The notes below the pieces were generated by a model, which made no database searches, was not told the DNA's origin, and was given only the letters and a program-made list of their open reading frames with translations. 64,000 nt of DNA, taken from positions 62,001 through 126,000 of the forward strand of contig JACPSL010000038.1 of NCBI GenBank assembly GCA_016193285.1, in the 5' to 3' direction. This DNA is from Candidatus Melainabacteria bacterium. GTDB taxonomy: Bacteria; Cyanobacteriota; Vampirovibrionia; 2-02-FULL-35-15. The translations under genes were made by a program, and so were the position numbers. Shown piece after piece: positions 1 to 64,000 of the stretch. Each line of letters opens with the position of its first letter. Within the stretch, counting starts at the first letter, position 1.

Positions 1-402
1 TATCCAATTGCACTTGAGGCTGCATTAAAATTAAAAGAGTTAAGTTATATTCATGCAAGTGGTTATGCTTCAGGTGAGATGAAACATGGCCCAATTGCAG
101 TTTTAGATCCAAATGTTCCTGTTGTTTCAATTATTGTTCCAGGCGAGACTTATGATCGTGTTCTTCAAAACAGTGTAGAAGCAAAAAGTAGATCTGCACC
201 AATGATTGCAGTTGCTTGTGATGGTGATAAAAAAGTTGACAGTGTTTTTAATACTGTTTTACACATACCACTTGTATCAGAAATACTAAGTCCATTTTTA
301 ACAGTAATACCCATGCAATTTTTAGCTTATTACATAGCAGAATATTTAGGAAGAGATATTGATCAACCGAGGAATTTAGCTAAATCGGTAACAGTAGAAT
401 AG
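1..402 (+). CDS. glmS: Glutamine--fructose-6-phosphate aminotransferase, C-terminal part (cut by window edge)
   Basis: The reading frame is open from base 1, so the gene enters from the left edge; an internal ATG at 79 is not the start. The 133 visible residues are the end of the second SIS (isomerase) domain, with the EMKHGPIA segment and the typical C-terminus ending DQPRNLAKSVTVE. GlmS makes glucosamine-6-phosphate from fructose-6-phosphate and glutamine, the first step of UDP-GlcNAc supply for peptidoglycan and lipopolysaccharide. The gene ends 18 bases before hemE on the same strand, so the two may be co-transcribed. Identity is secure from the tail alone. Confidence 0.95.
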   Translation, partial: YPIALEAALKLKELSYIHASGYASGEMKHGPIAVLDPNVPVVSIIVPGETYDRVLQNSVEAKSRSAPMIAVACDGDKKVDSVFNTVLHIPLVSEILSPFLTVIPMQFLAYYIAEYLGRDIDQPRNLAKSVTVE

Positions 403-420
403 CTAAGATATAATATTCTT

Positions 421-1467
421 ATGTTTAACAATCTTTTATTAAAAGCCTTAAACCATGAAATTGTTCCAAGACCACCAATTTGGTTAATGAGACAAGCAGG
501 AAGATATCTTCCTGAATACCAGAAAATTAGATCTGAAATTAGTTTTTTAGAGCTATGTAATAATCCTGAACTTGCAGCAGAAGTTAGTTTGCAGCCTTAT
601 AAAAGGTTTAATACAGATGCAGTAATTGTATTCTCGGACATTTTACTTCCAGCACAAAGAATGGGACTGGAGCTTGAGTTTACTGAAGAAGGGCCGAAAA
701 TAAATAATTTAATTTCTTCTGAAAAAGATATTAAAAAATTACAGATCCCACTTGCAAATGAAGAAAATTATCCTACTTTAACAGCAATAAATATCTTAAA
801 AAAAGAAATTGGTAAAAAAGTCCCAATAATTGGTTTTAGCGGAGCACCATGGACATTGTTTTGTTATATGACTGAAGGTTATAGCTCTAATAATTTTAAC
901 TGTACAAAACAATTTTTATATTCAAGTCCAAAGTTAGCACATGAGCTACTAAGCAAAATTACAAATACTTTGTTTTTATATTTAACTATGCAAGTAAACT
1001 CAGGTGCAAGTGTCTTACAAATATTTGATACTTGGGCTGGAGTACTATCTCTTGATGACTATAAAACTTTTGCCTTGCCATATTTAAAACACTTACTTAG
1101 TGATTTAATGCCTCTTAAAACACCAATTATTTTATATTCAAATAATTCAAATCACCTTTTACCAAAAATATCTATGTTAAAGGTTGCTGCATTAAGTTTA
1201 GACTGGAGAAGTAATTTACAGGAGATAAGAGATAGCTATGGTTCAAGCATTGGGATTCAAGGTAATTTAGATCCAGCAGCTTTACTTACAGATCAAACAA
1301 TAGTTCGTGAGAAAACTAAAAACATGATCCAATCAATTAAAAACTGGCAAACAGGTTACATTTGTAATCTTGGACATGGAGTTTTACCAGTAACACCAGT
1401 TGAAAATGTCCATGCAATGATTGATACTGTTTTTGAATTTGCAAATGAACCGGTGATGGCATTATGA
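421..1467 (+). CDS. hemE: Uroporphyrinogen decarboxylase
   Basis: Removes four carboxyl groups from uroporphyrinogen III to give coproporphyrinogen III in heme synthesis; a cytosolic enzyme. The 348-aa length is normal. The family signature PPIWLMRQAGRYLPEY lies near residues 18-33 and carries the substrate-binding Arg. A second conserved block, GFSGAPWTL, is near residue 139, and a GNLDP block lies towards the end. First gene of a tight operon hemE-hemN-hemH-hemG/Y, which carries uroporphyrinogen III through to protoheme in order. The upstream heme genes (hemA-hemD) are not in the window. Confidence 0.97.
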   Translation: MFNNLLLKALNHEIVPRPPIWLMRQAGRYLPEYQKIRSEISFLELCNNPELAAEVSLQPYKRFNTDAVIVFSDILLPAQRMGLELEFTEEGPKINNLISSEKDIKKLQIPLANEENYPTLTAINILKKEIGKKVPIIGFSGAPWTLFCYMTEGYSSNNFNCTKQFLYSSPKLAHELLSKITNTLFLYLTMQVNSGASVLQIFDTWAGVLSLDDYKTFALPYLKHLLSDLMPLKTPIILYSNNSNHLLPKISMLKVAALSLDWRSNLQEIRDSYGSSIGIQGNLDPAALLTDQTIVREKTKNMIQSIKNWQTGYICNLGHGVLPVTPVENVHAMIDTVFEFANEPVMAL

Positions 1468-1473
1468 ATAAGT

Positions 1474-2853
1474 ATGTTATTGAAACCACAAATAAAATTA
1501 GATACTGGCTTGTTAAAAAAATATTCTGTTAACATCCCTCGTTACACTAGCTATCCAACTGCACCAGAATGGACAAATAATTTTTCAAAAGAAGATTTGT
1601 TAAATGCAAATGAAATTGCAAATGAAAAACAGTCAGGAGTCTCACTTTATTTTCATTTGCCTTTTTGTGAAAGCAGGTGTCATTTTTGCGCATGTAATGT
1701 TGTTATAAGTAAGAAAAAATCAATTACGGAATCTTACCTGGAACACATAAAAAAAGAAATAAGAAATCTTAGTCAGTTAGTTCATAATAGTAGATTAGTT
1801 GAACAAATACATCTTGGCGGAGGAACACCTACTTACTTTAATCCTTTTGAATTAAATGCTCTTTTTACTACAGTAAGAGAAAGTTTTAACATCTCAAAAA
1901 ATTGTGAAATTAGTGTAGAAGCAGATCCAAGAGTAACTACTTATGAACACTTAGAATGTCTTTCAAAGCTAGGCTTTAATAGGCTTAGCATGGGCATCCA
2001 GGATTTTGATTTTAAGGTTCAAGAATCAATTAATAGAATACAGCCATTTGAATTAACAAGCAATATTTTTAACTGGTCAAGAAATTTAGGTTTTAATTCT
2101 ATAAATGTAGATCTTGTTTATGGGTTGCCATATCAAAGCAAAGAAGGTTTTGCAAAAACAATGGATTTAATTTTAAAACTTAATCCTGACAGGATAGCAC
2201 TCTTTCACTATGCACATTTGCCTGAGTTAATTCCCCATCAAGAAAAATATATATTAAATGAAACCTTGCCAAGCTCACAAGTAAAAATTGATATTTTTAA
2301 ATATGCAGTAGAAGCATTAACAGCAAATGAATTTATTTTTATTGGCTTAGATCATTTTGCTAAGCCAAATGATGAATTAGCAATAGCAAGAAAAAATAAA
2401 ACATTGCATAGGAATTTCCAAGGCTATACAACAAAAATAGGATGTGATCTTTATGGTTTTGGTATTACAGCAATAAGTAATATTCAAAATACTTATTCAC
2501 AGAATGTAAAAAAGTTAAATCCTTACTATACTGCCTTAGATAAGGGTAAGATTCCTCTTTTTAGAGGAGTTATATTAAACAAAGATGATCTTTTAAGAAA
2601 AGAGATTATTATGAAAATCTTATGTCATGGTGTAGTTGATAAGTCTGAAATAGAAAAGAAATATAATATTGATTTTGATAAGTATTTTTCTAATGAACTA
2701 GAAAAATTAAAAGAACTAGAAGATGATGAACTGCTCTCCAATATAGAAGTAACTGAGCAAGGCCAGTTCTTTTTACGTAATATTGCATCTGCTTTTGATT
2801 ATTATTTACAAAATAAAAATGGAAGACAAAAAATATATTCAAAATCAATTTAA
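1474..2853 (+). CDS. hemN: Oxygen-independent coproporphyrinogen III oxidase
   Basis: Radical-SAM enzyme that oxidatively decarboxylates two propionates of coproporphyrinogen III to vinyl groups without oxygen. The cluster motif CxxxCxxCxC is at C65, C69, C72 and C74. The fourth Cys is typical of true HemN rather than the related heme chaperone HemW. The GGGTPT motif follows. Length 459 aa is typical of HemN. The N-terminal YSVNIPRYTSYP segment is also HemN-specific. It begins 6 bases after hemE, and its 3' end overlaps the likely hemH start by 35 bases, which suggests translational coupling. Confidence 0.95.
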   Translation: MLLKPQIKLDTGLLKKYSVNIPRYTSYPTAPEWTNNFSKEDLLNANEIANEKQSGVSLYFHLPFCESRCHFCACNVVISKKKSITESYLEHIKKEIRNLSQLVHNSRLVEQIHLGGGTPTYFNPFELNALFTTVRESFNISKNCEISVEADPRVTTYEHLECLSKLGFNRLSMGIQDFDFKVQESINRIQPFELTSNIFNWSRNLGFNSINVDLVYGLPYQSKEGFAKTMDLILKLNPDRIALFHYAHLPELIPHQEKYILNETLPSSQVKIDIFKYAVEALTANEFIFIGLDHFAKPNDELAIARKNKTLHRNFQGYTTKIGCDLYGFGITAISNIQNTYSQNVKKLNPYYTALDKGKIPLFRGVILNKDDLLRKEIIMKILCHGVVDKSEIEKKYNIDFDKYFSNELEKLKELEDDELLSNIEVTEQGQFFLRNIASAFDYYLQNKNGRQKIYSKSI

Positions 2854-3847
2854 AAAAATTGCTGTATTGCTTGTCAATTTTGGTGGACCAGACAGCTTAT
2901 CTTCAATCAAGCCTTTTTTATATAGTTTATTTTCAGATCCAGTGGTTTTAAATTTTCCAGCTTTATACAGAAAATCCCTTGCCTGGCTAATTTCAAACTT
3001 AAGAAATCAAGCCTCAAGTAAGATGTATAAAAAAATTGGTCCAATGAGCCCTTTAATTCCAATTACATACTTGCAAGCTGAAAAGCTACAAGCGCTATTT
3101 AACATAAATAATTTGTTAGTTGATGTTTTTATTAGTTTTCGTTATTGTAAACCATTGATTGAAAATGTATTAGATGAAATTAAAGAAAAAGGATATAAAA
3201 AAGTTGTAGTTCTGCCACTTTATCCTCAATACTCATTTACAACAACTGGATCAGTAGAACTTATAGTAAAGAATTGGCTTGTAAAAGAAAGGGGGGAATT
3301 AGAATTGTTATTTATTAAAGAATGGTACAAAGACGAAGATTACATAGATTCGTATGTTTACTTAATTGAAAAATCTCTAAATAATTTAGATCTTAGGAGC
3401 ACAGAGATGATTTTTAGTGCACATAGTATACCGATGATTAACATAAAAAAAGGAGACCCTTACCAAAGGCAAATTATTGAAACAGCAGAAGAAATTATAA
3501 GGAAACTAAATTGGAAAAGAAGATACCATGTTACATACCAAAGCAAGGTTGGACCTATAAAGTGGCTTGAACCAGCAACTAATGTGGTTATAAAAGAAAT
3601 TGGCAGCAGAAACAAAAATGCAAATATATTAGTTGTACCTATTAGTTTTGTGTGTGAACATGTGGAAACTATTTTTGAAATTGGGAAGCTTTATAAAGAC
3701 ATTGCAATTAAGTCTGGGATTAAAAAGTTTTTACGAGTACCTTCATTAAACACTGACAAATATTTAATCCAAGCATTATATAATCAAGTAGTTAATTGTC
3801 TTGAAAAGAATAAGGTAGATATTAAAGAAGTACTCATTACAAAATGA
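2819..3847 (+). CDS. hemH: Ferrochelatase
   Basis: Inserts ferrous iron into the porphyrin ring. The open frame extends upstream to 2783, but the extension is hydrophobic and lies inside hemN. The ATG at 2819 puts the conserved first strand (AVLLVNFGGPDS) about 15 residues from the start, as usual for the family. The catalytic His lies in FSAHSIP, and a YQSKVGP segment follows. Length about 342 aa fits. The end overlaps the start of the next gene by 4 bases (ATGA). HemH is the classical protoporphyrin branch enzyme, so the operon follows the protoporphyrin route, not the coproporphyrin route. Confidence 0.95.
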   Translation: MEDKKYIQNQFKKIAVLLVNFGGPDSLSSIKPFLYSLFSDPVVLNFPALYRKSLAWLISNLRNQASSKMYKKIGPMSPLIPITYLQAEKLQALFNINNLLVDVFISFRYCKPLIENVLDEIKEKGYKKVVVLPLYPQYSFTTTGSVELIVKNWLVKERGELELLFIKEWYKDEDYIDSYVYLIEKSLNNLDLRSTEMIFSAHSIPMINIKKGDPYQRQIIETAEEIIRKLNWKRRYHVTYQSKVGPIKWLEPATNVVIKEIGSRNKNANILVVPISFVCEHVETIFEIGKLYKDIAIKSGIKKFLRVPSLNTDKYLIQALYNQVVNCLEKNKVDIKEVLITK

Positions 3848-5232
3848 AAGATGTAATTATTATTGGAGCTGGTATTGCTGGTCTAGGAGCAGGACATGAA
3901 CTTTATAAAAAAAATATTGATTTTCAAATATTAGAAATGTCAAATAGAATTGCTGGTAGTATTGAAACACTTAATATAAATGGTTGCCTTATTGAAAGTG
4001 GGCCACATACTTTTTCATCTTCAAGTAAAGAAGTTTTAGATCTAATTTTAGATTTAGGGCTTGAAGAAAGATTAATTCAAGCTGATCCTTCTTCAAAAAA
4101 TAGATACATTTATAAAAATGGAGAGTTACTGCGGGTGCCAACTGGCTTTTTAGAATTTTTTAAAACTAACATATTGTCTAGAGATGCAAAATTTACTTTA
4201 TTTGAAGAATTATTTATTAAGAAAGAAATACAAGAAGAGTCAGTTGAAGACTTTATCTCAAGAAGATTTGGAAGAGAAATCTTAAAAAATTTAATTCAGC
4301 CTTTTTTAAGTGGTGTATATGCGGGAGATGTTAAGAAACTTTCAGCTAATGCAATTTTTCCAAAGTTCAAAGAATTAGAAAATAAATATAACAGTATTAT
4401 TTTAGGTTTTATTTTGTCACGAGATTTTAAAAAATCTTTTAAGAGGTTAACACTTCATTCTTTTGATGAAGGAATGGAAGTATTGCCGAATACACTTTAC
4501 AAAGAATTACAAAGCAAGATCAGTTTAAATGTACAAAATATAGAGATTACAAGAGCAAAAGACTTTTTTATTGTTAACTTTAAAGCTAATAATAAAACTA
4601 TAAACTACACAACCAATTCAATTTTATTTGCAATTCCTAGTTATAAGATGAACGATTTTAGTTATCTTTTCCCGGATAATTTCGTTAAGGACTTTTTTAA
4701 TATTGAATATTATCCAATTGCAGTAGTAAACCAGTTAATAGACAAATCAAAAATTAATTTTGAGTTAAATGGTTTTGGTTTTTTATGTACCAGGGAGCCA
4801 CACAGAAAACTTTTAGGTACACTATACTCATCATCAATATTTCCAACTAGAGCTCCAAAGGGCAAAGCTTTATTAACTTCTTATATTGGAGGTGCATATC
4901 ATAGAAAAGTAGCAGAACAAACAAATGAAGAAATCTCTAACTTAGCTACAAAAGAAGTTTGCGAATCAATGCATATTGTAAATCCTGGCTCACTTGAAAC
5001 AATACATTTAAAAGTACACCCTAATGCAATACCTCAATATGAAATAGGTCACTTAGAAAAGATAAAACAAATTGAGAAATTAATGGATACTAATTACGGA
5101 ATCTTTTTTACTGGTAGTTATTTAAAAGGAATATCTATTAATGACACAATTAAAACATCAAAAGCAGTTGTTAATAAAATATATAAGTTTTTAAATGCTG
5201 AAATAAAGAAAGAAAAAATATTAGTTTCTTGA
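3844..5232 (+). CDS. hemG: Protoporphyrinogen oxidase, FAD-dependent (HemY/PPOX type)
   Basis: Oxidises protoporphyrinogen IX to protoporphyrin IX. The N-terminal dinucleotide fold GAGIAGLGAG is at residues 8-17, followed by an acidic residue about 20 residues later. The C-terminal FAD-contact segment reads GIFFTGSYLKGISINDT. At 462 aa it matches the flavin amine-oxidase-like HemY/PPOX class, not the small flavodoxin-like HemG of enterobacteria. The class normally uses oxygen, although its partner HemN is oxygen-independent. Last gene of the heme operon; overlaps hemH by 4 bases. The symbol hemG (also hemY) follows current usage for this class. Confidence 0.9.
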   Translation: MKDVIIIGAGIAGLGAGHELYKKNIDFQILEMSNRIAGSIETLNINGCLIESGPHTFSSSSKEVLDLILDLGLEERLIQADPSSKNRYIYKNGELLRVPTGFLEFFKTNILSRDAKFTLFEELFIKKEIQEESVEDFISRRFGREILKNLIQPFLSGVYAGDVKKLSANAIFPKFKELENKYNSIILGFILSRDFKKSFKRLTLHSFDEGMEVLPNTLYKELQSKISLNVQNIEITRAKDFFIVNFKANNKTINYTTNSILFAIPSYKMNDFSYLFPDNFVKDFFNIEYYPIAVVNQLIDKSKINFELNGFGFLCTREPHRKLLGTLYSSSIFPTRAPKGKALLTSYIGGAYHRKVAEQTNEEISNLATKEVCESMHIVNPGSLETIHLKVHPNAIPQYEIGHLEKIKQIEKLMDTNYGIFFTGSYLKGISINDTIKTSKAVVNKIYKFLNAEIKKEKILVS

Positions 5233-5269
5233 TAAAGAGCACAACTTATAGTATTATTTTTCTTGTATA

Positions 5270-5354
5270 TAAATCTTTTTGTTGGGAAAGCATGGTGGAA
5301 GTCCTACACTGACCCGCAACCGTTTAAATAGTCGGAATACCAAATAAAGATTTA
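5270..5354 (+). promoter_or_regulatory. Cobalamin riboswitch
   Basis: The conserved core can be read in order: TGGGAA at 5283-5288, GGTGgAAgTCC at 5294-5304, ACtGaCCCGCaACcGT at 5307-5322, and a B12-box-like AGTCGGAATACC at 5330-5341. A perfect closing stem pairs taaatcttt (5270-5278) with aaagattta (5346-5354). The arrangement matches the compact AdoCbl-riboswitch form. It sits after the heme operon stop and 42 bases before the likely TTG start at 5396. I see no obvious strong intrinsic terminator after it, so translational control by sequestering the GGAAGGG at 5380-5386 is plausible but inferred. Confidence 0.85.
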
Positions 5355-5395
5355 CATAAAAAACTCTTTTGCGAGGCTCGGAAGGGATTTTTAAT

Positions 5396-7114
5396 TTGCG
5401 AATATCGAATTTATTTTCATTTTATTTAACAGGTTCACTAAAACAATATTCTCAATCTGAACAGGCAGATACTCTACTGCTTTCTAATCAAGAGTTAGAT
5501 GACTGTGAGATGTCAAAGAAAGAGTTTGAAGAATCTGAAACAAAAGGATTTAAGTTTCAAAACTCAACATTAAATTTAAAAGCAAACTTAAATACTGTTT
5601 GTGGTCAATTTAGATTTGCTGGTATGGGTGTAATTAATTCATTGTTCTCAGGTGTTGGAGCATACTTTGCAAAGAAAATAAACCTTGGAGCTGGTTTTAG
5701 TCTTGCTGCTTTATCACTCTTAGCTTCTTTTATAAAAGATCATCCTCTTTTATCAACTAAGTTTTCAATATTTTCTTTAGGTGCAAATTCAATACGTGGC
5801 TCTTTACATTTTATTGATTCTATCTTCTCACGTATTGGTGAAGAAGGTGCTAAATACTCTCTCCCAAGTTTTCTTGGAGGCGGGCTAAGTATTTTTTGTT
5901 TAGGAAGAGCAATAACAAATAATGAAACCAAATCTTTATCATTACCCAATGACAACATTTCAGGTATTCTTGGCAGAGCTTCTATTCATCATCTGGATTC
6001 TATGCTTGCGAGCAAAACAACAGATTTTGCACTAAAAAATTCTGAAGCAAGTTCATTTTTTGCAGGGCTTACAACTTCACTTGGATTTTTAATACCTGAA
6101 AAGTTACGGAAACATAAAATGTCATGGAATAATCTTGATGGTTTTGTTGCACAAGGAAGCACAAATATTCTGGATTCTCTTTTTGCAAATATTGGAAACA
6201 CTTTTACATCTGTTTTTAATTCGACTGGAAAAGTACTCCTAGGCTCTGTTGCATTCATGACTTCAATGCCTTTTATTGGAAAATTGTTTGATCTTGCAGA
6301 TTATAAAATACCTTTTGGTACTCTTGAAGGCAGACTTGTAAAAAGCATTTTAAGTTTCCCTCAAACAGTGGCATTTAACTTAGGAAATCTTTTAGGCACA
6401 AGCAAGTTAGGCATACCTTTTGTAACAGGACTTCTTGGGCTTACAGGCTTTGCATCATTTACAAATATTGGAAAGAAAGTTTTAGGTAATAAGAAAATCG
6501 CTACAACCTTACTTGATGGAGAATTTAAAAGAATCCCCTTTATGCATCTTATTTACTCTGCAGTTTCTGCAAGTGCAATGAAATTAAGTGACAATATCCC
6601 TGCACCACTTCTTGTCTTATTTGGACCAATGCTTTCTTTTCAAATTGGTGAGAAATTTAAAAATGTTTCAGCAAGATTTGATGAGGTAAACGGACTAATG
6701 CTTAGATCTAGCATTCATTTGTGGGATTCTCTACTAGCAAGAGCTGCAAATAAAACAATAGGGAGAATTTTAAATAGTAGTGAAGATATCTCGACCTCAG
6801 GAAATATTTTATCTGATAGTAGTGGGACAAGATGGCTTACAGATGATGGAAGGATTGTTTCAGATATGGCAATAGCAAAACAACTACATACAGAAGCAAA
6901 CTCTAATGTGTTTAGCACAATATTTTCTTTAGTCTGCGGACTTGCATTACCACTTGGTTTCTTGTTAGGAAAGAACTTACTTAAAAAAGACAATAATAGT
7001 TTTATCTTTGATAAATCCTTGTTTACAAAGAGTCCTGTACAGGACACAAGTGACAGGGTGCAGACCACGAAACCCAAAAAACAAAATATGGAGGAAATAT
7101 ATCAATGCGTGTAA
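5396..7114 (+). CDS. Unknown hydrophobic protein with internal repeats, downstream of a cobalamin riboswitch
   Basis: I do not recognise this family. A TTG at 5396 lies behind GGAAGGG (5380-5386); an in-frame TTG at 5369 is possible but overlaps that ribosome-binding site. The roughly 570-residue product alternates hydrophobic stretches with a recurring element of the form S-x-H/N-x-h-D-S-h-h-A: SLHFIDSIFSRI, SIHHLDSMLASK, STNILDSLFANI and SIHLWDSLLARA, plus weaker copies GVINSLFSGV and RLVKSILSFP. Spacing is irregular, about 60-90 residues for most and longer before the last. There is no clear signal peptide; several hydrophobic segments could be membrane-associated. The C-terminus is polar. 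The stop overlaps the next gene by 10 bases. Its position suggests B12-dependent control, but it resembles no known cobalamin transporter. Confidence 0.7.
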   Translation: MRISNLFSFYLTGSLKQYSQSEQADTLLLSNQELDDCEMSKKEFEESETKGFKFQNSTLNLKANLNTVCGQFRFAGMGVINSLFSGVGAYFAKKINLGAGFSLAALSLLASFIKDHPLLSTKFSIFSLGANSIRGSLHFIDSIFSRIGEEGAKYSLPSFLGGGLSIFCLGRAITNNETKSLSLPNDNISGILGRASIHHLDSMLASKTTDFALKNSEASSFFAGLTTSLGFLIPEKLRKHKMSWNNLDGFVAQGSTNILDSLFANIGNTFTSVFNSTGKVLLGSVAFMTSMPFIGKLFDLADYKIPFGTLEGRLVKSILSFPQTVAFNLGNLLGTSKLGIPFVTGLLGLTGFASFTNIGKKVLGNKKIATTLLDGEFKRIPFMHLIYSAVSASAMKLSDNIPAPLLVLFGPMLSFQIGEKFKNVSARFDEVNGLMLRSSIHLWDSLLARAANKTIGRILNSSEDISTSGNILSDSSGTRWLTDDGRIVSDMAIAKQLHTEANSNVFSTIFSLVCGLALPLGFLLGKNLLKKDNNSFIFDKSLFTKSPVQDTSDRVQTTKPKKQNMEEIYQCV

Positions 7115-7755
7115 ATTTTAAATTAATTGATAATTCAAGACTAATTGCATCTAAAGCAATGTTTGAAGCAAGTTTAGAAAAAGCAAAGTTAAACCAAAAG
7201 TATTGGGATGAACTTTTAGAAAAGCTTCGTAAGAGTGGCGGTGGAGGTGGCGGGGATGATCCACATTTTGATCGTATAGCAGTAAGCATGATGCTATCTA
7301 ATTTCTTAAGCAATAAAAAAATTCAAGCAATGCTTAGGAATTTTACAAGTGAATTTTTAAACACAGATAAAAATGTTTTAAAACAATTACAAATAACAAA
7401 TCAAAATATCTTTGTAAATGTAATTCAAAAAGTTGGCAACGTAATTTTAAATGGAATAACAAACATGATTTCGTTAATTGTTTGTAGAGTCGCCCCATTG
7501 GGGCGACTCTACAACGATGTTGTAAACAAATTATCTTCTTTTGTCATGATTTTATCTTTTCAATTAAACAAATTAAAAGAATTACTTGAAGAAGAATTTA
7601 AAGAAGCAGTTAGAAAGTTAGATGTGACTGAAAAAATAAATAAGGTAAAAGATTTTTTTATGGACCTTTTAACATCTTGTTTACCTATTTTAAAAATATC
7701 TTCTTCCTTCAATCAACACCGGTACTCCACGAATCACACAATAAAAAGTCATTAA
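7105..7755 (+). CDS. Unknown 216-aa protein with glycine run and embedded palindrome
   Basis: Not recognised. The ATG at 7105 follows GGAGG (7091-7095) and overlaps the preceding gene by 10 bases, so the two are probably co-translated. The sequence shows a polar helical N-terminus (residues 1-46), six consecutive Gly at about 47-52, a long amphipathic helical middle and a charged coiled-coil-like stretch near 165-195. A 33-bp perfect palindrome (7482-7514) lies in frame at about residues 126-137. The last about 20 codons overlap tail-to-tail with the opposite-strand phosphatidyltransferase gene. A helper of the preceding repeat protein is possible, but that is speculation. Confidence 0.6.
   Translation: MRVNFKLIDNSRLIASKAMFEASLEKAKLNQKYWDELLEKLRKSGGGGGGDDPHFDRIAVSMMLSNFLSNKKIQAMLRNFTSEFLNTDKNVLKQLQITNQNIFVNVIQKVGNVILNGITNMISLIVCRVAPLGRLYNDVVNKLSSFVMILSFQLNKLKELLEEEFKEAVRKLDVTEKINKVKDFFMDLLTSCLPILKISSSFNQHRYSTNHTIKSH
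7482..7514. repeat. Palindromic repeat, GTAGAG type, inside a coding gene
   Basis: A 15-bp perfect stem (TTGTAGAGTCGCCCC and its complement) around the 3-base loop ATT. It occupies exactly 33 bases, so it adds 11 codons in frame to the 216-aa unknown protein. The outer TGTAGAG/CTCTACA edges are shared with other palindromes of the window. Confidence 0.9.
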
Positions 7756-8274
7756 GTAAATTAAGAACAATTCAAGATTTAAATATTGAGGTAGTGAAGA
7801 TTGAACTAAAAACATAAATGCAAAAGCAATTGCTTTTATTCCACCATAAGAAAATCTCATAAATCTTGAACTTGTTAAAAAATATCCTACCTTACTTTTC
7901 ATCATTGATTTTTTACCAAAAGCAGTTTTCCCTTCTTTTGTAGCAAGCCCTCTTATTCCATCTACAAGAATACCTCTAACTAAAAAAACAACTAAAATCC
8001 AAAAAGGAATCCATCTTAATGCTACAAAAAGTCCAATGTAAACAAGTTCTACAATTCTGTCACAAGCAATGTCAAAAAATGCACCAAAATCTGTTTCAGC
8101 TTTTAAAGCTCTTGCAATGATTCCATCAATGCCATCAAGAAGAATTATTAACCAACTAAACCAAAAGGCATAATTTAAAATAATTTTATTTTGAGAATTG
8201 TTTAAAACCCATATTGCAAGAACAATTGCAAGTGTTGTACGGATGATAGAAATTAAATTAGGTATTTGTTTCAT
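7690..8274 (-). CDS. CDP-alcohol phosphatidyltransferase family protein (PgsA-like)
   Basis: Integral membrane enzyme of the family that joins a CDP-linked lipid to an alcohol, for example glycerol-3-phosphate in phosphatidylglycerol synthesis. The CDP-alcohol signature DG-xx-AR-x8-G-xxx-D-xxx-D is present as DGIIARALKAETDFGAFFD followed by IACD, near residues 49-71. Length 194 aa and several hydrophobic helices fit PgsA or a close paralogue. The exact alcohol cannot be told from sequence. It starts 6 bases after the chorismate mutase gene on the same strand. Its 3' end overlaps the convergent 216-aa gene by 66 bases. Confidence 0.85.
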   Translation of the reverse strand: MKQIPNLISIIRTTLAIVLAIWVLNNSQNKIILNYAFWFSWLIILLDGIDGIIARALKAETDFGAFFDIACDRIVELVYIGLFVALRWIPFWILVVFLVRGILVDGIRGLATKEGKTAFGKKSMMKSKVGYFLTSSRFMRFSYGGIKAIAFAFMFLVQSSLPQYLNLELFLIYLMTFYCVIRGVPVLIEGRRYF

Positions 8275-8280
8275 GTTTGT

Positions 8281-8646
8281 TTATACTGTTAAATCCGGGC
8301 GCAGATTAATTGCTTCTCCTAAATAAATATGCTTAATTCCATTAGGGTTGCCATGGTAGGTTTGAATCATGACACGAATGCATTTAGGTAAACCATTTCT
8401 TACCTTCATTTCTTGTACACAAAGCATTGGGATTGAATCTAATTTAAATTCTTTTCTTATAACTGTTGCAGGATTAACTGAGTCTAGATCATCAGTTACA
8501 GTAAATACTATGTTTATAATTTTTGATTTGTCAATTTTATTTTGTTTAACTATCTTGCTAAAAAGCTCCATAGTTGTATTTTTGATTTCCTTAACATTGT
8601 TTTCTTTAACTGTTGCTGCACCACGAATGCTGACAAAATTATCCAT
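8281..8646 (-). CDS. aroH: Chorismate mutase, AroH type
   Basis: Converts chorismate to prephenate for phenylalanine and tyrosine. It has the monofunctional AroH fold pattern: an N-terminal SIRGAATV segment with the active-site Arg, FTVTDDLDSVNPA, the central MLCVQEMKV, KCIRVMIQT, and the C-terminal HIYLGEAINLRPDL. About 121 aa matches the Bacillus-type enzyme. I prefer the ATG at 8646, which follows AAAGGAAA at a good distance, over the one at 8664. It is followed by the CDP-alcohol phosphatidyltransferase gene and is divergent from gap across a 61-base gap. Confidence 0.92.
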   Translation of the reverse strand: MDNFVSIRGAATVKENNVKEIKNTTMELFSKIVKQNKIDKSKIINIVFTVTDDLDSVNPATVIRKEFKLDSIPMLCVQEMKVRNGLPKCIRVMIQTYHGNPNGIKHIYLGEAINLRPDLTV

Positions 8647-8707
8647 GATATTTTCCTTTGTCACATTCTATGATATTGTATTCAAGGGGATTTGGGGGTA
8701 AATAAAA

Positions 8708-9736
8708 ATGACAAAAATTAGTATTAATGGTTTTGGCAGAATAGGAAGAAATGCACTTAGAGCTTTAGTTGAGAAAGGTTTAAATAATCTAGATTTAGTT
8801 GCAATTAATGATCCGTTTTGTAATTTAGTAGGTGCTTTGCACTTGTTTAAGTATGACAGCATCTTTGGAAGGTTTAAAGGTGAGTGTACGCAAAGTGAAG
8901 ACTCATTAATTGTTAATGGAAAGAAAATAAAATTTCTTCAAGAAAAAGATCCAGAAAAATTACCTTGGAAAGATTTAAAAGTAGATATTGTACTTGAATG
9001 TTCAGGTGCATTTACTGATGCTTTTAAAGCAAAAGCACACATAACAGCAGGTGCAAGAAAAGTAATTATTAGTGCACCAGCAAAAAATGAAGATGCAACA
9101 TTTGTAATAGGTGTGAATGAAAAAACATATGATCCTACTAAACATCACATAATTTCAAATGCTAGTTGTACAACAAATTGTTTAGCACCAGTTGTAAAAG
9201 TTCTTAATGACAACTTTGGAATAGAAGTAGGTTTAATGACTACTATTCATGCTTATACAAATGATCAAAGACTTCAAGACGCTCCTCACAAAGACTTACG
9301 TCGTGCAAGAGCAGCTGCAGTTTCAATGATTCCTACAACTACAGGTGCTGCAAAAGCAATTGGTTTGGTTCTGCCTGAACTAAAAGGAAAACTAAATGGT
9401 TTTGCAATGAGAGTACCTACTATAAATGTAAGTGTTGTAGACTTTGTTGCAGCTACAAAAAAATCAGTCACAGTAGAAGGAGTAAATAATGCACTTAAAC
9501 AAGCAGCTAATTCTTCACTAAAAGGAATTCTTGCTTTTACAGATGAGCCGCTTGTTAGCATGGATTTTCTAGGTGATTCACATTCAAGCTATGTAGATGG
9601 TCAAATGACTATGGCTTGTGGTGACAAAATGGTAAAAGTTATTTCATGGTACGACAATGAATGGGGATATAGCAATAGACTAATTGAGCTTGCACAATTA
9701 GTGGGAGCTAAAACGCCAGCAGCTTGTGCAGCTTAA
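8708..9736 (+). CDS. gap: Glyceraldehyde-3-phosphate dehydrogenase, type I
   Basis: Glycolytic NAD(P)-dependent oxidation and phosphorylation of glyceraldehyde-3-phosphate. The N-terminal INGFGRIGR nucleotide fold is at residues 6-14. The catalytic Cys154 lies in SNASCTTNC, with its His partner near residue 181 (TIHAYTNDQ). The C-terminal [11 protein letters not shown] is present. Length 342 aa is standard. After AIND comes a neutral residue pattern usual for NAD-preferring enzymes, but the cofactor is not certain. The stop overlaps the convergent methyltransferase gene by 4 bases. Confidence 0.97.
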
Positions 9737-10365
9737 GGTTTCTTCTCAAACACTCCTAAATATTCATCTCCTTCTAATTTACCTTTATGTAAGCACTTTT
9801 CGTAGTGTAGTTTTTTTACCTCAATGAAATCTTTTTTAAATAATTCTCTAACTGCTTTAGTGTTTATTCCAAATGGTGGACCTCCTAGTTTAATTGGTCT
9901 AATAAAAAATAGTCCCACTAATTTTCCATTTGGTTTTAAGAGATGATTGATTAGTTCAATATATTTTTTTCTTCTTTTGGGATCTATAGCACATAAAGTT
10001 GTATGTTCAATTACATAATCAAAACAATTTTTCCATTTTTTACTTTTTAAGTTTTTAAAGAAATCAGCTTTATAAAAGTAAGTATTGCTTAATTTTTTTC
10101 TTTTTCTTATTTTATTGCAAAATTTAATAGCACTTTCTGAAAAATCAAATCCATACACTTTAAATTTGTGATTTTTTGCAAGGGAAAAAGCATCGTATCC
10201 TCTCCCACAACCAAGGACTGCGATTTTTTTTGTTGTTGTAGGGGCAAGTTGCGACTTGCCACTGTGGAAATATTTAACAAATGCTGGTGCAACTTGCCCT
10301 ATATCCCATGGTATAGTGCCTTTTTTATATCTTTCATCCCAAAATTCTTTCTTGCTTACTTTCAT
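9733..10365 (-). CDS. TPMT-family SAM-dependent methyltransferase
   Basis: Small class I methyltransferase of the thiopurine-methyltransferase-like family. The N-terminal [16 protein letters not shown] signature is at residues 8-23. The SAM-binding motif I is [11 protein letters not shown] near residues 49-59, and an acidic residue in YGFDFS closes the second strand. The substrate is unknown; bacterial members act on thiol, selenium or tellurium compounds. A degenerate palindrome of the window's repeat family (10238-10265) is in frame at about residues 34-43, just before motif I, and adds a loop with [11 protein letters not shown]. Confidence 0.82.
10238..10265. repeat. Palindromic repeat, mixed GTAGGGGC/GCCACTGT edges, inside methyltransferase gene
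   Basis: Core GGCAAGT pairs with ACTTGCC across TGCG. The left edge GTAGGGGC matches other members of the family, while the right edge GCCACTGT resembles a decayed GCCACTAC. It lies in frame in the methyltransferase gene. Confidence 0.6.
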
Positions 10366-10432
10366 ATTCTTTAAATCAACATTTTACGCTACAATATTAG
10401 TCCCCTGGAACTAACCAAATCAATACCCGTCA

Positions 10433-10446
10433 ACACTATATATAGT
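10433..10446 (+). promoter_or_regulatory. NrdR-box-like site 1 upstream of nrdJ
   Basis: ACACTATATATAGT contains the perfect inverted repeat ACTATA/TATAGT and matches the NrdR operator consensus (ACACTATATATAGTGT-like). NrdR is the usual repressor of ribonucleotide reductase genes. It lies about 380 bases before the nrdJ start. Confidence 0.5.
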
Positions 10447-10767
10447 AGATAGATAAAATTTCAGAAAAGGTTAGTTGGGATATTTTACTGGTAAGAGTTA
10501 AAAGACTTTAGGCTGGTATTATAAAATCAAGGTTATTGTAATTTCCACAGAAAAAAAATCATAAGAAACCTTGATGTCGTAAGAGTTAGTATCATGAAAG
10601 CTGCATGGTTAAATAATCCTATGACATTTGTGAACAAAAAAAACAAACGTAAAGGAAAGATCACAAACAGATGACAAAGACAATTTTTAGAGTAACATAT
10701 ATCTTTACTAGCATAGGTTCAGCTTTTTTGTATGGCGATTATCTAAAGATTTTTAGTTTTTGTGGCA

Positions 10768-10783
10768 ACACTATATATGAGGT
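10768..10783 (+). promoter_or_regulatory. NrdR-box-like site 2 upstream of nrdJ
   Basis: Shares CAACACTATATAT with the upstream site (10431 and 10766), but the right half is degenerate. It lies about 45 bases before nrdJ and overlaps a TATATAT that could be a -10 element, a common place for NrdR boxes. Confidence 0.45.
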
Positions 10784-10827
10784 TGTAAGTTCATAAATAA
10801 TTTAAATAATTAAAGAGGTATAAAGCA

Positions 10828-13800
10828 ATGGTAATAATAGCAGCAGGCTCAACACAAAATAAAGGACACCAATCAACTAATCAAATATCTATTCAACTGA
10901 CAAAGGAAAAAGCCAAAGAGATTTTGGCGACTGACTACGGGCCTAATTTCCCAGAAAATGTCCATGATGTAGTTAGAAAACTATATAGCAGAAGAAATGA
11001 AAAAGGTGATGCCATTGAAACCATAAGCCAGACATGGAGACGGGTTGCCCTCTCTGTTGGTATGGCAAGATTAAAGTATGCTTTAAAATCTCATGAACTT
11101 ATTTCACTTACACTTGAACGTGCTCTTGAAAATGAAGCTGTTTTAACTAATTCTGCTAAGTATTATCAAGCAATGGGTGAAAGAAAAATGTTTGCAAATA
11201 CTCCTTGCAACATAAATGCAAACCCTGAAGTTTCGCTCAATGTTTTACAGTATGAAGCACATGGAGAAATTTTAAACTGGTCAACTCATAAAATTTGGAT
11301 GTCTGAAAATGAACTTAGACATAAGTATGAAAGACTTCCTAAATCTGAAAAAGAAAAAATTAAAAAATGGCTCTCTGACATAAAAAGTCCAGTTGCAAGT
11401 AATCCATATGGTCAGCAACAAAAACTTTTTTACCCTAACGTAGTTGAAACAAATAAGCATGAGCTAGCCATGGGTTATTATGCAAGCCGTATTAGAAGAA
11501 GAGGTGGGCTTGCAGCTTGTGGTGTTACAAATGCAGGTGACAGCTTAGAAGAAATCGAAAAAGCAGCAGCAGAAATTATGGATGCTACAAAAGGCTCAAT
11601 GGGCATGGGAATAAATACAAGCTCATTACGTCCATGGCAAACACCAAATAGTGATGGTAGCACAGCATCTGGTCCAGATCGTTTTGTAGAGAAACTTTTC
11701 TGTCCTGCTGGCCAATCAATTGCTCAAGGTGGTCGACGTGGAGGTGCATTTATTGAACTTCGTGATAGTGACCATCCTGACATAACCTTGTTTATTGATA
11801 AAAAGCAATTACCCAAAGAACCAAGCCTACCTAATGTTTATGAAAAGATTGAAGCAGCTACACCAAAAATTGATGCTAATGAATATTCTGATCCAAAAAA
11901 ATATGAAACTGCTTGTAAACAAAGAGAACTTAATATCATGCAAAAGACACTTGAGCAGTTTAGTAGAGAATCATTTGAATATTATTCAAAGCAGCAGTAC
12001 TTGAAAAACTATAATGTCTCTGTAAGAGCTGTGCGTGACTTTATGCAGCATGTTGAAAATAAAGAATGGTATCTGCCTTTTTTTGCAGATGAACCTTGGA
12101 AAGGTAACCTTTATGATTTTACAAAACCAATTTTAGACTCTACTGGGAATCAAAGGGTAAATCCCTTAAATAAAGAACCTCTTTTTGAACTTTATTCTAT
12201 AAACTTAAACGAGCTCCCAGAAGCAGAAAGTAATGCAATTAAACAAGGGTTACAGGTTCTGAAGTCTGATGATGGAAGACAAATCCAAGTAAAAAAAGAT
12301 AGAACATATTGTTTTTACGCGCCTGATATTTTTAAAAGAATCTGTATTGGAATGGTAAATGGTGGAGAACCTGGTATACAATTTTCTGATCATGTAGAGG
12401 CAGCAAATGCAAACAAGCACATTTATGAACTTCGCACTTGTAATCCATGTGGTGAACAAAATCTTCCTGCACAGATTGGTAAAGATGGTCTTGAATACAG
12501 AGGCATTTGTAATCTAACTACCTTACATGCTGCCCATGCAGATTTTTGGAGCGCAAGTAAGACTTATTTATGGGAAAAGCTTGAAGAGCTTGCAGAGATT
12601 GTAACTGAATTTATGGATGATGTTACAACAGTAAGCCACTTCCCAATTTCAGCACAAAACTCAACTGCAAGACGTGAAAGAAGGAGTGGCAGTGGTTTTG
12701 CTGGTGTTGCAGAATTTATTGCCAGGCATGAGCTTGAGTTTGGAACTAAAGAAGCCAATAGTCTTGTAACCAAACTATATGATCACTTAGCAAAAGCTTC
12801 TATTGGAGCCAGTCAAAAACTTGCAGAGGAAAGAGGGGTCTATGAGATTTGGCCTGGCAGTACCTATGCACAAAAAGGACTGAAAGTTAGAAATTGTTGC
12901 ATAATTAATCAGCAACCTACAGGTACAATGGCTCAGCTTTGTGGGACATCTTGGGGACCAGAACCATTTAATGGGATTGTTTTTTCAAGGAAAGTTAGAG
13001 ATACGTGGGTAAAGTTTACTGCGCCTGGTTTTGAAGAAGCAATGAAAAAGCATAATGCATGGCCAAAAACTGAAGAAGAAGTGCAAGAACTTTGTAACAA
13101 GATTAGTAAAAATGGGAAAAAAGCTACTGGTTTAAAAGAAGTTCCTGAAGATGTTCAAAGGATCTTTAAAATTAATACTGAAATTGATCCTATGAGCTAT
13201 ATTGTTCACTTAGCTAGTATTCAGAAAGGGGTAGGCGGATATCCAGAATGTTTTAATGCACTTTCAAATACCTGTATGATAAAAGGTGACTTACCATGGC
13301 AATATGCATGGGAAGCTACAATGACGGGTTATAAGCTTGGTGTAAAATCAATTACTTTTTATCCTGATGGAACAAGACTTAGTCAGCCTGTTGAACAGCA
13401 AGAAAAGAAAGCACAAGAAATTAGTAAGCTTAGTAAGTTCTTGCCTGTAGGTGAATTAAAAGTAGTTTCAGCAAGCACTACACCAGATGAAGAACTAGAG
13501 ACTCAGAAATTAAGATCAGATCAAAATAAGGTTAGAATCAGACCAAAAAGATTGTATGGATTTAATGAAGAAGTTTTAACTCCAGAGGGACCAGTACATG
13601 TTCATGTGTACTTTGATGAAAATGGTCCAAGACAGGTTTTTGCCCACCTTATGAGAGGTGGTGGGATTGCTTCTGGTATGATTGAAGCAATTTGTCGAAT
13701 GGCAACAAAAGCACTTAAGTGGGGTTGTCCACCAGAAGATGTTGCAAATGGACTTCTAAATATTCAAGGTGGACCAAAGATTATTGGTATTGAAGCAAGT

Positions 13801-14163
13801 TCAATCCCAGATGCTATTGGCAAAGTTTTAAAAGAGGCCTGTAAAGGTCAATATCAACTGTCACTTTTTAATGAGACTCAAAAGAACGGTACAAGCAATT
13901 GCAGTAGCAATGAAGAAATTCTAATAAAAGAAGAAAAAAAAGTTGCAATACAACAAACTTTTCAAAAAAAGCATGAAATAAAGTTTGATGAAAAAATGCT
14001 TTTGCTTGATGATGCAGTACGAGCTAGAATGGACTGGATAGCCCACGGTCATGAAACCCAATGTCCATGCTGTCATTCAGAGTTCACTCATGAGTCATTT
14101 GGGAACCCTGCATGTAAAAGTGGTCCAGTTTGCTTAAGTTGCGGCTGGAGTCATTGTGGGTAA
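10828..14163 (+). CDS. nrdJ: Adenosylcobalamin-dependent ribonucleoside-diphosphate reductase (class II)
   Basis: Reduces ribonucleotides to deoxyribonucleotides using adenosylcobalamin, without an oxygen requirement. At 1111 aa it is the long NrdJ type. Visible marks include the NPCGEQ active-site loop near residue 541, FMDDVTTVS, a QQPTGTMAQLCG block, and a C-terminal Cys-rich tail (CPCC, CLSC, CG) that probably binds zinc and re-reduces the active site. The start follows AAAGAGGT. The gene creates a cobalamin requirement in this organism, in keeping with the riboswitch at 5270. The last 30 bases overlap convergent mqnA. Confidence 0.95.
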   Translation: MVIIAAGSTQNKGHQSTNQISIQLTKEKAKEILATDYGPNFPENVHDVVRKLYSRRNEKGDAIETISQTWRRVALSVGMARLKYALKSHELISLTLERALENEAVLTNSAKYYQAMGERKMFANTPCNINANPEVSLNVLQYEAHGEILNWSTHKIWMSENELRHKYERLPKSEKEKIKKWLSDIKSPVASNPYGQQQKLFYPNVVETNKHELAMGYYASRIRRRGGLAACGVTNAGDSLEEIEKAAAEIMDATKGSMGMGINTSSLRPWQTPNSDGSTASGPDRFVEKLFCPAGQSIAQGGRRGGAFIELRDSDHPDITLFIDKKQLPKEPSLPNVYEKIEAATPKIDANEYSDPKKYETACKQRELNIMQKTLEQFSRESFEYYSKQQYLKNYNVSVRAVRDFMQHVENKEWYLPFFADEPWKGNLYDFTKPILDSTGNQRVNPLNKEPLFELYSINLNELPEAESNAIKQGLQVLKSDDGRQIQVKKDRTYCFYAPDIFKRICIGMVNGGEPGIQFSDHVEAANANKHIYELRTCNPCGEQNLPAQIGKDGLEYRGICNLTTLHAAHADFWSASKTYLWEKLEELAEIVTEFMDDVTTVSHFPISAQNSTARRERRSGSGFAGVAEFIARHELEFGTKEANSLVTKLYDHLAKASIGASQKLAEERGVYEIWPGSTYAQKGLKVRNCCIINQQPTGTMAQLCGTSWGPEPFNGIVFSRKVRDTWVKFTAPGFEEAMKKHNAWPKTEEEVQELCNKISKNGKKATGLKEVPEDVQRIFKINTEIDPMSYIVHLASIQKGVGGYPECFNALSNTCMIKGDLPWQYAWEATMTGYKLGVKSITFYPDGTRLSQPVEQQEKKAQEISKLSKFLPVGELKVVSASTTPDEELETQKLRSDQNKVRIRPKRLYGFNEEVLTPEGPVHVHVYFDENGPRQVFAHLMRGGGIASGMIEAICRMATKALKWGCPPEDVANGLLNIQGGPKIIGIEASSIPDAIGKVLKEACKGQYQLSLFNETQKNGTSNCSSNEEILIKEEKKVAIQQTFQKKHEIKFDEKMLLLDDAVRARMDWIAHGHETQCPCCHSEFTHESFGNPACKSGPVCLSCGWSHCG

Positions 14164-14934
14164 GCAGTATCCTTCAAAAACTTCTAGCCCTTTCTTACAC
14201 TCATCTGTAAGCTCATAACTTAAGTGTTGAAAATAACTATTATAAAAATCTTTTGAGATTAAAACTTTTTCTTGTGCTTTTTTTATGACTAGATCAAACA
14301 TAATCCCTAAACCAATGTTTTTTGCTTGTTGTAATTTGTCTACAATTAAGGGCAGGTCATGACCTGCTCCTACAACAACCTCTTTCCTTGCAACCCAAAC
14401 ACCAAACACCATTGGTAGTCCTGTATACTTTTTCCACAATGAACCCAGATCATAAATAAAAATATTTCTTGGCATCTTTGAATATTCCAGAAGAGCATGG
14501 TCACCAATAAAAAGACAAGCTGGATATTCCTTTGATAATTCATTTAATGGTTCTTTTTCAATTTTGAATATAACATTTACCTTAAGAAATTCTTTTAATA
14601 AGACTTCAAGAAGTTTATTAGATGTAGCTGAAGCATATGTTGTGGCAATCTTTGCTCCATCTAATTCTTCAATTGGAAAGCTTGAGAATAATAAAACACT
14701 GTCGCTAGAACCATCTGAAGCAATGCACATATTGGCAATTGGAATTAATTTATCTTTGTTTTCAATATAAGTTAGAGAAGAAACAGGTGCAATGTCAATT
14801 TCATTGGTTAATATTTTCTGATTTAACTCACTTGGAACACCTTTAATGATTTCAGCGTTTATTTTTACCTCACCTGATTCAACAGGAAGATTAACAGGCA
14901 AACAATTAATAAAATCAACCTGTCCTAATCGCAA
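14134..14934 (-). CDS. mqnA: Chorismate dehydratase, futalosine menaquinone pathway
   Basis: First enzyme of the futalosine route to menaquinone, removing water from chorismate to give 3-enolpyruvylbenzoate. It has a periplasmic-binding-protein-like fold, with RLGQVDFINCLPVNLP at the N-terminus, DIAPVSSLTYIEN and LFIGDHALLEY later. I place the start at the TTG at 14934, just after the nadE stop, because this gives the usual short N-terminus; an ATG at 14988 inside nadE is the alternative. A palindrome (14346-14373) is in frame and encodes the loop GAGHDLP. MqnD is related in fold but less similar in its N-terminus. Confidence 0.85.
   Translation of the reverse strand: MRLGQVDFINCLPVNLPVESGEVKINAEIIKGVPSELNQKILTNEIDIAPVSSLTYIENKDKLIPIANMCIASDGSSDSVLLFSSFPIEELDGAKIATTYASATSNKLLEVLLKEFLKVNVIFKIEKEPLNELSKEYPACLFIGDHALLEYSKMPRNIFIYDLGSLWKKYTGLPMVFGVWVARKEVVVGAGHDLPLIVDKLQQAKNIGLGIMFDLVIKKAQEKVLISKDFYNSYFQHLSYELTDECKKGLEVFEGYCLPTMTPAAT
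14346..14373. repeat. Palindromic repeat, GTAGGAGCAGG type, inside mqnA
   Basis: Perfect 16-base palindrome GCAGGTCATGACCTGC (14352-14367) flanked, on the minus strand, by GTAGGA on one side and CCTTAAT on the other. The same flanks occur in the elements at 23687 and 63639. Confidence 0.75.
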
Positions 14935-14935
14935 A

Positions 14936-16591
14936 TTAAATTTGTTCTCTGTATCGTTGTGCAATTGGCATCCTCCATCCATGACCAAATGACCTGCTTG
15001 TTAACTTTAATCCAGGAGCAGCTTGATATCTTTTGTACTCACTTATATCTATCATATTACAAACTTTTTGAATAGTTTCTTCTGGTATACCATTCTTTAT
15101 CATTTCTTTTAATGGAAGATGTTCTTCAACATATGAATTTAAAATTTTATCTAAGATATCATATGGTGGTAAGGCATCTTGATCTTTTTGATTTGGTTTT
15201 AATTCAGCTGTTGGAGCTTTTGTGATTGTACTTATAGGAATAACTTCTTTATTTTCTTTTCTATTTATATATTGTGCCAGTTTATAAACTAATGTCTTTG
15301 GCAAATCTGAAATTACCCCAAGTCCTCCACACATGTCGCCATATAATGTACAGTAACCTACAGCAAGTTCACTTTTATTCCCTGTAGACAGTACAAGAGA
15401 TCCATTTTGATTTGAAAGTGCCATTAAGATTAAACCTCTAATCCTTGCTTGTATGTTTTCTTCTGTATGGTTATGATTAGAAGATGAATTAAGTAAACCT
15501 AAAAATGCTTTAAAAGGTTCTTCTATTGAAACTATTTTTAATTCAATTCCTAAGTTATTAGCTAAATCTTTAGAATCTTTATAACTTGCACGGGAAGTGT
15601 ATCTTGATGGCATAAAAATTGCTTGAACATTTTCCTTCCCCAGTGTCATGGTAGCTATAGTTGTAACTAAGGCTGAATCAATTCCGCCTGATAAACCAAT
15701 AATAACTTTTTTAAAACCACATTTTATTGTGTAGTCACGTAAACCACATGTAATTGCTTGTAATAATTCGTCCATATCATTGTAGAGACACTCCATCGGA
15801 GTGTCTCTACTTACAATAATTTGATTGCTGTGAAACTCAAACATTTGTAAATCTTCTTTAAAAGATTTTAATCTTAAGCATACATTTCCATCTTGATTAA
15901 TTACACATGAGTTGCCATCGAATATAAGTTCATCATTTCCGCCAACCTGGTTTACATAAATAAGAGGGATCTTATGTTTCTTTGCACATTTTTTTAAGAT
16001 ATCTTCTCTTAATTTTGGTTTGCCAATAAAATAAGGTGAAGCAGAAGAGTTTATTAAAAAATCAATCTTTTGTTTTGCAAGTATGCTTATTGGATCAATA
16101 TGATATCTAGGTTTTGTCCAGCTTAAATCATCATGCCATACATCTTCACAGATTGACAGCCCAATTTTTTTATTAAGTAATTCAACACATTTAATAGTCT
16201 TGCCAGATTCAAAATATCTGTCTTCATCAAAAACATCATATGTTGGCAGTAAAACTTTTTGTCTTGTGCAGATTATTTTTTTATCTTTAATTACTGCAAG
16301 AGAATCAAACAGGTTTTTCCCTCGATCTTGGTTTTCTTCCACAAAGCCTGTAATTATAGTAATTGTTGATTTAATTTGTTGGGCTAATGTATTTAAATAT
16401 TTTTTATTGTCTTCAATAAATTGTTTTTTTAGTAAAAGGTCTTTTGGTGGATAACCACATAAAGCAAGTTCTGAAAAAATAATTAAATCTGAGTCTCTTT
16501 TAGATGCTTGATCAATATTTTTTAAAATCTTGTTTAGGTTATACTCAAAATCACCTATTGTTGGATTAATTTGTGCTAAAGCAATTTTCAT
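14936..16591 (-). CDS. nadE: Glutamine-dependent NAD+ synthetase
   Basis: Converts nicotinic acid adenine dinucleotide to NAD+ using ammonia from glutamine. The N-terminal nitrilase-type glutaminase domain (residues 1-255) has the triad E41, K112 and C148 (GLSICEDVW). The C-terminal ATP-pyrophosphatase synthetase domain has SGGIDS at 301-306 and STGNKSE further on. The 551-aa length fits the two-domain form. A 29-bp palindrome (15782-15810) is in frame in the interdomain linker, around residues 260-271. mqnA follows directly downstream. Confidence 0.95.
   Translation of the reverse strand: MKIALAQINPTIGDFEYNLNKILKNIDQASKRDSDLIIFSELALCGYPPKDLLLKKQFIEDNKKYLNTLAQQIKSTITIITGFVEENQDRGKNLFDSLAVIKDKKIICTRQKVLLPTYDVFDEDRYFESGKTIKCVELLNKKIGLSICEDVWHDDLSWTKPRYHIDPISILAKQKIDFLINSSASPYFIGKPKLREDILKKCAKKHKIPLIYVNQVGGNDELIFDGNSCVINQDGNVCLRLKSFKEDLQMFEFHSNQIIVSRDTPMECLYNDMDELLQAITCGLRDYTIKCGFKKVIIGLSGGIDSALVTTIATMTLGKENVQAIFMPSRYTSRASYKDSKDLANNLGIELKIVSIEEPFKAFLGLLNSSSNHNHTEENIQARIRGLILMALSNQNGSLVLSTGNKSELAVGYCTLYGDMCGGLGVISDLPKTLVYKLAQYINRKENKEVIPISTITKAPTAELKPNQKDQDALPPYDILDKILNSYVEEHLPLKEMIKNGIPEETIQKVCNMIDISEYKRYQAAPGLKLTSRSFGHGWRMPIAQRYREQI
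15782..15810. repeat. Palindromic repeat, GTAGAGAC type, inside nadE
   Basis: Perfect 13-bp stem (GTAGAGACACTCC and its complement) with loop ATC. It falls in the linker between the two NadE domains, without disturbing the frame. Confidence 0.9.
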
Positions 16592-16606
16592 GATTACTAT
16601 ATTACG

Positions 16607-17446
16607 TCATATATAGCTTTTTCTTGATTGGTTTATTTCAGCTAAAAAATCTCCAATGACATTTAAGCTTACAACAGTTAGTATAATCATTAAACTTGGA
16701 AATAAAATAAGATTTGTGTTTGTATTTAAAAACTGCCAGCCATCACTAGCTAATGTGCCCCAGCTACATCTTGGTGGAGAAAGTCCAAGCCCAAGAAAAC
16801 TTAAAGTTGATTCAGCAATTATTGCTCTTGGCATAGTAAATGTGATTACAACTAAAATTAAGTTTATTATATTTGGAAGAATGTGTTTAAAAATAATTCT
16901 AAAATTACCAAGTCCTATAGCTTTAGCTGAGAGTATAAAGTCTTGTTGTTTAAGTCTTAGAATTTCACCTCTTGTTAATCTAGCCATATCCATCCAGCTA
17001 ATAAGTCCAATTGCAAATAAAATACCAGTAGTAGATCTACTAAAGATTAATCCAATTATACTTAAGACTAAAAGATCAGGAATTGAATAAAAAATGTCTA
17101 TTCCTCTTGTGATTAAAAAATCAATTTTATTTCCTGACATTGCTGAGTAAATACCAAGTGAAACTCCAATAAGAAAAGCAATTAAGGCTGTTATTACAGC
17201 AACAAGAAGTGATAATCTCGCTCCGTAAATTAATCTTGCAAGTAAATCTCTTCCTAGTTGATCTGTTCCTAAGAGATGTTCTAGAGAAGGTGGTTTTAAT
17301 ATCATATCCTGGTCTTGTGTTTCAAATGAGTACTTCCCAAAGCTAAAACCAAAATATGAGAAAAGCACTAATATTAGAAGCATCAGCATAAACACCAAGG
17401 GAACTAAAATAGTTTTCTTTTTTCTTAATATGGAAATCAAGTGCAC
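16607..17446 (-). CDS. ABC transporter permease, DppC/OppC type
   Basis: Inner-membrane permease subunit of a peptide/nickel-type ABC importer. It has one N-terminal membrane helix, the HLLGTDQLGRDLLARLIYG segment near residues 58-76 that is typical of the DppC family, further hydrophobic helices, and the ATPase-coupling EAA-like loop SAKAIGLGNFRIIFKHILPN near 174-193. The 279-aa length fits. No partner permease, ATPase or binding protein is adjacent, so those subunits must lie elsewhere if the transporter is functional. The substrate is unknown. It ends 15 bases upstream of nadE on the same strand. Confidence 0.9.
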   Translation of the reverse strand: MHLISILRKKKTILVPLVFMLMLLILVLFSYFGFSFGKYSFETQDQDMILKPPSLEHLLGTDQLGRDLLARLIYGARLSLLVAVITALIAFLIGVSLGIYSAMSGNKIDFLITRGIDIFYSIPDLLVLSIIGLIFSRSTTGILFAIGLISWMDMARLTRGEILRLKQQDFILSAKAIGLGNFRIIFKHILPNIINLILVVITFTMPRAIIAESTLSFLGLGLSPPRCSWGTLASDGWQFLNTNTNLILFPSLMIILTVVSLNVIGDFLAEINQSRKSYI

Positions 17447-17449
17447 AAG

Positions 17450-17821
17450 CTATTCTACTTTATTTGTTTCAAAAGAAGTTTGAATCTTTTCAATTGTTTG
17501 GTACATTTCTTTTGCATCTTGGTTATAAGGATTTAATGTAAGTGCCATAGCAAATTGTTCTTTTGCTTTTGTATATTTAACTTTTGGTGATTTATTTACA
17601 TCCTGGCAAAGTGCTAAGCCATAGTCAGAATATATTTGAGATAGAAGTGATTTAACTGATACTGAGTTGTGATTTTTTTTATATTCCTTTTCTAAGATTT
17701 TAATTGCACCTTCAAACTGACCTTTAGTAGCCAGGTTTTGAGCTTTTGTAACAGGGTCAATGAAACTACAGCTGTAGCTTGATAATATCAAAACAATCAG
17801 CATGATAAAAATATTCTTCAT
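17450..17821 (-). CDS. Small lipoprotein with TPR-like region
   Basis: 123-aa protein with a hydrophobic signal (residues 1-17) ending in a lipobox, SSYSC, with the lipidated Cys at 18. The rest is helical and resembles one or two tetratricopeptide repeats: KGQFEGAIKILEKEY, then KEQFAMALTLNPYNQDA. It is probably anchored in a membrane facing the periplasm as a binding scaffold. It is 3 bases upstream of the ABC permease on the same strand, so co-transcription is likely, but a functional link is not proven. Confidence 0.75.
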   Translation of the reverse strand: MKNIFIMLIVLILSSYSCSFIDPVTKAQNLATKGQFEGAIKILEKEYKKNHNSVSVKSLLSQIYSDYGLALCQDVNKSPKVKYTKAKEQFAMALTLNPYNQDAKEMYQTIEKIQTSFETNKVE

Positions 17822-17875
17822 AGTAATTATTTATTATAAACCTTATTTTTATACGAGATACGCTAGAATAAACTC

Positions 17876-19156
17876 ATGCATGATTTAAGAGATTTACGAG
17901 CTAGACCAGATTTCTATAAAGAAAAATTAAGCAAGAGGGATAAGAAACTTGTAATCCTTATAGACGAAATCATTGCTTTAGATCAAAAAAAAAGAGAAAT
18001 ACAAACAAAAGCAGATGGATTACGTAAGAAAAAAAATGAAATTGCTGTCCAAATAGGCCGTTCTAAAGATAAACCTGAAAAGATTGAAGTATTAAAAAAA
18101 GAAAGTATAAGTATTGGAAATAATTTATCTGGAATTGAAAAAGAAGAAATGGATTTAAATTTTAAGCTTTCTGAAAAAGTATTGTGGCTTCCAAATATAG
18201 TTGCTGATGAGGTGCCTGAAGGAGAAGATGAGACAAAAAATAAGGAAATATTAAGGTGGGGAAACCCGAGAAATGAAAATTGGATAAGGCCACATTGGGA
18301 AATTGGGACTAAGTCAGGTATTTTAGATTTTGAAAGAGGAGTAAAAATTGCTCACTCAAGATTTACTGTTTTATCTAGTATGGGTGCAAAGCTTGAAAGA
18401 GCGTTAATGAACTTTATGCTTGATCATGCAACTAGTAAAGGGTACAAGGAAATGTTTCCTCCAATTTTAGTAAATAAGGATGCAATGATTGGAACAGGAC
18501 AATTGCCAAAATTTGAAGGGGATTTTTATAAATGTGAAAACGAGCTTTTATATCTTGTTCCAACAGCAGAAGTACCAATCACTAGCTTACATAAAGATGA
18601 AGTTATTCCATTTGACGAGTTGCCACTAAAATATTGTGCTTATACACCCTGCTTTAGAAAAGAAGCTGGAGCAGCTAGTAAAGATACACGTGGGATCATT
18701 CGACAACATCAATTTAATAAAGTAGAGCTTGTAAAAATTACAAGCGCTGAAACAAGTAACAAGGAACATGAAGAACTTACAAAGGATGCAGAAGAAATTT
18801 TACAAAAGTTAGAGCTGCCTTATAGAAAAATATTGCTTTGTAGTGCTGATACTGGTTTTTCTGCTATGAAGTGCTATGACCTTGAAGTCTGGTTTCCTAC
18901 TCAAAAAATATATCGTGAAATTAGCAGTTGTTCTAATTTTGGATCATTTCAAGCAAGGAGAATTAATATAAAGTACAAATCAAATCCAAAAGAAAAACCC
19001 CAGTTTGCCCACACTATAAATGGCTCAGGGCTTGCAATTGGAAGGACACTAGCTGCAATATTAGAAAATTATCAAACTGAAAAAGAAACAATACTGATAC
19101 CGAAGGTTTTGCAGTGTTATTTAGATGAGGTAAAAGAAGTAAATAATCAAGTTTAA
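17876..19156 (+). CDS. serS: Seryl-tRNA synthetase
   Basis: Charges tRNA-Ser with serine. The N-terminal coiled-coil tRNA-binding arm spans about residues 25-105. The class II catalytic core follows: motif 2 TPCFRKEAGAASKDTRGIIR near residue 260, and motif 3 NGSGLAIGRTLAAILENYQ near residue 382. Length 426 aa is standard. It is transcribed divergently from the lipoprotein gene across a 54-base gap. Confidence 0.97.
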   Translation: MHDLRDLRARPDFYKEKLSKRDKKLVILIDEIIALDQKKREIQTKADGLRKKKNEIAVQIGRSKDKPEKIEVLKKESISIGNNLSGIEKEEMDLNFKLSEKVLWLPNIVADEVPEGEDETKNKEILRWGNPRNENWIRPHWEIGTKSGILDFERGVKIAHSRFTVLSSMGAKLERALMNFMLDHATSKGYKEMFPPILVNKDAMIGTGQLPKFEGDFYKCENELLYLVPTAEVPITSLHKDEVIPFDELPLKYCAYTPCFRKEAGAASKDTRGIIRQHQFNKVELVKITSAETSNKEHEELTKDAEEILQKLELPYRKILLCSADTGFSAMKCYDLEVWFPTQKIYREISSCSNFGSFQARRINIKYKSNPKEKPQFAHTINGSGLAIGRTLAAILENYQTEKETILIPKVLQCYLDEVKEVNNQV

Positions 19157-19283
19157 CTTGATGATAACCTAAAAATATTTATTAGACAGCACAAATTTAA
19201 CACCCTCTTAACAATAGTATGTAAATCTTTAATTAGACTTTTTTTAGATTCTTTTATTTTTGGAGGCACCTCAAAAAAAATAT

Positions 19284-20351
19284 ATGATAGATCTTAAATC
19301 TATGATTAATGGTACAGAAAACCCAAATGGCCAATTTGGCCAATCTAAAGAGATTCAACAATCAGAACAAATGGTACCAGAGTCTTCTAGTGAAATTTCT
19401 CTTCCTTTTAGAAGTAATGGACCCGCAAGTACAACTGATAAGCAAGATATGTTTGTAACTACTGGTTATAATGAGAATGAAGCAAAAGAAAGTACAGAAG
19501 AAACAGATGAAACAGATGACCAAAACTTGTTGGATTGGCTAATAGATTATTTTACGCCTACTGAAGAAGAGGAAAGAGCAAGAATAGAAAGGGAAGAAGA
19601 AGCAGCAGCAAGCATAGAAAGGGAAGAAGAAGAAAAAAGATTAGAAGAAGCAAGAGAAGAAGCAAGATTAGAAGAAGCAAGAGAAGAAGCAAGAGAAGAA
19701 GAAGAAAGATTAGAAGCAAGAAGAGAAGAAGAAGAAAGATTAGAAGAAGCAAGAGAAGAAGAAAAACGACAACAAGGAATAGCAGCAAAAGTAAAAACAG
19801 GGAAAGAAGCACAAATAGCAACAAAAAAAGGACAAGCAAAGACAGAAAAAGAACAAAGGTTAGAAGTGTTGAAAGAAGAAACAGCGTTACATGCAAGTAA
19901 AGCAGAAACAAAAAGAGTAGAAGAACGAAGACTTATAGAACAAGAAGAAAAGGAAATGTTAATGGCAAAAGAAATAGGACTAGAAAAACGAACAAATGTT
20001 GCTACAAGAATGTTAGGTATGTTTTCTAGGCAAATAAGCCAGGCAAGAGCTATGTTAGGACCAGTAGTTGCAAAAATTCTTCAAGTGCCTTCTGTTAATG
20101 TTGCTTCAAAAATTAATAAGCCCTTAGTAGATGTTAATTTGCCTCATAAAGTTGAAAGCATTATACATTCAGTTAAATCACTTATTGTGGATAATAAAAA
20201 TGGAGAAGAGCTTAAGGGACTTCTAGCTTCTATACAAAGTGTAGCTTTAGCTTATAAAGAAGATGTAAGTAGATTGTCGACTGATACTTCTTCTCAAAAG
20301 GAATCTAAACCTGAAGATGTTAAAGATGGTGGTTTTACTGCGATTGCATAA
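19284..20351 (+). CDS. Protein with a long E/R-rich single-alpha-helix segment
   Basis: Function not recognised. The ATG at 19284 is preferred; GGAGG at 19262-19266 is unusually far upstream (17 bases), and a TTG at 19260 would overlap it. The first 90 or so residues are polar and disordered-looking, followed by a short hydrophobic piece (LLDWLIDYF). Residues about 90-230 are almost entirely Glu, Arg, Lys, Ala and Leu in EEAREE/RLEE repeats, as in stable single alpha-helices, with strongly repetitive GAAGAA codons. A globular C-terminus follows. There is no signal peptide. A structural or spacer role is possible. It ends 17 bases into the convergent murJ. Confidence 0.7.
   Translation: MIDLKSMINGTENPNGQFGQSKEIQQSEQMVPESSSEISLPFRSNGPASTTDKQDMFVTTGYNENEAKESTEETDETDDQNLLDWLIDYFTPTEEEERARIEREEEAAASIEREEEEKRLEEAREEARLEEAREEAREEEERLEARREEEERLEEAREEEKRQQGIAAKVKTGKEAQIATKKGQAKTEKEQRLEVLKEETALHASKAETKRVEERRLIEQEEKEMLMAKEIGLEKRTNVATRMLGMFSRQISQARAMLGPVVAKILQVPSVNVASKINKPLVDVNLPHKVESIIHSVKSLIVDNKNGEELKGLLASIQSVALAYKEDVSRLSTDTSSQKESKPEDVKDGGFTAIA
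19560..19960 (+). repeat. Purine-rich degenerate repeat tract encoding E/R helix
   Basis: About 400 bases dominated by GAAGAA, AGAGAA and GAAGCA triplets on the + strand with almost no pyrimidine runs. It codes for the charged helix of the surrounding gene. The strong strand asymmetry could allow slippage and length change. Confidence 0.75.
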
Positions 20352-21918
20352 ATTTCTTTCTTATTTCTTTAAAAATTTTTATAGCTTCTTCTATTCTAAG
20401 GGTAAGGGCAAGTCCGAAATAAAGTAAGAAGCATGTACCAAGACTTGTAGAAATTAAAATTAATTTTGAGAAAAAGTCATACTTTTCAAGATGTAGCGGG
20501 AATACACTTAAAAATAAAAAACCAAATAAGTACATTACAAGTGTAACAGTTGATATTTTTATAAGCGATCTTAAATGTCTTGTCCATCCAAGACAACCAA
20601 TTTTTTTTCTAAGTAGTACTCCAAGTAATAAGAAATTAAATAAAGTAATTAAAGAAGTTGCAAAGGCAATTCCAGGAGCCTGGTATTTTTTTACCAGTAA
20701 TGCATTTAAAAATATTTTTAGTATTATTGAACATATTGCTACAAGTAAAGGAATCCTTGAATCTCCTAATGAGTAAAATACCCTTGTTAATGTGTCACGA
20801 GCAACATAAGCAATCATTGAAAGTAAGAGTGCAATTAATATGCTGCTTGTAAGCATAGTAGATCTTTCATCAAACGCACCTCTTTCAAAAATTATTTCAA
20901 CAATTGGTTTTGAAAATAAAAATAAGTAAACTGCAATTGGTAGTGTTAAAAACCAGAGAGATTTAATTACTACAATTGATGTTTCTTTAAGCTTGGCAAT
21001 ATTGTGACTGTGTGCTAGTTCTGAGAATCTCGGAAAGAAAGGTACTAAGAAAGATGTAAGTAAAACACCAAGTGGAAGTTGAATTAATCTATTTGCAAAA
21101 ACAGTTGCAGTCCAGCTCCCTTCTTGTAATCCTGAACAAAAGAAACTATCTATATAAACTGTAACTTGCCCAATTGTTGTACTGAGAATTGCAGGTCCTA
21201 AGAAATGATAAAAATCACTAACTACTTTTTGATTTTTTACAAGTTCAAACTTTAAGTTTTCATACACACCAGCTTTAAATAAATCAGGGAGCTGAACAAG
21301 AAGTTGTAGTACAGCACCAATTAATGTTCCAATTCCAAGAGCTATTCCAATAGCTGGATTGTTGTAATATAAAACAAAAAGTATTATAGCTATGCTTGGA
21401 AGAACAGGACTAAAGGATGGCCAAAAGTACTTTCCATAAGTATTTGAAACACCACAAAAAATTCCAAGTAAACCTGAAATTATTATAAGTGGTGACATGA
21501 TTTCAAGCTGTAAACCAGTTAAATACCATAATTTTTCTTTGTAAGAAGGATCTAAGCCAGTTGCTGGCACAATTAAATGAACAATGTTAGTCTTAAATTT
21601 TAAGATAAGCAAGGTCAAGAAAAATAAAACTATAAAAGTGCTTGTCAGAATTTTTATAAGAAAGCTACCTGATTCTTTAGCATTATCTTTTATTTTTGTA
21701 AGAGTAGTAATTGTAGCTGAATGAAAAGGTCCACCAAGTCCACCAAGTAAAATTAAAAAATTTCCAGTTAACAAGTAAGCAAAGTTATATGCATCCGCAG
21801 TTATTGATGTACCATAAAATTTTGCAATTACTAAATCTCTAAGTAATCCAAAAATCTTACTGATGATAGTAATTAATCCAACTAAGCCAACAATTTTAAA
21901 AAGTTTTTGATTTGACAT
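20335..21918 (-). CDS. murJ: Lipid II flippase MurJ (MviN family)
   Basis: Flips the peptidoglycan precursor lipid II across the inner membrane. The 527-aa length, about 14 hydrophobic helices, and the N-terminal SKIFGLLRDLVIAKFYGTS are typical of MurJ. Family residues appear in QLPLGVLLTSFLVPFFPR (about residues 275-292), and a RVFYSLGDSRIP segment near 370. Its 3' end overlaps the convergent single-helix protein gene by 17 bases. It is divergent from the YqeG gene across a 47-base gap. Confidence 0.95.
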   Translation of the reverse strand: MSNQKLFKIVGLVGLITIISKIFGLLRDLVIAKFYGTSITADAYNFAYLLTGNFLILLGGLGGPFHSATITTLTKIKDNAKESGSFLIKILTSTFIVLFFLTLLILKFKTNIVHLIVPATGLDPSYKEKLWYLTGLQLEIMSPLIIISGLLGIFCGVSNTYGKYFWPSFSPVLPSIAIILFVLYYNNPAIGIALGIGTLIGAVLQLLVQLPDLFKAGVYENLKFELVKNQKVVSDFYHFLGPAILSTTIGQVTVYIDSFFCSGLQEGSWTATVFANRLIQLPLGVLLTSFLVPFFPRFSELAHSHNIAKLKETSIVVIKSLWFLTLPIAVYLFLFSKPIVEIIFERGAFDERSTMLTSSILIALLLSMIAYVARDTLTRVFYSLGDSRIPLLVAICSIILKIFLNALLVKKYQAPGIAFATSLITLFNFLLLGVLLRKKIGCLGWTRHLRSLIKISTVTLVMYLFGFLFLSVFPLHLEKYDFFSKLILISTSLGTCFLLYFGLALTLRIEEAIKIFKEIRKKFMQSQ

Positions 21919-21965
21919 AAGATAAATGAATTATAATCAAGGAGTTAGAGTATAAATAGAAATAA

Positions 21966-22454
21966 ATGGTTCCATTTTTAAAACCTACGTTAATTTACAA
22001 TGATGATGTAACTAAAGTCAGCATAAATGAACTAAAGAAATTAAATATTGAAGGATTAATATTAGATTTGGATAATACAATCATGGCTCCAAAGTCTGCA
22101 AAGTTAGATTTGCCAGTTAAATATTGGCTGGATGTAATGAAAAAAAATTTTAAAATTGTAGTTTTAACAAACAATAAAAAAGCATTTTATTTAGAAGCTG
22201 TCAGACAAATGTTAGAACTACCAGTAATTGGTTTTGCAAAGAAACCATGGTCTAATGGTGTAAAAGAAGCACTTGACATTTTAAATTTGCCAAATGATAA
22301 AATTGCAATTATTGGAGATCGTCCATTGACAGATATTTGGTTAGGACAAAAATATGGATTTAAAACTGTTTTAGTTAGAGCATTAACTGCACATATAGAA
22401 CCTAAATGGAAATATCTCCTACGTAAATTAGAGTGGTCTTTTGTGAAAAGATGA
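21966..22454 (+). CDS. YqeG-family HAD IIIA-type phosphatase
   Basis: A 162-aa haloacid-dehalogenase-superfamily phosphatase. Motif I DLDNT is at residues 34-38, motif II is VVLTNN near 74-79, motif III is a Lys around residue 98, and motif IV is GDRPLTDIW near 119-127, as in YqeG. In other bacteria YqeG relatives act as phosphatidylglycerophosphate phosphatases, which would complement the PgsA-like gene at 7690; that is an inference. The last four bases overlap the next gene (ATGA), so translation is probably coupled. Confidence 0.88.
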   Translation: MVPFLKPTLIYNDDVTKVSINELKKLNIEGLILDLDNTIMAPKSAKLDLPVKYWLDVMKKNFKIVVLTNNKKAFYLEAVRQMLELPVIGFAKKPWSNGVKEALDILNLPNDKIAIIGDRPLTDIWLGQKYGFKTVLVRALTAHIEPKWKYLLRKLEWSFVKR

Positions 22455-23428
22455 AAAAAAATATCTCAATAATTCTTGCACCGTTTGGGGTTGGTGGTCC
22501 AAATAATGCTGCTTGTAATGGACCAAAAGCTTTAATGGAAAATCATTTGGTAGAAGATCTTAAAGAGTTAGGTTTCAATGTAAAAATTATTAAACCTGGT
22601 AGAGACGTGATTAATCACGTCTCTACGCACAAACAATTAAACCCCAAGAACAAAATTAAAAACATAGATGCAGTAGTAAAAATAAACAAATGGCTTGCAA
22701 GCACGGTAAGAAGTGAAATTAAAAATGGATTTATTCCGTTAACAATTGGTGGCGATCACAGTCTTGCAATTGGGACAATTTCTGGCGTAGTGGCAGGTTT
22801 CAAACCTGCCACTACAAAAAATGTTGGTGTGTTGTGGATTGATAGGCATTTTGATGCTCATTCGCCTAAAAATACTCCATCGTGGAGAGCTCATGGAATG
22901 CCAGTTTCTGTAGCAACTGCAGATAGAAAATATGATCTACATCCAGATTTTCAAAAATTATTAGCAATAACTCCACATGTACCAAAAATAAGACCAGAAA
23001 ACTTTGTTCAAATCGGAATTGGTGAAAAGAGTTGTATTAAACCAAATACAAAATGGTATTCAATGGAAGACATTGACGATAGAGGAATAAATAAAATAGT
23101 TGATGGGGCATTAAATTATTTACTAAAGAGGGTGAAATATATTTATATTGCATGGGATATAGATTCAATGAATATTACTGGAACAGGAACTAGTGGAGAT
23201 TCCCAGCTTACTTTAAGGGAAGGACTTGTAATTGCAAGAGCTATAAATAAAAGAATAAGGTTAGCAAATAGGTTAGCAGGATTTGAAATTATGGAAGTAG
23301 CACCGAGATTAGAAAGGAAACATTTAAAAGGACAAACAGTAGATTGGGCAATTCAATTGATTACTACTTCTTTCGGAGGAAATTTGTTTAATAATTTATC
23401 GAGATTAAAAAGGAATATAAAAGTTTAA
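22451..23428 (+). CDS. Arginase/agmatinase-family ureohydrolase with two palindrome insertions
   Basis: Manganese hydrolase of the arginase family. Metal-binding blocks are GGDHS (His103), WIDRHFDAH (D131, H133, D135) and WDIDSMN near residue 229; a GFEIMEV segment carries the later Glu. The overall N-terminal plan (APFGVGGPNNA, GPKAL) resembles arginase more than agmatinase, so arginine to ornithine and urea is the likeliest reaction. The start at 22451 gives a 4-base overlap with the YqeG gene; an in-frame upstream start at 22433 is less likely. Two palindromes (22599-22626, 22787-22815) are in frame at about residues 50-58 and 112-122, both in loops between secondary elements. Confidence 0.85.
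   Translation: MKKNISIILAPFGVGGPNNAACNGPKALMENHLVEDLKELGFNVKIIKPGRDVINHVSTHKQLNPKNKIKNIDAVVKINKWLASTVRSEIKNGFIPLTIGGDHSLAIGTISGVVAGFKPATTKNVGVLWIDRHFDAHSPKNTPSWRAHGMPVSVATADRKYDLHPDFQKLLAITPHVPKIRPENFVQIGIGEKSCIKPNTKWYSMEDIDDRGINKIVDGALNYLLKRVKYIYIAWDIDSMNITGTGTSGDSQLTLREGLVIARAINKRIRLANRLAGFEIMEVAPRLERKHLKGQTVDWAIQLITTSFGGNLFNNLSRLKRNIKV
22599..22626. repeat. Palindromic repeat, GTAGAGAC type, in arginase-family gene
   Basis: 28-base perfect palindrome with no loop: GTAGAGACGTGATT and its exact complement. It translates as part of the segment GRDVINHVST in the arginase-family protein. Confidence 0.92.
22787..22815. repeat. Palindromic repeat, GTAGTGGCAGG type, in arginase-family gene
   Basis: 14-bp perfect stem (GTAGTGGCAGGTTT and its complement) around a single C. 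This is the second element in the same gene, with a different core and different edges. It encodes VVAGFKPATT. Confidence 0.92.
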
Positions 23429-24070
23429 GCTTAACTCCTTTATTCTATACTCAAATAAAAACTCAAAAATCTCTACGTGTCTTTTAGCTTCTTGTGGTGA
23501 CTTCCCCCAAGCATAAATGCCATGCCCTTTTAAAAGGAGTCCTGAAACCTCTTCATTTATATAACTTGGAATAATGCTTGCTAAATACTTCATGTCTTGT
23601 GAATTTTCAATAACTGGAATATTTATTTTTACATCGTGTGTTTTAAAACCAAGGCCTTTTAACATTTCTAATCCCGACAAGGAAATGTAGGAGCAGGATT
23701 TATCCTGCCCTTCTAATGTACAATTTGACAATAACGTTGAGTTTGTTGTATGCACATGAAACACTGCTTTTGCATGTGTGTGTTTGTAAATAGTACTATG
23801 CAGAAGAGTTTCAGCAGAAGGTTTTGTAGAGGCAATCCCTTGTGGTTGCCCATCCTCGTTCACAAGCAAAAAATCATCTTCAGTTAGTTCACCTTTGTCT
23901 TTTCCACTTGCAGTTATTAAAAATCGGAGTGGGTCTTCTTCAATTAAAATTGAAAGATTCCCAGAGGTACCAAGCATCCAACCACGATTGTAAAAGCTTT
24001 TACTAACCTTAATTAGCTCTGCTTTTGCTTCTTCTACTTTTAAATCTTTTGTAAAAGTTTCTGTTGTAAT
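23405..24070 (-). CDS. mtnB: Methylthioribulose-1-phosphate dehydratase, ATT start
   Basis: Class II aldolase-fold zinc enzyme of methionine salvage that dehydrates methylthioribulose-1-phosphate. The TSGNLS segment and the metal-binding HVHTTNS are present, with a third His in KGHGIYAWG. The only ATG (23977) falls inside the conserved GWMLGTSGN block. Upstream in frame lies a normal aldolase N-terminus (AKAELIKVSKSFYNRGW), but no ATG, GTG or TTG before the stop. An ATT at 24070 is preceded by GAGGT with a 9-base spacer and is the likely start, giving 221 aa. It overlaps mtnX by 31 bases. A palindrome is embedded at 23687-23716. The fuculose-phosphate aldolase alternative is less likely beside mtnW and mtnX. 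Confidence 0.85.
   Translation of the reverse strand: MTTETFTKDLKVEEAKAELIKVSKSFYNRGWMLGTSGNLSILIEEDPLRFLITASGKDKGELTEDDFLLVNEDGQPQGIASTKPSAETLLHSTIYKHTHAKAVFHVHTTNSTLLSNCTLEGQDKSCSYISLSGLEMLKGLGFKTHDVKINIPVIENSQDMKYLASIIPSYINEEVSGLLLKGHGIYAWGKSPQEAKRHVEIFEFLFEYRIKELSLNFYIPF
23687..23716. repeat. Palindromic repeat, GTAGGAGCAGG type, inside mtnB
   Basis: GCAGGAT pairs with ATCCTGC around TT; edges are GTAGGA and CCTTCTAA. The half AGGATTTATCCTGCCCTTC also occurs, on the opposite strand, in the element at 63639. Confidence 0.8.
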
Positions 24071-24708
24071 TGTTCTTTTACCTCATGAAAGTTTGAAAAA
24101 GGAATGTATGAAGTATCTTCTTGCTCCAGATATTTTATCAAATCACCTCTTGCAAAAACCAAGTCTACTACTTTAGATGCTTCAAGATCTGTCAAGCTAT
24201 CCCCGATTAATATTCTGAAGTATTTTTCTTTTGGAAAGTTTTCAATAAACTCTATCTTACAACATCCGCATTTCCCACAGGCGTTACAATTTTTAGGTAA
24301 ATATTTGTAGTCGATTTTAATTCTCTCAAAGTTAAAGTTTGCTTTATTACAAATTAATTTAGGACTATCAATAACACCATTAAGTATTGGTTCTATATGA
24401 AAATCAAGTCCTCCACTAATGACATAACACTGAATATTTTCAAATCTACAAAAATCTAAAAAATCTTTAAATCCTTTACGTAACCTTGCATTTTTTTTAA
24501 TGTATTCTATAATTTCATTTTTCTTTTTACTCTCGATTAGACCAAATAATTTTTCAACTCCATCTTTTAGTGTAATTGTCCTTTCGTATAGAATTTTATC
24601 TTTTATTTGAACCCATTCAGGTGGTGCAAACTTTTCCATAATCATCACTATTACATCTTTTTCAGTAATAGTGCCATCAAAATCTAAGAAGATAACTAGT
24701 TTTTTCAT
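24040..24708 (-). CDS. mtnX: MtnX-like HAD phosphatase of methionine salvage
   Basis: Haloacid-dehalogenase-type phosphatase expected to remove phosphate from 2-hydroxy-3-keto-5-methylthiopentenyl-1-phosphate. Motif I is FLDFDGTIT with D9 and D11. Motif II is YVISGGLDF, and motif IV is IGDSLTDLEAS. A Cys-rich NACGKCGCCK segment around residue 140 is also seen in MtnX proteins. Length 222 aa is normal. The start overlaps the mtnW stop by 4 bases. The mtnW-X-B order corresponds to consecutive steps, so the assignment rests on both sequence and context. Confidence 0.87.
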   Translation of the reverse strand: MKKLVIFLDFDGTITEKDVIVMIMEKFAPPEWVQIKDKILYERTITLKDGVEKLFGLIESKKKNEIIEYIKKNARLRKGFKDFLDFCRFENIQCYVISGGLDFHIEPILNGVIDSPKLICNKANFNFERIKIDYKYLPKNCNACGKCGCCKIEFIENFPKEKYFRILIGDSLTDLEASKVVDLVFARGDLIKYLEQEDTSYIPFSNFHEVKEQLQQKLLQKI

Positions 24709-25811
24709 CTTGATGTTATATATAAATTTTTAACTTCACTTACAAACTCTTTTGCACCAGCACTGCCACCATCTTTATGCTCCCAAACAGCAGTGCCAGC
24801 GTTAATAACTATATCTTCTCCAAAATCTTTAACAATATCTTTTATCATGTTTGCTTTAATTCCTGCTGATGGCACTGGCCATGCTGGTCTGATACTTTCC
24901 ATTGAACAAGTCAATGAATTCTGAATATCTTTTACAATGCTTTTTTCCCAGGCAAGTGAGCCATATGGGCTAGGAAATAAAACAAAATCTGCACCTGCAA
25001 TTCTTGGTAGTTTACCAAGTAAAAGTTGTTCGCTAAGTCCAGAATTAGTACTTAAGCACATAGAACCTGCAAATGCTGGATGAGCCATAATTGGAATTGA
25101 TACAACTTGTCTAAGTGAAAAAAGCAGTGGTAAACCATGTGAGACATAGTTAAGTAAGATACAATTTGCACCATTTTTTTCTAGCTGGACTCCGCGATCT
25201 AAAATTTCATTTGCTTGACCAGTTAAATTAATTGCATAAATTGTTTTAGCATTTGCTTTTTCTTTTGCTTTTAAGCAAGCTTCAAGTCTTTTTAAAGTTT
25301 GATTGAAATCTTTGCCGTATAAAATCTCGTCATCCTTAACAAGATCAAATCTAGCTTCAGCTTGTAGGAAAAACATATTTCCTAATTCTTCAGCTCCTAA
25401 ACCAAGACATGGCTTAAAAATACTCATAAGGAGTGGTTTATCTTTTTTATTTAAGATTTCTCTTATCCCTGAAATTCCAACTTTTGGGCCTTTAAACCCT
25501 TGTAAATATTTAGAGGTAAATTCTATATCTTCAAGTTTTATTTTCCCAGCAAGACTAATTTTTCCATATATTGCAGTTAATAAGGCTCCTAAGTCAGAAC
25601 CAAAATTTTCAATTGGGAATGCGATTTTAATTCTTGATGTATATGTTTGTTCTTCAATTGCTATAACTTCAGCTAAATGTTTAGAAACTTGTAGGTTTGT
25701 ACTTTTAGATATTCCAATTGTTTGTCCTGTGGCAATGCTTTGAGCTAGATTTTTAACATCACGGCCATCATTTTTTACTGTATATATAACGTTAATAGTA
25801 TCTTTTGTCAT
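24705..25811 (-). CDS. mtnW: RuBisCO-like protein, 2,3-diketo-5-methylthiopentyl-1-phosphate enolase
   Basis: Form IV RuBisCO homologue that enolises a methionine-salvage intermediate and does not fix CO2. Seen: FKPCLGL with K133 (the KPxxGL loop), FDLVKDDE with K159 as the likely carbamylated Lys and D161/E162 as metal ligands, IMAHPAFAGS near residue 240, and a C-terminal GGSAGAKEF loop. The loop-6 catalytic Lys region of true RuBisCO is not apparent. Length 368 aa is somewhat short for the family. First gene of the mtnWXB operon; divergent from a secreted EEP-family gene. Other salvage genes (mtnA, mtnD, mtnK) are not in the window. Confidence 0.9.
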   Translation of the reverse strand: MTKDTINVIYTVKNDGRDVKNLAQSIATGQTIGISKSTNLQVSKHLAEVIAIEEQTYTSRIKIAFPIENFGSDLGALLTAIYGKISLAGKIKLEDIEFTSKYLQGFKGPKVGISGIREILNKKDKPLLMSIFKPCLGLGAEELGNMFFLQAEARFDLVKDDEILYGKDFNQTLKRLEACLKAKEKANAKTIYAINLTGQANEILDRGVQLEKNGANCILLNYVSHGLPLLFSLRQVVSIPIMAHPAFAGSMCLSTNSGLSEQLLLGKLPRIAGADFVLFPSPYGSLAWEKSIVKDIQNSLTCSMESIRPAWPVPSAGIKANMIKDIVKDFGEDIVINAGTAVWEHKDGGSAGAKEFVSEVKNLYITSR

Positions 25812-25828
25812 ATTTTAAAATTAAAACT

Positions 25829-27379
25829 ATGGTTAGAGCCAGATTCATTTTTATTATTTTACTCTTATTTTTCTTTTTTACAAAATCTCAACTAGCACAA
25901 GCAGCATTCTTAAGTTACGATGACTTAACTGAATTAAGCAAAACATTAAAGCCAGCTGGTTTATTAAAGGAAAAATTAGAAAAACAGCTTACTACTCCAG
26001 TTATTCAACAGCCACTAAATCTTCAAACTAGCTTTCTAACAGATCTAAGATTCGGTGAGTTTTTTAGAGTAGCTTCCTGGAACATTGAACGTGGTTTTAA
26101 TGTAGATAGAATTATTCAAATTCCAGAATATTCACTTGATTATAAAACAAATCCGGAACTACTCGAGCAGTTAAAGGATTTTTTAGAAGCAAGTGTAATT
26201 GTTTTAAACGAAGTAGATATTGGTTTACCAAGAACGAAATATGAAAACATAGTAAAAAAAATTGCAGATGCTTTTAAGATGGGTTATGCTTTTGGGACAG
26301 AATTTATTGAAGTGGATCCTTATCAACTTGGCTTAAAAAAGTTTACAAAAGAAGAAAGAGTTTATCTAGAAGAAGAAACGCTAAAACAGCTTGACAACAT
26401 TGAAAAAGATAAATTTTTAGGGTTGCATGGTACTGCAATTCTTTCAAAGTATCCAATTTTAAATGCAAAAATTATAAGACTTCCAGATTGTTATAACTGG
26501 TATGTTGAAGAGTCAAACAAGTTATCAGCCTTAGAACATCTTAGACGAGGAACTGCTGAAAAAATATTTTCAGAAAAAGTCCTAACAGAACTTCGTCATG
26601 GTGGAAGGATGGCTTTAGCTGTTGATTTGCTTTTACCAAATGGTCAGAAAATAACTATAGTTGGTACTCATCTTGAAAACAGGTGTATTCCAAGCTGCAG
26701 ATATATTCAGTTTGATTTCTTATTAAAGAGACTTAGAAATGTTAAAAATCCTCTAATCTTAGCTGGTGACTTAAATACAACAGGAACAGATACAAGTCCT
26801 GTTTCAATTAAGAAAGAGGTTTTAAAAAGAGTAAAAGATCCAGAATACGTTGCAACACAAGCAATATTGTCTTTAACTCCAATTACTTTTATACAGAATC
26901 TTGTCTTAGATACAGCAAATGCTTTTAGACATTTTAAAGATCCAACCACAAAAAACATTCCATTACTTTTACCAAATAAGGAAAGAAAACTTTTTGACTT
27001 ATTAAAAGAATTTAGGTTTAACGATAGTGGAGCTTTTGATATTAGAGGAATAGCTAATAAAACTTACACAGGTTTTAGTGGTTTTTTAAGTAATTCAAAT
27101 GAAAGAGAACTAAAAGGATTTAAACCAACCTTTGAGCTTCAGAGGCATTTTGGCATAGCAAAGTACAAGCTTGACTGGATATTTGTAAAACCATTAAACT
27201 TAACAAACCCAAATGATAAGCAAGGTTCTTATGCATATGCTCCTCATTTTGGAAGAACTCTTCAAACTATAAATCAAGCATTTGGAAAGTTATCTGATCA
27301 TGATCCAATTGTGGTGGATATTTCAACGGGCGAACCTGTTTCTCCCACTCTTTTACCTTCTCAATCTTACTTTCCATGA
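25829..27379 (+). CDS. Secreted endonuclease/exonuclease/phosphatase-family protein
   Basis: EEP-superfamily metal-dependent phosphodiesterase or nuclease. I prefer the ATG at 25829, which starts a clear signal peptide (hydrophobic run then AQAAF); the frame is open from a TTG at 25805. Superfamily motifs in order: ASWNIERGF, LNEVD, HGTAILSKYPI, VGTHLENRC, LAGDLNTTG and LSDHDPIV. Length about 516 aa. The substrate could be nucleic acid, a phospholipid or an inositol phosphate and cannot be chosen from sequence. Its 3' end overlaps leuD tail-to-tail by 113 bases. Confidence 0.85.
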   Translation: MVRARFIFIILLLFFFFTKSQLAQAAFLSYDDLTELSKTLKPAGLLKEKLEKQLTTPVIQQPLNLQTSFLTDLRFGEFFRVASWNIERGFNVDRIIQIPEYSLDYKTNPELLEQLKDFLEASVIVLNEVDIGLPRTKYENIVKKIADAFKMGYAFGTEFIEVDPYQLGLKKFTKEERVYLEEETLKQLDNIEKDKFLGLHGTAILSKYPILNAKIIRLPDCYNWYVEESNKLSALEHLRRGTAEKIFSEKVLTELRHGGRMALAVDLLLPNGQKITIVGTHLENRCIPSCRYIQFDFLLKRLRNVKNPLILAGDLNTTGTDTSPVSIKKEVLKRVKDPEYVATQAILSLTPITFIQNLVLDTANAFRHFKDPTTKNIPLLLPNKERKLFDLLKEFRFNDSGAFDIRGIANKTYTGFSGFLSNSNERELKGFKPTFELQRHFGIAKYKLDWIFVKPLNLTNPNDKQGSYAYAPHFGRTLQTINQAFGKLSDHDPIVVDISTGEPVSPTLLPSQSYFP

Positions 27380-27851
27380 ATTTCAAAAAACCACCTTTTA
27401 AGATAAATTCTTTTTTTAATGGATCTAAATTGAAAGAGACGCCCCATCGGGGCGTCTCTACAGTTTGATTTACGACATCTATTTCACATTCATTTTCTTT
27501 AAATAATTTTTCTACTTCTTCTTGCTTTAATTTAACAGGTACAAGACCATTGTTATAACAATTCTCCTCAAATATTCTTGCAAAGCTAATTGCAATAACT
27601 GCTTTAAAACCTCTGTCCATAATTGCCCAGACAGCATGTTCCCTTGAAGAACCACAACCAAAATTTTCTCTTGCAAGTAAAATTACAGCATCTTTGTATT
27701 TTGGATCATTAATTGTTGTATGAGGAACATCTTCTAATAAATGTACTCCATAGCCAGACTTTGTAATTCCAGTTAAATGACGAGCTGGAATAATTTGATC
27801 AGTATCAATATTAGATCTATCAAGTGGTAAGATTCTGCCAGAAACTTGCAT
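27267..27851 (-). CDS. leuD: 3-isopropylmalate dehydratase, small subunit
   Basis: Small subunit of the leucine-pathway isomerase that converts 2- to 3-isopropylmalate. Typical blocks: N-terminal NIDTDQIIPARHL, NFGCGSSREHAVWA near residue 63, and FARIFEENCYNNGL. Length 194 aa includes about 28 C-terminal residues beyond the usual end that overlap the convergent EEP gene by 113 bases; the extension may be non-essential. A palindrome (27433-27462) is in frame and encodes a loop containing VETPRWGVSF. leuC is on the same strand but separated by an inserted opposite-strand ATPase gene. Confidence 0.93.
   Translation of the reverse strand: MQVSGRILPLDRSNIDTDQIIPARHLTGITKSGYGVHLLEDVPHTTINDPKYKDAVILLARENFGCGSSREHAVWAIMDRGFKAVIAISFARIFEENCYNNGLVPVKLKQEEVEKLFKENECEIDVVNQTVETPRWGVSFNLDPLKKEFILKGGFLKFMESKIEKVKEWEKQVRPLKYPPQLDHDQITFQMLDL
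27433..27462. repeat. Palindromic repeat, GTAGAGAC type, inside leuD
   Basis: 11-bp perfect stem (AGAGACGCCCC and its complement) with loop ATC; the right edge ends CTACAG while the left edge has decayed to TGAA. The core is almost that of the element at 7482. Confidence 0.88.
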
Positions 27852-27927
27852 AATATAATAATAGCACCCATATTTACAATGTGTAATTTAGAGTTTGAAT
27901 CTCTAAAAATATGTGTAAAATAGAGTT

Positions 27928-29073
27928 ATGTATCCTAGGTTGCTCAAAAAGCCATTTGATGGAAAACACAGCTTTTTTTTATTTGGCGCAAGAGGTACTG
28001 GTAAAAGTTACTGGATAAAGCATTATTTAAAGAGTGCTTTTGTAATTGACCTTCTTGATGTAAAAGTAAGCTATGAACTTGAGGCACATCCATACAGGCT
28101 TGAAAAAATAATACCTGAAAACCACAAGGATTTTGTTGTAATTGATGAAATACAAAAAATTCCCACATTGTTGGATGAAGTACATAGGCTAATTGAAAGT
28201 AAGAAAATAAAATTTATTCTTACCGGATCAAGTGCAAGAAAGCTCAAAAGAAAAAGTACAAACTTACTTGCAGGAAGAGCACTTGTCTATAAGATGTATC
28301 CTCTAACTGCTTATGAGCTAGGAAGGGATTTTAATTTAAAAAAATCCATTAAATACGGAAATCTTCCAAAGATTTATGATGATCCGGATTTAGATCCTGA
28401 AAAATATTTAGAGTCATATGTAAAAACTTATTTAAAGGAAGAAATTAAGCAAGAAGGTTTCAGTCGTAATCTTGGAACATTTTCAAGGTTCCTAGAAACT
28501 GCAAGTTTCTCTCAAGGCTCAGTATTAAATATGAGCAGTATTTCAAGGGAAGCAAGTGTAAAACAAAAAACAGTTGAAGATTACTTTGATTTACTTGAGG
28601 ATATGCTTATTGCTTATAGAATTCCTGTTTTTACAAAAAGGGCAAAAAGAAGGCTTATTGCACATCCAAAGTTTTATTTTTTTGATGTTGGAATTTTTAG
28701 GGCTGTAAGACCTGTAGGTTTATATGACAATGAATCAGGACTCTTTGGTATTTCATTAGAAACATTAGTACTGCAAGAGTTAATTGCTTTTAATGAATAT
28801 CTTGAACAGAGCTATAAAATTTACTACTGGCGAACAAGCCATGGTGTAGAAGTTGATTTTGTTTTGTATGGTCCAAAAGGATTTATTGCAATAGAAGTAA
28901 AGAAAAAAGGAAAAATTCATCCAAATGATTTAAGTGGTTTGAAGGCTTTTAGTAAGGATTACAAGGAGGCAAAACTCATTTTGCTTTACTGTGGAGAGAG
29001 AGAAGAATATCATGATGGAATTAAGGTTTTACCTATAGAAAGGGCATTAAAAAACTTAAAAGATCTGATCTAG
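27928..29073 (+). CDS. AAA-type ATPase with DUF4143 C-terminal domain
   Basis: Member of the large family of AAA_14/DUF4143 proteins. Walker A is GARGTGKSY near residues 20-28. Walker B with a following sensor is VVIDEIQKIP near 68-77, then FILTGSSARKLKR. The C-terminal nuclease-like DUF4143 region ends with the VDFVL...AIEVK pattern, which resembles a restriction-endonuclease fold core. Length 381 aa is typical. The biological role of the family is poorly known; such genes are often mobile and multicopy. It sits on the opposite strand between leuD and leuC, so it looks like an insertion into an ancestral leuCD pair. Confidence 0.85.
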   Translation: MYPRLLKKPFDGKHSFFLFGARGTGKSYWIKHYLKSAFVIDLLDVKVSYELEAHPYRLEKIIPENHKDFVVIDEIQKIPTLLDEVHRLIESKKIKFILTGSSARKLKRKSTNLLAGRALVYKMYPLTAYELGRDFNLKKSIKYGNLPKIYDDPDLDPEKYLESYVKTYLKEEIKQEGFSRNLGTFSRFLETASFSQGSVLNMSSISREASVKQKTVEDYFDLLEDMLIAYRIPVFTKRAKRRLIAHPKFYFFDVGIFRAVRPVGLYDNESGLFGISLETLVLQELIAFNEYLEQSYKIYYWRTSHGVEVDFVLYGPKGFIAIEVKKKGKIHPNDLSGLKAFSKDYKEAKLILLYCGEREEYHDGIKVLPIERALKNLKDLI

Positions 29074-29105
29074 ATTAATAAAATTTTTCCTTTGATGAGC
29101 ATTCT

Positions 29106-30443
29106 TTAAATTTCCTTTGGATGCGTTATAACTCCAGCTATTGCAGATGCAGCTACCACTGCTGGACTTGCTAAGTGTGCACGTGAGCCTGCTCCCATGC
29201 GGCCAGGGAAATTACGATTTGTAGATGAGATACATCGAGACTGTGGTGGAACTACTCCCATTGACATTCCAAGACATGGTCCACAAGAAGAATGTGTCCA
29301 AAGTGCACCAGCATCTTGGAAAATATCATGTAATCCTTCTTTTTCAGCTTGCCTTTTTACTGCTTGAGATCCTGGAGTAATGATTGTTGGAATTGAAACT
29401 TTTTTACCTTTTAGAATCTTTGCTGCTTCACGGAGATCTGAAATCCTGGAGTTTGTACATGAACCAATGAAAGCTTGATCTATTGGAAGTTTGTAAAGTT
29501 TTTGTCCTTTTTTTAATCCCATGTATTCAAGTGATTTTTCATCTGCATCTTGTGGGATTTCACCATCAATATCAATTACTTCTCCTGGATTTGTACCCCA
29601 TGTAACTTTTGGTTTTAGACTTGTCACATCAAGAGAGATTTCTTTATCATATTTTGCATTTTTATCAGAAGCAAAACTTAACCATTTAATTTTTAATTTC
29701 TCAAACTCATTTTTATCTTTTATAATAATTTCTTTACCCCATAAATAATCTACTGTAATTTGATCTGGACTTATCATGCCACTTGTAGCTCCTGCTTCAA
29801 TAGACATATTGCACATAGTCATTCTTTCTTCCATTGACATTGCTTCAACCAATGACCCTGCATATTCAAGCACATACCCAGTTGCGCCACGAAAGGTAAT
29901 TTTTCCAATAATTTCAAGAATTACATCTTTTGCATAAACATAAGAAGAAATTTTTCCATTAATCAAGACTCTAAAAGTTTTTGGCTTATTTAAAATTAAA
30001 CATTGAGCTAACATTGCACCTGCTTGAGCAGTAGTTCCAATTCCAAGTGCAAATGCACCAAATGCTCCATTAGTTCCTGTATGACTATCTCCACAGCAAA
30101 GTGTCATCCCTGGCTGAACATAGCCACGTTCTGGCGCAACAACATGACAAATGCCGTTGTTGCCAATATCAAATATTTTTACATTATGTTTTTTAGCCCA
30201 GTCTCTCAGGACTTTAGCTTGAATTGCTGTATCTGTATCTTTAGCTGGTGAGACATGATCATTAATTGCGATGATTCTTTTTGGGTTATATAATTTCCCA
30301 CTAAAATTTTCATCAATTTCTATAGCTCCTTGTGGAGTTGTAATTTCATGAGCAACAATTTGGTCCATAAAAACCAGATAATTATCTCCTAGTAGCTTTT
30401 CTACAATATGTGAATCCCAAACTTTCTCAAATACTGATTTCAT
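29106..30443 (-). CDS. leuC: 3-isopropylmalate dehydratase, large subunit
   Basis: Aconitase-family iron-sulfur subunit of isopropylmalate isomerase. Cluster Cys occur in SCTNSR and in the SCGPCLG segment near the C-terminus. GDSHTGTNGAFGAFALGIG is present near residue 120. Length 445 aa matches the archaeal/bacterial LeuC-2 or homoaconitase-like class. It partners leuD, which lies about 1.2 kb downstream beyond the DUF4143 ATPase gene. A homoaconitase-type substrate cannot be excluded, but leucine synthesis is the simplest reading. Confidence 0.92.
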   Translation of the reverse strand: MKSVFEKVWDSHIVEKLLGDNYLVFMDQIVAHEITTPQGAIEIDENFSGKLYNPKRIIAINDHVSPAKDTDTAIQAKVLRDWAKKHNVKIFDIGNNGICHVVAPERGYVQPGMTLCCGDSHTGTNGAFGAFALGIGTTAQAGAMLAQCLILNKPKTFRVLINGKISSYVYAKDVILEIIGKITFRGATGYVLEYAGSLVEAMSMEERMTMCNMSIEAGATSGMISPDQITVDYLWGKEIIIKDKNEFEKLKIKWLSFASDKNAKYDKEISLDVTSLKPKVTWGTNPGEVIDIDGEIPQDADEKSLEYMGLKKGQKLYKLPIDQAFIGSCTNSRISDLREAAKILKGKKVSIPTIITPGSQAVKRQAEKEGLHDIFQDAGALWTHSSCGPCLGMSMGVVPPQSRCISSTNRNFPGRMGAGSRAHLASPAVVAASAIAGVITHPKEI

Positions 30444-30515
30444 TTTTTATTATCTTCAATTAAATTATAACCTAATGTAAGATATAAGTGGATTCATTTT
30501 GGGTAAGGATCTACT

Positions 30516-31742
30516 ATGACTCCTAATAAAAAAATTGCATTGGTTTTATCAGGTGGTGCTGCACGTGGTGCATATGAGGTAGGTGTATTGAAAGCTCTTT
30601 TGCCTGAGATCCAAAAAATTGGTGGCTTTAAAATTATTTGTGGAACTAGCGTAGGTTCTGTTAATGCTTGTTTTTTAAGTTCATTGGTTCACTTACCTGT
30701 TGAACAAATTGTGGAAGGATTAGAACACTATTGGTTAACTTTAAAAAGAGATCATGTTTTTCTGGAAAACTGGGCTCATGTTGGTTTGAGATCTTTTCTA
30801 GGATCTCTTAGATTAGGTACTCAAGACTTTCAAGGACTACTTGACAATTCACCATTAAAAAGGATTTTAGATAACGAGATCAATTGGGATCAAATCAGGA
30901 AGAACATTACAGATGAATTAATATATGCTCTGACAGTTACAGCAACATCTGTAACGAGCGGGCGATCAGTAGTGTTTTATGAATCACACGATCTAAACTG
31001 TATAAATGTGATATCTACAGCTTCCCACACAAGATTTGTCCCTGACCAAATTACATCCACACATGCGCTAGCTTCTACCTCAATTCCAATATTTTTTAAA
31101 TCAGAGTTTATAAAGTTTAAAGATCACAGTATTGAGCATGAGGACTGGTTTTGTGATGGTGGCGTTAGACAAAACACTCCTTTATCACCAGCACTTATCT
31201 TAGGAGCAGATGCTTTGGTTATTATAGGAATGCATTTTACAGAAGAAAAATTTAGCACTGATACTGAAAAGCCTGGACTACTTCAAAATGTTGGTAAATT
31301 ATTAAATGCACTTTTTCTTGATCATATAAGATTTGACACTCAAAGACTAAACATGGTAAATGAAATTTTAGAAGCAATTGATGATCCATTACTTCTTCAA
31401 AGAATAAATGAACAAAGGATGAAAAGAGGTTCTAAACCATGGAAAATTATTCCTGATTTGTTTGTAACACCAAGTAAACCAATGAGTGAAATAGCAGAAG
31501 AAATCTGGGACAAGTATCCAGACACAAGAAAAAATTTTCGTACACTTGACTGGCTTTTTAAACTTGGAAATTTAAAAGGACATTTACGAGGTGACTTGTT
31601 AAGTTATTTCTTTTTTAATCCTTATTATGCAAAAGCACTTATTGATTTAGGTTATAAAGATGGATTAGAAAAGATAAATTCTACAATTTGGGATCAAAAA
31701 TTAAAAAAGAATATAAGAATAATCGATAGACTACTTATTTAA
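30516..31742 (+). CDS. Patatin-like phospholipase
   Basis: Serine acyl-hydrolase of the patatin/RssA type. An oxyanion-hole block LSGGAARGAY is at residues 11-20, the nucleophile elbow GTSVGS has Ser45, and the catalytic Asp lies in CDGGVRQNTP near residue 216. No signal peptide. Length 408 aa; the C-terminal region is helical and not assigned. Likely a cytosolic or membrane-associated phospholipase or thioesterase. It ends 8 bases into the convergent outer-membrane-like gene. Confidence 0.88.
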   Translation: MTPNKKIALVLSGGAARGAYEVGVLKALLPEIQKIGGFKIICGTSVGSVNACFLSSLVHLPVEQIVEGLEHYWLTLKRDHVFLENWAHVGLRSFLGSLRLGTQDFQGLLDNSPLKRILDNEINWDQIRKNITDELIYALTVTATSVTSGRSVVFYESHDLNCINVISTASHTRFVPDQITSTHALASTSIPIFFKSEFIKFKDHSIEHEDWFCDGGVRQNTPLSPALILGADALVIIGMHFTEEKFSTDTEKPGLLQNVGKLLNALFLDHIRFDTQRLNMVNEILEAIDDPLLLQRINEQRMKRGSKPWKIIPDLFVTPSKPMSEIAEEIWDKYPDTRKNFRTLDWLFKLGNLKGHLRGDLLSYFFFNPYYAKALIDLGYKDGLEKINSTIWDQKLKKNIRIIDRLLI

Positions 31743-32793
31743 TTTTTGCTGCAATATTAAATCCAAAATGTAAGTTATTAGATGGCCCGCCTACTATAAA
31801 TTGGCCAAAAGTAGAATACGGTACATTAGAAATCCCAATAGTCCAGACATGCGTTTCAAGTTTTGATAAAATCTGCAAACCAAATGCCCATCCATTTTTT
31901 ACTTCTCTATAACCACTTAACACTGGTGTATATTCTCCAAATATGGAAAGCTTGTTAGGCCATATTTGTAATGCAGCACCAATAGGTAGTGCAAATGTTC
32001 CACTGCTTCTTTTATATCCTCTGCTTTTTGGATCAGTAAAAGTAAAAAATGATGCTGATAAAGAATTTGCCATTCCAATTGTTGCAGATTTATCTGCCCA
32101 AGTAGGTGCTACATAAACTTTCATCCAGCTTGGAATAATTACTTTAGATATAATTGGCTGTACATAAAAGTCAATTGAGTTTTGAATGTTGTCGTTTTGG
32201 AATCCACTGGATAAAGTTAATCCAAATGGTGCTCCTTCACCAAAGTTTCTGGCTTCTTTAAAAATTTGATACTTTAAACCAAACTCAGAAGCATCAGTTA
32301 AGCTGGATCTAAATGCATGTGCTTCAATATTGTTTGTAATTCCATAATAAAGTCCAATACTGGCGCGGGCAAAAGTATCTAATCCATATAAATCATTTGC
32401 AGTGCTTTCATCAATTGGCCCTGTAAACCTGTGAGTAAAATCAAATGCAAAACCATTTCTTTGTAAAAGATTATCGGTAGGAATGTTATAAAGTCTTGGA
32501 CCAACAGTTGTTGTAGCAGGACCACGTGCATATTTTTTCTTTTTTACTTTTCCTTGTAAACTAGTATCCTGTGAAATTTCTTGTTCTACATTTGCTTCTT
32601 CAATTGGCACATCTAATGTATATTCCTTGCCTTCAATTTTGACCTTTATAGTTTTATTTTGTTTATCATAATTAAGAACTTTTGGTTCTTCGGCATAAGC
32701 TATGTTTATTGAAGGTGCAAAAAAGATAGTAAGGAAAAACAAGATTCCAACAAAGTAATTTCTCAAGCAAAAATTATTGTTTAACACAATCAT
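31735..32793 (-). CDS. DUF5777-like beta-barrel protein with signal peptide
   Basis: Probable outer-membrane protein. The N-terminus has a long signal peptide (hydrophobic residues about 13-34, ending IAYA). It is followed by a polar linker and a region rich in alternating aromatic and polar residues typical of beta strands. The segments FAFDFTHRF, LDTFARASIGLYYGI and GLKYQIF resemble the DUF5777 family of predicted barrels. Length 352 aa. Function is unknown. It supports a didermic cell envelope. Confidence 0.7.
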   Translation of the reverse strand: MIVLNNNFCLRNYFVGILFFLTIFFAPSINIAYAEEPKVLNYDKQNKTIKVKIEGKEYTLDVPIEEANVEQEISQDTSLQGKVKKKKYARGPATTTVGPRLYNIPTDNLLQRNGFAFDFTHRFTGPIDESTANDLYGLDTFARASIGLYYGITNNIEAHAFRSSLTDASEFGLKYQIFKEARNFGEGAPFGLTLSSGFQNDNIQNSIDFYVQPIISKVIIPSWMKVYVAPTWADKSATIGMANSLSASFFTFTDPKSRGYKRSSGTFALPIGAALQIWPNKLSIFGEYTPVLSGYREVKNGWAFGLQILSKLETHVWTIGISNVPYSTFGQFIVGGPSNNLHFGFNIAAKIK

Positions 32794-32859
32794 TAATTTA
32801 ACACAGTTGTTAATGAAACAAATATTAGTTATAATGTTTCTACATGTTTTGCTAATTGT

Positions 32860-33540
32860 TATATTTAAGATTCAATCTTTTGGCTGAGGCATTATTAGAT
32901 GAAGCACAACTTACTACGAAATCCTTAGACCATCATGGTTTAGTAGCAGCTACATGTAGAGAATTAGGAATAGTTGAAATTATTGATAAAGAAATTAAAC
33001 GAGATGTAAGAGAAAAACTTACTACTGGTGAATGTGTTCTTGCGATGATAAACTTGGTAGAACTTTAGATAAACTTTATGAAACAGGTTGTGACAGTTTG
33101 TTTTCTAAGATTGCATTTCACTGGTCAGAAATATTTAAAGTGAACAAGAAGTTTCAACATTTAGATACTACCGTCATGAGTGTAAGTGGAGAGTATGAAA
33201 ATGAAGATGGAGGACAAGAAGTATTAATAACATATGGAAGACCTAAAGATGGAGTACAAAACTCAAAACAATATTTAATTTCATTGCTTGTTTTAAACGA
33301 TGGCGGCATACCACTCTTGGCAAGGAGTTGACCTGGTAATAAATCAGACCAAACTCATTTTAGAGAAGTACTTAAAAATCTAAAGAAAGAGATAAAACTT
33401 AATCAAGAGGAGATTTACTATGTAGCAGATTCAGCTCTTTATTCAGAAATAAATGTAAAAGAGATAAATAAGGCTGATGTTAAGTTCATAACTCACGTTC
33501 CAGCAAGAATAAAAGAAGTAGAAATCCTAAAATCTATTTC
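32860..33540 (+). pseudogene. IS1634-family transposase, broken
   Basis: Remnant of a DDE transposase. The first part carries the DUF4277-like start (LDHHGLVAATCRELGIVEII). After LAMI the frame shifts to a second part (DDKLGRTLDKLYETGCD, HLDTTVMSVSGEYE), with about 25 residues apparently lost between. A TGA at about 33329 then interrupts GIPLLARS/PGNKSDQTHF, after which homology continues to about 33540 and stops. The C-terminal third is missing. I see no clear terminal inverted repeats. This is the only obvious mobile-element gene in the window and it is dead. Confidence 0.85.
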
Positions 33541-33543
33541 TAT

Positions 33544-34035
33544 TCACGCTCTGTTTTTATACTCAAGTACAACACTATAAAATTTATCCAATTCACCCTG
33601 ATCTAGTTCAAGTGCCTTACTTAAAATGTCAGTAAGTATTTTTTTAATTGCTAAAAAATAATCTTTATTTAACATAGCTCCACTAACATGATCTGGACTA
33701 GTTTCTAACACAATGCGAACAACCCCTTTAAGATCATTTACTCCTCTTATTGTTTTATTAATTCCTGTTCCAAGAATTGATTCAAGGGCATGGTAAAAGC
33801 TGAAGGCCAGATTATATCTTGCACAGTCTTTAAATAGTTGATCTGGATCTACTCTTTCCCAAGCTGGAGGTTGAGGAGTAACACAATTTCTTACCTCAAT
33901 GTCATCACCAGCTAATGAAGACTCAGTAACTTTTCTAAGTTCATTTGGATCAACAACTTCAGCTACGTTAGGATAGTGGCTCTGTATAGCTTGTAAAAAT
34001 TGATTAACTTTTTCTAGTCTAACTGTAAGTGACAT
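33544..34035 (-). CDS. Hypothetical protein of 163 aa
   Basis: Not recognised. The open frame runs up to 34194, but the first 53 residues overlap the CPBP protease gene. The ATG at 34035, preceded by AAAGGA and starting MSLTVRLEKVNQFLQ, is a better start. The product is soluble and mostly helical, with no signal peptide or membrane segment. It sits directly beside the truncated transposase and 14 bases after the CPBP gene, on the same strand as the nusA-truB operon, so it may be its last member. Confidence 0.6.
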   Translation of the reverse strand: MSLTVRLEKVNQFLQAIQSHYPNVAEVVDPNELRKVTESSLAGDDIEVRNCVTPQPPAWERVDPDQLFKDCARYNLAFSFYHALESILGTGINKTIRGVNDLKGVVRIVLETSPDHVSGAMLNKDYFLAIKKILTDILSKALELDQGELDKFYSVVLEYKNRA

Positions 34036-34049
34036 TGGAATCCTTTTAA

Positions 34050-34622
34050 TTATAATTTTTTCTTTTTCTTTTGTAAATTCTTTAATAAAACAAGCCCAAT
34101 AAAATTGTTTACTGCATGGGCAGTAATTGGAAGCCAAAGTGAACCAGAAAAAATAAATAACCATCCAAGTAAAAGACCAGAGCAAGTTGCCCAAACAGCA
34201 TAAAACCAGTATTTCATTCCTGGAAGATGTAATAACCCGAAAGCTACGCTGGATAAAATAATTCCAATACTTGGAAGTAATAATCCTCTAAAAAGAATTT
34301 CTTCACAGAAGCTTGATGTTAAGGATAAAAGTAAAAAATCAATTAACATTAGATCCTTAAAAACAGGAGACAATACTTCATCAAATAATTCTGTAAGTAC
34401 AGAAAACCTTTTTATTTTTCCAGCTAGTTTATAAACCAAATACCCAGCTAATGACAAACACACACCAGTCAAAGCACCTTCTAAGATTACTTTGGTACTA
34501 AAGTTGAAATAACGAATAGGATTACTTTTTGGTAAAACCCAAATCCAAACTATTGAGATAAGTAAAATAACCATTTGAGGAGTTATGGCTGACCAAAGTA
34601 CCTTTTCTCTTTTGTAATTCAT
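34050..34622 (-). CDS. CPBP-family intramembrane metalloprotease
   Basis: Membrane protease of the CAAX/ABI (CPBP) family. Conserved motifs: EEILFRG near residues 108-114, FGLLHLPG around 127-134, and HAVNNFIG near 168-175, which supply the metal-binding and catalytic Glu and His. At least five hydrophobic helices are visible over 190 aa. Substrate unknown. The start overlaps the truB stop by 4 bases, so it is translated with the tRNA/translation operon. Confidence 0.87.
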   Translation of the reverse strand: MNYKREKVLWSAITPQMVILLISIVWIWVLPKSNPIRYFNFSTKVILEGALTGVCLSLAGYLVYKLAGKIKRFSVLTELFDEVLSPVFKDLMLIDFLLLSLTSSFCEEILFRGLLLPSIGIILSSVAFGLLHLPGMKYWFYAVWATCSGLLLGWLFIFSGSLWLPITAHAVNNFIGLVLLKNLQKKKKKL

Positions 34623-35479
34623 TTTTTAATAAATACCTTTTGAGGTTTAATAATACAACCTTTTGTCAATGAACCAATAGCAATCAATTTATTATTGTTA
34701 TCCAGTAGAGACATTGCATGCAGTGTTTCTACATTGTTTAATAAATCAACCTTTATTGATTTGCCATGACAAACATCATCAATTTGTTTGGAATTTAAAT
34801 ATATGTGGGGAAAATTTAAAACCAACAATGGAGATATGAGATAATTAACCACATTTGAAACATTCACGGATTTTGGGTTTATGCTTTTATTAAATAAAAA
34901 ACATTTGCCAACCTTTGTTCTTACAAGACTAGACAATGTAGCGTATGTATTTAATTGTTTTCCTAGATCTCTTGCAAAAGATCGGATGTATGTTCCATTA
35001 GAACAATGTATTTTTAATTTGATTTTATTTTTTACAAATGAAACAATTTCTATTGAATAAATCTCCACCTCTTTTTCTTCAATGTCGTCTAATGTGATTT
35101 TTTTTTCTCTTGCAAGGTCATATGCCCTACACCCATCAATTTTAATAGCAGAATATATAGGCGGCTTTTGTTTTATTTTTCCTATAAAGTTTTTTATTTC
35201 TTTAGTAACCATCTCTAAAGTTGGTATAAAGTCACTTGTTTTTAAAACATTTCCAGTTATGTCATCAGTATCTGTACTTAATCCAAAAGTTACTTCAGCA
35301 AGATAAACTTTATCGTTTGGAAGGAACTTAAAAAGTTTTGTTGCTTCATTTATTCCAATTACTACAACACCGCTAGCAAATGGATCTAGGGTCCCGCTAT
35401 GACCAATTTTTTTTATACTAAGAGACTTACGTAACATTGCAACAACATCATGTGATGTGCAACCAACAGGTTTATTAAT
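34619..35479 (-). CDS. truB: tRNA pseudouridine-55 synthase; start codon not canonical
   Basis: Makes pseudouridine 55 in the T loop of tRNAs. The catalytic Asp is in SGTLDPFASG. KPPIYSAIKIDG and GTYIRSFARDLG are further family blocks. The first ATG (35437) would omit the conserved INKPVGCTSHDVV segment that is present in frame just upstream. Between the preceding in-frame stop and that ATG there is no ATG, GTG or TTG. The ATT at 35479 is the only near-cognate codon, but it has no Shine-Dalgarno at normal distance; GGAAAGAGG lies farther upstream at the rbfA end. The true start is therefore unresolved. Confidence 0.88.
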   Translation of the reverse strand: MNKPVGCTSHDVVAMLRKSLSIKKIGHSGTLDPFASGVVVIGINEATKLFKFLPNDKVYLAEVTFGLSTDTDDITGNVLKTSDFIPTLEMVTKEIKNFIGKIKQKPPIYSAIKIDGCRAYDLAREKKITLDDIEEKEVEIYSIEIVSFVKNKIKLKIHCSNGTYIRSFARDLGKQLNTYATLSSLVRTKVGKCFLFNKSINPKSVNVSNVVNYLISPLLVLNFPHIYLNSKQIDDVCHGKSIKVDLLNNVETLHAMSLLDNNNKLIAIGSLTKGCIIKPQKVFIKK

Positions 35480-35498
35480 ATTTAAGAAACCAAAAACT

Positions 35499-35858
35499 TT
35501 AAACCTCTTTCCGTTTAATCTTTTCTAAAAGCTCTGTAATTTTTTGCCCACGCTCTAATGAATCATCTAACTTAAATATTAGCTCTGGTGCAAATCTTAT
35601 ACCAAGTCTTCTGCATATTTCACCTCTTAAAAACCCCCTGGCATTTTCAAGTGCTGCAAGCGTACCTACTTTTTGAGACTCTTCCCCATAGACACTAAAA
35701 TAAACCTTTACATTACGCAGGTCACCAGAAACTTCTACATCAGTAATTGAAATAATTCCACTTAATCTGTCATCTTTAATTTCATTCCTTTGAATAATTT
35801 CTGAAAGTTCTCTTTTAATTTGCTGACTAATACGACGAGGACGATTATATGATTTCAT
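35499..35858 (-). CDS. rbfA: 30S ribosome-binding factor A
   Basis: Assembly factor for the small ribosomal subunit, helping mature the 16S rRNA 5' end. The chosen ATG (35858) overlaps the infB stop as ATGA and starts [20 protein letters not shown]; a longer frame to 35909 lies inside infB. The KH-fold pattern VYFSVYGEE and the GRGFLRGEI-like segment (ARGFLRGEICRRLGIRFAPEL) are present. Length 119 aa is standard. Confidence 0.95.
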   Translation of the reverse strand: MKSYNRPRRISQQIKRELSEIIQRNEIKDDRLSGIISITDVEVSGDLRNVKVYFSVYGEESQKVGTLAALENARGFLRGEICRRLGIRFAPELIFKLDDSLERGQKITELLEKIKRKEV

Positions 35859-38314
35859 GACGCAAGCTCCTTGAGGCTTATTCTTTCTTTTTCTATAATG
35901 GTCCAGCATTCAATTAAATCACCTTCTTCAATTTCATTAAACTCTTGAAAAGAAATACCACATTCAAATCCTGCTTGAACTTCACGAGCATCATCCTTAA
36001 AGCGTTTTAAGCCGTCTATTTTACCTTGATATATTAATTTTCCGCCTCTTGTGACCTTTGCAATTTGATTTCTCTGAATCTTTCCCTCAGTTACATATGC
36101 ACCAGCAATTTTATTACCTTTGCCAAAAGTAAATATTTTTCGAACTTCTGCTACTCCAAGTTTAACTTCTTCTTTTTCAGGCTCAAGCAATCCTAGAACT
36201 GCTTTCTCTAAATCTTCTGTAATTTTATAAATAATATCGTAAATCCTAACATCTATACCTTGCTCACTTGCAATCTTTTGAGCATTTACATCAGCAACAA
36301 CATGAAACCCAATTACAATAGAGTTTGTGCTAGCTGCCAAATTAATATCATTCTCAGAAATGTTTCCACTTCCTACATGAACAGGTCTAACTAATACTTC
36401 ATTTGTTGAAAGTTTTATAATTTCTTTTGCAACAGCTTCAGCTGAACCCTGCACATCTGCCTTTATAATAATTTTCAACTCATGTACTTGACCTTCTTTT
36501 ACCTTAGATGAGAAATCAACTAGTCCATATGACCCATGTTTTTCTAGTTCTTTCAATTGATTTTGTTGTGCAATTTCTTTTGCTTCTTGGTAAGTTTTAC
36601 AGACCTGGAAAGTATCGCCAGCACGAGGTACATCTGATAAACCAATTACTTCAACTGGCATAGAAGGTGGTGCTTCTTCTACTTCTTTTCCATGATCATC
36701 AAACATTGCTCGAACACGCCCTGCAACTTTTCCTGCAACTAAACAATCTCCTTTTTTTAGAGTTCCATTCTGAATCAAAAGATGAGCTATTGAGCCTCTT
36801 TCTTTTGAAAGCTCAGCTTCAATTACTGCACCAACTGCAAGCCGGCCTGGATTTGCTCTAAGTTTGTACGAAAGTTCTGCATCAGCTACAAGAGTAATTT
36901 TTGTAAGTAAGTCATCTAAATCAATTCTTTTTTTCGCACTAATTCTTGAGCATACTGTTTTACCACCATAGTCTTCAATTAAAAGATCATGTTCTGCTAA
37001 CTGTCCAAGTACTCGATCTGGCTGAGCACCTTCTTTATCAATCTTATTTAATGCAATCACAATAGGTACGCCAGCTGCTTTAGCATGATCAATTGCCTCT
37101 ATGGTCTGTGGCATAACTCCGTCATCTGCAGCAACTACAAGAATTGCAATATCTGTAACTTGGGCTCCTCTTGCCCTCATCGCAGTAAAAGCCTCATGGC
37201 CAGGTGTGTCTAGAAAACTTATCTTACGTTTTTTGTTGTCATAATCTAATACTTCAACTTGATAAGCTCCAATATGTTGTGTAATCCCTCCTGCTTCTTG
37301 CTCAGTAATCTTAAATTTTGTTTTTCTTATAGCATCAAGCAAAGTAGTTTTACCATGATCAACATGCCCCATGATGGTTACTACTGGTGGTCTTGGTAAA
37401 AGATCTTCTTCAGCTTCAAGCGAAATATCTGGCTGTAAACTTATTTCTTCTTTAGCTTCTTCTTCAGTTATAACTTCATAGCCTAAAGATTTTGCACATT
37501 CTATTGCTAGCTCAAGCTCAATCGTTTGATTAACAGTTTTTATTATTCCACTTGAAAATAAATTTTTTACAACTTCTGTTTCTTGTAAGCATAATTTTTC
37601 TGCTAGCTCTTTAACTGACAATGCTGAAGTTAAAGTTACAATCAAAGGTTTAGATATAGTTGCAACAGTTTCAGTTTCTTTCTTTTCTTTCTCTTTTTGT
37701 TGATGTCCACCCCTTGTTCCGGATGGTCTTTTAGTTCTTCCCATCATAGAAGGCACCATGGTTGGTTTTGCTACACGGAAAGGTTGAACAGGTAAATTTG
37801 GTAACAATGGTTGTTCTTGTTTTTTAGGTTGGATACGTATTGTTTGTTCTTGTACTTGAGATACTTCTTGTTTTTGAATTATGTTTACACTTGTAGTTTG
37901 TGTCTCAGTTGCTTTTAATTCACTGACTGGTGCTTCTGTTGGTTTTTCTTCAGGTGGTGGAGGCGGCTTAATTCTTCTTACAATTTTTAATTGTTTTTTT
38001 ACTGGCACAGGTTCTGGTGGTGGAGCCTGACTTGCAGGCTTTTCTAGTTTTGATTTTTTTTGTTCCTTTAGTTCTTGAATCATTGCTGAAGGGTCTAACT
38101 TTAATCCGCTTTCCTGTAAAGCTAAAACTATTCTTTCTACTAGTTCCTCATCAACTGAGCTTGATGCACTTTTTACAGGATAGCCAAGCTGCTCACATAT
38201 AGAGATAATTTGTTTTGCTACATCAGATTGCTTTTGCTTGCGAACTTTTTCGTCAGATTCAGACTTAGTAATAATCCTAGTTAAATCATAAATACGAGGT
38301 TTAGTAGTTTTCAT
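35855..38314 (-). CDS. infB: Translation initiation factor IF-2
   Basis: GTPase that brings initiator tRNA to the ribosome. An N-terminal IF2 helical domain is followed by a low-complexity Pro/Lys/Glu region (to about residue 220), a second N-domain, then the G domain: GHVDHGKTT near 315-323, DTPGHEAFT and NKID. Domains II-IV follow to the end. Length 819 aa is typical. Starts 4 bases inside the ylxR 3' end. The N-terminal linker is AT-rich and repetitive. Confidence 0.97.
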
Positions 38315-38628
38315 ACTGCCACCTCATTTCTTAGGTTTTGAGGTTGAGGGAAGTTTAAAAGCTGATTAATGATTGTTGATAACTTGGAAGCTGGGACTTT
38401 AAGCATTTTTTGAAGTTTTTTTTCTTTAATTGCTTTATTAACACAGTCTGAATTTTTACATAAATATATTGATCTGCCAAGTTGATATTTGTTTGGGTTT
38501 AAAATAATTTGTTCAAGGCCAGATCCCAAATCATGAATCTTAGTCAGACGAATAAGGTCACTCTGTGTACTTTGCTTGCGACAAGTAATGCATTGCCTAA
38601 TTAGATTTTTGTGATTCTGGTTCTTGAT
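38311..38628 (-). CDS. ylxR: YlxR-family RNA-binding protein, ATC start
   Basis: Small DUF448 protein found between nusA and infB in many bacteria. The family N-terminus RQCITCRKQSTQSDLIRL, with paired Cys, is in frame upstream of the first conventional start (a TTG at 38529). The frame back to the previous stop lacks ATG, GTG or TTG. An ATC at 38628 lies behind AAGGAG with a 7-base spacer, an ideal ribosome-binding site, giving 105 aa. An ATT at 38601 directly before RQC is the other option. The GRSIYLCKNSDC block is typical. It overlaps nusA by 32 bases. Confidence 0.88.
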   Translation of the reverse strand: MKNQNHKNLIRQCITCRKQSTQSDLIRLTKIHDLGSGLEQIILNPNKYQLGRSIYLCKNSDCVNKAIKEKKLQKMLKVPASKLSTIINQLLNFPQPQNLRNEVAV

Positions 38629-39817
38629 CTTTGGTCTCCTTGGGTTCTTGTGTTATTACTTCTTCAGTTACTTCTTTTTTATCTTTATCTTTTTGGTCTA
38701 AAACAACAGTGGTCTTTGCTCCAACACCAAATGGCTGGCCTTGGATTTGAGTTTCACTTCTTATGTCAATTTTCCATTCAGTTAGCTTAGCTGCTAACCT
38801 GACATTTTGTCCGTTTTTCCCAATAGCTAGACTTAATTGATCATCAGGTACAATTACTTCTGCACGTCTTCCAGTAGGGTCATCGTACAAAGCAACAGTT
38901 ACAATTCTTGCTGGACTTAAAGAATTAGAAATAAAGTCAATAGGATCCTGAGACCATCTGATGACATCAATTTTTTCATTTCTTAGTTCTGTTACAACAT
39001 TTTGAATTCTTGCACCCCTGCTGCCAATACAAGCACCAACAGGATCAATGTCAGCATCGTTTGAATGAACTGCAATTTTAGTTCTGTATCCTGCTTCTCT
39101 AGCAATTGCTTTGATCTCAACTGTTCCATCATCTATTTCAGGTACTTCAAGTTCAAACAACTCTTTAACTAACTCTTCATGAGTATGAGAAACAATAACA
39201 GTAGGGACTCTACCTGATTCTCTTAATTCCTTTACATAAACCCTTATTCTTGAACCTACTTTATAAGTCTCACCAGGCAACTGTTCTCTCGGGGGTATAT
39301 GACCTTCAAACCGTCCAAGGTCAACAACAACGTTTGGTTTTCCGTTGTTTAAAATTTCAATTCTCTTGATTTGGCCTGTCATCATTGTTCCTTGACGACC
39401 AACAAATTCTTGTTTTACTAAATCTTTTTCAGCTTCTCTTAAACGTTGAGTCATTATTTGCTTTGCAGCTTGAGCAGCTATTCTTCCATATTCAGCAAAA
39501 TCATCCGGAGTAACATCAATCTCAAGTATTTCATCAAGTACTACATCAGGCAAAAGTTCTTTAGCTTCAGCTATTGCAATTTCACGACACTCATTTGTAA
39601 CTGTTTCAACAATTGTCTTTGGTGCAAATATACCAATCTCGCCAGTTACTTCATCAAACTGGATGTGAACACCATCAATATTGTGATCCGGGACTTTCTT
39701 TTTATATGCAGCAAGAATTGAATCACAAATAGCATTAATGAAAACCTGCTTTGGAATATTCCTTTCACTTTCCAATTGTTCTGCTGCCTCTATTAACTGA
39801 ACTCCAATCTTATACAC
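38597..39817 (-). CDS. nusA: Transcription termination/antitermination factor NusA
   Basis: RNA-polymerase-binding factor with an N-terminal domain (1-125), an S1 domain (about 135-200) and two KH domains; GACIGSRGARIQNV and IGKNGQNVRLAAKLT are the KH GxxG loops. The acidic, Lys-rich C-terminal tail lacks the AR repeats of enterobacteria. The start is a GTG at 39817 with AGGAGG seven bases before it. Length 406 aa. rimP, which normally precedes nusA, is absent here, and ylxQ is missing downstream. Confidence 0.96.
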   Translation of the reverse strand: MYKIGVQLIEAAEQLESERNIPKQVFINAICDSILAAYKKKVPDHNIDGVHIQFDEVTGEIGIFAPKTIVETVTNECREIAIAEAKELLPDVVLDEILEIDVTPDDFAEYGRIAAQAAKQIMTQRLREAEKDLVKQEFVGRQGTMMTGQIKRIEILNNGKPNVVVDLGRFEGHIPPREQLPGETYKVGSRIRVYVKELRESGRVPTVIVSHTHEELVKELFELEVPEIDDGTVEIKAIAREAGYRTKIAVHSNDADIDPVGACIGSRGARIQNVVTELRNEKIDVIRWSQDPIDFISNSLSPARIVTVALYDDPTGRRAEVIVPDDQLSLAIGKNGQNVRLAAKLTEWKIDIRSETQIQGQPFGVGAKTTVVLDQKDKDKKEVTEEVITQEPKETKDQEPESQKSN

Positions 39818-39854
39818 GGTGTAACCTCCTAGTGTTTCATTGTTCTTTATCTAC

Positions 39855-39885
39855 AAAAAAAGCTGGAAGTTTTTAAAACCCCAGC
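39855..39885 (-). terminator. Intrinsic terminator / possible nusA attenuator
   Basis: On the minus strand, a hairpin with GCTGG pairing CCAGC (two wobble pairs inside, A/T-rich loop) is followed directly by seven T. It lies about 40 bases before the nusA start. It may end secE-nusG transcription or act as a NusA-responsive attenuator; the sequence alone does not decide. Confidence 0.7.
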
Positions 39886-39932
39886 CTGACTTGGCTTCCT
39901 GTTTTACGGATACATTGTACCACGGCAAACCT

Positions 39933-40133
39933 CTACCAAAGCAATCCAATGATAACCTTTAGTGCAAATCTTGTATTTTGAAGAAATGTGTAACTCTCTC
40001 TCCTTTTTTGTTTAAAAATTATTTCTAGTCTTTTTAAATTTTGGTAAAAACCATAAGCATTAAGTAAAAAATAAAAAGATATAGTAATTAGAATCCAGAG
40101 ATATATAAGTAAAATAACTTTGCAAAGTAACAT
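39933..40133 (-). CDS. Possible small membrane protein, 66 aa
   Basis: Begins 7 bases after nusG on the same strand. One long N-terminal hydrophobic helix (residues about 5-28) is followed by a basic helix. No family recognised and no strong ribosome-binding site, so it may be a chance open frame in AT-rich DNA. Confidence 0.3.
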   Translation of the reverse strand: MLLCKVILLIYLWILITISFYFLLNAYGFYQNLKRLEIIFKQKRRESYTFLQNTRFALKVIIGLLW

Positions 40134-40140
40134 AGCTTGT

Positions 40141-40707
40141 TTATAATTTTGCTATTTGATCAAAAGATAATTCAACTGGTGTTGATCTTCCAAAAATACT
40201 TACCAATGCTTTAACTGTTTCTCTTTCTTCATTAATTTCAGTTATCTCACCAATAAAATCCTCAAACGGCCCTGACTGGATTTTTACTGATTCACCAACA
40301 ATAACATCAATAATCTTTTTGCCTTCTTTTGTCTTTGTAAACACTTGGCTCTTTCTTAGAATTCTTCTTACCTCTGATGGTGGGACAGCAAGTGGTTGTT
40401 TATTTGCACCAATAAATCTTGTTACACCTGGAGTATCTTTAATTATTCTCCAGGTACTATCATCCATAATCATTTCAATTAATACATACCCCGGGAATTC
40501 ACGTTCTTTTTTCTGGACTCTTTTACCATCATGAATCTTAGTAACATCTTTTTCAGGTACTATTACATTAAAAATCTTGTCATCAGCACTTAGAGTCTTT
40601 ATTCGTTTCTCAATATGTTCTTTTACCTTGTTCTCATGGCCTGAGGCAGTTTGAACAACATACCAATTTCTTGTTTGTGGTTTTCGTGCTTGTTTTGACT
40701 TTAGCAT
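40141..40707 (-). CDS. nusG: Transcription termination/antitermination factor NusG
   Basis: Binds RNA polymerase to aid processivity and couple transcription to translation or Rho. The NGN domain starts RNWYVVQTASGHENKV at residues 13-28 and includes FPGYVLIEM. The C-terminal KOW domain shows VKIQSGPFEDFIGEI. Length 188 aa. It follows secE by 14 bases as usual, but no ribosomal protein operon (rplK) follows. Instead the strand leads to nusA. Confidence 0.96.
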   Translation of the reverse strand: MLKSKQARKPQTRNWYVVQTASGHENKVKEHIEKRIKTLSADDKIFNVIVPEKDVTKIHDGKRVQKKEREFPGYVLIEMIMDDSTWRIIKDTPGVTRFIGANKQPLAVPPSEVRRILRKSQVFTKTKEGKKIIDVIVGESVKIQSGPFEDFIGEITEINEERETVKALVSIFGRSTPVELSFDQIAKL

Positions 40708-40721
40708 AAATTTTCTTGCCT

Positions 40722-40973
40722 TTAAAAAAGTCTACCAGTAAAAAAGTCAGCAACTAACTTAAAAACCTTATCCATAGCAAAAATAATACCAGTAATTATA
40801 GCTACTAGCAGCATTACAGAGAAAAACTCTGTAGTAGTTTGTTCTCTTGAAGGCCAGGTTATTTTTAAAAACTCACTTTTAACCTCAGACAAAAACTGCT
40901 TAAGGTTAAAAGGTTTAGTCTCTATCTCGACCTTTCCATTATCAGTCTCTTTCTCACTCATTGCTATTGCCAT
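40722..40973 (-). CDS. secE: Preprotein translocase subunit SecE
   Basis: Small essential subunit of the SecYEG channel. The amphipathic segment EVKSEFLKITWPSREQT precedes one transmembrane helix (about residues 50-72), the standard arrangement of single-helix SecE. Length 83 aa. The ATG at 40973 has AGAGGT 11 bases upstream; a second ATG follows at codon 5. First gene of the secE-nusG unit; divergent from tRNA-Trp. Confidence 0.93.
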   Translation of the reverse strand: MAIAMSEKETDNGKVEIETKPFNLKQFLSEVKSEFLKITWPSREQTTTEFFSVMLLVAIITGIIFAMDKVFKLVADFFTGRLF

Positions 40974-41103
40974 AATTGGTTTTTACCTCTTGTATATTGT
41001 ACATTACAGTGTAAATATTAAATTGGTAAAGTATAATTTTCTAGTGCAGTACTACTATGCTCTTTTTGATCTTCTGATTTCTGCTCCTCTGATTCTCTGG
41101 AAT

Positions 41104-41176
41104 GCGCCCTTAGTTCAGTTGGTAGAACGCAGGTCTCCAAAACCTGATGTCGTAGGTTCGAGTCCTACAGGGCGCG
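41104..41176 (+). tRNA. trnW: tRNA-Trp (CCA)
   Basis: Complete cloverleaf: acceptor GCGCCCT/AGGGCGC (41104-41110, 41169-41175), D arm GTTC/GAAC, anticodon arm CAGGT/ACCTG with anticodon CCA at 41137-41139, T arm GTAGG/CCTAC with TTCGAGT, and discriminator G. No encoded 3' CCA. tRNA-Trp beside secE-nusG is a widespread arrangement, though here it is divergent. Confidence 0.96.
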
Positions 41177-41187
41177 AGTAAAAGAAT

Positions 41188-41226
41188 AACGCTCAAGATT
41201 TTCTAAAGACGAAAATCTTGAGCGTT
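41188..41226. repeat. Long hairpin between tRNA-Trp and its partial copy
   Basis: A 15-bp perfect stem, AACGCTCAAGATTTT and its complement, around a 9-base loop. No T run follows on the + strand, so it is not a classic terminator. Confidence 0.75.
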
Positions 41227-41303
41227 GTGACAAGAGGCAAACTGGAAGTCTGTGGAAGTGCAAAAGCCGAGTCTCGAGGCTGGAGCACGATTATAAAAAA
41301 GAA

Positions 41304-41353
41304 GCAGGTCTCCAAAACCTGATGTCGTAGGTTCGAGCCCTACAGGGCGCGAG
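41304..41353 (+). repeat. Duplicated 3' part of tRNA-Trp (attachment-site-like)
   Basis: 50 bases identical, with one mismatch (T to C in the T loop side), to 41129-41178, covering the anticodon arm, variable loop, T arm, acceptor 3' strand and two flanking bases. The 5' half of the tRNA is missing, so it cannot be a working tRNA. This is the shape of an att site left by an integrase that targets a tRNA gene. Confidence 0.85.
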
Positions 41354-41377
41354 GGTTAAACTGGGAGGATAAATAAC

Positions 41378-41554
41378 ATGTCAAAAAAAGTTACAGGTCC
41401 TGTTTTCAAAATAGAAGACGATCTTTATGGGATGACTAAAAAACAGATAGCTGAAGAGGTAAGGATTATGAGAGAGAGAGCTGAAAGAGTAAGGCAAAGA
41501 CTAGATCAAAATGTTTCGTTTGTATTGAAAAAAAAAGATGATATGACAAAGTAA
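41378..41554 (+). CDS. Small basic/helical protein, 58 aa
   Basis: An ATG at 41378 behind GGGAGGA (41363-41369) opens a 58-codon frame, beginning MSKKVTGPVFKIEDD and ending KKKDDMTK. The middle is a charged helix (EEVRIMRERAERVRQRL). Unknown function. It begins 24 bases after the partial tRNA copy, so it may be a leftover of an integrated element or a free-standing small protein. The good ribosome-binding site and amino-acid composition support real coding. Confidence 0.5.
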   Translation: MSKKVTGPVFKIEDDLYGMTKKQIAEEVRIMRERAERVRQRLDQNVSFVLKKKDDMTK

Positions 41555-41717
41555 GTCATACGGCAGGAGTCAATTTTGGAATGTGAATATAGCCGTCAAA
41601 GTTCATTATTTCAGTTCTAACGTCCATTACGAGGGCGTGAATTAGTGGACAGAAATCAGTGGTCAGAGGAACAGATGTTTTGTATTCAAAGTAGAAATAG
41701 TGTTGATTTAAGTAGCC

Positions 41718-42401
41718 ATGGATAAAAATAAAATTAGATTAATGCTTGTCGAGGATCATGTTCTAACAAGAATTGGTCTTAAGGTTTCACTTGAAAAATA
41801 TCCAAACCTTGATGTTGTTGCAGAAACTGCAAATGGAAGAGAAGCAATTGAACTGGCAAAGGAAAAAATTCCTGACTTGATTATTATGGACATTGGTCTA
41901 GTGGAACTTGATGGTATTGAAGCTACTAAAAGAATCAAAGAAGCAAACCCAAATATAAAAGTAATCATGTTAACAAGTCATGAATCTAAAAGAGAAGTAT
42001 TAGCAAGCTTAGCTAGCGGAGCCGATGGTTATTGTTTAAAGGATACCTCACCTGAGCAATTAATTACAGCAATAGAGTCAGTGTATGAAGGAAATGCATG
42101 GCTTTCAAGCCAGGTTGCTGAGAAGGTTTTAAGAAATATTTATGGGAAAGATATAAGTCAAATCGAACAAATAGCAAAGTCTTCTGTTGTAAATATCCCG
42201 ACAGGTCCTTTGTCGGATCGAGAATTTGAAGTTTTAAAGCTTATTGTAGATGGTAAAAGTAACCAAGAAATTGCTGACAAGCTTTTTATAACCTTAGCTA
42301 CTGTAAAAACACATGTACGTAGTATTTTAAATAAACTAAGTGTTGATGACAGAACACAAGCAGCAGTAAAAGCAATGAGAGAAGGTCTGGTTAGTTTTTG
42401 A
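41718..42401 (+). CDS. NarL/FixJ-type response regulator
   Basis: Two-domain transcription regulator. The receiver domain (residues 4-122) has the phosphoacceptor D58 (LIIMDIG), acidic E12/D13 and a conserved Lys in CLKDTSP. The C-terminal LuxR-type helix-turn-helix has LSDREFEVLKLIVDGKSNQEI and TVKTHVRSILNKL (about 160-215). Length 227 aa. The cognate kinase may be the PAS kinase at 43124. Preceded by 163 bases without a recognised gene. Confidence 0.93.
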   Translation: MDKNKIRLMLVEDHVLTRIGLKVSLEKYPNLDVVAETANGREAIELAKEKIPDLIIMDIGLVELDGIEATKRIKEANPNIKVIMLTSHESKREVLASLASGADGYCLKDTSPEQLITAIESVYEGNAWLSSQVAEKVLRNIYGKDISQIEQIAKSSVVNIPTGPLSDREFEVLKLIVDGKSNQEIADKLFITLATVKTHVRSILNKLSVDDRTQAAVKAMREGLVSF

Positions 42402-42408
42402 AGTTTAG

Positions 42409-42813
42409 TTATTTAAATTGATAAAAATCACTTGGTAGAGTTGAGACATCATAAAGAGTTTTTAGTAAGTCAGTCTCAGTTATTAAACCTATAAGCTTTC
42501 TGTCATTATCTACAACTGGTAAGCAGCCAAATTTGTTGATCAGCATTATTTCTATTGCACCTTTAAGTGGTGTTTCTGGTCCAACAGCTGTGACTTGTTT
42601 TACCATTGCATCTTTTACTAAGATCATATCTGAGTTACCACTTAATGAATCAATTATTTCTCTGTAAGTTACAAGTCCAACTAGTTTTTTATTTTTATCA
42701 ATGACTGGAAGATTTCTTATTTTTTGTTGTCTCATAAATTTTGAAGCATTAAAAATTGTTTCATCTTCAGAAAGCACTCTTGGATCCTGATTCATTATGT
42801 CTTTGACTCTCAT
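42409..42813 (-). CDS. Two-CBS-domain protein
   Basis: 134-aa protein made of two CBS domains (residues about 7-62 and 70-127): VKDIMNQDPRVLSEDETI, then VKDAMVKQVTAVGPETPLK. Such pairs bind adenine nucleotides and act as energy or ligand sensors. No effector domain is attached. It lies tail-to-tail with the response regulator, 7 bases apart, inside a signalling gene cluster. Confidence 0.9.
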   Translation of the reverse strand: MRVKDIMNQDPRVLSEDETIFNASKFMRQQKIRNLPVIDKNKKLVGLVTYREIIDSLSGNSDMILVKDAMVKQVTAVGPETPLKGAIEIMLINKFGCLPVVDNDRKLIGLITETDLLKTLYDVSTLPSDFYQFK

Positions 42814-42863
42814 AAGTTAAGGATATCGCAGCTAAACCTAATTGTTAATGGTTAAAACAATCA

Positions 42864-43109
42864 ATGAAGATAAAACCTGTGTATATGGGTATAACACTAA
42901 GAGCAAGTTACAAAAATATAAATGAGGTGGAAACGATTTTAAAACATATTGATGAATCTATTTTTGTAGATACACCACAAGTATTTAATATAATCATAGA
43001 CTTAAAGAAAAGTATCAATAGCTTATTTGACAAAGAGCCATTCATTCCCAAAGAAGATTTTGAGAATTATAATTATACTTGGCCGCCAAAAAAGAAATCA
43101 AATCCTTAG
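42864..43109 (+). CDS. Small protein of 81 aa before a histidine kinase
   Basis: Not recognised. Soluble, with mixed helices and a Pro/Lys-rich tail (WPPKKKSNP). It ends 14 bases before the PAS kinase on the same strand and has an ordinary amino-acid composition, so co-expression is likely. It could be a small regulator or adaptor of the kinase, but nothing in the sequence proves this. Confidence 0.5.
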   Translation: MKIKPVYMGITLRASYKNINEVETILKHIDESIFVDTPQVFNIIIDLKKSINSLFDKEPFIPKEDFENYNYTWPPKKKSNP

Positions 43110-43123
43110 GTAGGTAGATAAAA

Positions 43124-44230
43124 ATGGAGAATTTAACAGACGAAAAACGTCTTCGTCTTCTTATAGAAGCTCAGCCAATTTCAATGATAATGACTGATAT
43201 AACAGGTAAGATTACTTTTATAAACAAACGAACAGAAACATTGTTTGGCTATACTCAAGATGAATTGATAGATCAAAATATTGAGATGTTAGTACCTAAA
43301 CGTTTTCGCAAGACACACTCTGAATATACTGTTTCTTTCTTTAAGGAACCACAAGCAAGACCAATGGGAGCTGGAAGAGATTTAGTTGGCATTCATAAAG
43401 ATGGCAGAGAAATCTTAATAGAAATAGGACTTACTCCAATAAAGACTGAGGAAGGACAATTTGTACTAGCATCAATCATTGATATTACTGAACGAAAACA
43501 TTTAGAAGAGTTACTGAAACAAAAAACCATAGAATTAGAACGTTCAAATAAAGAACTAGAACATTTTGCATTTGTTGCTTCCCATGACCTACAAGAGCCG
43601 CTACGACAAATAATTTCGTTTAGTGATTTATTAAACAAGAAATATCACAATGTAATAGACGAAAAAGCAGATACGTACCTGCACTATATGCATGATAGTG
43701 CACTTAGAATGAGGATGCTTATTAAAGATATACTTGAATTATCGCGAGTAACTACTAAAGCACTTCCTTTTAAACCAGTTAATTTAGAAACAGTAGTACA
43801 TCAAGTAATAAATGACCTTGAAGTAAAAATTAAAGAAAAACATGGCAAGGTAGAAATTAGTAATTTACCAACTATCAATGCTGAAGAAAATCAAATGAGA
43901 CAGCTTTTTCAAAACTTAATATCAAACTCATTAAAGTTTTCTAAAAAAAATATTTCACCTCACATAATAATAGAAAGTAAAAACATAAGTAATGGAAAAA
44001 TAGAAATTAAAGTACAGGATAATGGAATTGGTTTTGACAAAAAAGATACAGAAAGAATATTCCAGCTTTTTCAAAGATTACATACAAATGAAGAATATGA
44101 AGGAACAGGAGTAGGGCTTGCCATATGTAAAAAAATTATGGAGTATCATAATGGCAAAATTACTGCTTGTAGTCAAGTTGGTAAAGGGACAACTTTTATA
44201 CTTAGTTTTCCCTCATCTACAATTTTTTAA
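43124..44230 (+). CDS. PAS-domain sensor histidine kinase
   Basis: A cytosolic kinase without membrane segments. The PAS domain with its PAC motif spans residues 8-125 (LFGYTQDEL, DITERK). A coiled linker follows. HisKA has the phosphoacceptor H154 in FVASHDLQEPLRQ, a phytochrome-type or bacteriophytochrome-like variant. HATPase_c has N-box NLISNSLKFS, G1 DNGIGFD and G2 GTGVGLAICKKI. Length 368 aa. Partners may be the receiver at 44367 or the NarL-type regulator at 41718. Confidence 0.93.
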   Translation: MENLTDEKRLRLLIEAQPISMIMTDITGKITFINKRTETLFGYTQDELIDQNIEMLVPKRFRKTHSEYTVSFFKEPQARPMGAGRDLVGIHKDGREILIEIGLTPIKTEEGQFVLASIIDITERKHLEELLKQKTIELERSNKELEHFAFVASHDLQEPLRQIISFSDLLNKKYHNVIDEKADTYLHYMHDSALRMRMLIKDILELSRVTTKALPFKPVNLETVVHQVINDLEVKIKEKHGKVEISNLPTINAEENQMRQLFQNLISNSLKFSKKNISPHIIIESKNISNGKIEIKVQDNGIGFDKKDTERIFQLFQRLHTNEEYEGTGVGLAICKKIMEYHNGKITACSQVGKGTTFILSFPSSTIF

Positions 44231-44366
44231 ACAAATAAGTATAAAATAACTAAACTATAAAGATGATTTTTTTAACCTAACTTAATGTAATAAAGCATAA
44301 ACATTGTTTAAGTATAAAATGTTTATATTCGTGTAAATAGGGTAAGAAGTAAAGGGGATTTTTATT

Positions 44367-44822
44367 ATGAGTGGTAATTTTATAAACAAACTTGCATCAT
44401 TAGGTAATAAACCTACTGAAGTGTTGTTAATAGAAGATAATTCCAAAGACGCGGCCTTTATATCTGAACTTTTGCATAGCAATGAACAGTGCAAGTTTAA
44501 TGTTACTCGTGTTGATAGACTGAAATATGGTTTTGAATATCTTGACAAAAAGGATTTTGATGTTGTCCTTTTAGATCTTACTTTACCAGACAGTCTTGGT
44601 TTTGATACACTTAAAAGTTTAAAGGATAGAATTCCTAAAGTGCCTATATTGATATTAACTGGATCTGTTTTAAAGCGTGAAGAGATGAGGCATTGTATAA
44701 AAGATGCAAGTGGTTATTTAGTAAAAGGCTACGTAGATAGTAATGGCTTGTCATGCAGTATATTGTCAGCTCTTAATGAAAACTCTTTTGCTTACCAGAA
44801 TCAAACCATGCAGCCTGCTTAG
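44367..44822 (+). CDS. Stand-alone receiver-domain response regulator
   Basis: Single receiver domain. EVLLIEDN holds the acidic pair, D70 lies in VVLLDLTLPDS, a Thr/Ser is in ILTGS, and a Lys in YLVKGY. There is no output domain, so it probably passes a signal by protein contact. Length 151 aa. It lies 136 bases downstream of the PAS kinase. The 3' end overlaps the convergent multi-PAS gene by 50 bases. Confidence 0.9.
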   Translation: MSGNFINKLASLGNKPTEVLLIEDNSKDAAFISELLHSNEQCKFNVTRVDRLKYGFEYLDKKDFDVVLLDLTLPDSLGFDTLKSLKDRIPKVPILILTGSVLKREEMRHCIKDASGYLVKGYVDSNGLSCSILSALNENSFAYQNQTMQPA

Positions 44823-46527
44823 TAGTAATTGACAAACTTCGATAATAAGATACTAGATGTCCCATTAATTCAATAACCATCTTTCTACTTATTTCAGTGT
44901 AGTCTTTTGCTTTTTCAGATGAAAGTTCCCTACTTCTTTTTTTTAGTACATTTGCATGAACCTCTAATACATCTTTTGGGCTAGCTTTAAGTATGCCTAG
45001 TTGCTTAGCAATAAAATTTATTTCGTCTGAGTATTTTTTATTATTTTTTTCTGACTTGTTTTGAATTTCTAATTCTAATAAATCTTCGTATTTTTCAACT
45101 ATCTCCATAAAAAGTAGTGGGAAAGACTGACTTAATGGTACAAACCCATATAACTGAGTCAAAATATCACCATTAGGTTTATTTGCTAAATCTTCAAGAT
45201 CGCTTATTTCTTTTTGATGCTCTTGAACTAATTTTATTTTTTCAAACTCTTGTTGAAGTTGCTTGCTTTTAGTGATGTCACGTACTATAACTGATGTTCC
45301 TGTAATTTTTCCTGAAGCATCTTTTATAGGAAATACAGTTAATGAAATATTTATTCTAGTGCCATCTTTTTTCATTCTGACTGTTTCATAATTTTCAAGA
45401 TATTCACCTTCTTTTATGATTTTAGAAATCATAGGTAATTCTTCTTCTTTTTCTTGTGGTACTAAAATTGAACAATGCTTTCCTTTTATGTCTTTTGTAC
45501 TATAGCCATAAATATATTCAGCAGCATGGTTCCAGCTTAATATAGTACCGTCAGATGCGATGCTAAAAATCGCATCACTTGAAGATTCAATGATAGATGC
45601 TAAAAGCAAGTGTAGTTCTTCGGAAAGTTTTTTTTCAGTAATATCTCTAATAATTGCACATATTGCAGTTATATCTCCCTTAGAATCCTTTATTGGAGCT
45701 AAGTCTGCTGAGACATAAATCTCTTTTCCATCTTTTCTTATTCTTTTTGCTTCATATTGAACTGTACGCTGGCCACTTTTTAGTTTTTCAACAATTTCAG
45801 TGATTATATCTTGATGTTCAGGTGGCATAACAATTGAAATATGTTTTCCAATAGCTTCACTTACTAAGTAGCCATATATTCTTTCTGCACTTGGATTCCA
45901 ACTAACAATTTTGCCCTCAAGAGTTGTCGCTATAATTCCATCAGCAGAATATTCTACAAGAGAAGCTAACTGTGATTCTAAATCTTCAGCTCTCCGGGCT
46001 AATTCAGTTTCTAATTTCTTATTAGCCCCCTCTATCTTTTTTTGTTCAGTAATGTCTTTAATAATAGCTGCAAGACTAATTGGCTCTTTGTCTTCACCCC
46101 TTACAATAAAGACTGTAAGCAAAATAGGGACACGTGTTCCATCTTTTCTTATATATTCTTTTTCATATTCTTCAGGTTTACCTGTCTGTAGAATTCTTTC
46201 AATTATTTTAGCTTCGTATTCATAATACTCACAAGGAGTAAGATCCTGATATTTTCTACCTAACAATTCTTCTTTGGTGTAGCCTGTTAATTTAGAAAAA
46301 GATTCATTGACATCTATTAAAGTCCCGCTTAAAGTTGCATAGCCAATAGCATCTTTTGAAGAATTATAAATTCCAGTAAAACGCTCATGCATTTTTCTGT
46401 ATTCTTCTTCAGCTTTTATTCTTATAGCTTTTTCTTCTTCAAAAACTGCAAGTTGTGCTCTTAAAACTTTTAGTTCTTTTATTAATTCTTCTCTTGTTCT
46501 CTCTTGAATAGTTAGTTGTGCTGCCAT
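44773..46527 (-). CDS. Triple-PAS protein with unassigned C-terminal helical domain
   Basis: Soluble sensor with a short N-terminal coiled coil and three PAS/PAC units: about 50-170 (GTLIDVNESFSKLTGY), 185-300 (GKIVSWNPSAERIYGY) and 310-425 (GTILSWNHAAEYIYGY). There is no HisKA, HATPase, GGDEF or EAL domain. Residues about 465-570 form an all-helical module (VEKYEDLLELEIQ, KASPKDVLEVHANVLKKRS) that resembles the dimerising helical domains of RsbU-N/KaiA type; this is a tentative resemblance. It could regulate a partner such as the adjacent single-domain receiver, with which it overlaps tail-to-tail. Confidence 0.8.
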   Translation of the reverse strand: MAAQLTIQERTREELIKELKVLRAQLAVFEEEKAIRIKAEEEYRKMHERFTGIYNSSKDAIGYATLSGTLIDVNESFSKLTGYTKEELLGRKYQDLTPCEYYEYEAKIIERILQTGKPEEYEKEYIRKDGTRVPILLTVFIVRGEDKEPISLAAIIKDITEQKKIEGANKKLETELARRAEDLESQLASLVEYSADGIIATTLEGKIVSWNPSAERIYGYLVSEAIGKHISIVMPPEHQDIITEIVEKLKSGQRTVQYEAKRIRKDGKEIYVSADLAPIKDSKGDITAICAIIRDITEKKLSEELHLLLASIIESSSDAIFSIASDGTILSWNHAAEYIYGYSTKDIKGKHCSILVPQEKEEELPMISKIIKEGEYLENYETVRMKKDGTRINISLTVFPIKDASGKITGTSVIVRDITKSKQLQQEFEKIKLVQEHQKEISDLEDLANKPNGDILTQLYGFVPLSQSFPLLFMEIVEKYEDLLELEIQNKSEKNNKKYSDEINFIAKQLGILKASPKDVLEVHANVLKKRSRELSSEKAKDYTEISRKMVIELMGHLVSYYRSLSITTKQAAWFDSGKQKSFH

Positions 46528-46826
46528 ATGTTTTATTGATTTGGGCCTAAAACCAAGAGAGTAAACCTTCTCTCTTAATTGTTTGTAAGTGGAAAGATAT
46601 CCACTAGTAAAAACTTACGAGTATTTTACATTCCAAAAAGCCTTGTTGGTTTAATTCAGTTTTTTTAAGTAGCATTTTTTAATGATCAGCATTTATTTTT
46701 CTTAAACTTCTTTAAATACCTTAATAAAAAATAAACCCAACTCGTATTTCAATTCTTACAATCTCTTACAATTTGAGGATCATTTCTTATCTATAGCCGT
46801 CGTTAAATTTCTTTAGAGGAGTTGTA
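46528..46826. other. 299-base divergent intergenic region
   Basis: Separates the PAS gene (leftward) from the fused membrane protein gene (rightward). Two small hairpins are visible: AAGAGAG/CTCTCTT around 46555 and AGTGGA/TCCACT around 46590. No coding sequence or known RNA family seen. Confidence 0.5.
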
Positions 46827-49007
46827 GTGCTTTTTTTATATTCAACAACAGTTTTTGTAAGTGGCCTTTTGCTTTTTTGGATACAACCAATGTTTGCAAA
46901 AATGATTTTACCAGTGCTTGGTAGTGCACCAGCAGTGTGGAATACCTGTGTTGTTTTTTTTCAAGCAGTTTTATTGCTTGGTTATATTTATGCTCACGTA
47001 TCAATAAAATTTCTTGGAGTACAAAAGCAATCTATTTTTCATATTCTACTTTTATTTTTACCTTTTTTTGTTTTGCCTGTCTGTATTCCAAAAGGATGGA
47101 CACCTCCTGTAGGTGAAAACCCTATTTTGTGGCTTTTGCTTTTGCTTTCTTTCTCAGTTGGTTTGCCGTTTTTTATTATTTCAACAAGTGTACCAATGCT
47201 TCAAAAATGGTTTTCTTTACTAGGACATAAAACAAGTAGTGATCCTTATTTTTTATACGTATCAAGTAACTTTGGAAGCATGATAGGTTTGCTTAGTTAT
47301 CCAATTGTTATTGAACCTTATTTAAAATTAGTAAACCAAAGTATACTGTGGTCTTTAGGATATTTTTTACTTGTGTTATTGGTTATATGCTGTGCTTTTA
47401 CTTTGCATTTTAAAAGGGCAAATATAACTAGTCCTTCAACAACTTATACTGAAATAAGTGAAGATAGAGAAACACCATCTTCTACTAAATTTAAATGGAT
47501 CATTCTTGCATTTATTCCCTCAAGCTTACTTTTAGGAGTAACAACTTATCTTACTTCTGAAGTTCCAGCAATTCCTCTTTTTTGGATAATACCACTAGTA
47601 ATTTATTTACTTACTTTTATTTTAGTTTTTTCCAGGAAAGAGTTAATTTCTCATAAGCTCATGGTAAAAGTAATGCCTTATGTAATATTGCTACTGGCTG
47701 CTTTTTTAATTTTTGATATTGGAAAATCTACTTACCTTTTTAATTTAATACACTTATTAATGTTTTTTGTTGCTTCTATGGTATGTCATGGTGAACTTGC
47801 AAAAACAAGACCAGCTACTAAGTACTTAACTGAGTTTTATCTTTTAATTTCTCTTGGAGGTGTTCTTGGAGGAATGTTTAATGCTTTAGTAGCTCCATTA
47901 TTATTTAACAGAATCATTGAGTACCCCTTAGCTATTGTCTTAGCTTGTTTAGTATGCCTTCACTTAACAAAAGCAAATTTACTAGACTATGTTCTTCCTT
48001 TATTAATTGGTTTAATTATTTTTATACTTATTAAGGTATTGCCACTACTTAGTTTAAAGATAAGCATACTTAAAATTATTTTTGCAATAATTTTGCCAAT
48101 AATAATTTGTTTCTTCTTTTCAAAAAGACCTGTACGTCTTATTCTCTCTGTAGCAATTCTTTTAATAGCAAGTGTTTATTATAAATATTGTGAACAAGAA
48201 GTATTATTTATAGAGAGAAGTTTTTTTGGCATTCATACAGTAAAGTATGGATCTGGGAAAAAGTTTCATTCATTATTACACGGAAGTACCTTACATGGCT
48301 GCCAAAGAATTAATCCATTAAAACAAAAAGAACCTCTTGCATACTATAGTTATACAAGCCCAATAGGACAGGTTTTTAAAAATTTTGAAAATATAAATGA
48401 TGCTTGGCATGTAGCTTTAATTGGTTTGGGTACAGGTTCTATTGCTTCATATGCAAAACCAGAACAAGTGTGGATGTTTTATGAAATTGATCCAACAGTA
48501 AAAAGGATAGCAACAAACCCAAAATATTTTACATATTTGCAAAACTGTTTAGCTAAACATGAAATAGTACTAGGCGATGGAAGACTATCAATTAAAAAAG
48601 CAAAGAATAGTTTTTTTAATTTAATTATTATTGATGGATTTGCTTCTGATTGTATTCCAGTACACCTAATTACAAAAGAAGCACTAGAACTTTATTTATC
48701 TAAGCTTTCAAAAAGTGGGATTTTAGCTTTTCATATAACTAATAGATTTTTAAGCCTGGAACCAATTTTAGGTAATTTAGCAGATAGCTTGGGATTAATT
48801 TGCCTTGCTCAAATTGATAATAATCAATTGCAAAGATCAAGTGGCAAGTATCCTTCCCACTGGGTAGTACTAGCCAGGAATAAATCTGACTTAGGGCGTT
48901 TGACTTATGAAAAAAAGTGGCATTTTGTATATAAGAGAAACAATATCCCTGTTTGGACTGATGACTTTTCAAATATATTCGGTGTATTTAAATGGATAAA
49001 AATTTAA
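46827..49007 (+). CDS. Fused membrane transporter-like/spermidine-synthase-like protein
   Basis: 726-aa fusion. The N-terminal two thirds carry many hydrophobic helices, starting FVSGLLLFWIQPMFAKMILP, a hallmark of the fused MFS/spermidine synthase family. The C-terminal third (about 500-720) has a Rossmann-type methyltransferase/spermidine-synthase core: ALIGLGTGSIASYAKP, FYEIDP, LGDGRLSI and IIIDGFASDCIPVHL. In these proteins the canonical polyamine-binding residues are often changed, so the reaction is unknown. The first methionine is GTG at 46827 after TTTAGAGGAG. Confidence 0.85.
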   Translation: MLFLYSTTVFVSGLLLFWIQPMFAKMILPVLGSAPAVWNTCVVFFQAVLLLGYIYAHVSIKFLGVQKQSIFHILLLFLPFFVLPVCIPKGWTPPVGENPILWLLLLLSFSVGLPFFIISTSVPMLQKWFSLLGHKTSSDPYFLYVSSNFGSMIGLLSYPIVIEPYLKLVNQSILWSLGYFLLVLLVICCAFTLHFKRANITSPSTTYTEISEDRETPSSTKFKWIILAFIPSSLLLGVTTYLTSEVPAIPLFWIIPLVIYLLTFILVFSRKELISHKLMVKVMPYVILLLAAFLIFDIGKSTYLFNLIHLLMFFVASMVCHGELAKTRPATKYLTEFYLLISLGGVLGGMFNALVAPLLFNRIIEYPLAIVLACLVCLHLTKANLLDYVLPLLIGLIIFILIKVLPLLSLKISILKIIFAIILPIIICFFFSKRPVRLILSVAILLIASVYYKYCEQEVLFIERSFFGIHTVKYGSGKKFHSLLHGSTLHGCQRINPLKQKEPLAYYSYTSPIGQVFKNFENINDAWHVALIGLGTGSIASYAKPEQVWMFYEIDPTVKRIATNPKYFTYLQNCLAKHEIVLGDGRLSIKKAKNSFFNLIIIDGFASDCIPVHLITKEALELYLSKLSKSGILAFHITNRFLSLEPILGNLADSLGLICLAQIDNNQLQRSSGKYPSHWVVLARNKSDLGRLTYEKKWHFVYKRNNIPVWTDDFSNIFGVFKWIKI

Positions 49008-49049
49008 GGGGTGTGTAGTAAAATCAACTGACATGAGAGGTAGGGGTTT

Positions 49050-49574
49050 ATGAAAAAGATAATTTTTCTTGTACTGTGTTTTTCTCTTTTAACTTTTAAT
49101 TTTTCTTATGCACAAACAGATGAATCTTCTGGTGGTGAAGATCTATCACTTGAAGAACAACTTGATAATTTACTTTCTGATTCAAATGGTGTCTGTGACC
49201 AGTTTAGAAAAAGCAAGATAAGAAAAGATCGCATGGCTGCAAGAAGATTAAAAATAATTACCAGGCAAATAGTTAGAGCAGTAAACCTTACTTCTCCACA
49301 AAAATGTTTAGGGCAGCTTCAAATGGGAATGAATGCATTATATAAACTTGTTTCAGATTTAGGTATTGGAATAAGTTGTGGACCACCAATACTCCCGCCA
49401 TTTTTAGGAGAAGAAGATGATATTGCAATAAATAGCATTAAACCTGACTGTATTCAACCTGACCAACTTGGAAATCTTTTTAGTGAAATTTATGGTTTAT
49501 ATACTAGAGCAAGAGATTTGTTTCATGTTGATACTGATGCAAATGAAATCCCAGATGCTTGTGAAGACACTTAA
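49050..49574 (+). CDS. Secreted hypothetical protein with Asp-rich C-terminus
   Basis: 174 aa. A signal peptide (residues 1-22, ending SYAQ) precedes an acidic low-complexity stretch and a helical body with Cys residues. The C-terminus reads HVDTDANEIPDACEDT, close to the DxDxNxxPDxC pattern of calcium-binding thrombospondin type-3/dockerin-like repeats. Family not recognised. It is followed 2 bases later by the PEBP-family gene. Confidence 0.65.
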   Translation: MKKIIFLVLCFSLLTFNFSYAQTDESSGGEDLSLEEQLDNLLSDSNGVCDQFRKSKIRKDRMAARRLKIITRQIVRAVNLTSPQKCLGQLQMGMNALYKLVSDLGIGISCGPPILPPFLGEEDDIAINSIKPDCIQPDQLGNLFSEIYGLYTRARDLFHVDTDANEIPDACEDT

Positions 49575-49576
49575 AG

Positions 49577-50122
49577 ATGCGAAGTTTTATTATTTTTGTT
49601 TTCTTCTTTCTTGTTATTTTAACAAGCAACTCTACTCAGTTTGTTTTTGCAAAATCAGGAGTTAAAAAAATGGAAATTAAAAGTTCTGCATTTCAAAATA
49701 TGGGAATGATTCCAGTACAGTACACCTGTGATGGCGAAGATATTTCTCCACCACTTTCCTGGACTGGTGTTCCAGATGGTACAAAGAGTTTAGCCATTAT
49801 TTCTTGCGATCCAGATGCACCAAGCGGTGATTGGGTTCATTGGGTAATTTATAATATTCCACCAAATACAAATGAACTGCAAGAAAATATCTCTAATGAT
49901 GAAACGCTTTCGGATGGAACAAGACAAGGAGTAAATGATTTTCGTGCCATTGGCTATGGCGGGCCATGTCCTCCAGGTGGTACACATAGATACTTTTTTA
50001 AGTTATATGCACTTGATACTCTTTTAAATTTTGAAAGCAGTCCTACTAAAAGTAAATTGCTGAAAGCTATGAAAGAACATATCCTAGCTAAAGCACAATT
50101 AGTTGGAAAATATAAGAGATAG
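49577..50122 (+). CDS. Secreted YbhB/YbcL-type PEBP-family protein
   Basis: Phosphatidylethanolamine-binding-protein-like fold. An N-terminal signal peptide (about 1-25) is followed by the family blocks YTCDGEDISPPLSWTGVP, DPDAP, WVHWVIYNIPP, YGGPCPPGGTHRYFFKLYAL. Length 181 aa. Bacterial members bind small ligands or act in signalling; the substrate is unknown. Probably co-transcribed with the secreted protein just upstream. It ends 10 bases before the convergent rnj. Confidence 0.92.
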   Translation: MRSFIIFVFFFLVILTSNSTQFVFAKSGVKKMEIKSSAFQNMGMIPVQYTCDGEDISPPLSWTGVPDGTKSLAIISCDPDAPSGDWVHWVIYNIPPNTNELQENISNDETLSDGTRQGVNDFRAIGYGGPCPPGGTHRYFFKLYALDTLLNFESSPTKSKLLKAMKEHILAKAQLVGKYKR

Positions 50123-50132
50123 GAAATTAAAC

Positions 50133-51914
50133 TTATTTAGATTCCAATATTACTACTTGTAGTAATGGTTCTCGTTTAAGTTCTTTATGAATTAATTTTA
50201 TTAATTCACTTCTAACTTTTTCTTTTAAACTTTCAATATCTTTTCCATTGTTACTTAAAGCTTCGTTAATTGTACTAAGAACTGTTTTCGTTGCATCTGC
50301 AACAAATTTCCCACAAGTAGTATCTTCTTGAGTCAGTACTAATCCTTTTGCTTCTACCAATGGACCAGCTAAAACCTTTCCATTTCCAATAGTTAGCATA
50401 ATACTTAAAAGTCCTTCAGAAGCTAGTTTATGCCTTTGTTCTAATACATTCTTATCTACATCTCCAATTCTTGTGCTATCTACCATAATTATTCCAGATG
50501 GAACCTGACCATTTAGTTTTGCTGAGTTTGTTGTAAGTTCTAATATGTCTCCATTTTCCATAATGAAAACATTTTTAGGATCAACTCCACACTCCACACC
50601 TAAATTACTGTGCATAACAAGCATTCTATATTCACCATGAGCTGGTAAAAAATATTTTGGTCTGACAATATTTAAAAGTAATTTTTGTTCTTCTCTACAT
50701 GCATGTCCTGAGACATGAATTCCAGCATCTCTTCCATAAATAACTCTTGCACCTTTTGCGCTAAGTGCATTTACAACGTTTGCTACTGCTCTTTCATTCC
50801 CAGGAATTGGAGTAGCTGAAATGATAATTGTATCCTTTGGTTGAATTGCAATTTGTTTATGTTCATCAAAAGCCATTCTTGTAAGTGCAGATAAAGGTTC
50901 ACCTTGTGAGCCAGTAGTTAAAATGACAACTTTTTCATCAGGTAATTTGTTTACATCATCTAGATTAATTAAAAGACCATCTGGAATTTTCATATGACCA
51001 AGTTCTTTTGAAACTGCAGCTAAAAGAATCATTGATCTACCAATAATTGCAATTCTTTTTTCTGCCTTTACGCAAATATCAAAGATTTGTCTTATTCTAT
51101 GAACTTGAGATGCAAATGTAGTAACAATAATCCTGCCAGGTGCTTTATTAAATTCTTCTTCAAGCCTTGTATAAACAGAACGTTCAGATGGTGTATAACC
51201 TTCACGCTCAACATTTGTACTATCACTTATTAAAAGCAAAGCCCCGTCTTCAGCTACTTTAGCAAGTGAGTAAACATCAAAAAACTCACCATCTACAGGA
51301 GTATAATCAAACTTAAAATCTCCAGAGTGAACTATTTTCCCAACAGGTGTATGAATGATTAAACAAAAACTATCTGCAATTGAATGAGTATTTCTGACAT
51401 AAGTAAAAGCAAGTGAACCAATTTTAAAAGTTTGTCTTGGTCTACCTTTATTTAAAGTCGTTTTATCCAATAGCTGTGCTTCTCGAAGTTTCTCTTCTAA
51501 AAGTCCAATTGCAAGTGAAGGGCCATATATAACTGGAATATCAAACTGTTTTAACATTGGTATAATTCCACCAATGTGATCTTCATGCCCATGAGTAATG
51601 ACTAAGCCTTTTATTTTGTTTTTATTTTGAACTAAATAACTTATATCAGGTAAAACAATTTCAACTCCTGGCATTTGATCAGTAGGAAATGCAAGCCCTC
51701 CATCAATAAGTACAATCTCACTTTCATATTCAATAACCCATGTATTCTTTCCAATCTCACACATTCCACCAAGAGGAATAATTTTTACCTTGGCACTTGG
51801 TATAAGAGAGACATGATCATTGTTTGCCCCTTTTGTTACAACAACAGTATCATCACCACGTTTAACTACCTTACGGACACGTTTTTCTGGATTGTTTGAT
51901 TTTTCAATTATCAT
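50133..51914 (-). CDS. rnj: Ribonuclease J
   Basis: Metallo-beta-lactamase/beta-CASP RNase for RNA decay and 5' processing. The zinc site HGHEDH lies in VITHGHEDHIGG. The beta-CASP domain shows TGSQGEPLSAL, and GHACREEQ is the later motif. I choose the ATG at 51914 (MIIEKSNN), preceded by AGGAAA; the open frame extends to 51992, but that stretch contains two palindromes and lacks family similarity. Length 593 aa. RNase J is typical of Firmicutes, Cyanobacteria and relatives. Confidence 0.93.
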   Translation of the reverse strand: MIIEKSNNPEKRVRKVVKRGDDTVVVTKGANNDHVSLIPSAKVKIIPLGGMCEIGKNTWVIEYESEIVLIDGGLAFPTDQMPGVEIVLPDISYLVQNKNKIKGLVITHGHEDHIGGIIPMLKQFDIPVIYGPSLAIGLLEEKLREAQLLDKTTLNKGRPRQTFKIGSLAFTYVRNTHSIADSFCLIIHTPVGKIVHSGDFKFDYTPVDGEFFDVYSLAKVAEDGALLLISDSTNVEREGYTPSERSVYTRLEEEFNKAPGRIIVTTFASQVHRIRQIFDICVKAEKRIAIIGRSMILLAAVSKELGHMKIPDGLLINLDDVNKLPDEKVVILTTGSQGEPLSALTRMAFDEHKQIAIQPKDTIIISATPIPGNERAVANVVNALSAKGARVIYGRDAGIHVSGHACREEQKLLLNIVRPKYFLPAHGEYRMLVMHSNLGVECGVDPKNVFIMENGDILELTTNSAKLNGQVPSGIIMVDSTRIGDVDKNVLEQRHKLASEGLLSIMLTIGNGKVLAGPLVEAKGLVLTQEDTTCGKFVADATKTVLSTINEALSNNGKDIESLKEKVRSELIKLIHKELKREPLLQVVILESK

Positions 51915-51925
51915 ATTTCCTATTT

Positions 51926-51950
51926 GGGGTTTGTTGAAACAACCCCCTAC
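51926..51950. repeat. Palindromic repeat, GTAGGGG type, upstream of rnj
   Basis: On the minus strand, GTAGGGG followed by GTTGTTTCAACAAACCCC; an imperfect stem with one bulged base. It lies just upstream of the rnj start, where it could affect the rnj leader. Confidence 0.6.
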
Positions 51951-51980
51951 ATTTCTATACCTGTAAACCTTTTTGTATCT

Positions 51981-52002
51981 GGGTAGACACATGGGTCTAC
52001 CC
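51981..52002. repeat. Palindrome GGGTAGAC/GTCTACCC between rnj and dapA
   Basis: 8-bp perfect stem GGGTAGAC/GTCTACCC with loop ACATGG. It lies between dapA and rnj and overlaps the end of the dapA/rnj spacer. The edges are related to, but differ from, the GTAGAGAC group. Confidence 0.65.
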
Positions 52003-52007
52003 TTACG

Positions 52008-52925
52008 TTACATTTTCACTTGTTCTTTGATACATATTTTATTTACTACTTCTCTAAGTTCATTTAATTGTTTTTCGTTTAATTTTACAAGCGGTGGTCT
52101 TAAATCTGCTTTGCAAATTCCTAAAATCTCAAGTGCTGCTTTTATACATGTAGGATTTGATGCCTTAAATAATGCTTTAAATAATGGAAATAATTTATTG
52201 TGAATTTCTTTTGCTGATTCTATTTTACCCGCAAAGTAAGAATTTATCATATCTTTAATCTCATTGCCAACAATATGACTTGCTACACTTATAACTCCTA
52301 CTGCTCCTATAGATAACATGGGCAATGTCAAGCCATCATCTCCACTATATATAAGGAAGTCCTTTGGGGTTAACTGTATTACCTGGCTTGTATTTTCTAA
52401 ACTTCCTGTTGCATCTTTATATCCAATTATATTTTTGTGTCTTTTTACAAGTTCACTAACTGTTTGTGGTTCTATGTTTATTCCTGTACGGCCAGGAATG
52501 TTATATAAAATAATTGGAAGATTTGTACATTTAGCAATTTGCCCAAAGTGTTCTAGGAGTCCTTCCTGATGTGGCTTATTATAATAAGGAACAACTGAAA
52601 GTACTCCATCTACACCTAATTTTTCTGCTTCTCTTGTAGATTCAACTGCTATGTGAGTTGAATTTGATCCTGTACCTAAAATAATTTTTACTTTACTACC
52701 TACAACCTTTTGGACAAATTTACAAAGCTCTCTTTTCTCTTCATGACTAAGTGTTGGACTTTCACCAGTAGTACCAGCAACAACAATTGCATCTGTACCA
52801 TTTTTAATTAAATGGCCAATTAATTTTTCGGTCGATTCATAATCAATGTGTAGGGATGAGGTAATTTCATCTCTGCAAAAGGGTGTAACCATTGCAGTAA
52901 GGATTTGACCAAAAGGGGTTTGCAT
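52008..52925 (-). CDS. dapA: 4-hydroxy-tetrahydrodipicolinate synthase
   Basis: Condenses pyruvate with aspartate semialdehyde in lysine and diaminopimelate synthesis. The Schiff-base Lys170 is in IGYKDATGS, the Tyr in VVPYYNKP, and GTTGES near residue 51. YNIPGRTG is the Arg block. The start at the ATG 52925 (MQTPFGQILTAMVTPF) matches the family; an upstream hydrophobic extension is unlikely. Length 305 aa. Diverges from asd, whose product is its substrate, with 65 bases between. Confidence 0.95.
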   Translation of the reverse strand: MQTPFGQILTAMVTPFCRDEITSSLHIDYESTEKLIGHLIKNGTDAIVVAGTTGESPTLSHEEKRELCKFVQKVVGSKVKIILGTGSNSTHIAVESTREAEKLGVDGVLSVVPYYNKPHQEGLLEHFGQIAKCTNLPIILYNIPGRTGINIEPQTVSELVKRHKNIIGYKDATGSLENTSQVIQLTPKDFLIYSGDDGLTLPMLSIGAVGVISVASHIVGNEIKDMINSYFAGKIESAKEIHNKLFPLFKALFKASNPTCIKAALEILGICKADLRPPLVKLNEKQLNELREVVNKICIKEQVKM

Positions 52926-52990
52926 ATATTTAAATATATAGATATAAAGGAGAAACGTCAACACCCTTTAGGATTTGATAATATGACGAT

Positions 52991-54013
52991 ATGACAAATG
53001 CAAAGATCAATCTTGCAATCCTCGGTGCTACTGGCAATGTTGGCCGTAACTTCCTTGAGGTGCTTGAACAAAGAGATTTTCCTTTTAAGAGTTTGAGATT
53101 GCTTGCATCTGAAAAGTCAGTTGATAAAAAAATAAAATTTAAAGGGAAAGAATATCCTGTTGAACTTGCTACTAAGAGTAGCTTTGAAGGTATTGATTTA
53201 GTTTTAGCATCTAGTGGTGCAGTGGTTAGTAAAGAGCTGGTGCCATATGCAGTAAAATCTGGAGCAGTTGTAATAGACAATAGTTCAGCATACAGAATGG
53301 AAAAAGATGTTCCGCTTGTTGTTGTTGGTGTAAACAATGAAGATCTGAAAAAACACAAAGGAATAATTGCAAATCCAAATTGTACAACTGCACAACTTAT
53401 GCCTCCTTTAAAAGCTCTTCATGATCTTGCAGAGTTAAAAAGAGTAATTGTTAGCACATATCAAAGTGTCTCTGGTGCTGGTAAAGCTGCAATGGACGAA
53501 TTAACAGAACAAACAAAAGAATGTCTTTGTAGGGGCGTACCACGGTACGCCCCTACAACACCTGCCAACAGGAGATTTGCCTTTAACGTCATTCCTCACA
53601 TAGATGTTTTTGGAGAAGATGGTTATACAAAAGAAGAAACAAAAGTTATTAATGAGTCAAGAAAAATATTAGGTTTACCAGATTTAAGAATTACATGCAC
53701 AGCAGCACGTGTCCCTGTTTATATTGGCCATAGTGAAAGTGTAAATGTAGAGTTAGAAAAACTAGTTTCAAGAGATGAAATTGTAAGAGCGTTCCATGGA
53801 ATGCTTGATCTTAAAGTTATAGATGATCCACAAAATTTAAAATACCCTATGGCAATTGACATTGCAGGGACAGATCCTGTTTATGTAGGACGCATAAGAG
53901 AAGATAAATCAAATCCAAACACATACAACTTTTGGATTGTAGCAGATAATTTAAGACTAGGAGCAGCATTAAACGCAGTTAAAATTGCAGAGATTGTTGT
54001 AAATGAATATTGA
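52991..54013 (+). CDS. asd: Aspartate-semialdehyde dehydrogenase with embedded palindrome
   Basis: Reduces aspartyl phosphate to aspartate semialdehyde, feeding lysine, threonine and methionine. The NADP fold is GATGNVGRNF at residues 12-21. The catalytic Cys131 lies in NPNCTTAQL, and a SGAGKAAMDEL block and the His in ARVPVYIGHSE follow. A 32-bp palindrome (53527-53558) is in frame in the variable loop at about residues 180-190. Length 340 aa. Overlaps the following mrp gene by 11 bases. Confidence 0.95.
   Translation: MTNAKINLAILGATGNVGRNFLEVLEQRDFPFKSLRLLASEKSVDKKIKFKGKEYPVELATKSSFEGIDLVLASSGAVVSKELVPYAVKSGAVVIDNSSAYRMEKDVPLVVVGVNNEDLKKHKGIIANPNCTTAQLMPPLKALHDLAELKRVIVSTYQSVSGAGKAAMDELTEQTKECLCRGVPRYAPTTPANRRFAFNVIPHIDVFGEDGYTKEETKVINESRKILGLPDLRITCTAARVPVYIGHSESVNVELEKLVSRDEIVRAFHGMLDLKVIDDPQNLKYPMAIDIAGTDPVYVGRIREDKSNPNTYNFWIVADNLRLGAALNAVKIAEIVVNEY
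53527..53558. repeat. Palindromic repeat, GTAGGGGC type, inside asd
   Basis: A 15-bp perfect stem (TTGTAGGGGCGTACC and its complement) with a 2-base loop AC. It encodes a loop containing CRGVPRYAPTT in the aspartate-semialdehyde dehydrogenase. Confidence 0.92.
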
Positions 54014-55064
54014 GCAAGTAAAAGAAGCTTTATCAAAAGTAAAAGATCCTGAGCTAAATAGAGATCTTGTTGCTCTTAACATGTTGAGAGATATAAAGCT
54101 AGGCGGAGATAAAATTTCTTTTACTGTTGTTCTTACTACTCCTGCTTGCCCATTAAAAAATGTTATTGAAGATGATTGTAAGAAAGTTCTTACCAAAATT
54201 GGGTTTAAAGTAGAAAATATAAAAATTAATATAACAAGTGAAGTCCGCAAGCATGGGATTGTTAGCAAAGAGCCCTTACAAGGAATAAACCAAATTATTG
54301 CAATTAGCTCTGGTAAAGGCGGAGTAGGCAAAACTACTGTTTCAGTTAACATTGCAATTGCACTTTGTAAGATGGATGCAAGAGTTGGTTTACTTGATGC
54401 TGACATTACAGGCCCAAATGTACCTTTAATGATGGGGGATTCAGAACCACCAAAAGTAGAAAACGCAAAAATAATTCCAAAAGAAAACCATGGTATTAAA
54501 TACATTTCAATGGGAGTACTTGTACCTGCTGAGCAGCCTGTAATTTGGAGAGGACCAATGCTTGATGGAGTAATTAAACAATTTTTAAGGGATGTAATTT
54601 GGGGAGAACTTGATTATTTAATTATAGATTTACCTCCAGGAACTGGAGATGCCCAGCTTACTACTTGCCAGGCAGTTCCACTTGCAGGAGGAGTAATAGT
54701 TACTACACCTCAAGATGTTGCATTACTTGATAGTAGAAAATCTGTAAACATGTTTAAACAATTAAAAGTACCTATTCTTGGTGTAATTGAAAATATGAGT
54801 TATTTTATTTGCCCAAAATGTAATGAAAAAACAGAAATATTTAGCTATGGTGGAGGAGAACAAGCTGCAAAAAATCTTAATGTTCCTTTCTTAGGCAGAA
54901 TACCAATTGAACTTGAAGTTAGAATTGGTGGAGATAGCGGAAGACCAATTACAGGAGTTAATCCAAATCATCCAATCTCAAAAGTTTTTAAAGAAGTAGC
55001 CAGTCAAGTTGCAGCAAGCTCATCGGTAGCTACAATGAATACACAGCAGAGAAATAAAGAATAG
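54003..55064 (+). CDS. mrp: Mrp/ApbC-type iron-sulfur carrier ATPase
   Basis: P-loop NTPase for iron-sulfur cluster delivery. An N-terminal MIP18/DUF59 domain (residues 1-85, KDPELNRDLVALNML, CPLK) precedes the ATPase with the deviant Walker A SGKGGVGKTT near 102-111, LIIDLPPGTGDAQLT, and CPKC near 265, the cluster-bridging cysteines. Length 353 aa. Overlaps asd by 11 bases. Confidence 0.93.
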   Translation: MNIEQVKEALSKVKDPELNRDLVALNMLRDIKLGGDKISFTVVLTTPACPLKNVIEDDCKKVLTKIGFKVENIKINITSEVRKHGIVSKEPLQGINQIIAISSGKGGVGKTTVSVNIAIALCKMDARVGLLDADITGPNVPLMMGDSEPPKVENAKIIPKENHGIKYISMGVLVPAEQPVIWRGPMLDGVIKQFLRDVIWGELDYLIIDLPPGTGDAQLTTCQAVPLAGGVIVTTPQDVALLDSRKSVNMFKQLKVPILGVIENMSYFICPKCNEKTEIFSYGGGEQAAKNLNVPFLGRIPIELEVRIGGDSGRPITGVNPNHPISKVFKEVASQVAASSSVATMNTQQRNKE

Positions 55065-55129
55065 TTTCTTTCATAACATCATTATGGAAAAAGCACTTTA
55101 GGTTGTTATAGAATTAGCTTAATTTAAAC

Positions 55130-57268
55130 ATGAGTTTAGTAAGTAAAGTTCTACCTTTTGTCAGGCAATGTTTTATCAACAGGCCAGATAATAATTCAAT
55201 AGATAGATACTGGCCAGAAGAGCCTGTTGATAGAAGAGCATTTTTAAAATCTACACCAGGAGCTGTTCTTGCTGCAGGTTCAATCTTTTCTTGTAAATTA
55301 CAAGCAGCAGAGCCAAGTAAACCACAAGAAAGACTCAAATCAAATCCGCTAATTGATCCACGCTTTATAAAACTTGCTAGAGAAAATCCTGATACTTATT
55401 TTGCAATGGAGTTCTTACAATCTCAAGCTTACATTCCAACTGTTGAAGATATAAAAATCGCACTTTCTGGTCAAGAGACTTGGTATGCGTATGGAGTTGG
55501 TAAAAACCCAAATGTAAGCGATGAGGATTTTAAAATGCTGCTTAAAGAAGCTCATGAAAAGACAAGCACAAAACTTGCTTTCGGAGTATTCCAGAACAAA
55601 AAAAATAAAGTTACACCAGAGTTACAAAAAGAACTGCGAGAAACAGTAACTAGTTCAACACCTAATAAATACAATAATACAAGGGCAACAATAATAGCAA
55701 TGCATCCTACTTGGATAATGGAAGATAGCGACATAAAAATTGCGCTTAGTGGCAAAGCTCATTGGTTTATATTCTGGCTTACACAAAATCCAACACTTGG
55801 CAAGCAACTGTCAAGAGAAGACTTAAAGAAGTTTCAAGATTTTATCATATGTCATCCTAATGATGGCTACCTTTCAGCAGGGTTTCCACAAAATTCAGCA
55901 TGTGAGTTTGATGAGGGCTTGATAAAGACCATAAGAAATAACCCTACAGGTTGGGCTAGTCATGCAGCTTTAAGAAATAAAAAATATCCAATTACAAATT
56001 GGGAGAAAATGTATTCACTATGTAACCCTAATAGTTCTCTTGCAAGCGGATTAACACAAACTCCTTATTACTTTGGAGAGAAATCTTACACAATTACTGA
56101 TTCTGAAAAAGACATAGCAATGAAACTCTTCCGTAGTAAGTATGCATACAGAATTACAAGGGATGAAAATTGTAAAATTCTTGCACAACACAAAGAGTTT
56201 ATAAGACAAAGCCTTGATCATGCAAATAGTGCTTTTGCAATAGGGGTTGCTCAAAACCTGCAATCCTTGGTTGATGAAGATGATCTGAAATGGATTATAA
56301 AGAACCAAGCCAATGCAAATACAAACTATGCATATGAAGTAGGGCTAAGACTTAGTTATGATCAAGTTAACACAAAGAAGTTTGAAACAAAACTAGGAAC
56401 AAAAACTGAATCTATGACAATAAAAGAAGCTGTAACAAGTTATTTGGTTGATACTGCTTTTGCTGAAGCAGTAGTACAAAACATTAACTTTTCAGAAGAA
56501 GCTACCAATGTAAAAGACAATACAGTAAGCTATGAAGTCCCAAAAACTTACAAGAGATTAGCCAGAGATGCTTATAACCACACTAGATTTGCAGCTGGTT
56601 TAATTCAAAATCCTGACTATGGAGAGATGGAAGAAGAAGATATTAAAGCTGCAACCTCCTTAGATAGCAGGTTTGCATACTATGTAGCAAAACTTCTTAA
56701 GAAAGAACAAATTACAGAAGCTATAGAAAAATATGCTCTGTCAAAACCAAACAGTAATTTTACACTTGGATTATTTGAAAATGAAAATTACACAGCAAGT
56801 GAAAAATTTAGAGAACTAATAAAAGTAAAATCGAAAGATTACATTGCATATCAACTAGCAATGAGAAGAGCATATGAAGTTACATATAAAGACAAACAAT
56901 TTGCATTTGAAAATCCAAACTCTCATCTTGCTTATGGACTCGGACAAAACAAGAGCTGGGGTAAAGTAACTAAGCAAGAAAAGATTTGGTGCATGAAAAA
57001 TCCTAAAACTTTACTTGCAAAAGCACTTGCAAGTAATATAGATTGTTATGAATTTGAAGATAACGCAAAATTAGAAAAAGAATTTTTTGAAGGAGATTCA
57101 AACAATTTAAAAACTCCTTTTGCTAATGAAATAGCAATAAGAGAAGATTATCCAATTGGAGTTGATGATATTAAACGTCTTGAAGAAAATCTTCCTACTT
57201 TATACGGGCTTGGACTTAGACTAAATCCACAAAATCCAACTTCACTTTATAAATCTTTGTTAAGATAG
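55130..57268 (+). CDS. Tat-exported repeat protein of unknown function
   Basis: 712 aa, not recognised. The N-terminus carries a twin-arginine signal, DRRAFLKS, near residues 34-41, followed by a hydrophobic stretch and SIFSC, a possible lipobox. The rest is built of at least 15 units of about 30-40 residues around a core like F-A-x-G-L-x-Q-N-P-x-Y: YAYGVGKNP, FAFGVFQNK-like, FAAGLIQNPDYG, FTLGLFENENY, LAYGLGQNKSWG. This looks like an alpha-helical solenoid. It is unlike Sel1 or TPR repeats by eye. It ends 5 bases before proS. Confidence 0.72.
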   Translation: MSLVSKVLPFVRQCFINRPDNNSIDRYWPEEPVDRRAFLKSTPGAVLAAGSIFSCKLQAAEPSKPQERLKSNPLIDPRFIKLARENPDTYFAMEFLQSQAYIPTVEDIKIALSGQETWYAYGVGKNPNVSDEDFKMLLKEAHEKTSTKLAFGVFQNKKNKVTPELQKELRETVTSSTPNKYNNTRATIIAMHPTWIMEDSDIKIALSGKAHWFIFWLTQNPTLGKQLSREDLKKFQDFIICHPNDGYLSAGFPQNSACEFDEGLIKTIRNNPTGWASHAALRNKKYPITNWEKMYSLCNPNSSLASGLTQTPYYFGEKSYTITDSEKDIAMKLFRSKYAYRITRDENCKILAQHKEFIRQSLDHANSAFAIGVAQNLQSLVDEDDLKWIIKNQANANTNYAYEVGLRLSYDQVNTKKFETKLGTKTESMTIKEAVTSYLVDTAFAEAVVQNINFSEEATNVKDNTVSYEVPKTYKRLARDAYNHTRFAAGLIQNPDYGEMEEEDIKAATSLDSRFAYYVAKLLKKEQITEAIEKYALSKPNSNFTLGLFENENYTASEKFRELIKVKSKDYIAYQLAMRRAYEVTYKDKQFAFENPNSHLAYGLGQNKSWGKVTKQEKIWCMKNPKTLLAKALASNIDCYEFEDNAKLEKEFFEGDSNNLKTPFANEIAIREDYPIGVDDIKRLEENLPTLYGLGLRLNPQNPTSLYKSLLR

Positions 57269-57273
57269 ATCTG

Positions 57274-58710
57274 ATGTCTAAAATAGATAATTCTGATCAA
57301 GGTGAAAGTTTACTTTCAGAGTTAGCACTTAAAGCAGAACTAGCAGATTATTCTCCTATAAAAGGCTGCATGGTTATAAGACCATATGGTTATGCAATCT
57401 GGGAGCAAGTTCAAGCTGCTCTTGACAAAATGATTAAAGAAACTGGACATGAAAATGCATACTTCCCGCTTTTTATTCCAGAAAGTTTTTTAAAAAAAGA
57501 AGCTGAGCATGTAAAAGGCTTTGCTCCTGAATGTGCTGTTGTTACTTATGGAGGAGGTAAAGAACTTGAAGAAAAACTAGTCATAAGACCAACTTCTGAA
57601 ACAATTATTAATTATATGTTTAGTAAATGGATTCAGTCATATAGAGATCTACCACTACTAATAAATCAATGGGCAAACATAGTACGCTGGGAAATGAGAA
57701 CAAGACTTTTTTTAAGAACTACTGAATTTCTTTGGCAAGAAGGGCATACTGCACATGCTACTTATGAAGATGCTGAAGCTGAAGCTAGAAAAATGTTAGA
57801 TGTTTACAAAACTTTAAGTGAAGAATATTTAGCTGTTCCAGTAATTGAAGGAATTAAAACAGAAAGTCAAAGATTTGCAGGTGCTGTGACTACATATTGT
57901 ATTGAAGGCTTAATGAAAGATGGAAAAGCACTACAAATGGGGACTTCGCATTATTTAGGACAAAATTTTGCAAAAGCATTTGATACAAAATTTCAGGATC
58001 AAAATGGAGAGCTTCAATATGTCCACCAAACAAGCTGGGGGGTTTCAACCCGCTTAATTGGTGCGATAATAATGACCCACCATGATGAAAAAGGACTAAA
58101 ACTTCCTCCTAAAATTGCCCCTATTCAAATAATTATTGTCCCAATTTATAAGGATCAGTCTGAAAAAGATTTGGTTTTTAAGAAATGTAAAGAACTAGAA
58201 AAAGAATTAAAAACAGCTTTCAGGATAAAAATTGATGAGAGAGATCAATACAGTCCTGGCTGGAAGTTTAATTACTGGGAAGTCAAAGGAGTTCCAATTC
58301 GCATTAATTTAGGCCCAAAGGATATTACAAATAATGCCATTGAAATAGTAAGAAGAGATACAAATGAAAAATTTAAAAATGTACCACAGCAAAATCTAAT
58401 ACAGTATTTATTGAGGTTGTCAACTGAGATTCAAGAGAATCTGTTTAGACAAACATTAGAATTCCAAAGAAAAAACACTTTTATAGCAAAAGATGAAAAA
58501 GAATTCCTTGAAAAAATAAATAAAGGAGGGTTTTTAATTTCATTTTGGTGTGAAAAGACACAATGTGAGGAAGACTTAAAACAAAAAACAAAAGCAACTA
58601 TAAGATGCATTCCATTTAAATTGCCAGTTGACTGTATGGAAAAAGAAGGTTATTGTATCGTATGTAATCAAAAAGCAAAATTAAAGGTGATTTTTGCAAA
58701 AGCATATTAA
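57274..58710 (+). CDS. proS: Prolyl-tRNA synthetase, archaeal/eukaryotic type
   Basis: Charges tRNA-Pro. At 478 aa it lacks the long insertion domain of the bacterial type and starts with the AELADYSPIKGCMVIRPYGY segment. Class II motifs: YFPLFIPES (motif 1 region), TSETIINYMFSKWI and a motif 2 stretch ANIVRWEMRTR. The C-terminal zinc-binding domain ends with GYCIVCNQ and a terminal KAY. Both types occur in bacteria. It follows the repeat protein by 5 bases. Confidence 0.95.
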   Translation: MSKIDNSDQGESLLSELALKAELADYSPIKGCMVIRPYGYAIWEQVQAALDKMIKETGHENAYFPLFIPESFLKKEAEHVKGFAPECAVVTYGGGKELEEKLVIRPTSETIINYMFSKWIQSYRDLPLLINQWANIVRWEMRTRLFLRTTEFLWQEGHTAHATYEDAEAEARKMLDVYKTLSEEYLAVPVIEGIKTESQRFAGAVTTYCIEGLMKDGKALQMGTSHYLGQNFAKAFDTKFQDQNGELQYVHQTSWGVSTRLIGAIIMTHHDEKGLKLPPKIAPIQIIIVPIYKDQSEKDLVFKKCKELEKELKTAFRIKIDERDQYSPGWKFNYWEVKGVPIRINLGPKDITNNAIEIVRRDTNEKFKNVPQQNLIQYLLRLSTEIQENLFRQTLEFQRKNTFIAKDEKEFLEKINKGGFLISFWCEKTQCEEDLKQKTKATIRCIPFKLPVDCMEKEGYCIVCNQKAKLKVIFAKAY

Positions 58711-58731
58711 AGATAAGACGAAGGAGAAATT

Positions 58732-59508
58732 ATGGCAGTAGAAGCACCAATTCCAGACATGGCTTTAAATCCTTCTCAAGAATCACCATGGAAAATTTTA
58801 ATTGTAGATGATGAAGCTGCAATTAGAAGAATAGTTGCTTTCAGGCTTCAACAAAAAGGTTATCAAATCATAACTGCAACAAATGGTGTTGAAGCTTTAG
58901 ATTTGTTTAATCAATTGTTACCTGATTTAGTAATAGTAGATTTAATGTTGCCTGAAATGGGAGGGTTTGAATTAACTGAACAAATTAGAAAAAAATCATA
59001 TGTGCCATTAATTATTCTCTCAGCAGCAACTGATGAACCTAGCATTATTAAAGGGCTTGAATTAGGAGCTGATGACTTTGTTAAAAAACCGTTTAGTCCT
59101 CTTGAACTTGAAATAAGAATAAAAGGACTTTTAGATCGTATTGGCAGGGTTCACCCACAAGAAGAACAAATTCAAAACCAAAATTCAAACGCAGGACAGA
59201 TAATTTTAATTGAAGATATAAAAATTGATGTAGCTAAAAGGCAGGTTTTTAGAAAAGGACAAAGAGTTCATTTAACTGAAAAAGAATTTGCTTTGCTTGA
59301 AACACTTGTTAAATATTCTGGAGAACCAATGACCCACGAACAATTGTTAGAAGAAGCTTGGGGATTTCCAGTTAGAACCCAGTCTGATGTTTATATTGTA
59401 AGAACACATGTCAGTAGACTAAGAAGTAAATTAGAAGATAACCCAGATGAACCAACTTTAATCCAAACCGTCAGAGGAATAGGGTATAAGTTGCCTAAAG
59501 TAAGTTAA
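58732..59508 (+). CDS. OmpR/PhoB-type response regulator, RpaB-like
   Basis: 258 aa. Receiver domain (20-135) has D70 in VIVDLMLPEMGGF and Lys in VKKPFSPLELEIR. The winged-helix C-terminus (160-255) ends TVRGIGYKLPK. A 20-residue N-terminal extension precedes the receiver. The domain layout and HLTEKEFALLETLVKYSGEP recognition region resemble cyanobacterial RpaB, but OmpR regulators are all alike, so orthology is not proven. It lies alone downstream of proS without a kinase. Confidence 0.9.
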   Translation: MAVEAPIPDMALNPSQESPWKILIVDDEAAIRRIVAFRLQQKGYQIITATNGVEALDLFNQLLPDLVIVDLMLPEMGGFELTEQIRKKSYVPLIILSAATDEPSIIKGLELGADDFVKKPFSPLELEIRIKGLLDRIGRVHPQEEQIQNQNSNAGQIILIEDIKIDVAKRQVFRKGQRVHLTEKEFALLETLVKYSGEPMTHEQLLEEAWGFPVRTQSDVYIVRTHVSRLRSKLEDNPDEPTLIQTVRGIGYKLPKVS

Positions 59509-59529
59509 TCAATTTTTAAACTAATTAAT

Positions 59530-60543
59530 ATGTACTCAAAGAAATTTTTAAATTTCTTTTTTCTTTTATTATTGATCATTTCTTTTACTTCTTGTTCTAT
59601 AAAGAAAAACAAATACCAGTTCTTTAAGAAGGGCCCTATTAAGGTAGCACTTGTATTATCAGGGCCAGTTAATGACTCATCTTGGAATGAACAAGCCTAT
59701 AGTGGGTTAAAAAGATTTCAAGCTAATTACATGTCTATGATAGCTGTTGTAGACAAAGTTAACTTAGATGAAGCACAAGAAGTATTTCATGGCTTAGCAA
59801 AAAGAAAATTTAATCTTGTAATTGCTAATGGATATGAATATGAACTTGTTTTAAAAAAAGCTGCCCGCCTGTTTCCTAAAACATTTTTTTGTGTCATTGG
59901 TGGAGAGGTAGGTAAAGAACCTAATTTGTGCTCATTTAATTTTAAGGATGAACAATATGGATATTTAATCGGAGTTGCAGCAGGGTTAAATACTTCAACG
60001 AACAAAGTTGGAATTGTTGTGGGGAAAAAGCTTCCATCAATTGAAAGAACAATAATTGGTATGAGAAAAGGACTAAAATCTGTTAACCCAAAAGCTGACT
60101 TAGTTGTTTCTTACATAAACACTTATAACGATATTACAAAAGGCAGAGAAGCAGGCATTGCACAAATTAATACTGGTGTAGATGTTATAACTCATCTTGC
60201 AGATATAAGCGGTGTTGGTGTTATTAAAGCTGCAGAAGAACTAGACATATCTGCAATTGGCGCAATAACTGATGAGCATGATTTAGCACCAAGTACAGTT
60301 TTAACAAGTGGAATTGAAGATGTTTCACAGCTTGCATATTTAGTTTCCGAATATTACTTTGAACACATACTGGAACCAAGAATTTATAGTTTTGGACTAA
60401 GGCACCAAGTAATAGATTTAACACCAAGCTATGGAAACATAGAACCAACTACAGAAGCAAAGATAAACAGAATTAAAGGACATTTAACAGATTTAGAGAC
60501 TGCATATGAAAAACAATTAGAAGAAAGAGGAAAGAAGAGATGA
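59530..60543 (+). CDS. BMP-family substrate-binding lipoprotein
   Basis: Periplasmic binding protein of the basic membrane protein family, used for nucleoside uptake in other bacteria. A signal with lipobox TSC at residues about 20-22 is followed by PIKVALVLSGPVNDSSWNEQ (residues 36-55), FPKTFFCVIGGE and GIVVGKKLPSIERTIIGMRKGL. Length 337 aa. The transporter permease and ATPase are not adjacent. Its 3' end overlaps the convergent PLP-enzyme gene by 27 bases. Confidence 0.9.
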   Translation: MYSKKFLNFFFLLLLIISFTSCSIKKNKYQFFKKGPIKVALVLSGPVNDSSWNEQAYSGLKRFQANYMSMIAVVDKVNLDEAQEVFHGLAKRKFNLVIANGYEYELVLKKAARLFPKTFFCVIGGEVGKEPNLCSFNFKDEQYGYLIGVAAGLNTSTNKVGIVVGKKLPSIERTIIGMRKGLKSVNPKADLVVSYINTYNDITKGREAGIAQINTGVDVITHLADISGVGVIKAAEELDISAIGAITDEHDLAPSTVLTSGIEDVSQLAYLVSEYYFEHILEPRIYSFGLRHQVIDLTPSYGNIEPTTEAKINRIKGHLTDLETAYEKQLEERGKKR

Positions 60544-61770
60544 GATTACATATCTTGTATGAAAGTAATTAAGTCCTCCCTGCCAATATAAAATATAAGG
60601 TTCACGTAAAGGTCCATCACAAGAAAGTTCAATTGTTGAGCCTTCAATAAAAGTACCACCAGCCATTATTATCTCATCTTCATACCCTGGTAATTTACAA
60701 GGTACTGGAGTCAAGTAACTATTTACTGGACTATGAGACTGAACAAATTTACAAATCTTTTCTAGAAGCAATTTCTCTTTTAGTTTTATTGCAACTACAA
60801 CATCAGTTTTTAAGTCAGCTGGAGATGGATTTACCTCATATCCTTTTTCCTGAAAAACATAACTTACTAAAGAAATGCCTTTTAAAACCTGACATACAAC
60901 ATGAGGAGCAAAAAACAATCCTTGAAAGATTGTTCTAGTTAAATCAAACATACTACCGCCAGCTTCAGCAATACCAGGTGCAGTAAGTCTTGATGCTGCT
61001 AAATGAACAAGATCTTTTCTTCCTGCAATATAACCACCGCCTGGAACAATTCCTCCTCCAATATTTTTTATAAGTGAACCACAAATTAAGTCAGCACCAA
61101 CATCAGTAGGTTCGAGTTCTTCAGTAAACTCACCAAAACAATTATCAACAAAACAAATAATATTTTTATTTATCTCTTTTACAACTGAGATTATTTTTTT
61201 TATATCAGAAATAGTAAGTGATTTTCTGTAGTGGTAACCTTTTGATCTTTGAATAAAAACCATTTTTGTTTTTTTTGAAACATATTGAGGTATTGCATTT
61301 GTATCAACATCAAAATTATTTTTTAATGGGATTTCTTTGTAGATCACACCATGATCTCTCAAGGAACCATTTTTATTTTTAATGCCAATGACCTCATGCA
61401 ACGTATCATATGGTTCTCCACTAACAGAAACAAGTTCATCACCAGGTCTTAGGCAGCCAAAAAAACAACATGAAATAGCATGTGTTCCTGAAACAAAATG
61501 TGGTCTTACAATAGCACTTTCTGTACTAAATATCCGGGCAAAAATTTGATCTAACTTTTGTCTTCCTAAATCATCATGTCCGTATCCAGTTACCCAGCTA
61601 AAATGCTCCTCACCTAATTTGTTCTCAATTAACGCACTTAATACTTTTTTGGAATTTTTTTCCTCAACATCTTCAACAGATTTAAAATATTCTGCAAGAT
61701 ATTTTTCACCATTTTCAATCAATGGTGATGTCTCGGTTTCTAATTTTCTAATTCCCCCAATAGTGCCCAT
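60517..61770 (-). CDS. Aluminium-resistance/methionine-gamma-lyase-like PLP enzyme
   Basis: Fold-type I PLP enzyme of the YnbB/aluminium-resistance family. Recognised by HFSWVTGYGHDDLGR, RPHFVSGTHA, CFVDNCFGEF (the Asp that contacts PLP) and the Lys in CGSLIKNIGGG. Length 417 aa. The family name is historical and the real reaction is uncertain. The start is tentatively the ATG at 61770, overlapping miaB by 31 bases. Translation is likely coupled to miaB. Confidence 0.87.
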   Translation of the reverse strand: MGTIGGIRKLETETSPLIENGEKYLAEYFKSVEDVEEKNSKKVLSALIENKLGEEHFSWVTGYGHDDLGRQKLDQIFARIFSTESAIVRPHFVSGTHAISCCFFGCLRPGDELVSVSGEPYDTLHEVIGIKNKNGSLRDHGVIYKEIPLKNNFDVDTNAIPQYVSKKTKMVFIQRSKGYHYRKSLTISDIKKIISVVKEINKNIICFVDNCFGEFTEELEPTDVGADLICGSLIKNIGGGIVPGGGYIAGRKDLVHLAASRLTAPGIAEAGGSMFDLTRTIFQGLFFAPHVVCQVLKGISLVSYVFQEKGYEVNPSPADLKTDVVVAIKLKEKLLLEKICKFVQSHSPVNSYLTPVPCKLPGYEDEIIMAGGTFIEGSTIELSCDGPLREPYILYWQGGLNYFHTRYVISSLLSSFF

Positions 61771-63098
61771 GGATTTGCTTTTGTAATTTTTACAGTTATT
61801 AATTTCCCAACAAGGTTTGTATCACCATCGAAATTAACAATCTTATTTCTTCTTGTTCTGCCTGTCAAGCGATTTTTGTTTTTTTCGCTTTTACCTTCCA
61901 CTAATATCTCTTGAACAGTATTTAAATACTTTTTATTTTTCTTTTCTAATACATCATTAATTACTTGATTTAAATACTTAAGCCTTTCATTTTTTTCTTC
62001 TTCTGAAATCTGATCATTCCAGGTTGCACTTGGAGTATTTGGTCTTGGGGAATATGCTGCTGTATTACATGCATCAAATTCTAGCTCTTGAATTATTTTA
62101 ACTGTATTTAAAAATTGTTCATATGTTTCTCCGGGGAAACCTACTATAAAATCACTTGTAATAGCTGCATCTGGAATTTTTGATTTAATTTTTTCTACCA
62201 TTTTTTTATATTTATCTACTGAATAAGCTCTTGCCATATGCTTTAAGACATTATTATCACCAGATTGCATTGGAATGTGAAAATATTCACAAGCCTTTGA
62301 AAGTTCAGCAACAGCATCAATTAATTCACTAGTTACATAAAAAGGATGCCCAGTTAAAAATCTAATTCTTTCAATACCTTTTACATTGTGAACAAACCTC
62401 ATTAACTTTTCAAGTGAGTACTCTGAATTAACTGGAATATAACCAAATGTTGCTTTTTCTTTTGAATAATTTAACGAGAGATCATATCCATATGCTGTAA
62501 CATTTTGTCCAAGTAATGTAACTTCTTTAAAACCTTCCTCAGCTAGTTTCTTGATCTCTTTTAAAATATCTTCTGGCCTTCTGCTCTTTTCTCTTCCTCT
62601 TACGCGCGGAACTGTGCAGTAAGTACAGTTAAAATTACATCCAAGAATTACATTTATCCATGCAGTAACTTTTGTTTGTCTAATTACTGGAAGTTCAGGA
62701 AGCTCATAAGGAAGTTCTTCTTTTATTTTACAGATCCTTTCACCACACTCTGCTTGTTTAATAAGCTCTGGGAGCTCATGAATATTGTTAGTGCCAAAGA
62801 CAATATCTACAAAAGGGAATTTAGACTGTAGCCATTCTTTTTTATCTTGAGCAACACAACCACCAATTCCAACTAACAAATTTGGTTTGTGCTTTTTTTT
62901 ACCTGCAACAATTCCAAGGTGTCCATATAATTTTTTATTTGCTGCTTCACGAACAGTACATGTATTAAAAAGAACAAGATCTGCGCTATCAATATCCTCT
63001 GTAAGTTTGTAATTAATTTCATCAAGCAGCCCAATCATATGTTCACTATCTGCTTTATTCATCTGGCACCCAAAGGTCTCTAAGTAGACACGTTTCAT
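61740..63098 (-). CDS. miaB: tRNA-2-methylthio-N6-isopentenyladenosine synthase
   Basis: Radical-SAM methylthiotransferase that modifies A37 of tRNAs. The N-terminal cluster-binding domain begins LETFGCQMNKADSE, with further Cys in NTCTVRE and GGCVAQ. The radical SAM motif is CNFNCTYCTVP near residue 153, followed by RGREKSR. A C-terminal TRAM domain is present (LVEGKSEKN to GKLITVKI). Length 452 aa is standard. Confidence 0.96.
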   Translation of the reverse strand: MKRVYLETFGCQMNKADSEHMIGLLDEINYKLTEDIDSADLVLFNTCTVREAANKKLYGHLGIVAGKKKHKPNLLVGIGGCVAQDKKEWLQSKFPFVDIVFGTNNIHELPELIKQAECGERICKIKEELPYELPELPVIRQTKVTAWINVILGCNFNCTYCTVPRVRGREKSRRPEDILKEIKKLAEEGFKEVTLLGQNVTAYGYDLSLNYSKEKATFGYIPVNSEYSLEKLMRFVHNVKGIERIRFLTGHPFYVTSELIDAVAELSKACEYFHIPMQSGDNNVLKHMARAYSVDKYKKMVEKIKSKIPDAAITSDFIVGFPGETYEQFLNTVKIIQELEFDACNTAAYSPRPNTPSATWNDQISEEEKNERLKYLNQVINDVLEKKNKKYLNTVQEILVEGKSEKNKNRLTGRTRRNKIVNFDGDTNLVGKLITVKITKANPWALLGELEN

Positions 63099-63116
63099 GG
63101 ACGTAATTATAACTTA

Positions 63117-63617
63117 TCAATATCTTACCCTTCTAAACAAATCACTAGCAGGATTTGCAATCTTATCTAAGAAAAGTATTCCATTTAAATGATCTATTTC
63201 ATGTTGGATTGCATGTGCTTCGAAGTTCTTTGTAGATAGTGTTCTGGTTTTACCTTTTATATCCTGATAAGCTACAACAATTTTCATAGCTCTTTTTACA
63301 TTTGCAGTGAAATCTGGGATGCTTAAACATCCTTCACGAACTATTTTGAAATCTGATGATGCAAGAATTCGAGGATTGATTAAAATTAGTAAACCATTAT
63401 TTGGATGTGGTTTTCTTGCTCTTGAAATATCAACAAAAGTTATTCTTTGTAAATTTCCTACTTGTGGTGCTGAAAGACCTACACAAAATTTGTAGTTTTG
63501 CAAAGTCTCAATACCATTTTTTATAAATGCTTCTAAAGAAGAATCAAAAGATATTACTTCTTTTGAAACTTGTTTTAAGATTGGATCAGGATATTTGTGG
63601 ACTTGTAAAATTGGCAT
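63117..63617 (-). CDS. def: Peptide deformylase
   Basis: Removes the N-formyl group from new proteins. The ATG at 63617 (MPILQVHKYPDPILKQV) fits the family; a longer frame to 63707 runs through a palindromic repeat. Motifs GLSAPQVG near residue 48, REGCLSIPD near 94 with the metal Cys, and HEIDHLNGILF with the metal His pair. Length 166 aa. Confidence 0.96.
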   Translation of the reverse strand: MPILQVHKYPDPILKQVSKEVISFDSSLEAFIKNGIETLQNYKFCVGLSAPQVGNLQRITFVDISRARKPHPNNGLLILINPRILASSDFKIVREGCLSIPDFTANVKRAMKIVVAYQDIKGKTRTLSTKNFEAHAIQHEIDHLNGILFLDKIANPASDLFRRVRY

Positions 63618-63638
63618 ATTCTTTATTGTTATCGACGT

Positions 63639-63674
63639 TAGAAGGGCAGGATAAATCCTGTCCCTGCAGCTACC
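63639..63674. repeat. Palindromic repeat, GTAGGAGCAGG type, upstream of def
   Basis: GCAGGAT pairs with ATCCTG around AA, with a one-base bulge; edges TTAGAAGG and TCCCTGCAG. On the minus strand its 3' half is the same as in the mtnB element at 23687. It lies in the spacer between def and the ACT-domain gene. Confidence 0.75.
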
Positions 63675-63693
63675 ATAACAATTTATCTGCAAC

Positions 63694-64000
63694 TTACAAG
63701 CTGGCAACTTCTTCTAATTCGTATTTAATTTCTACATTTAAAGCAGCTGCAATTTTATTTAATTCATCACCAAGTTTTCTTGTATCAACTGCATTAGGTA
63801 CTTCAGCTTCTAAGTACATTATGTAAATTGGATTTGATTCAGTACCAAATCTTCTTGTGCTTAAATCTGTAATATTCACATTATTTTTAGCAAGCAAGTT
63901 TGTGACTTGATAAATAATTCCTGGTTTATCTGCTCCATAGAGATGAATTACACATAACTGGCCCATCTCATATGATTTTCTGTATATGTCTTCATCTCTT
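63694..64000 (-). CDS. ACT-domain protein, GcvR-like, 5' end outside window
   Basis: The frame is open through the right edge, so an internal ATG at 63966 is not the start. The visible C-terminal ACT domain reads VIHLYGADKPGIIYQVTNLLAKNNVNITDLSTRR, a Gly-rich ligand-binding turn. Residues before it (RDEDIYRKSYEM) fit the linker between tandem ACT domains as in GcvR, which regulates glycine cleavage. Identity as GcvR versus another double-ACT protein needs the missing half. Ends about 77 bases before def. Confidence 0.8.
   Translation of the reverse strand, partial: RDEDIYRKSYEMGQLCVIHLYGADKPGIIYQVTNLLAKNNVNITDLSTRRFGTESNPIYIMYLEAEVPNAVDTRKLGDELNKIAAALNVEIKYELEEVASL

Follow-up and report, generated by a model that had tools for sequence, protein, structure and literature searches.

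A conserved cobalamin riboswitch precedes a two-gene unit that is a candidate B12-acquisition system in Melainabacteria

Introduction

Many B12-dependent bacteria have, to our knowledge, no known B12 importer. In cells without BtuCDF, BtuM and ECF-CbrT act as alternative B12 importers; BtuM, whose initial prediction came from genome context (PMC6072759), is a small membrane protein of about 22 kDa, and the S-components of ECF systems depend on a partner such as EcfT/CbiQ. B12-independent isoenzymes form a standard target class of the cobalamin riboswitch (PMC3766115), and for the repressing metE riboswitch of P. megaterium an antiterminator/terminator arrangement has been shown by experiment (PMC10653944).

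In a 64,000-nucleotide stretch of DNA from a Candidatus Melainabacteria bacterium (the window), which belongs to a group of non-photosynthetic relatives of cyanobacteria, an AdoCbl riboswitch precedes two overlapping genes, termed P1 and P2 (Table 1). Its RNA resembles the AdoCbl and AdoCbl-II riboswitches in aptamer, P13 hairpin, L5-L13 kissing loop and the use of RBS-occlusion or terminator/antiterminator platforms, but differs in a slightly sub-gathering score and in targets outside the known B12 families. The btuB-btuFCD operons of three relatives (G041, G045 and G057) follow the same riboswitch class with the same expected logic, being made when B12 is scarce, whereas the P1-bearing genomes are without a TonB-dependent receptor or FecCD permease by the markers described below. 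P1 is also distinct from BtuM and ECF-CbrT, as a seven-repeat protein of 572 aa in genomes from which CbiQ is absent. The riboswitch itself extends a known family by a new member and has expression platforms of familiar kinds, and no report of such riboswitches in Melainabacteria was found in the open-access literature. The genes that it precedes are a strong candidate for an undiscovered route of B12 acquisition.

Table 1. Features of the riboswitch, the P1-P2 unit and the comparison loci. Numbers without a prefix are window positions; L numbers denote loci in other genomes.
Feature	Position	Strand	Detail
AdoCbl (cobalamin) riboswitch, aptamer and kissing-loop hairpin	5259-5394	+	RF01482, 45.3 bits, E 2.7e-7
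Closing stem (RNA helix P1), 5' arm	5270-5278	+	pairs with 5346-5354; TAAATCTTT/AAAGATTTA
Closing stem (RNA helix P1), 3' arm	5346-5354	+	pairs with 5270-5278
L5 loop CCCGC, kissing-loop partner of L13	5313-5317	+	invariant, 11/11 leaders
P13 hairpin	5358-5391	+	L13 loop GCGAGGC at 5371-5377, invariant in 11 leaders
Shine-Dalgarno-like GGAAGGG in the P13 3' arm	5380-5386	+	9 nt before TTG 5396; by sequence reading
P1, 572 aa	5396-7114	+	TTG start; seven helix-hairpin repeats, conserved WLxxDGR..MAxxKQ segment, C-terminal hydrophobic helix
P2, 216 aa	7105-7755	+	helical, with a poly-Gly stretch; 5' end overlaps P1; next to P1 in all family relatives
Gut-type trio A-B-C, family f5	L084-L103, e.g. 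L084:655-3424		after AdoCbl riboswitch
B-like proteins, FecCD-less f9 and f3	L108:693-2045, L111:772-2250, L117:676-1971, L123:3646-5001		

Riboswitch detection and conservation

At Rfam gathering thresholds, a cmscan of the window returned one tRNA alone and missed the riboswitch. A permissive scan with two models of clan CL00101, RF01482 (AdoCbl) and RF01689 (AdoCbl-II), matched it over the full length of the former (1-149) at 45.3 bits, below the gathering score of 50 (E = 2.7e-7), and with the latter at 36.4 bits against a cut-off of 36.5. In its own 1.8-Mb genome this is the sole credible AdoCbl match (E = 2.9e-7, the next at E = 9.8), and genomes of the Melainabacteria family to which the window belongs have one AdoCbl riboswitch each. 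A permissive scan of the orthologous loci placed an AdoCbl or AdoCbl-II match directly 5' of the P1 orthologue in 11 of 11 relatives with upstream DNA, nine of them from the same family and two from family f4, with most copies at or above an Rfam gathering score. A twelfth relative with P1 (G008), in which a contig end cuts off the upstream DNA, was left out of this count; adding the window brings the count to 12 of 12. Within f4, P1 and the riboswitch occur together in two genomes (G013 and G046) and both were undetected in the other seven (Fisher p = 0.028).

The first-pass annotation had described a complete cobalamin-riboswitch core with a closing stem, and this description held. The model match is full-length, the TAAATCTTT/AAAGATTTA stem was found, and across 11 aligned leaders the counted helices, five including P13 and the L5-L13 kissing loop, were paired in 100% of cells. 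Both sides had changed in eight of 19 helix pairs, and none of 500 shuffles reached this result; in P13 four of the six counted pairs had changed on both sides with none broken. The longest closing helix of each leader spans 7-13 bp, with differing sequences. Loops L5 (CCCGC) and L13 (GCGAGGC) are invariant and so compatible with a kissing loop, yet for the same reason provide no covariation for it.

An RNA that resembles a riboswitch through decay or chance, and leaves P1 unaffected, would account for the score of the window copy, and the annotation had itself named a sub-threshold score as grounds for dismissing the RNA. On that point the window copy does fall short, but the orthologous copies above threshold, the covariation, the invariant kissing loop and the coupled presence and absence of RNA and P1 make a chance origin very improbable. 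The orthologues, which the annotation had also named as a check, carry the riboswitch in every genome where this could be checked, and because these copies settle the question the window copy is accepted as real despite its score. The riboswitch is genuine.

Expression platform and polarity

In the window, the ribosome-binding site GGAAGGG sits within the P13 kissing hairpin, in its 3' arm, so that a ligand-stabilised P13 would hide the Shine-Dalgarno sequence. Three relatives (G001, G007 and G005) have a hairpin and T run after P13, immediately ahead of the start codon; two of them, G001 and G007, also allow the 3' arm of P13 to pair with the 5' arm of this hairpin. For G001 the antiterminator fold (-29.3 kcal/mol) and the P13-plus-terminator fold (-29.2 kcal/mol) are equal in energy, and the arrangement is that of the P. 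megaterium metE switch (PMC10653944). Since the ribosome-binding site of the window lies within P13 and several relatives have a terminator/antiterminator, repression by B12 is the likely polarity, as judged from sequence and by analogy.

The start of P1 is affected by this anatomy. An ORF of 581 aa begins at TTG 5369, but the start is better placed at TTG 5396, giving 572 aa, because TTG 5369 lies inside the RNA hairpin and the orthologues align to 5396. TTG is apparently the P1 start codon in most genomes of the family, right after the hairpin or T run.

The P1-P2 unit and its proteins

Across 97 genomes, tblastn recovered P1 from all 10 remaining members of the family and from the two f4 genomes, and from no others; profile searching of the phylum, over 386 genomes, added no further P1. 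Within the family it is kept across genera, and P2 directly follows it throughout, whereas both f4 genomes lack P2 beside P1 and have different genes there. The two frames overlap by 10 bases (7105 versus 7114), and P2 is, as initially annotated, a 216-aa gene of no recognised family. The next gene, pgsA-like (7690-8274), lies on the opposite strand, making P1-P2 the regulated unit. Additional downstream genes in G003 (LemA/aminotransferase/TPM) and G005 (M16 peptidase) are unrelated to each other, which indicates that the conserved unit stops after P2.

Just 5' of the riboswitch, in most but not all family members, lies a heme cluster of hemE-hemN-hemH-protoporphyrinogen oxidase (window 421-5232). 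A joint role with these genes was considered and rejected, as G004 lacks the cluster upstream and G009 and G010 have an additional gene in between; the link of P1-P2 to the heme genes is positional at most.

P1 is built from seven homologous units of about 60 aa, with z-scores of unit against unit of up to 6.3 and the sixth unit the weakest, which bears out the DSxxA-type repeats first read in it; in most units the first helix is of the G-x-h-x-R...H-x-x-D-S type. The hydrophobic character ascribed to P1 proved moderate, with a GRAVY of 0.11. Its second helices peak at a hydropathy of about 1.0-1.6, few segments exceed 1.6, and just one helix, at the C-terminus, is clearly hydrophobic. In the two f4 orthologues no segment rises above 1.6, and the C-terminal hydrophobic helix is missing. 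An AlphaFold2 model from 12 sequences gave a confident predicted fold (pLDDT 82.6, pTM 0.82), in which each repeat is predicted to combine a long helix with a hydrophobic one, with short bridges linking the units, followed by a small conserved segment of strand (WLxxDGR) and the C-terminal hydrophobic helix. The hydropathy is ambiguous, and P1 may either sit in the membrane through marginal helices or form an anchored helical ring or solenoid.

Profile searches of Pfam, NCBIfam and PDB sequences found no family or sequence match for P1 and nothing significant for P2; the PDB profiles served also as the test for kinship with a BtuM/BacA-type importer, and by them neither protein is homologous to one of solved structure. 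Foldseek found no fold match for P1 in the PDB (TM at most about 0.24 among the matches listed) or in viral models. As these two comparisons gave only TM values below about 0.3 with an rmsd of around 20 Å, no fold was assigned, and the MFS/MATE names in the Foldseek lists were discounted as evidence. Viral contigs yielded no relatives. Both proteins thus belong to unfamiliar families by every search made, and the P1 fold is unmatched in the PDB; neither resembles BtuB, BtuF, CbiX or any other known B12 gene, in agreement with the first reading.

The AlphaFold2 model of P2 is poor (pLDDT 53.8), and no transmembrane helix is predicted in it. Assignments of P2 as Mab-21, Interferon or Pex19 were rejected, the matches being weak, scattered and absent from the P2 orthologues. 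Within the P2 frame lies a perfect 16-bp inverted repeat, TTGTAGAGTCGCCCCA-T-TGGGGCGACTCTACAA (window 7482-7514), G+C-rich in an A+T-rich gene and present as a single copy in the window; it is possibly a small mobile palindromic element.

Restriction to one lineage, construction from repeats and lack of a transporter fold would all suit an envelope or surface structure, for adhesion or for contact with cells, prey or vesicles, that is built when the cell is short of B12 and obtains B12 indirectly from partners. The Gly-rich, helical nature of both P2 and protein A of gut-type relatives (described below) fits such a structure too. However, the family searches gave no anchor or adhesion domain, and no secretion or surface genes were seen to be conserved as neighbours of P1-P2, so a surface role is improbable.

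B12 use and the role of P1-P2

B12-binding domains are encoded in all 12 P1-bearing genomes searched. The B12 users of the window genome are the B12-type ribonucleotide reductase NrdJ (window 10828-14163), MetH and a B12-binding radical SAM protein; NrdJ, annotated at first as AdoCbl-dependent, does have its best matches among B12-type RNRs, though under the NCBIfam model cut-offs. MetH is split between two adjacent ORFs in this genome (L126:1941-5311, C26), one of 853 aa with the catalytic and B12-binding part and one of 273 aa with the activation domain, and is encoded in one frame of about 1160-1180 aa in several relatives.

Markers of B12 synthesis and import were sought with a set comprising CbiC, FecCD/BtuC, TonB Plug, CbiQ and PduO. 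CbiC/CobH, the FecCD/BtuC permease and the TonB Plug domain were each found in none of the 12 P1-bearing genomes, with positive controls detected in every case (E. coli, Caulobacter and Bacteroides for the Plug domain). CbiQ/EcfT was found in none of 23 genomes, including the 12 with P1, again with positive controls, and a PduO-type adenosyltransferase in none of the 12. Together, these results point to P1-bearing cells that require B12 but are without its standard synthesis or import, by the markers tested. A role for P1-P2 in cobalt transport was discarded, CbiC, a marker of B12 synthesis, being absent.

P1-P2 are the only B12-controlled genes found in their own genome, and from this regulation and the genome content we infer a cobalamin-related role. 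Acquisition is the most plausible such role because the cell uses B12, the tested synthesis and import markers are absent, and there is a single B12 riboswitch. On balance, P1-P2 are probably a B12-repressed system for B12 acquisition, whether by import, capture or delivery. Against uptake, a polytopic transporter would be expected to have a higher GRAVY than that of P1 (about 0.1), and no transporter matched the P1 fold. The new cobalamin-related membrane system proposed in the first-pass annotation is partly upheld: the pair is conserved, riboswitch-led and found in a B12 user lacking the tested markers, while a membrane location is putative.

P1 is weakly hydrophobic and possibly soluble, as a helical toroid or solenoid, which would also suit a B12-responsive function other than uptake. 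This could be intracellular corrinoid handling (storage, chaperoning to NrdJ/MetH, adenosylation or lower-ligand remodelling), with the PduO-type adenosyltransferase not found in the family leaving a possible gap in AdoCbl formation, or a B12-sparing function induced at low B12, isoenzymes being standard targets of the riboswitch (PMC3766115) that are also seen in relatives. However, the isoenzyme targets known for the class are recognisable (RNRs and methylcitrate-cycle-like genes), whereas the searches tied P1-P2 to no enzyme family, known fold or cofactor motif, and on either version the genome would remain without a candidate importer. Handling or sparing is therefore rather unlikely, if to be taken more seriously than a surface structure.

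If P1-P2 serve in acquisition, plentiful AdoCbl or a related corrinoid, the presumed ligand, would bind the aptamer, and the L5-L13 kissing loop would lock the P13 hairpin, hiding the P1 ribosome-binding site within it; in several relatives, locking of P13 would favour the terminator instead. Expression would thereby be off with ample ligand, and P1 and P2 would be made when B12 is scarce. P1, putatively at the membrane, would then bind B12 and capture it or pass it on at the envelope, possibly transporting it, alone or with further parts, and P2 may interact with it as a helical partner.

Riboswitch targets in relatives

An AdoCbl-II match was obtained in 69 of the 97 genomes. At the loci examined, the riboswitch precedes class I RNR genes, nrdAB, in f7, several f2 and one f3 genome, and in f2 also methylcitrate-cycle-like and acyl-CoA genes and, by sequence reading, CobN-like or cobalt-transport-like genes. 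Genes for btuB with btuF/D/C follow it in genus g30 of f3 and in G057 (loci L090 in G057, L110 in G045 and L118 in G041). In the gut-type genomes of f5, a second riboswitch leads to class III nrdD-nrdG (L092, L094, L096, L100 and L102), with NRDD confirmed.

The main riboswitch of these gut-type genomes precedes an unfamiliar trio, proteins A, B and C of about 232, 497 and 165 aa respectively, none of which has a significant Pfam match. Protein A, found immediately 3' of the riboswitch in all 25 f5 genomes examined, is Gly-rich and helical, with CPHGLPLGACPICNG and a CPHGxPxGxCPIC motif; protein B ends in KNGPPFVYS. Proteins following the riboswitch in f9 and two f3 genomes are homologous to B (hhalign E 3.5e-5, BLASTP 2e-5) and contain a repeated internal G-K...E-V-x-V-K/R motif. 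These systems share with P1-P2 the riboswitch class, mostly BtuC-less hosts and the pairing of a large helical protein with a small Gly-rich helical one, but homology is undetectable between the B family and P1 and between A and P2. Proposals that P1 is homologous to gut-type B or the B-like proteins, and P2 to gut-type A, were unsupported by hhalign.

FecCD is present in nearly all f2, in f7, in genus g30 of f3 and in G057, the sole BtuC carrier among the 25 f5 genomes examined, and absent from f1, f4, the rest of f5, f6, f8, f9 and the other f3. Unfamiliar riboswitch targets thus fall in BtuC-less genomes and recognisable targets elsewhere, with the exception of G057, which has both. As G057 carries BtuBCDF together with the trio, the trio is not strictly a replacement for BtuBCDF; moreover, the anti-correlation with BtuC runs along family lines and so represents few independent events.

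A broader proposal is that P1-P2 form an importer independent of BtuB, BtuFCD and ECF on a previously unseen seven-repeat helical fold, and that gut-type and other BtuC-less Melainabacteria use an unrelated A-B-C/B-like system for this purpose; this is tentative, with the chances leaning against it. P1-P2 would be a categorically new system only if import by them were shown. If P1 is an importer or a B12 carrier, it would represent a new protein architecture for corrinoid handling. One conserved B12-controlled unit in a B12-using family narrows the search for an importer to two genes, and the gut-type trio provides a second candidate set, for gut Melainabacteria.

Elsewhere in the window (24705-25811), an ORF resembles, by sequence reading, a RuBisCO-like (form IV) protein and lies beside methionine-salvage-like genes.

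Follow-up and report, generated by a model that had tools for sequence, protein, structure and literature searches.

Duplicated tRNA-Trp 3' end in a Candidatus Melainabacteria genome surrounds a dispersed double-hairpin element that may spread in a homing-like manner

Duplicated tRNA halves are routinely interpreted as the attL/attR scars of an integrase, as islands moved by tRNA-targeting tyrosine integrases leave part of the tRNA repeated across the insert while the gene is restored. Whether this explains the tRNA-Trp locus of a Candidatus Melainabacteria genome (G000, 1.81 Mb) was the question here. The locus lies in the window, i.e. the whole 64-kb stretch of contig C38 that was analysed, and an earlier note on this DNA had tentatively read it as such a scar, with an element that appeared to be lost or very small. 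The complete tRNA-Trp (CCA) gene is located at 41103-41177 on the plus strand (ARAGORN; 73.1 bits with Rfam RF00005). A repeat search confirmed the duplication as it had been described: positions 41129-41178, which are the last 49 nt of the tRNA and one flanking base within the functional gene (T1; direct repeat D1), recur on the same strand at 41304-41353 (T2) with 49 of 50 nt identical (98%, one mismatch) and a spacing of 175. On its own, T2 scored 27.5 bits as a tRNA, under the Rfam cut-off of 29, and judging from its letters it would be a non-functional tRNA. The idea of T2 as a tRNA mimic was rejected at this score, with no matching acceptor 5' strand seen by eye in the spacer.

The spacer of 125 nt between the two copies contains a perfect hairpin (hairpin 1, 41188-41226; inverted repeat I5), then an imperfect one (hairpin 2, 41258-41288), and then GATTATAAAAAAGAA, with an A-rich right end of the TATAAAA type (41289-41303) abutting T2, all on the plus strand. 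The first hairpin had been reported as perfect with 15 bp; it is indeed free of mismatches, but its arms (41188-41203 and 41211-41226) measured 16 bp around a 7-nt loop. The second, found by RNA folding, pairs GTGC-aaa-AGCC with GGCT-gga-GCAC across a 3x3 internal loop, an architecture that hairpin 2 also has elsewhere. The sole ORF listed over the spacer is 40 aa long and on the opposite strand. Around the window copy and five loci with copies or their relatives, Rfam gave no curated family match for the element; the exceptions in these loci were tRNA, a sub-threshold 6S and a sub-threshold Plastid-ycf2 on the tRNA itself (minus strand).

A 58-aa ORF (41378-41554, plus strand) starts 24 nt after T2, as previously stated. 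It had no Pfam hit over the cut-off, no NCBIfam hit and no relative in the family genome contigs searched, and was rejected as cargo on these three counts; it is counted with the flank rather than as a demonstrated component of the element. Two other repeats were observed close by. A degenerate CTGATTCT-type repeat is present at 41060-41102, upstream of tRNA-Trp, and likewise in front of several of the family's tRNA genes (L029, L030, L032, L034, L037, L038). A second short dispersed repeat family is represented by a 42-74-bp sequence at 41564-41637, which recurs in three places in G001 (L023 4475-4402, 4069-4004 and 3531-3490), within a run of small ORFs and partly directly after stop codons, and once in G004 (L036 5523-5466).

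The relatives used for comparison were identified as Candidatus Melainabacteria, some of them from groundwater. On the 5' side of tRNA-Trp, secE and nusG (40141-40973, minus strand, in the window), with further genes where the stretch reaches, are kept in all 10 other family genomes. None of the proteins encoded downstream in the window was found beside tRNA-Trp in these 10 genomes, bar a weak histidine-kinase match far away in G007. With one side conserved and the downstream genes not found there in relatives, the 3' end of tRNA-Trp can therefore be considered a boundary. The earlier note had suggested looking for an occupied site in relatives, and one was found: in G007, about 0.7 kb with two ORFs, one of them DUF5674, lies between a full and a partial tRNA-Trp, while in G002, without that insert, the gene that follows it in G007 stands directly after tRNA-Trp. 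In G008, 67 bp separate tRNA-Trp from a 3' piece. Integrase genes of about 370-390 aa adjoin other tRNAs of the family, several with partial-tRNA repeats (mostly 38-51 nt), and the two large integrases of G000 are at tRNA-Pro and tRNA-Asp. An integron attC/integrase origin was considered and rejected, as the G000 integrases tested scored far below the integron-integrase cut-off.

Three observations at other tRNAs or in other genomes are recorded here. In G001, a 554-aa large serine recombinase (L023 14654-16318), with a Toprim/primase-like gene as neighbour, reads into the 3' end of tRNA-Trp (16306-16380), making this locus another element using tRNA-Trp. The tRNA-Tyr of G004 (L070 9118-9369) is followed, near an integrase gene, by two tandem 84-bp units, each with a short spacer, not a double hairpin of the present kind by eye, and an exact 48-49-nt tRNA 3' part. 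At tRNA-Gln of G000 (L091 12910-12935), the 5' 26 nt are repeated 90 bp upstream, which resembles the 5'-half repeats beside some integrases.

The varied inserts at tRNA-Trp and the integrases beside other tRNAs with partial-tRNA repeats made the scar a reasonable idea. In its classical form, an element whose tyrosine integrase targeted tRNA-Trp would have produced the attL/attR-like copies and then been reduced by deletion to 125 bp, of which the hairpin sequence is the remnant. The half-tRNA repeats near integrase genes, the G007 insert with the empty site in G002 and the large serine recombinase abutting tRNA-Trp in G001 are all in its favour.

The loss of the element is not supported, however: the spacer is itself a member of a dispersed, structurally conserved family of double hairpins (dh element), with the layout AAGYGAAG-hairpin1-linker-hairpin2-TATAAAA and copies of about 80-130 nt. 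A first covariance model, R1, was made from 19 copies including that of the window (matched at 41190-41294, plus strand), and gave 167 matches in 10 of the 11 family genomes (61 in G009, 24 in G002, 21 in G010, 18 in G006, 13 in G001, 10 in G004, 7 in G005, 5 each in G000 and G007, 3 in G008 and 0 in G003). As R1 contained the window copy, a second model, R2, was built without it from 24 copies, all from other genomes. R2 had one match in the 64-kb window, a full match to the tRNA-Trp spacer (41189-41297, plus strand, 33.4 bits, E 1.6e-4, the E-values of the tool being rough). A near-exact pattern search, which treated the spacer as a homogeneous repeat, was abandoned because it returned mostly chance hits. 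A literature search, with subscription journals mostly outside its coverage, found no description of the dh element.

For alignment A1, 5 of 23 reference copies with poorly placed ends were dropped and one other was added; alignment A2 was restricted to 24 copies with a similar hairpin-2 length, the ones from which R2 was built. In these copies from other genomes, RNAalifold gave two hairpins that share one design: a foot of 2 bp, a 3x3 internal loop, a stem and a loop. Of the 16 base pairs, 11 show compensatory double changes, and both hairpins covary. Paired cells amounted to 93.7% compared with 80.1% after shuffling, and the covariation score of 0.477 compared with 0.227 for shuffled alignments, none of 500 reaching 0.477, and at most 0.102 with slid partners. 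Since both pairing and covariation exceed the controls, the dh element has a conserved structure on a drifting sequence. A GRAG-like motif precedes both hairpins in most of the 24 copies in A2. Six R1 matches in G006 (C11, C23, C31, C35, C41) share an identical E-value and score and may represent a larger element in recent, identical copies, with L311, L312 and L316 covered by the census scan only. A second double-hairpin family near tRNAs and start codons, with hairpin 1 around CCGATTYATTCGG, the loop CTTGT in hairpin 2 and the same TATAAAA end as the dh element, was also seen (L014 ~1420-1500, L041 ~3320-3236, L065 ~190-270, L111 ~380-470).

The surroundings of 141 of the 167 R1 matches were surveyed in a census with overlapping position classes. 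Copies lay downstream of a tRNA on the same strand (16/141), ended 0-9 nt before a tRNA (13/141) or had their right end facing a tRNA 3' end (16/141), a tRNA share that may be inflated because most training copies of R1 came from the vicinity of tRNAs. A further class of 28 copies ended immediately ahead of an ATG that opens an ORF of 40 aa or more; in this class the GGAG of hairpin 2 often appears to take the position of a ribosome-binding site. Direct repeats of what lies upstream, in most cases a gene 3' end of about 20-90 nt, flank 23 of the 141 copies: 11 at tRNAs, out of the 16 same-strand followers, and 12 at other genes. In 300 random windows, no flanking direct repeat reached 30 bp at 85% identity or more, so the repeats are not due to chance; the cut-off for the 23 cases, of which several are short (17-27 bp), was at least 17 bp, which is less strict than the control threshold and was chosen once the data had been seen. 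At G009:C2:85731, a repeat of 16 bp was excluded from the 23. Copies free of a repeat include the 13 located 5' of tRNAs, the 16 facing a tRNA 3' end and 27 of the 28 before an ATG.

Where a copy lies behind a gene and points the same way, the order T1-element-T2 is often seen, at tRNAs, a 6S-like RNA and protein genes. A full tRNA, a double hairpin with TATAAAA or a variant, and a tRNA 3' part follow each other at tRNA-Lys of G000 and of G002, tRNA-Thr(CGT) of G010 and G007, tRNA-Met of G009 and G004, tRNA-Leu of G010, tRNA-Arg of G005 and tRNA-Thr(TGT) of G006. G006 has a further element after tRNA-Lys, where the repeated piece comes from tRNA-Leu, one gene upstream. tRNA-Thr has no duplication in G000 and G009 and has one in G010 and G007. 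Among the cases outside tRNAs, a gene ending in QPRNLAKSVTVE and the stop codon is shared by G009 and G005, and others are at genes of G001 and G006. They also include a gene with the end WHFNHKDCDKYDILDIS..EE.K and the stop codon in G009, to which G010 has a relative, and the 6S-like RNA of G010 (44.6 bits, cut-off 46.4), with a similar sequence in G009. In the window's own genome, 41 tRNAs were screened, most of them with flanks of about 4 kb in both directions. Apart from a 14-nt match at a tRNA-Ser, which is set aside, a copy of the 3' part within 500 bp was found only at tRNA-Trp and tRNA-Lys(CTT), and both repeats surround the same kind of element.

This distribution bears on the integrase scar, which is partly supported. 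The insertion footprint at the 3' half of the tRNA holds, and tRNA-targeting tyrosine integrases with half-tRNA repeats do exist in the family. However, 12 sites outside tRNAs, mostly at protein genes, show the repeat-element-repeat layout as well, and separate deletion events would each have had to spare this kind of element at tRNAs for Trp, Lys, Thr, Met, Leu and Arg as well as at protein genes. The stretches around integrase and Y1 transposase genes were without the dh element at E<=0.1, bar one weak hit. The integrase expected next to the same core did not appear either: the genome has seven PF00589 matches, none of them on C38, and no second tRNA-Trp core elsewhere. With the common spacer and no integrase match on the contig, the scar was set aside as the main reading and is considered unlikely.

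A different origin of the repeats is indicated by the comparison of T1 with T2 where they are coding. Among nine coding cases, two were identical and seven differed; in these seven, 23 of 28 differences fell at third codon positions (p 1.5e-7) and 22 of the 26 differing codons were synonymous. T1 and T2 differ here as two orthologous coding ends do. A free copy behind a gene would not keep to third positions, therefore T2 was coding until recently, and the concentration of differences there makes it probable that T1 and T2 stem from different lineages. The tRNA-Lys genes of G000 and G002 suggest the same by their acceptor ends, T2 having AAGACCC as in the gene of G006 and T1 having GTGACCC as in G008. 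In G010, T2 of tRNA-Thr is identical to the G009 gene over the shared 51 nt, and T1 is not.

These observations suggest a homing-like import of a gene end together with the element, with the old end left behind. Donor DNA with a gene end and the element would enter the recipient's version of that gene by copying or recombination, where the donor end (T1) would restore the gene and the element would follow it. The recipient's own gene end would be displaced behind the element as T2, and the right junction would form at the A-rich TATAAAA end of the element. We therefore favour, with a probability of roughly 60%, the reading of the tRNA-Trp duplication as the footprint of an inserted, non-coding dh element that is still present as the spacer and spreads in a homing-like manner. 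As T1 and T2 differ by one base at tRNA-Trp, the import step cannot be seen at this locus; for the window copy it is proposed by analogy with the other copies. The import, its direction and the enzyme are steps that we infer, next to the observed element family, structure, repeats and codon pattern. More tentatively, the dh element could spread by homing although it has no endonuclease gene itself, served by a host or trans-acting recombinase, and the 3' ends of tRNA, 6S-like RNA and protein genes would then be replaced by the donor version plus the element. Several findings count against homing: gene-end repeats are missing at 118 of the 141 copies, half-tRNA repeats also surround inserts other than dh elements (tRNA-Trp of G007 and G008, tRNA-Tyr of G004), and in G005:C74 and G010:C9 T2 is followed by a truncated element start, which tandem duplication with deletion would also explain.

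Such a tandem duplication, or fork slippage, could have occurred in place at a pre-existing hairpin, giving T-X-T-X with a later deletion of the second element, and hairpins are prone to slippage. The truncated starts in G005:C74 and G010:C9, where T1 equals T2, and a left-arm stub at tRNA-Thr of G009 speak for this explanation, but the third-position bias between T1 and T2 and the two types of tRNA-Lys would not be expected of copies made in place, and T2 of tRNA-Met in G009 directly abuts an inverted element. It seems improbable to about the same degree as the scar.

Searches for candidate enzymes gave no RVT_1 match in the 11 genomes, no integrase match on C38 and a presence of Y1 that does not track the element. 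A Y1 transposase (RAYT/IS200-type) acting on REP-like hairpins, with the repeats as an unusual by-product, would agree with the GRAG-like tetranucleotide mostly preceding both hairpins in A2 and with the IS200 transposase and RAYT-like protein of G000, although the latter is below its family cut-off (59 against 80 bits). Y1 transposases were found in 6 of the 11 genomes, but five element-bearing genomes (G001, G002, G004, G005, G008) have no Y1 match, G003 has Y1 and lacks the element, and no dh element was found near Y1 genes in the stretches searched. This explanation was set aside as quite improbable. Retroposition, by which RNA copies of the element were inserted with long target-site duplications and the A-rich end is a tail, would account for that end, the RNA-like structured body and the direct repeats of variable length. 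It is the least probable of the explanations and was rejected, since reverse transcriptase matches (RVT_1) were found in none of the 11 family genomes compared with 3 of 14 control genomes, and since the differences between T1 and T2 are those of orthologous coding ends.

The tRNA-Trp duplication is real, and ordinary integrase scarring is probably not its best reading. The same half-tRNA mark here surrounds a structured repeat of about 100 nt that makes no distinction between tRNA, 6S-like RNA and protein genes and seems to arrive with a gene end of its own. Should the import prove true, this would be a very small homing-like bacterial element with an unfamiliar footprint and an additional route for the exchange of gene 3' ends between lineages, and recoded gene ends behind hairpins could be searched for in many genomes.

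Compared with known systems, the dh insert shares with tRNA-targeting integrase islands the partial-tRNA repeat and the restored gene, but has no integrase, is also at non-tRNA genes and consists of one common miniature insert. The small dispersed repeats of cyanobacteria are likewise very small and thought to be mobile, in hosts related to Melainabacteria; they are shorter than the dh element, and we know of no gene-end duplication by them. The DHE of Allomyces are double-hairpin elements of mitochondrial DNA. Repetitive hairpin and double-hairpin elements of mitochondria are similarly small, dispersed and thought to be mobile; unlike the dh element they are mitochondrial, and gene-end duplication is undescribed in the passages on them (PMC2800124). 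REP/RAYT systems, as far as described in parts of PMC2817692, resemble the dh element in their dispersed extragenic hairpins and a short conserved motif at the hairpin foot, whereas the dh element has two directly oriented hairpins, a fixed TATAAAA right end, duplicated gene 3' ends and no correlation with Y1 transposases. The closest arrangement, in which an imported version has replaced a gene 3' end, a mobile element follows and the native end persists further downstream, is given in passages of PMC3630166 on the mORF/homing-endonuclease hybrids of fungal mtDNA, in Allomyces atp6 and Glomus atp6, atp9, cox2 and nad3, where the duplicated ends are less identical in DNA than in protein. The dh cases have this feature as well, their duplicated 3' ends differing as orthologous coding ends (23/28 third positions). 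In contrast to the fungal inserts, which according to the same passages carry an endonuclease ORF, the dh insert is non-coding, bacterial and about 90-125 nt long, and is also found at tRNA and 6S-like RNA genes.
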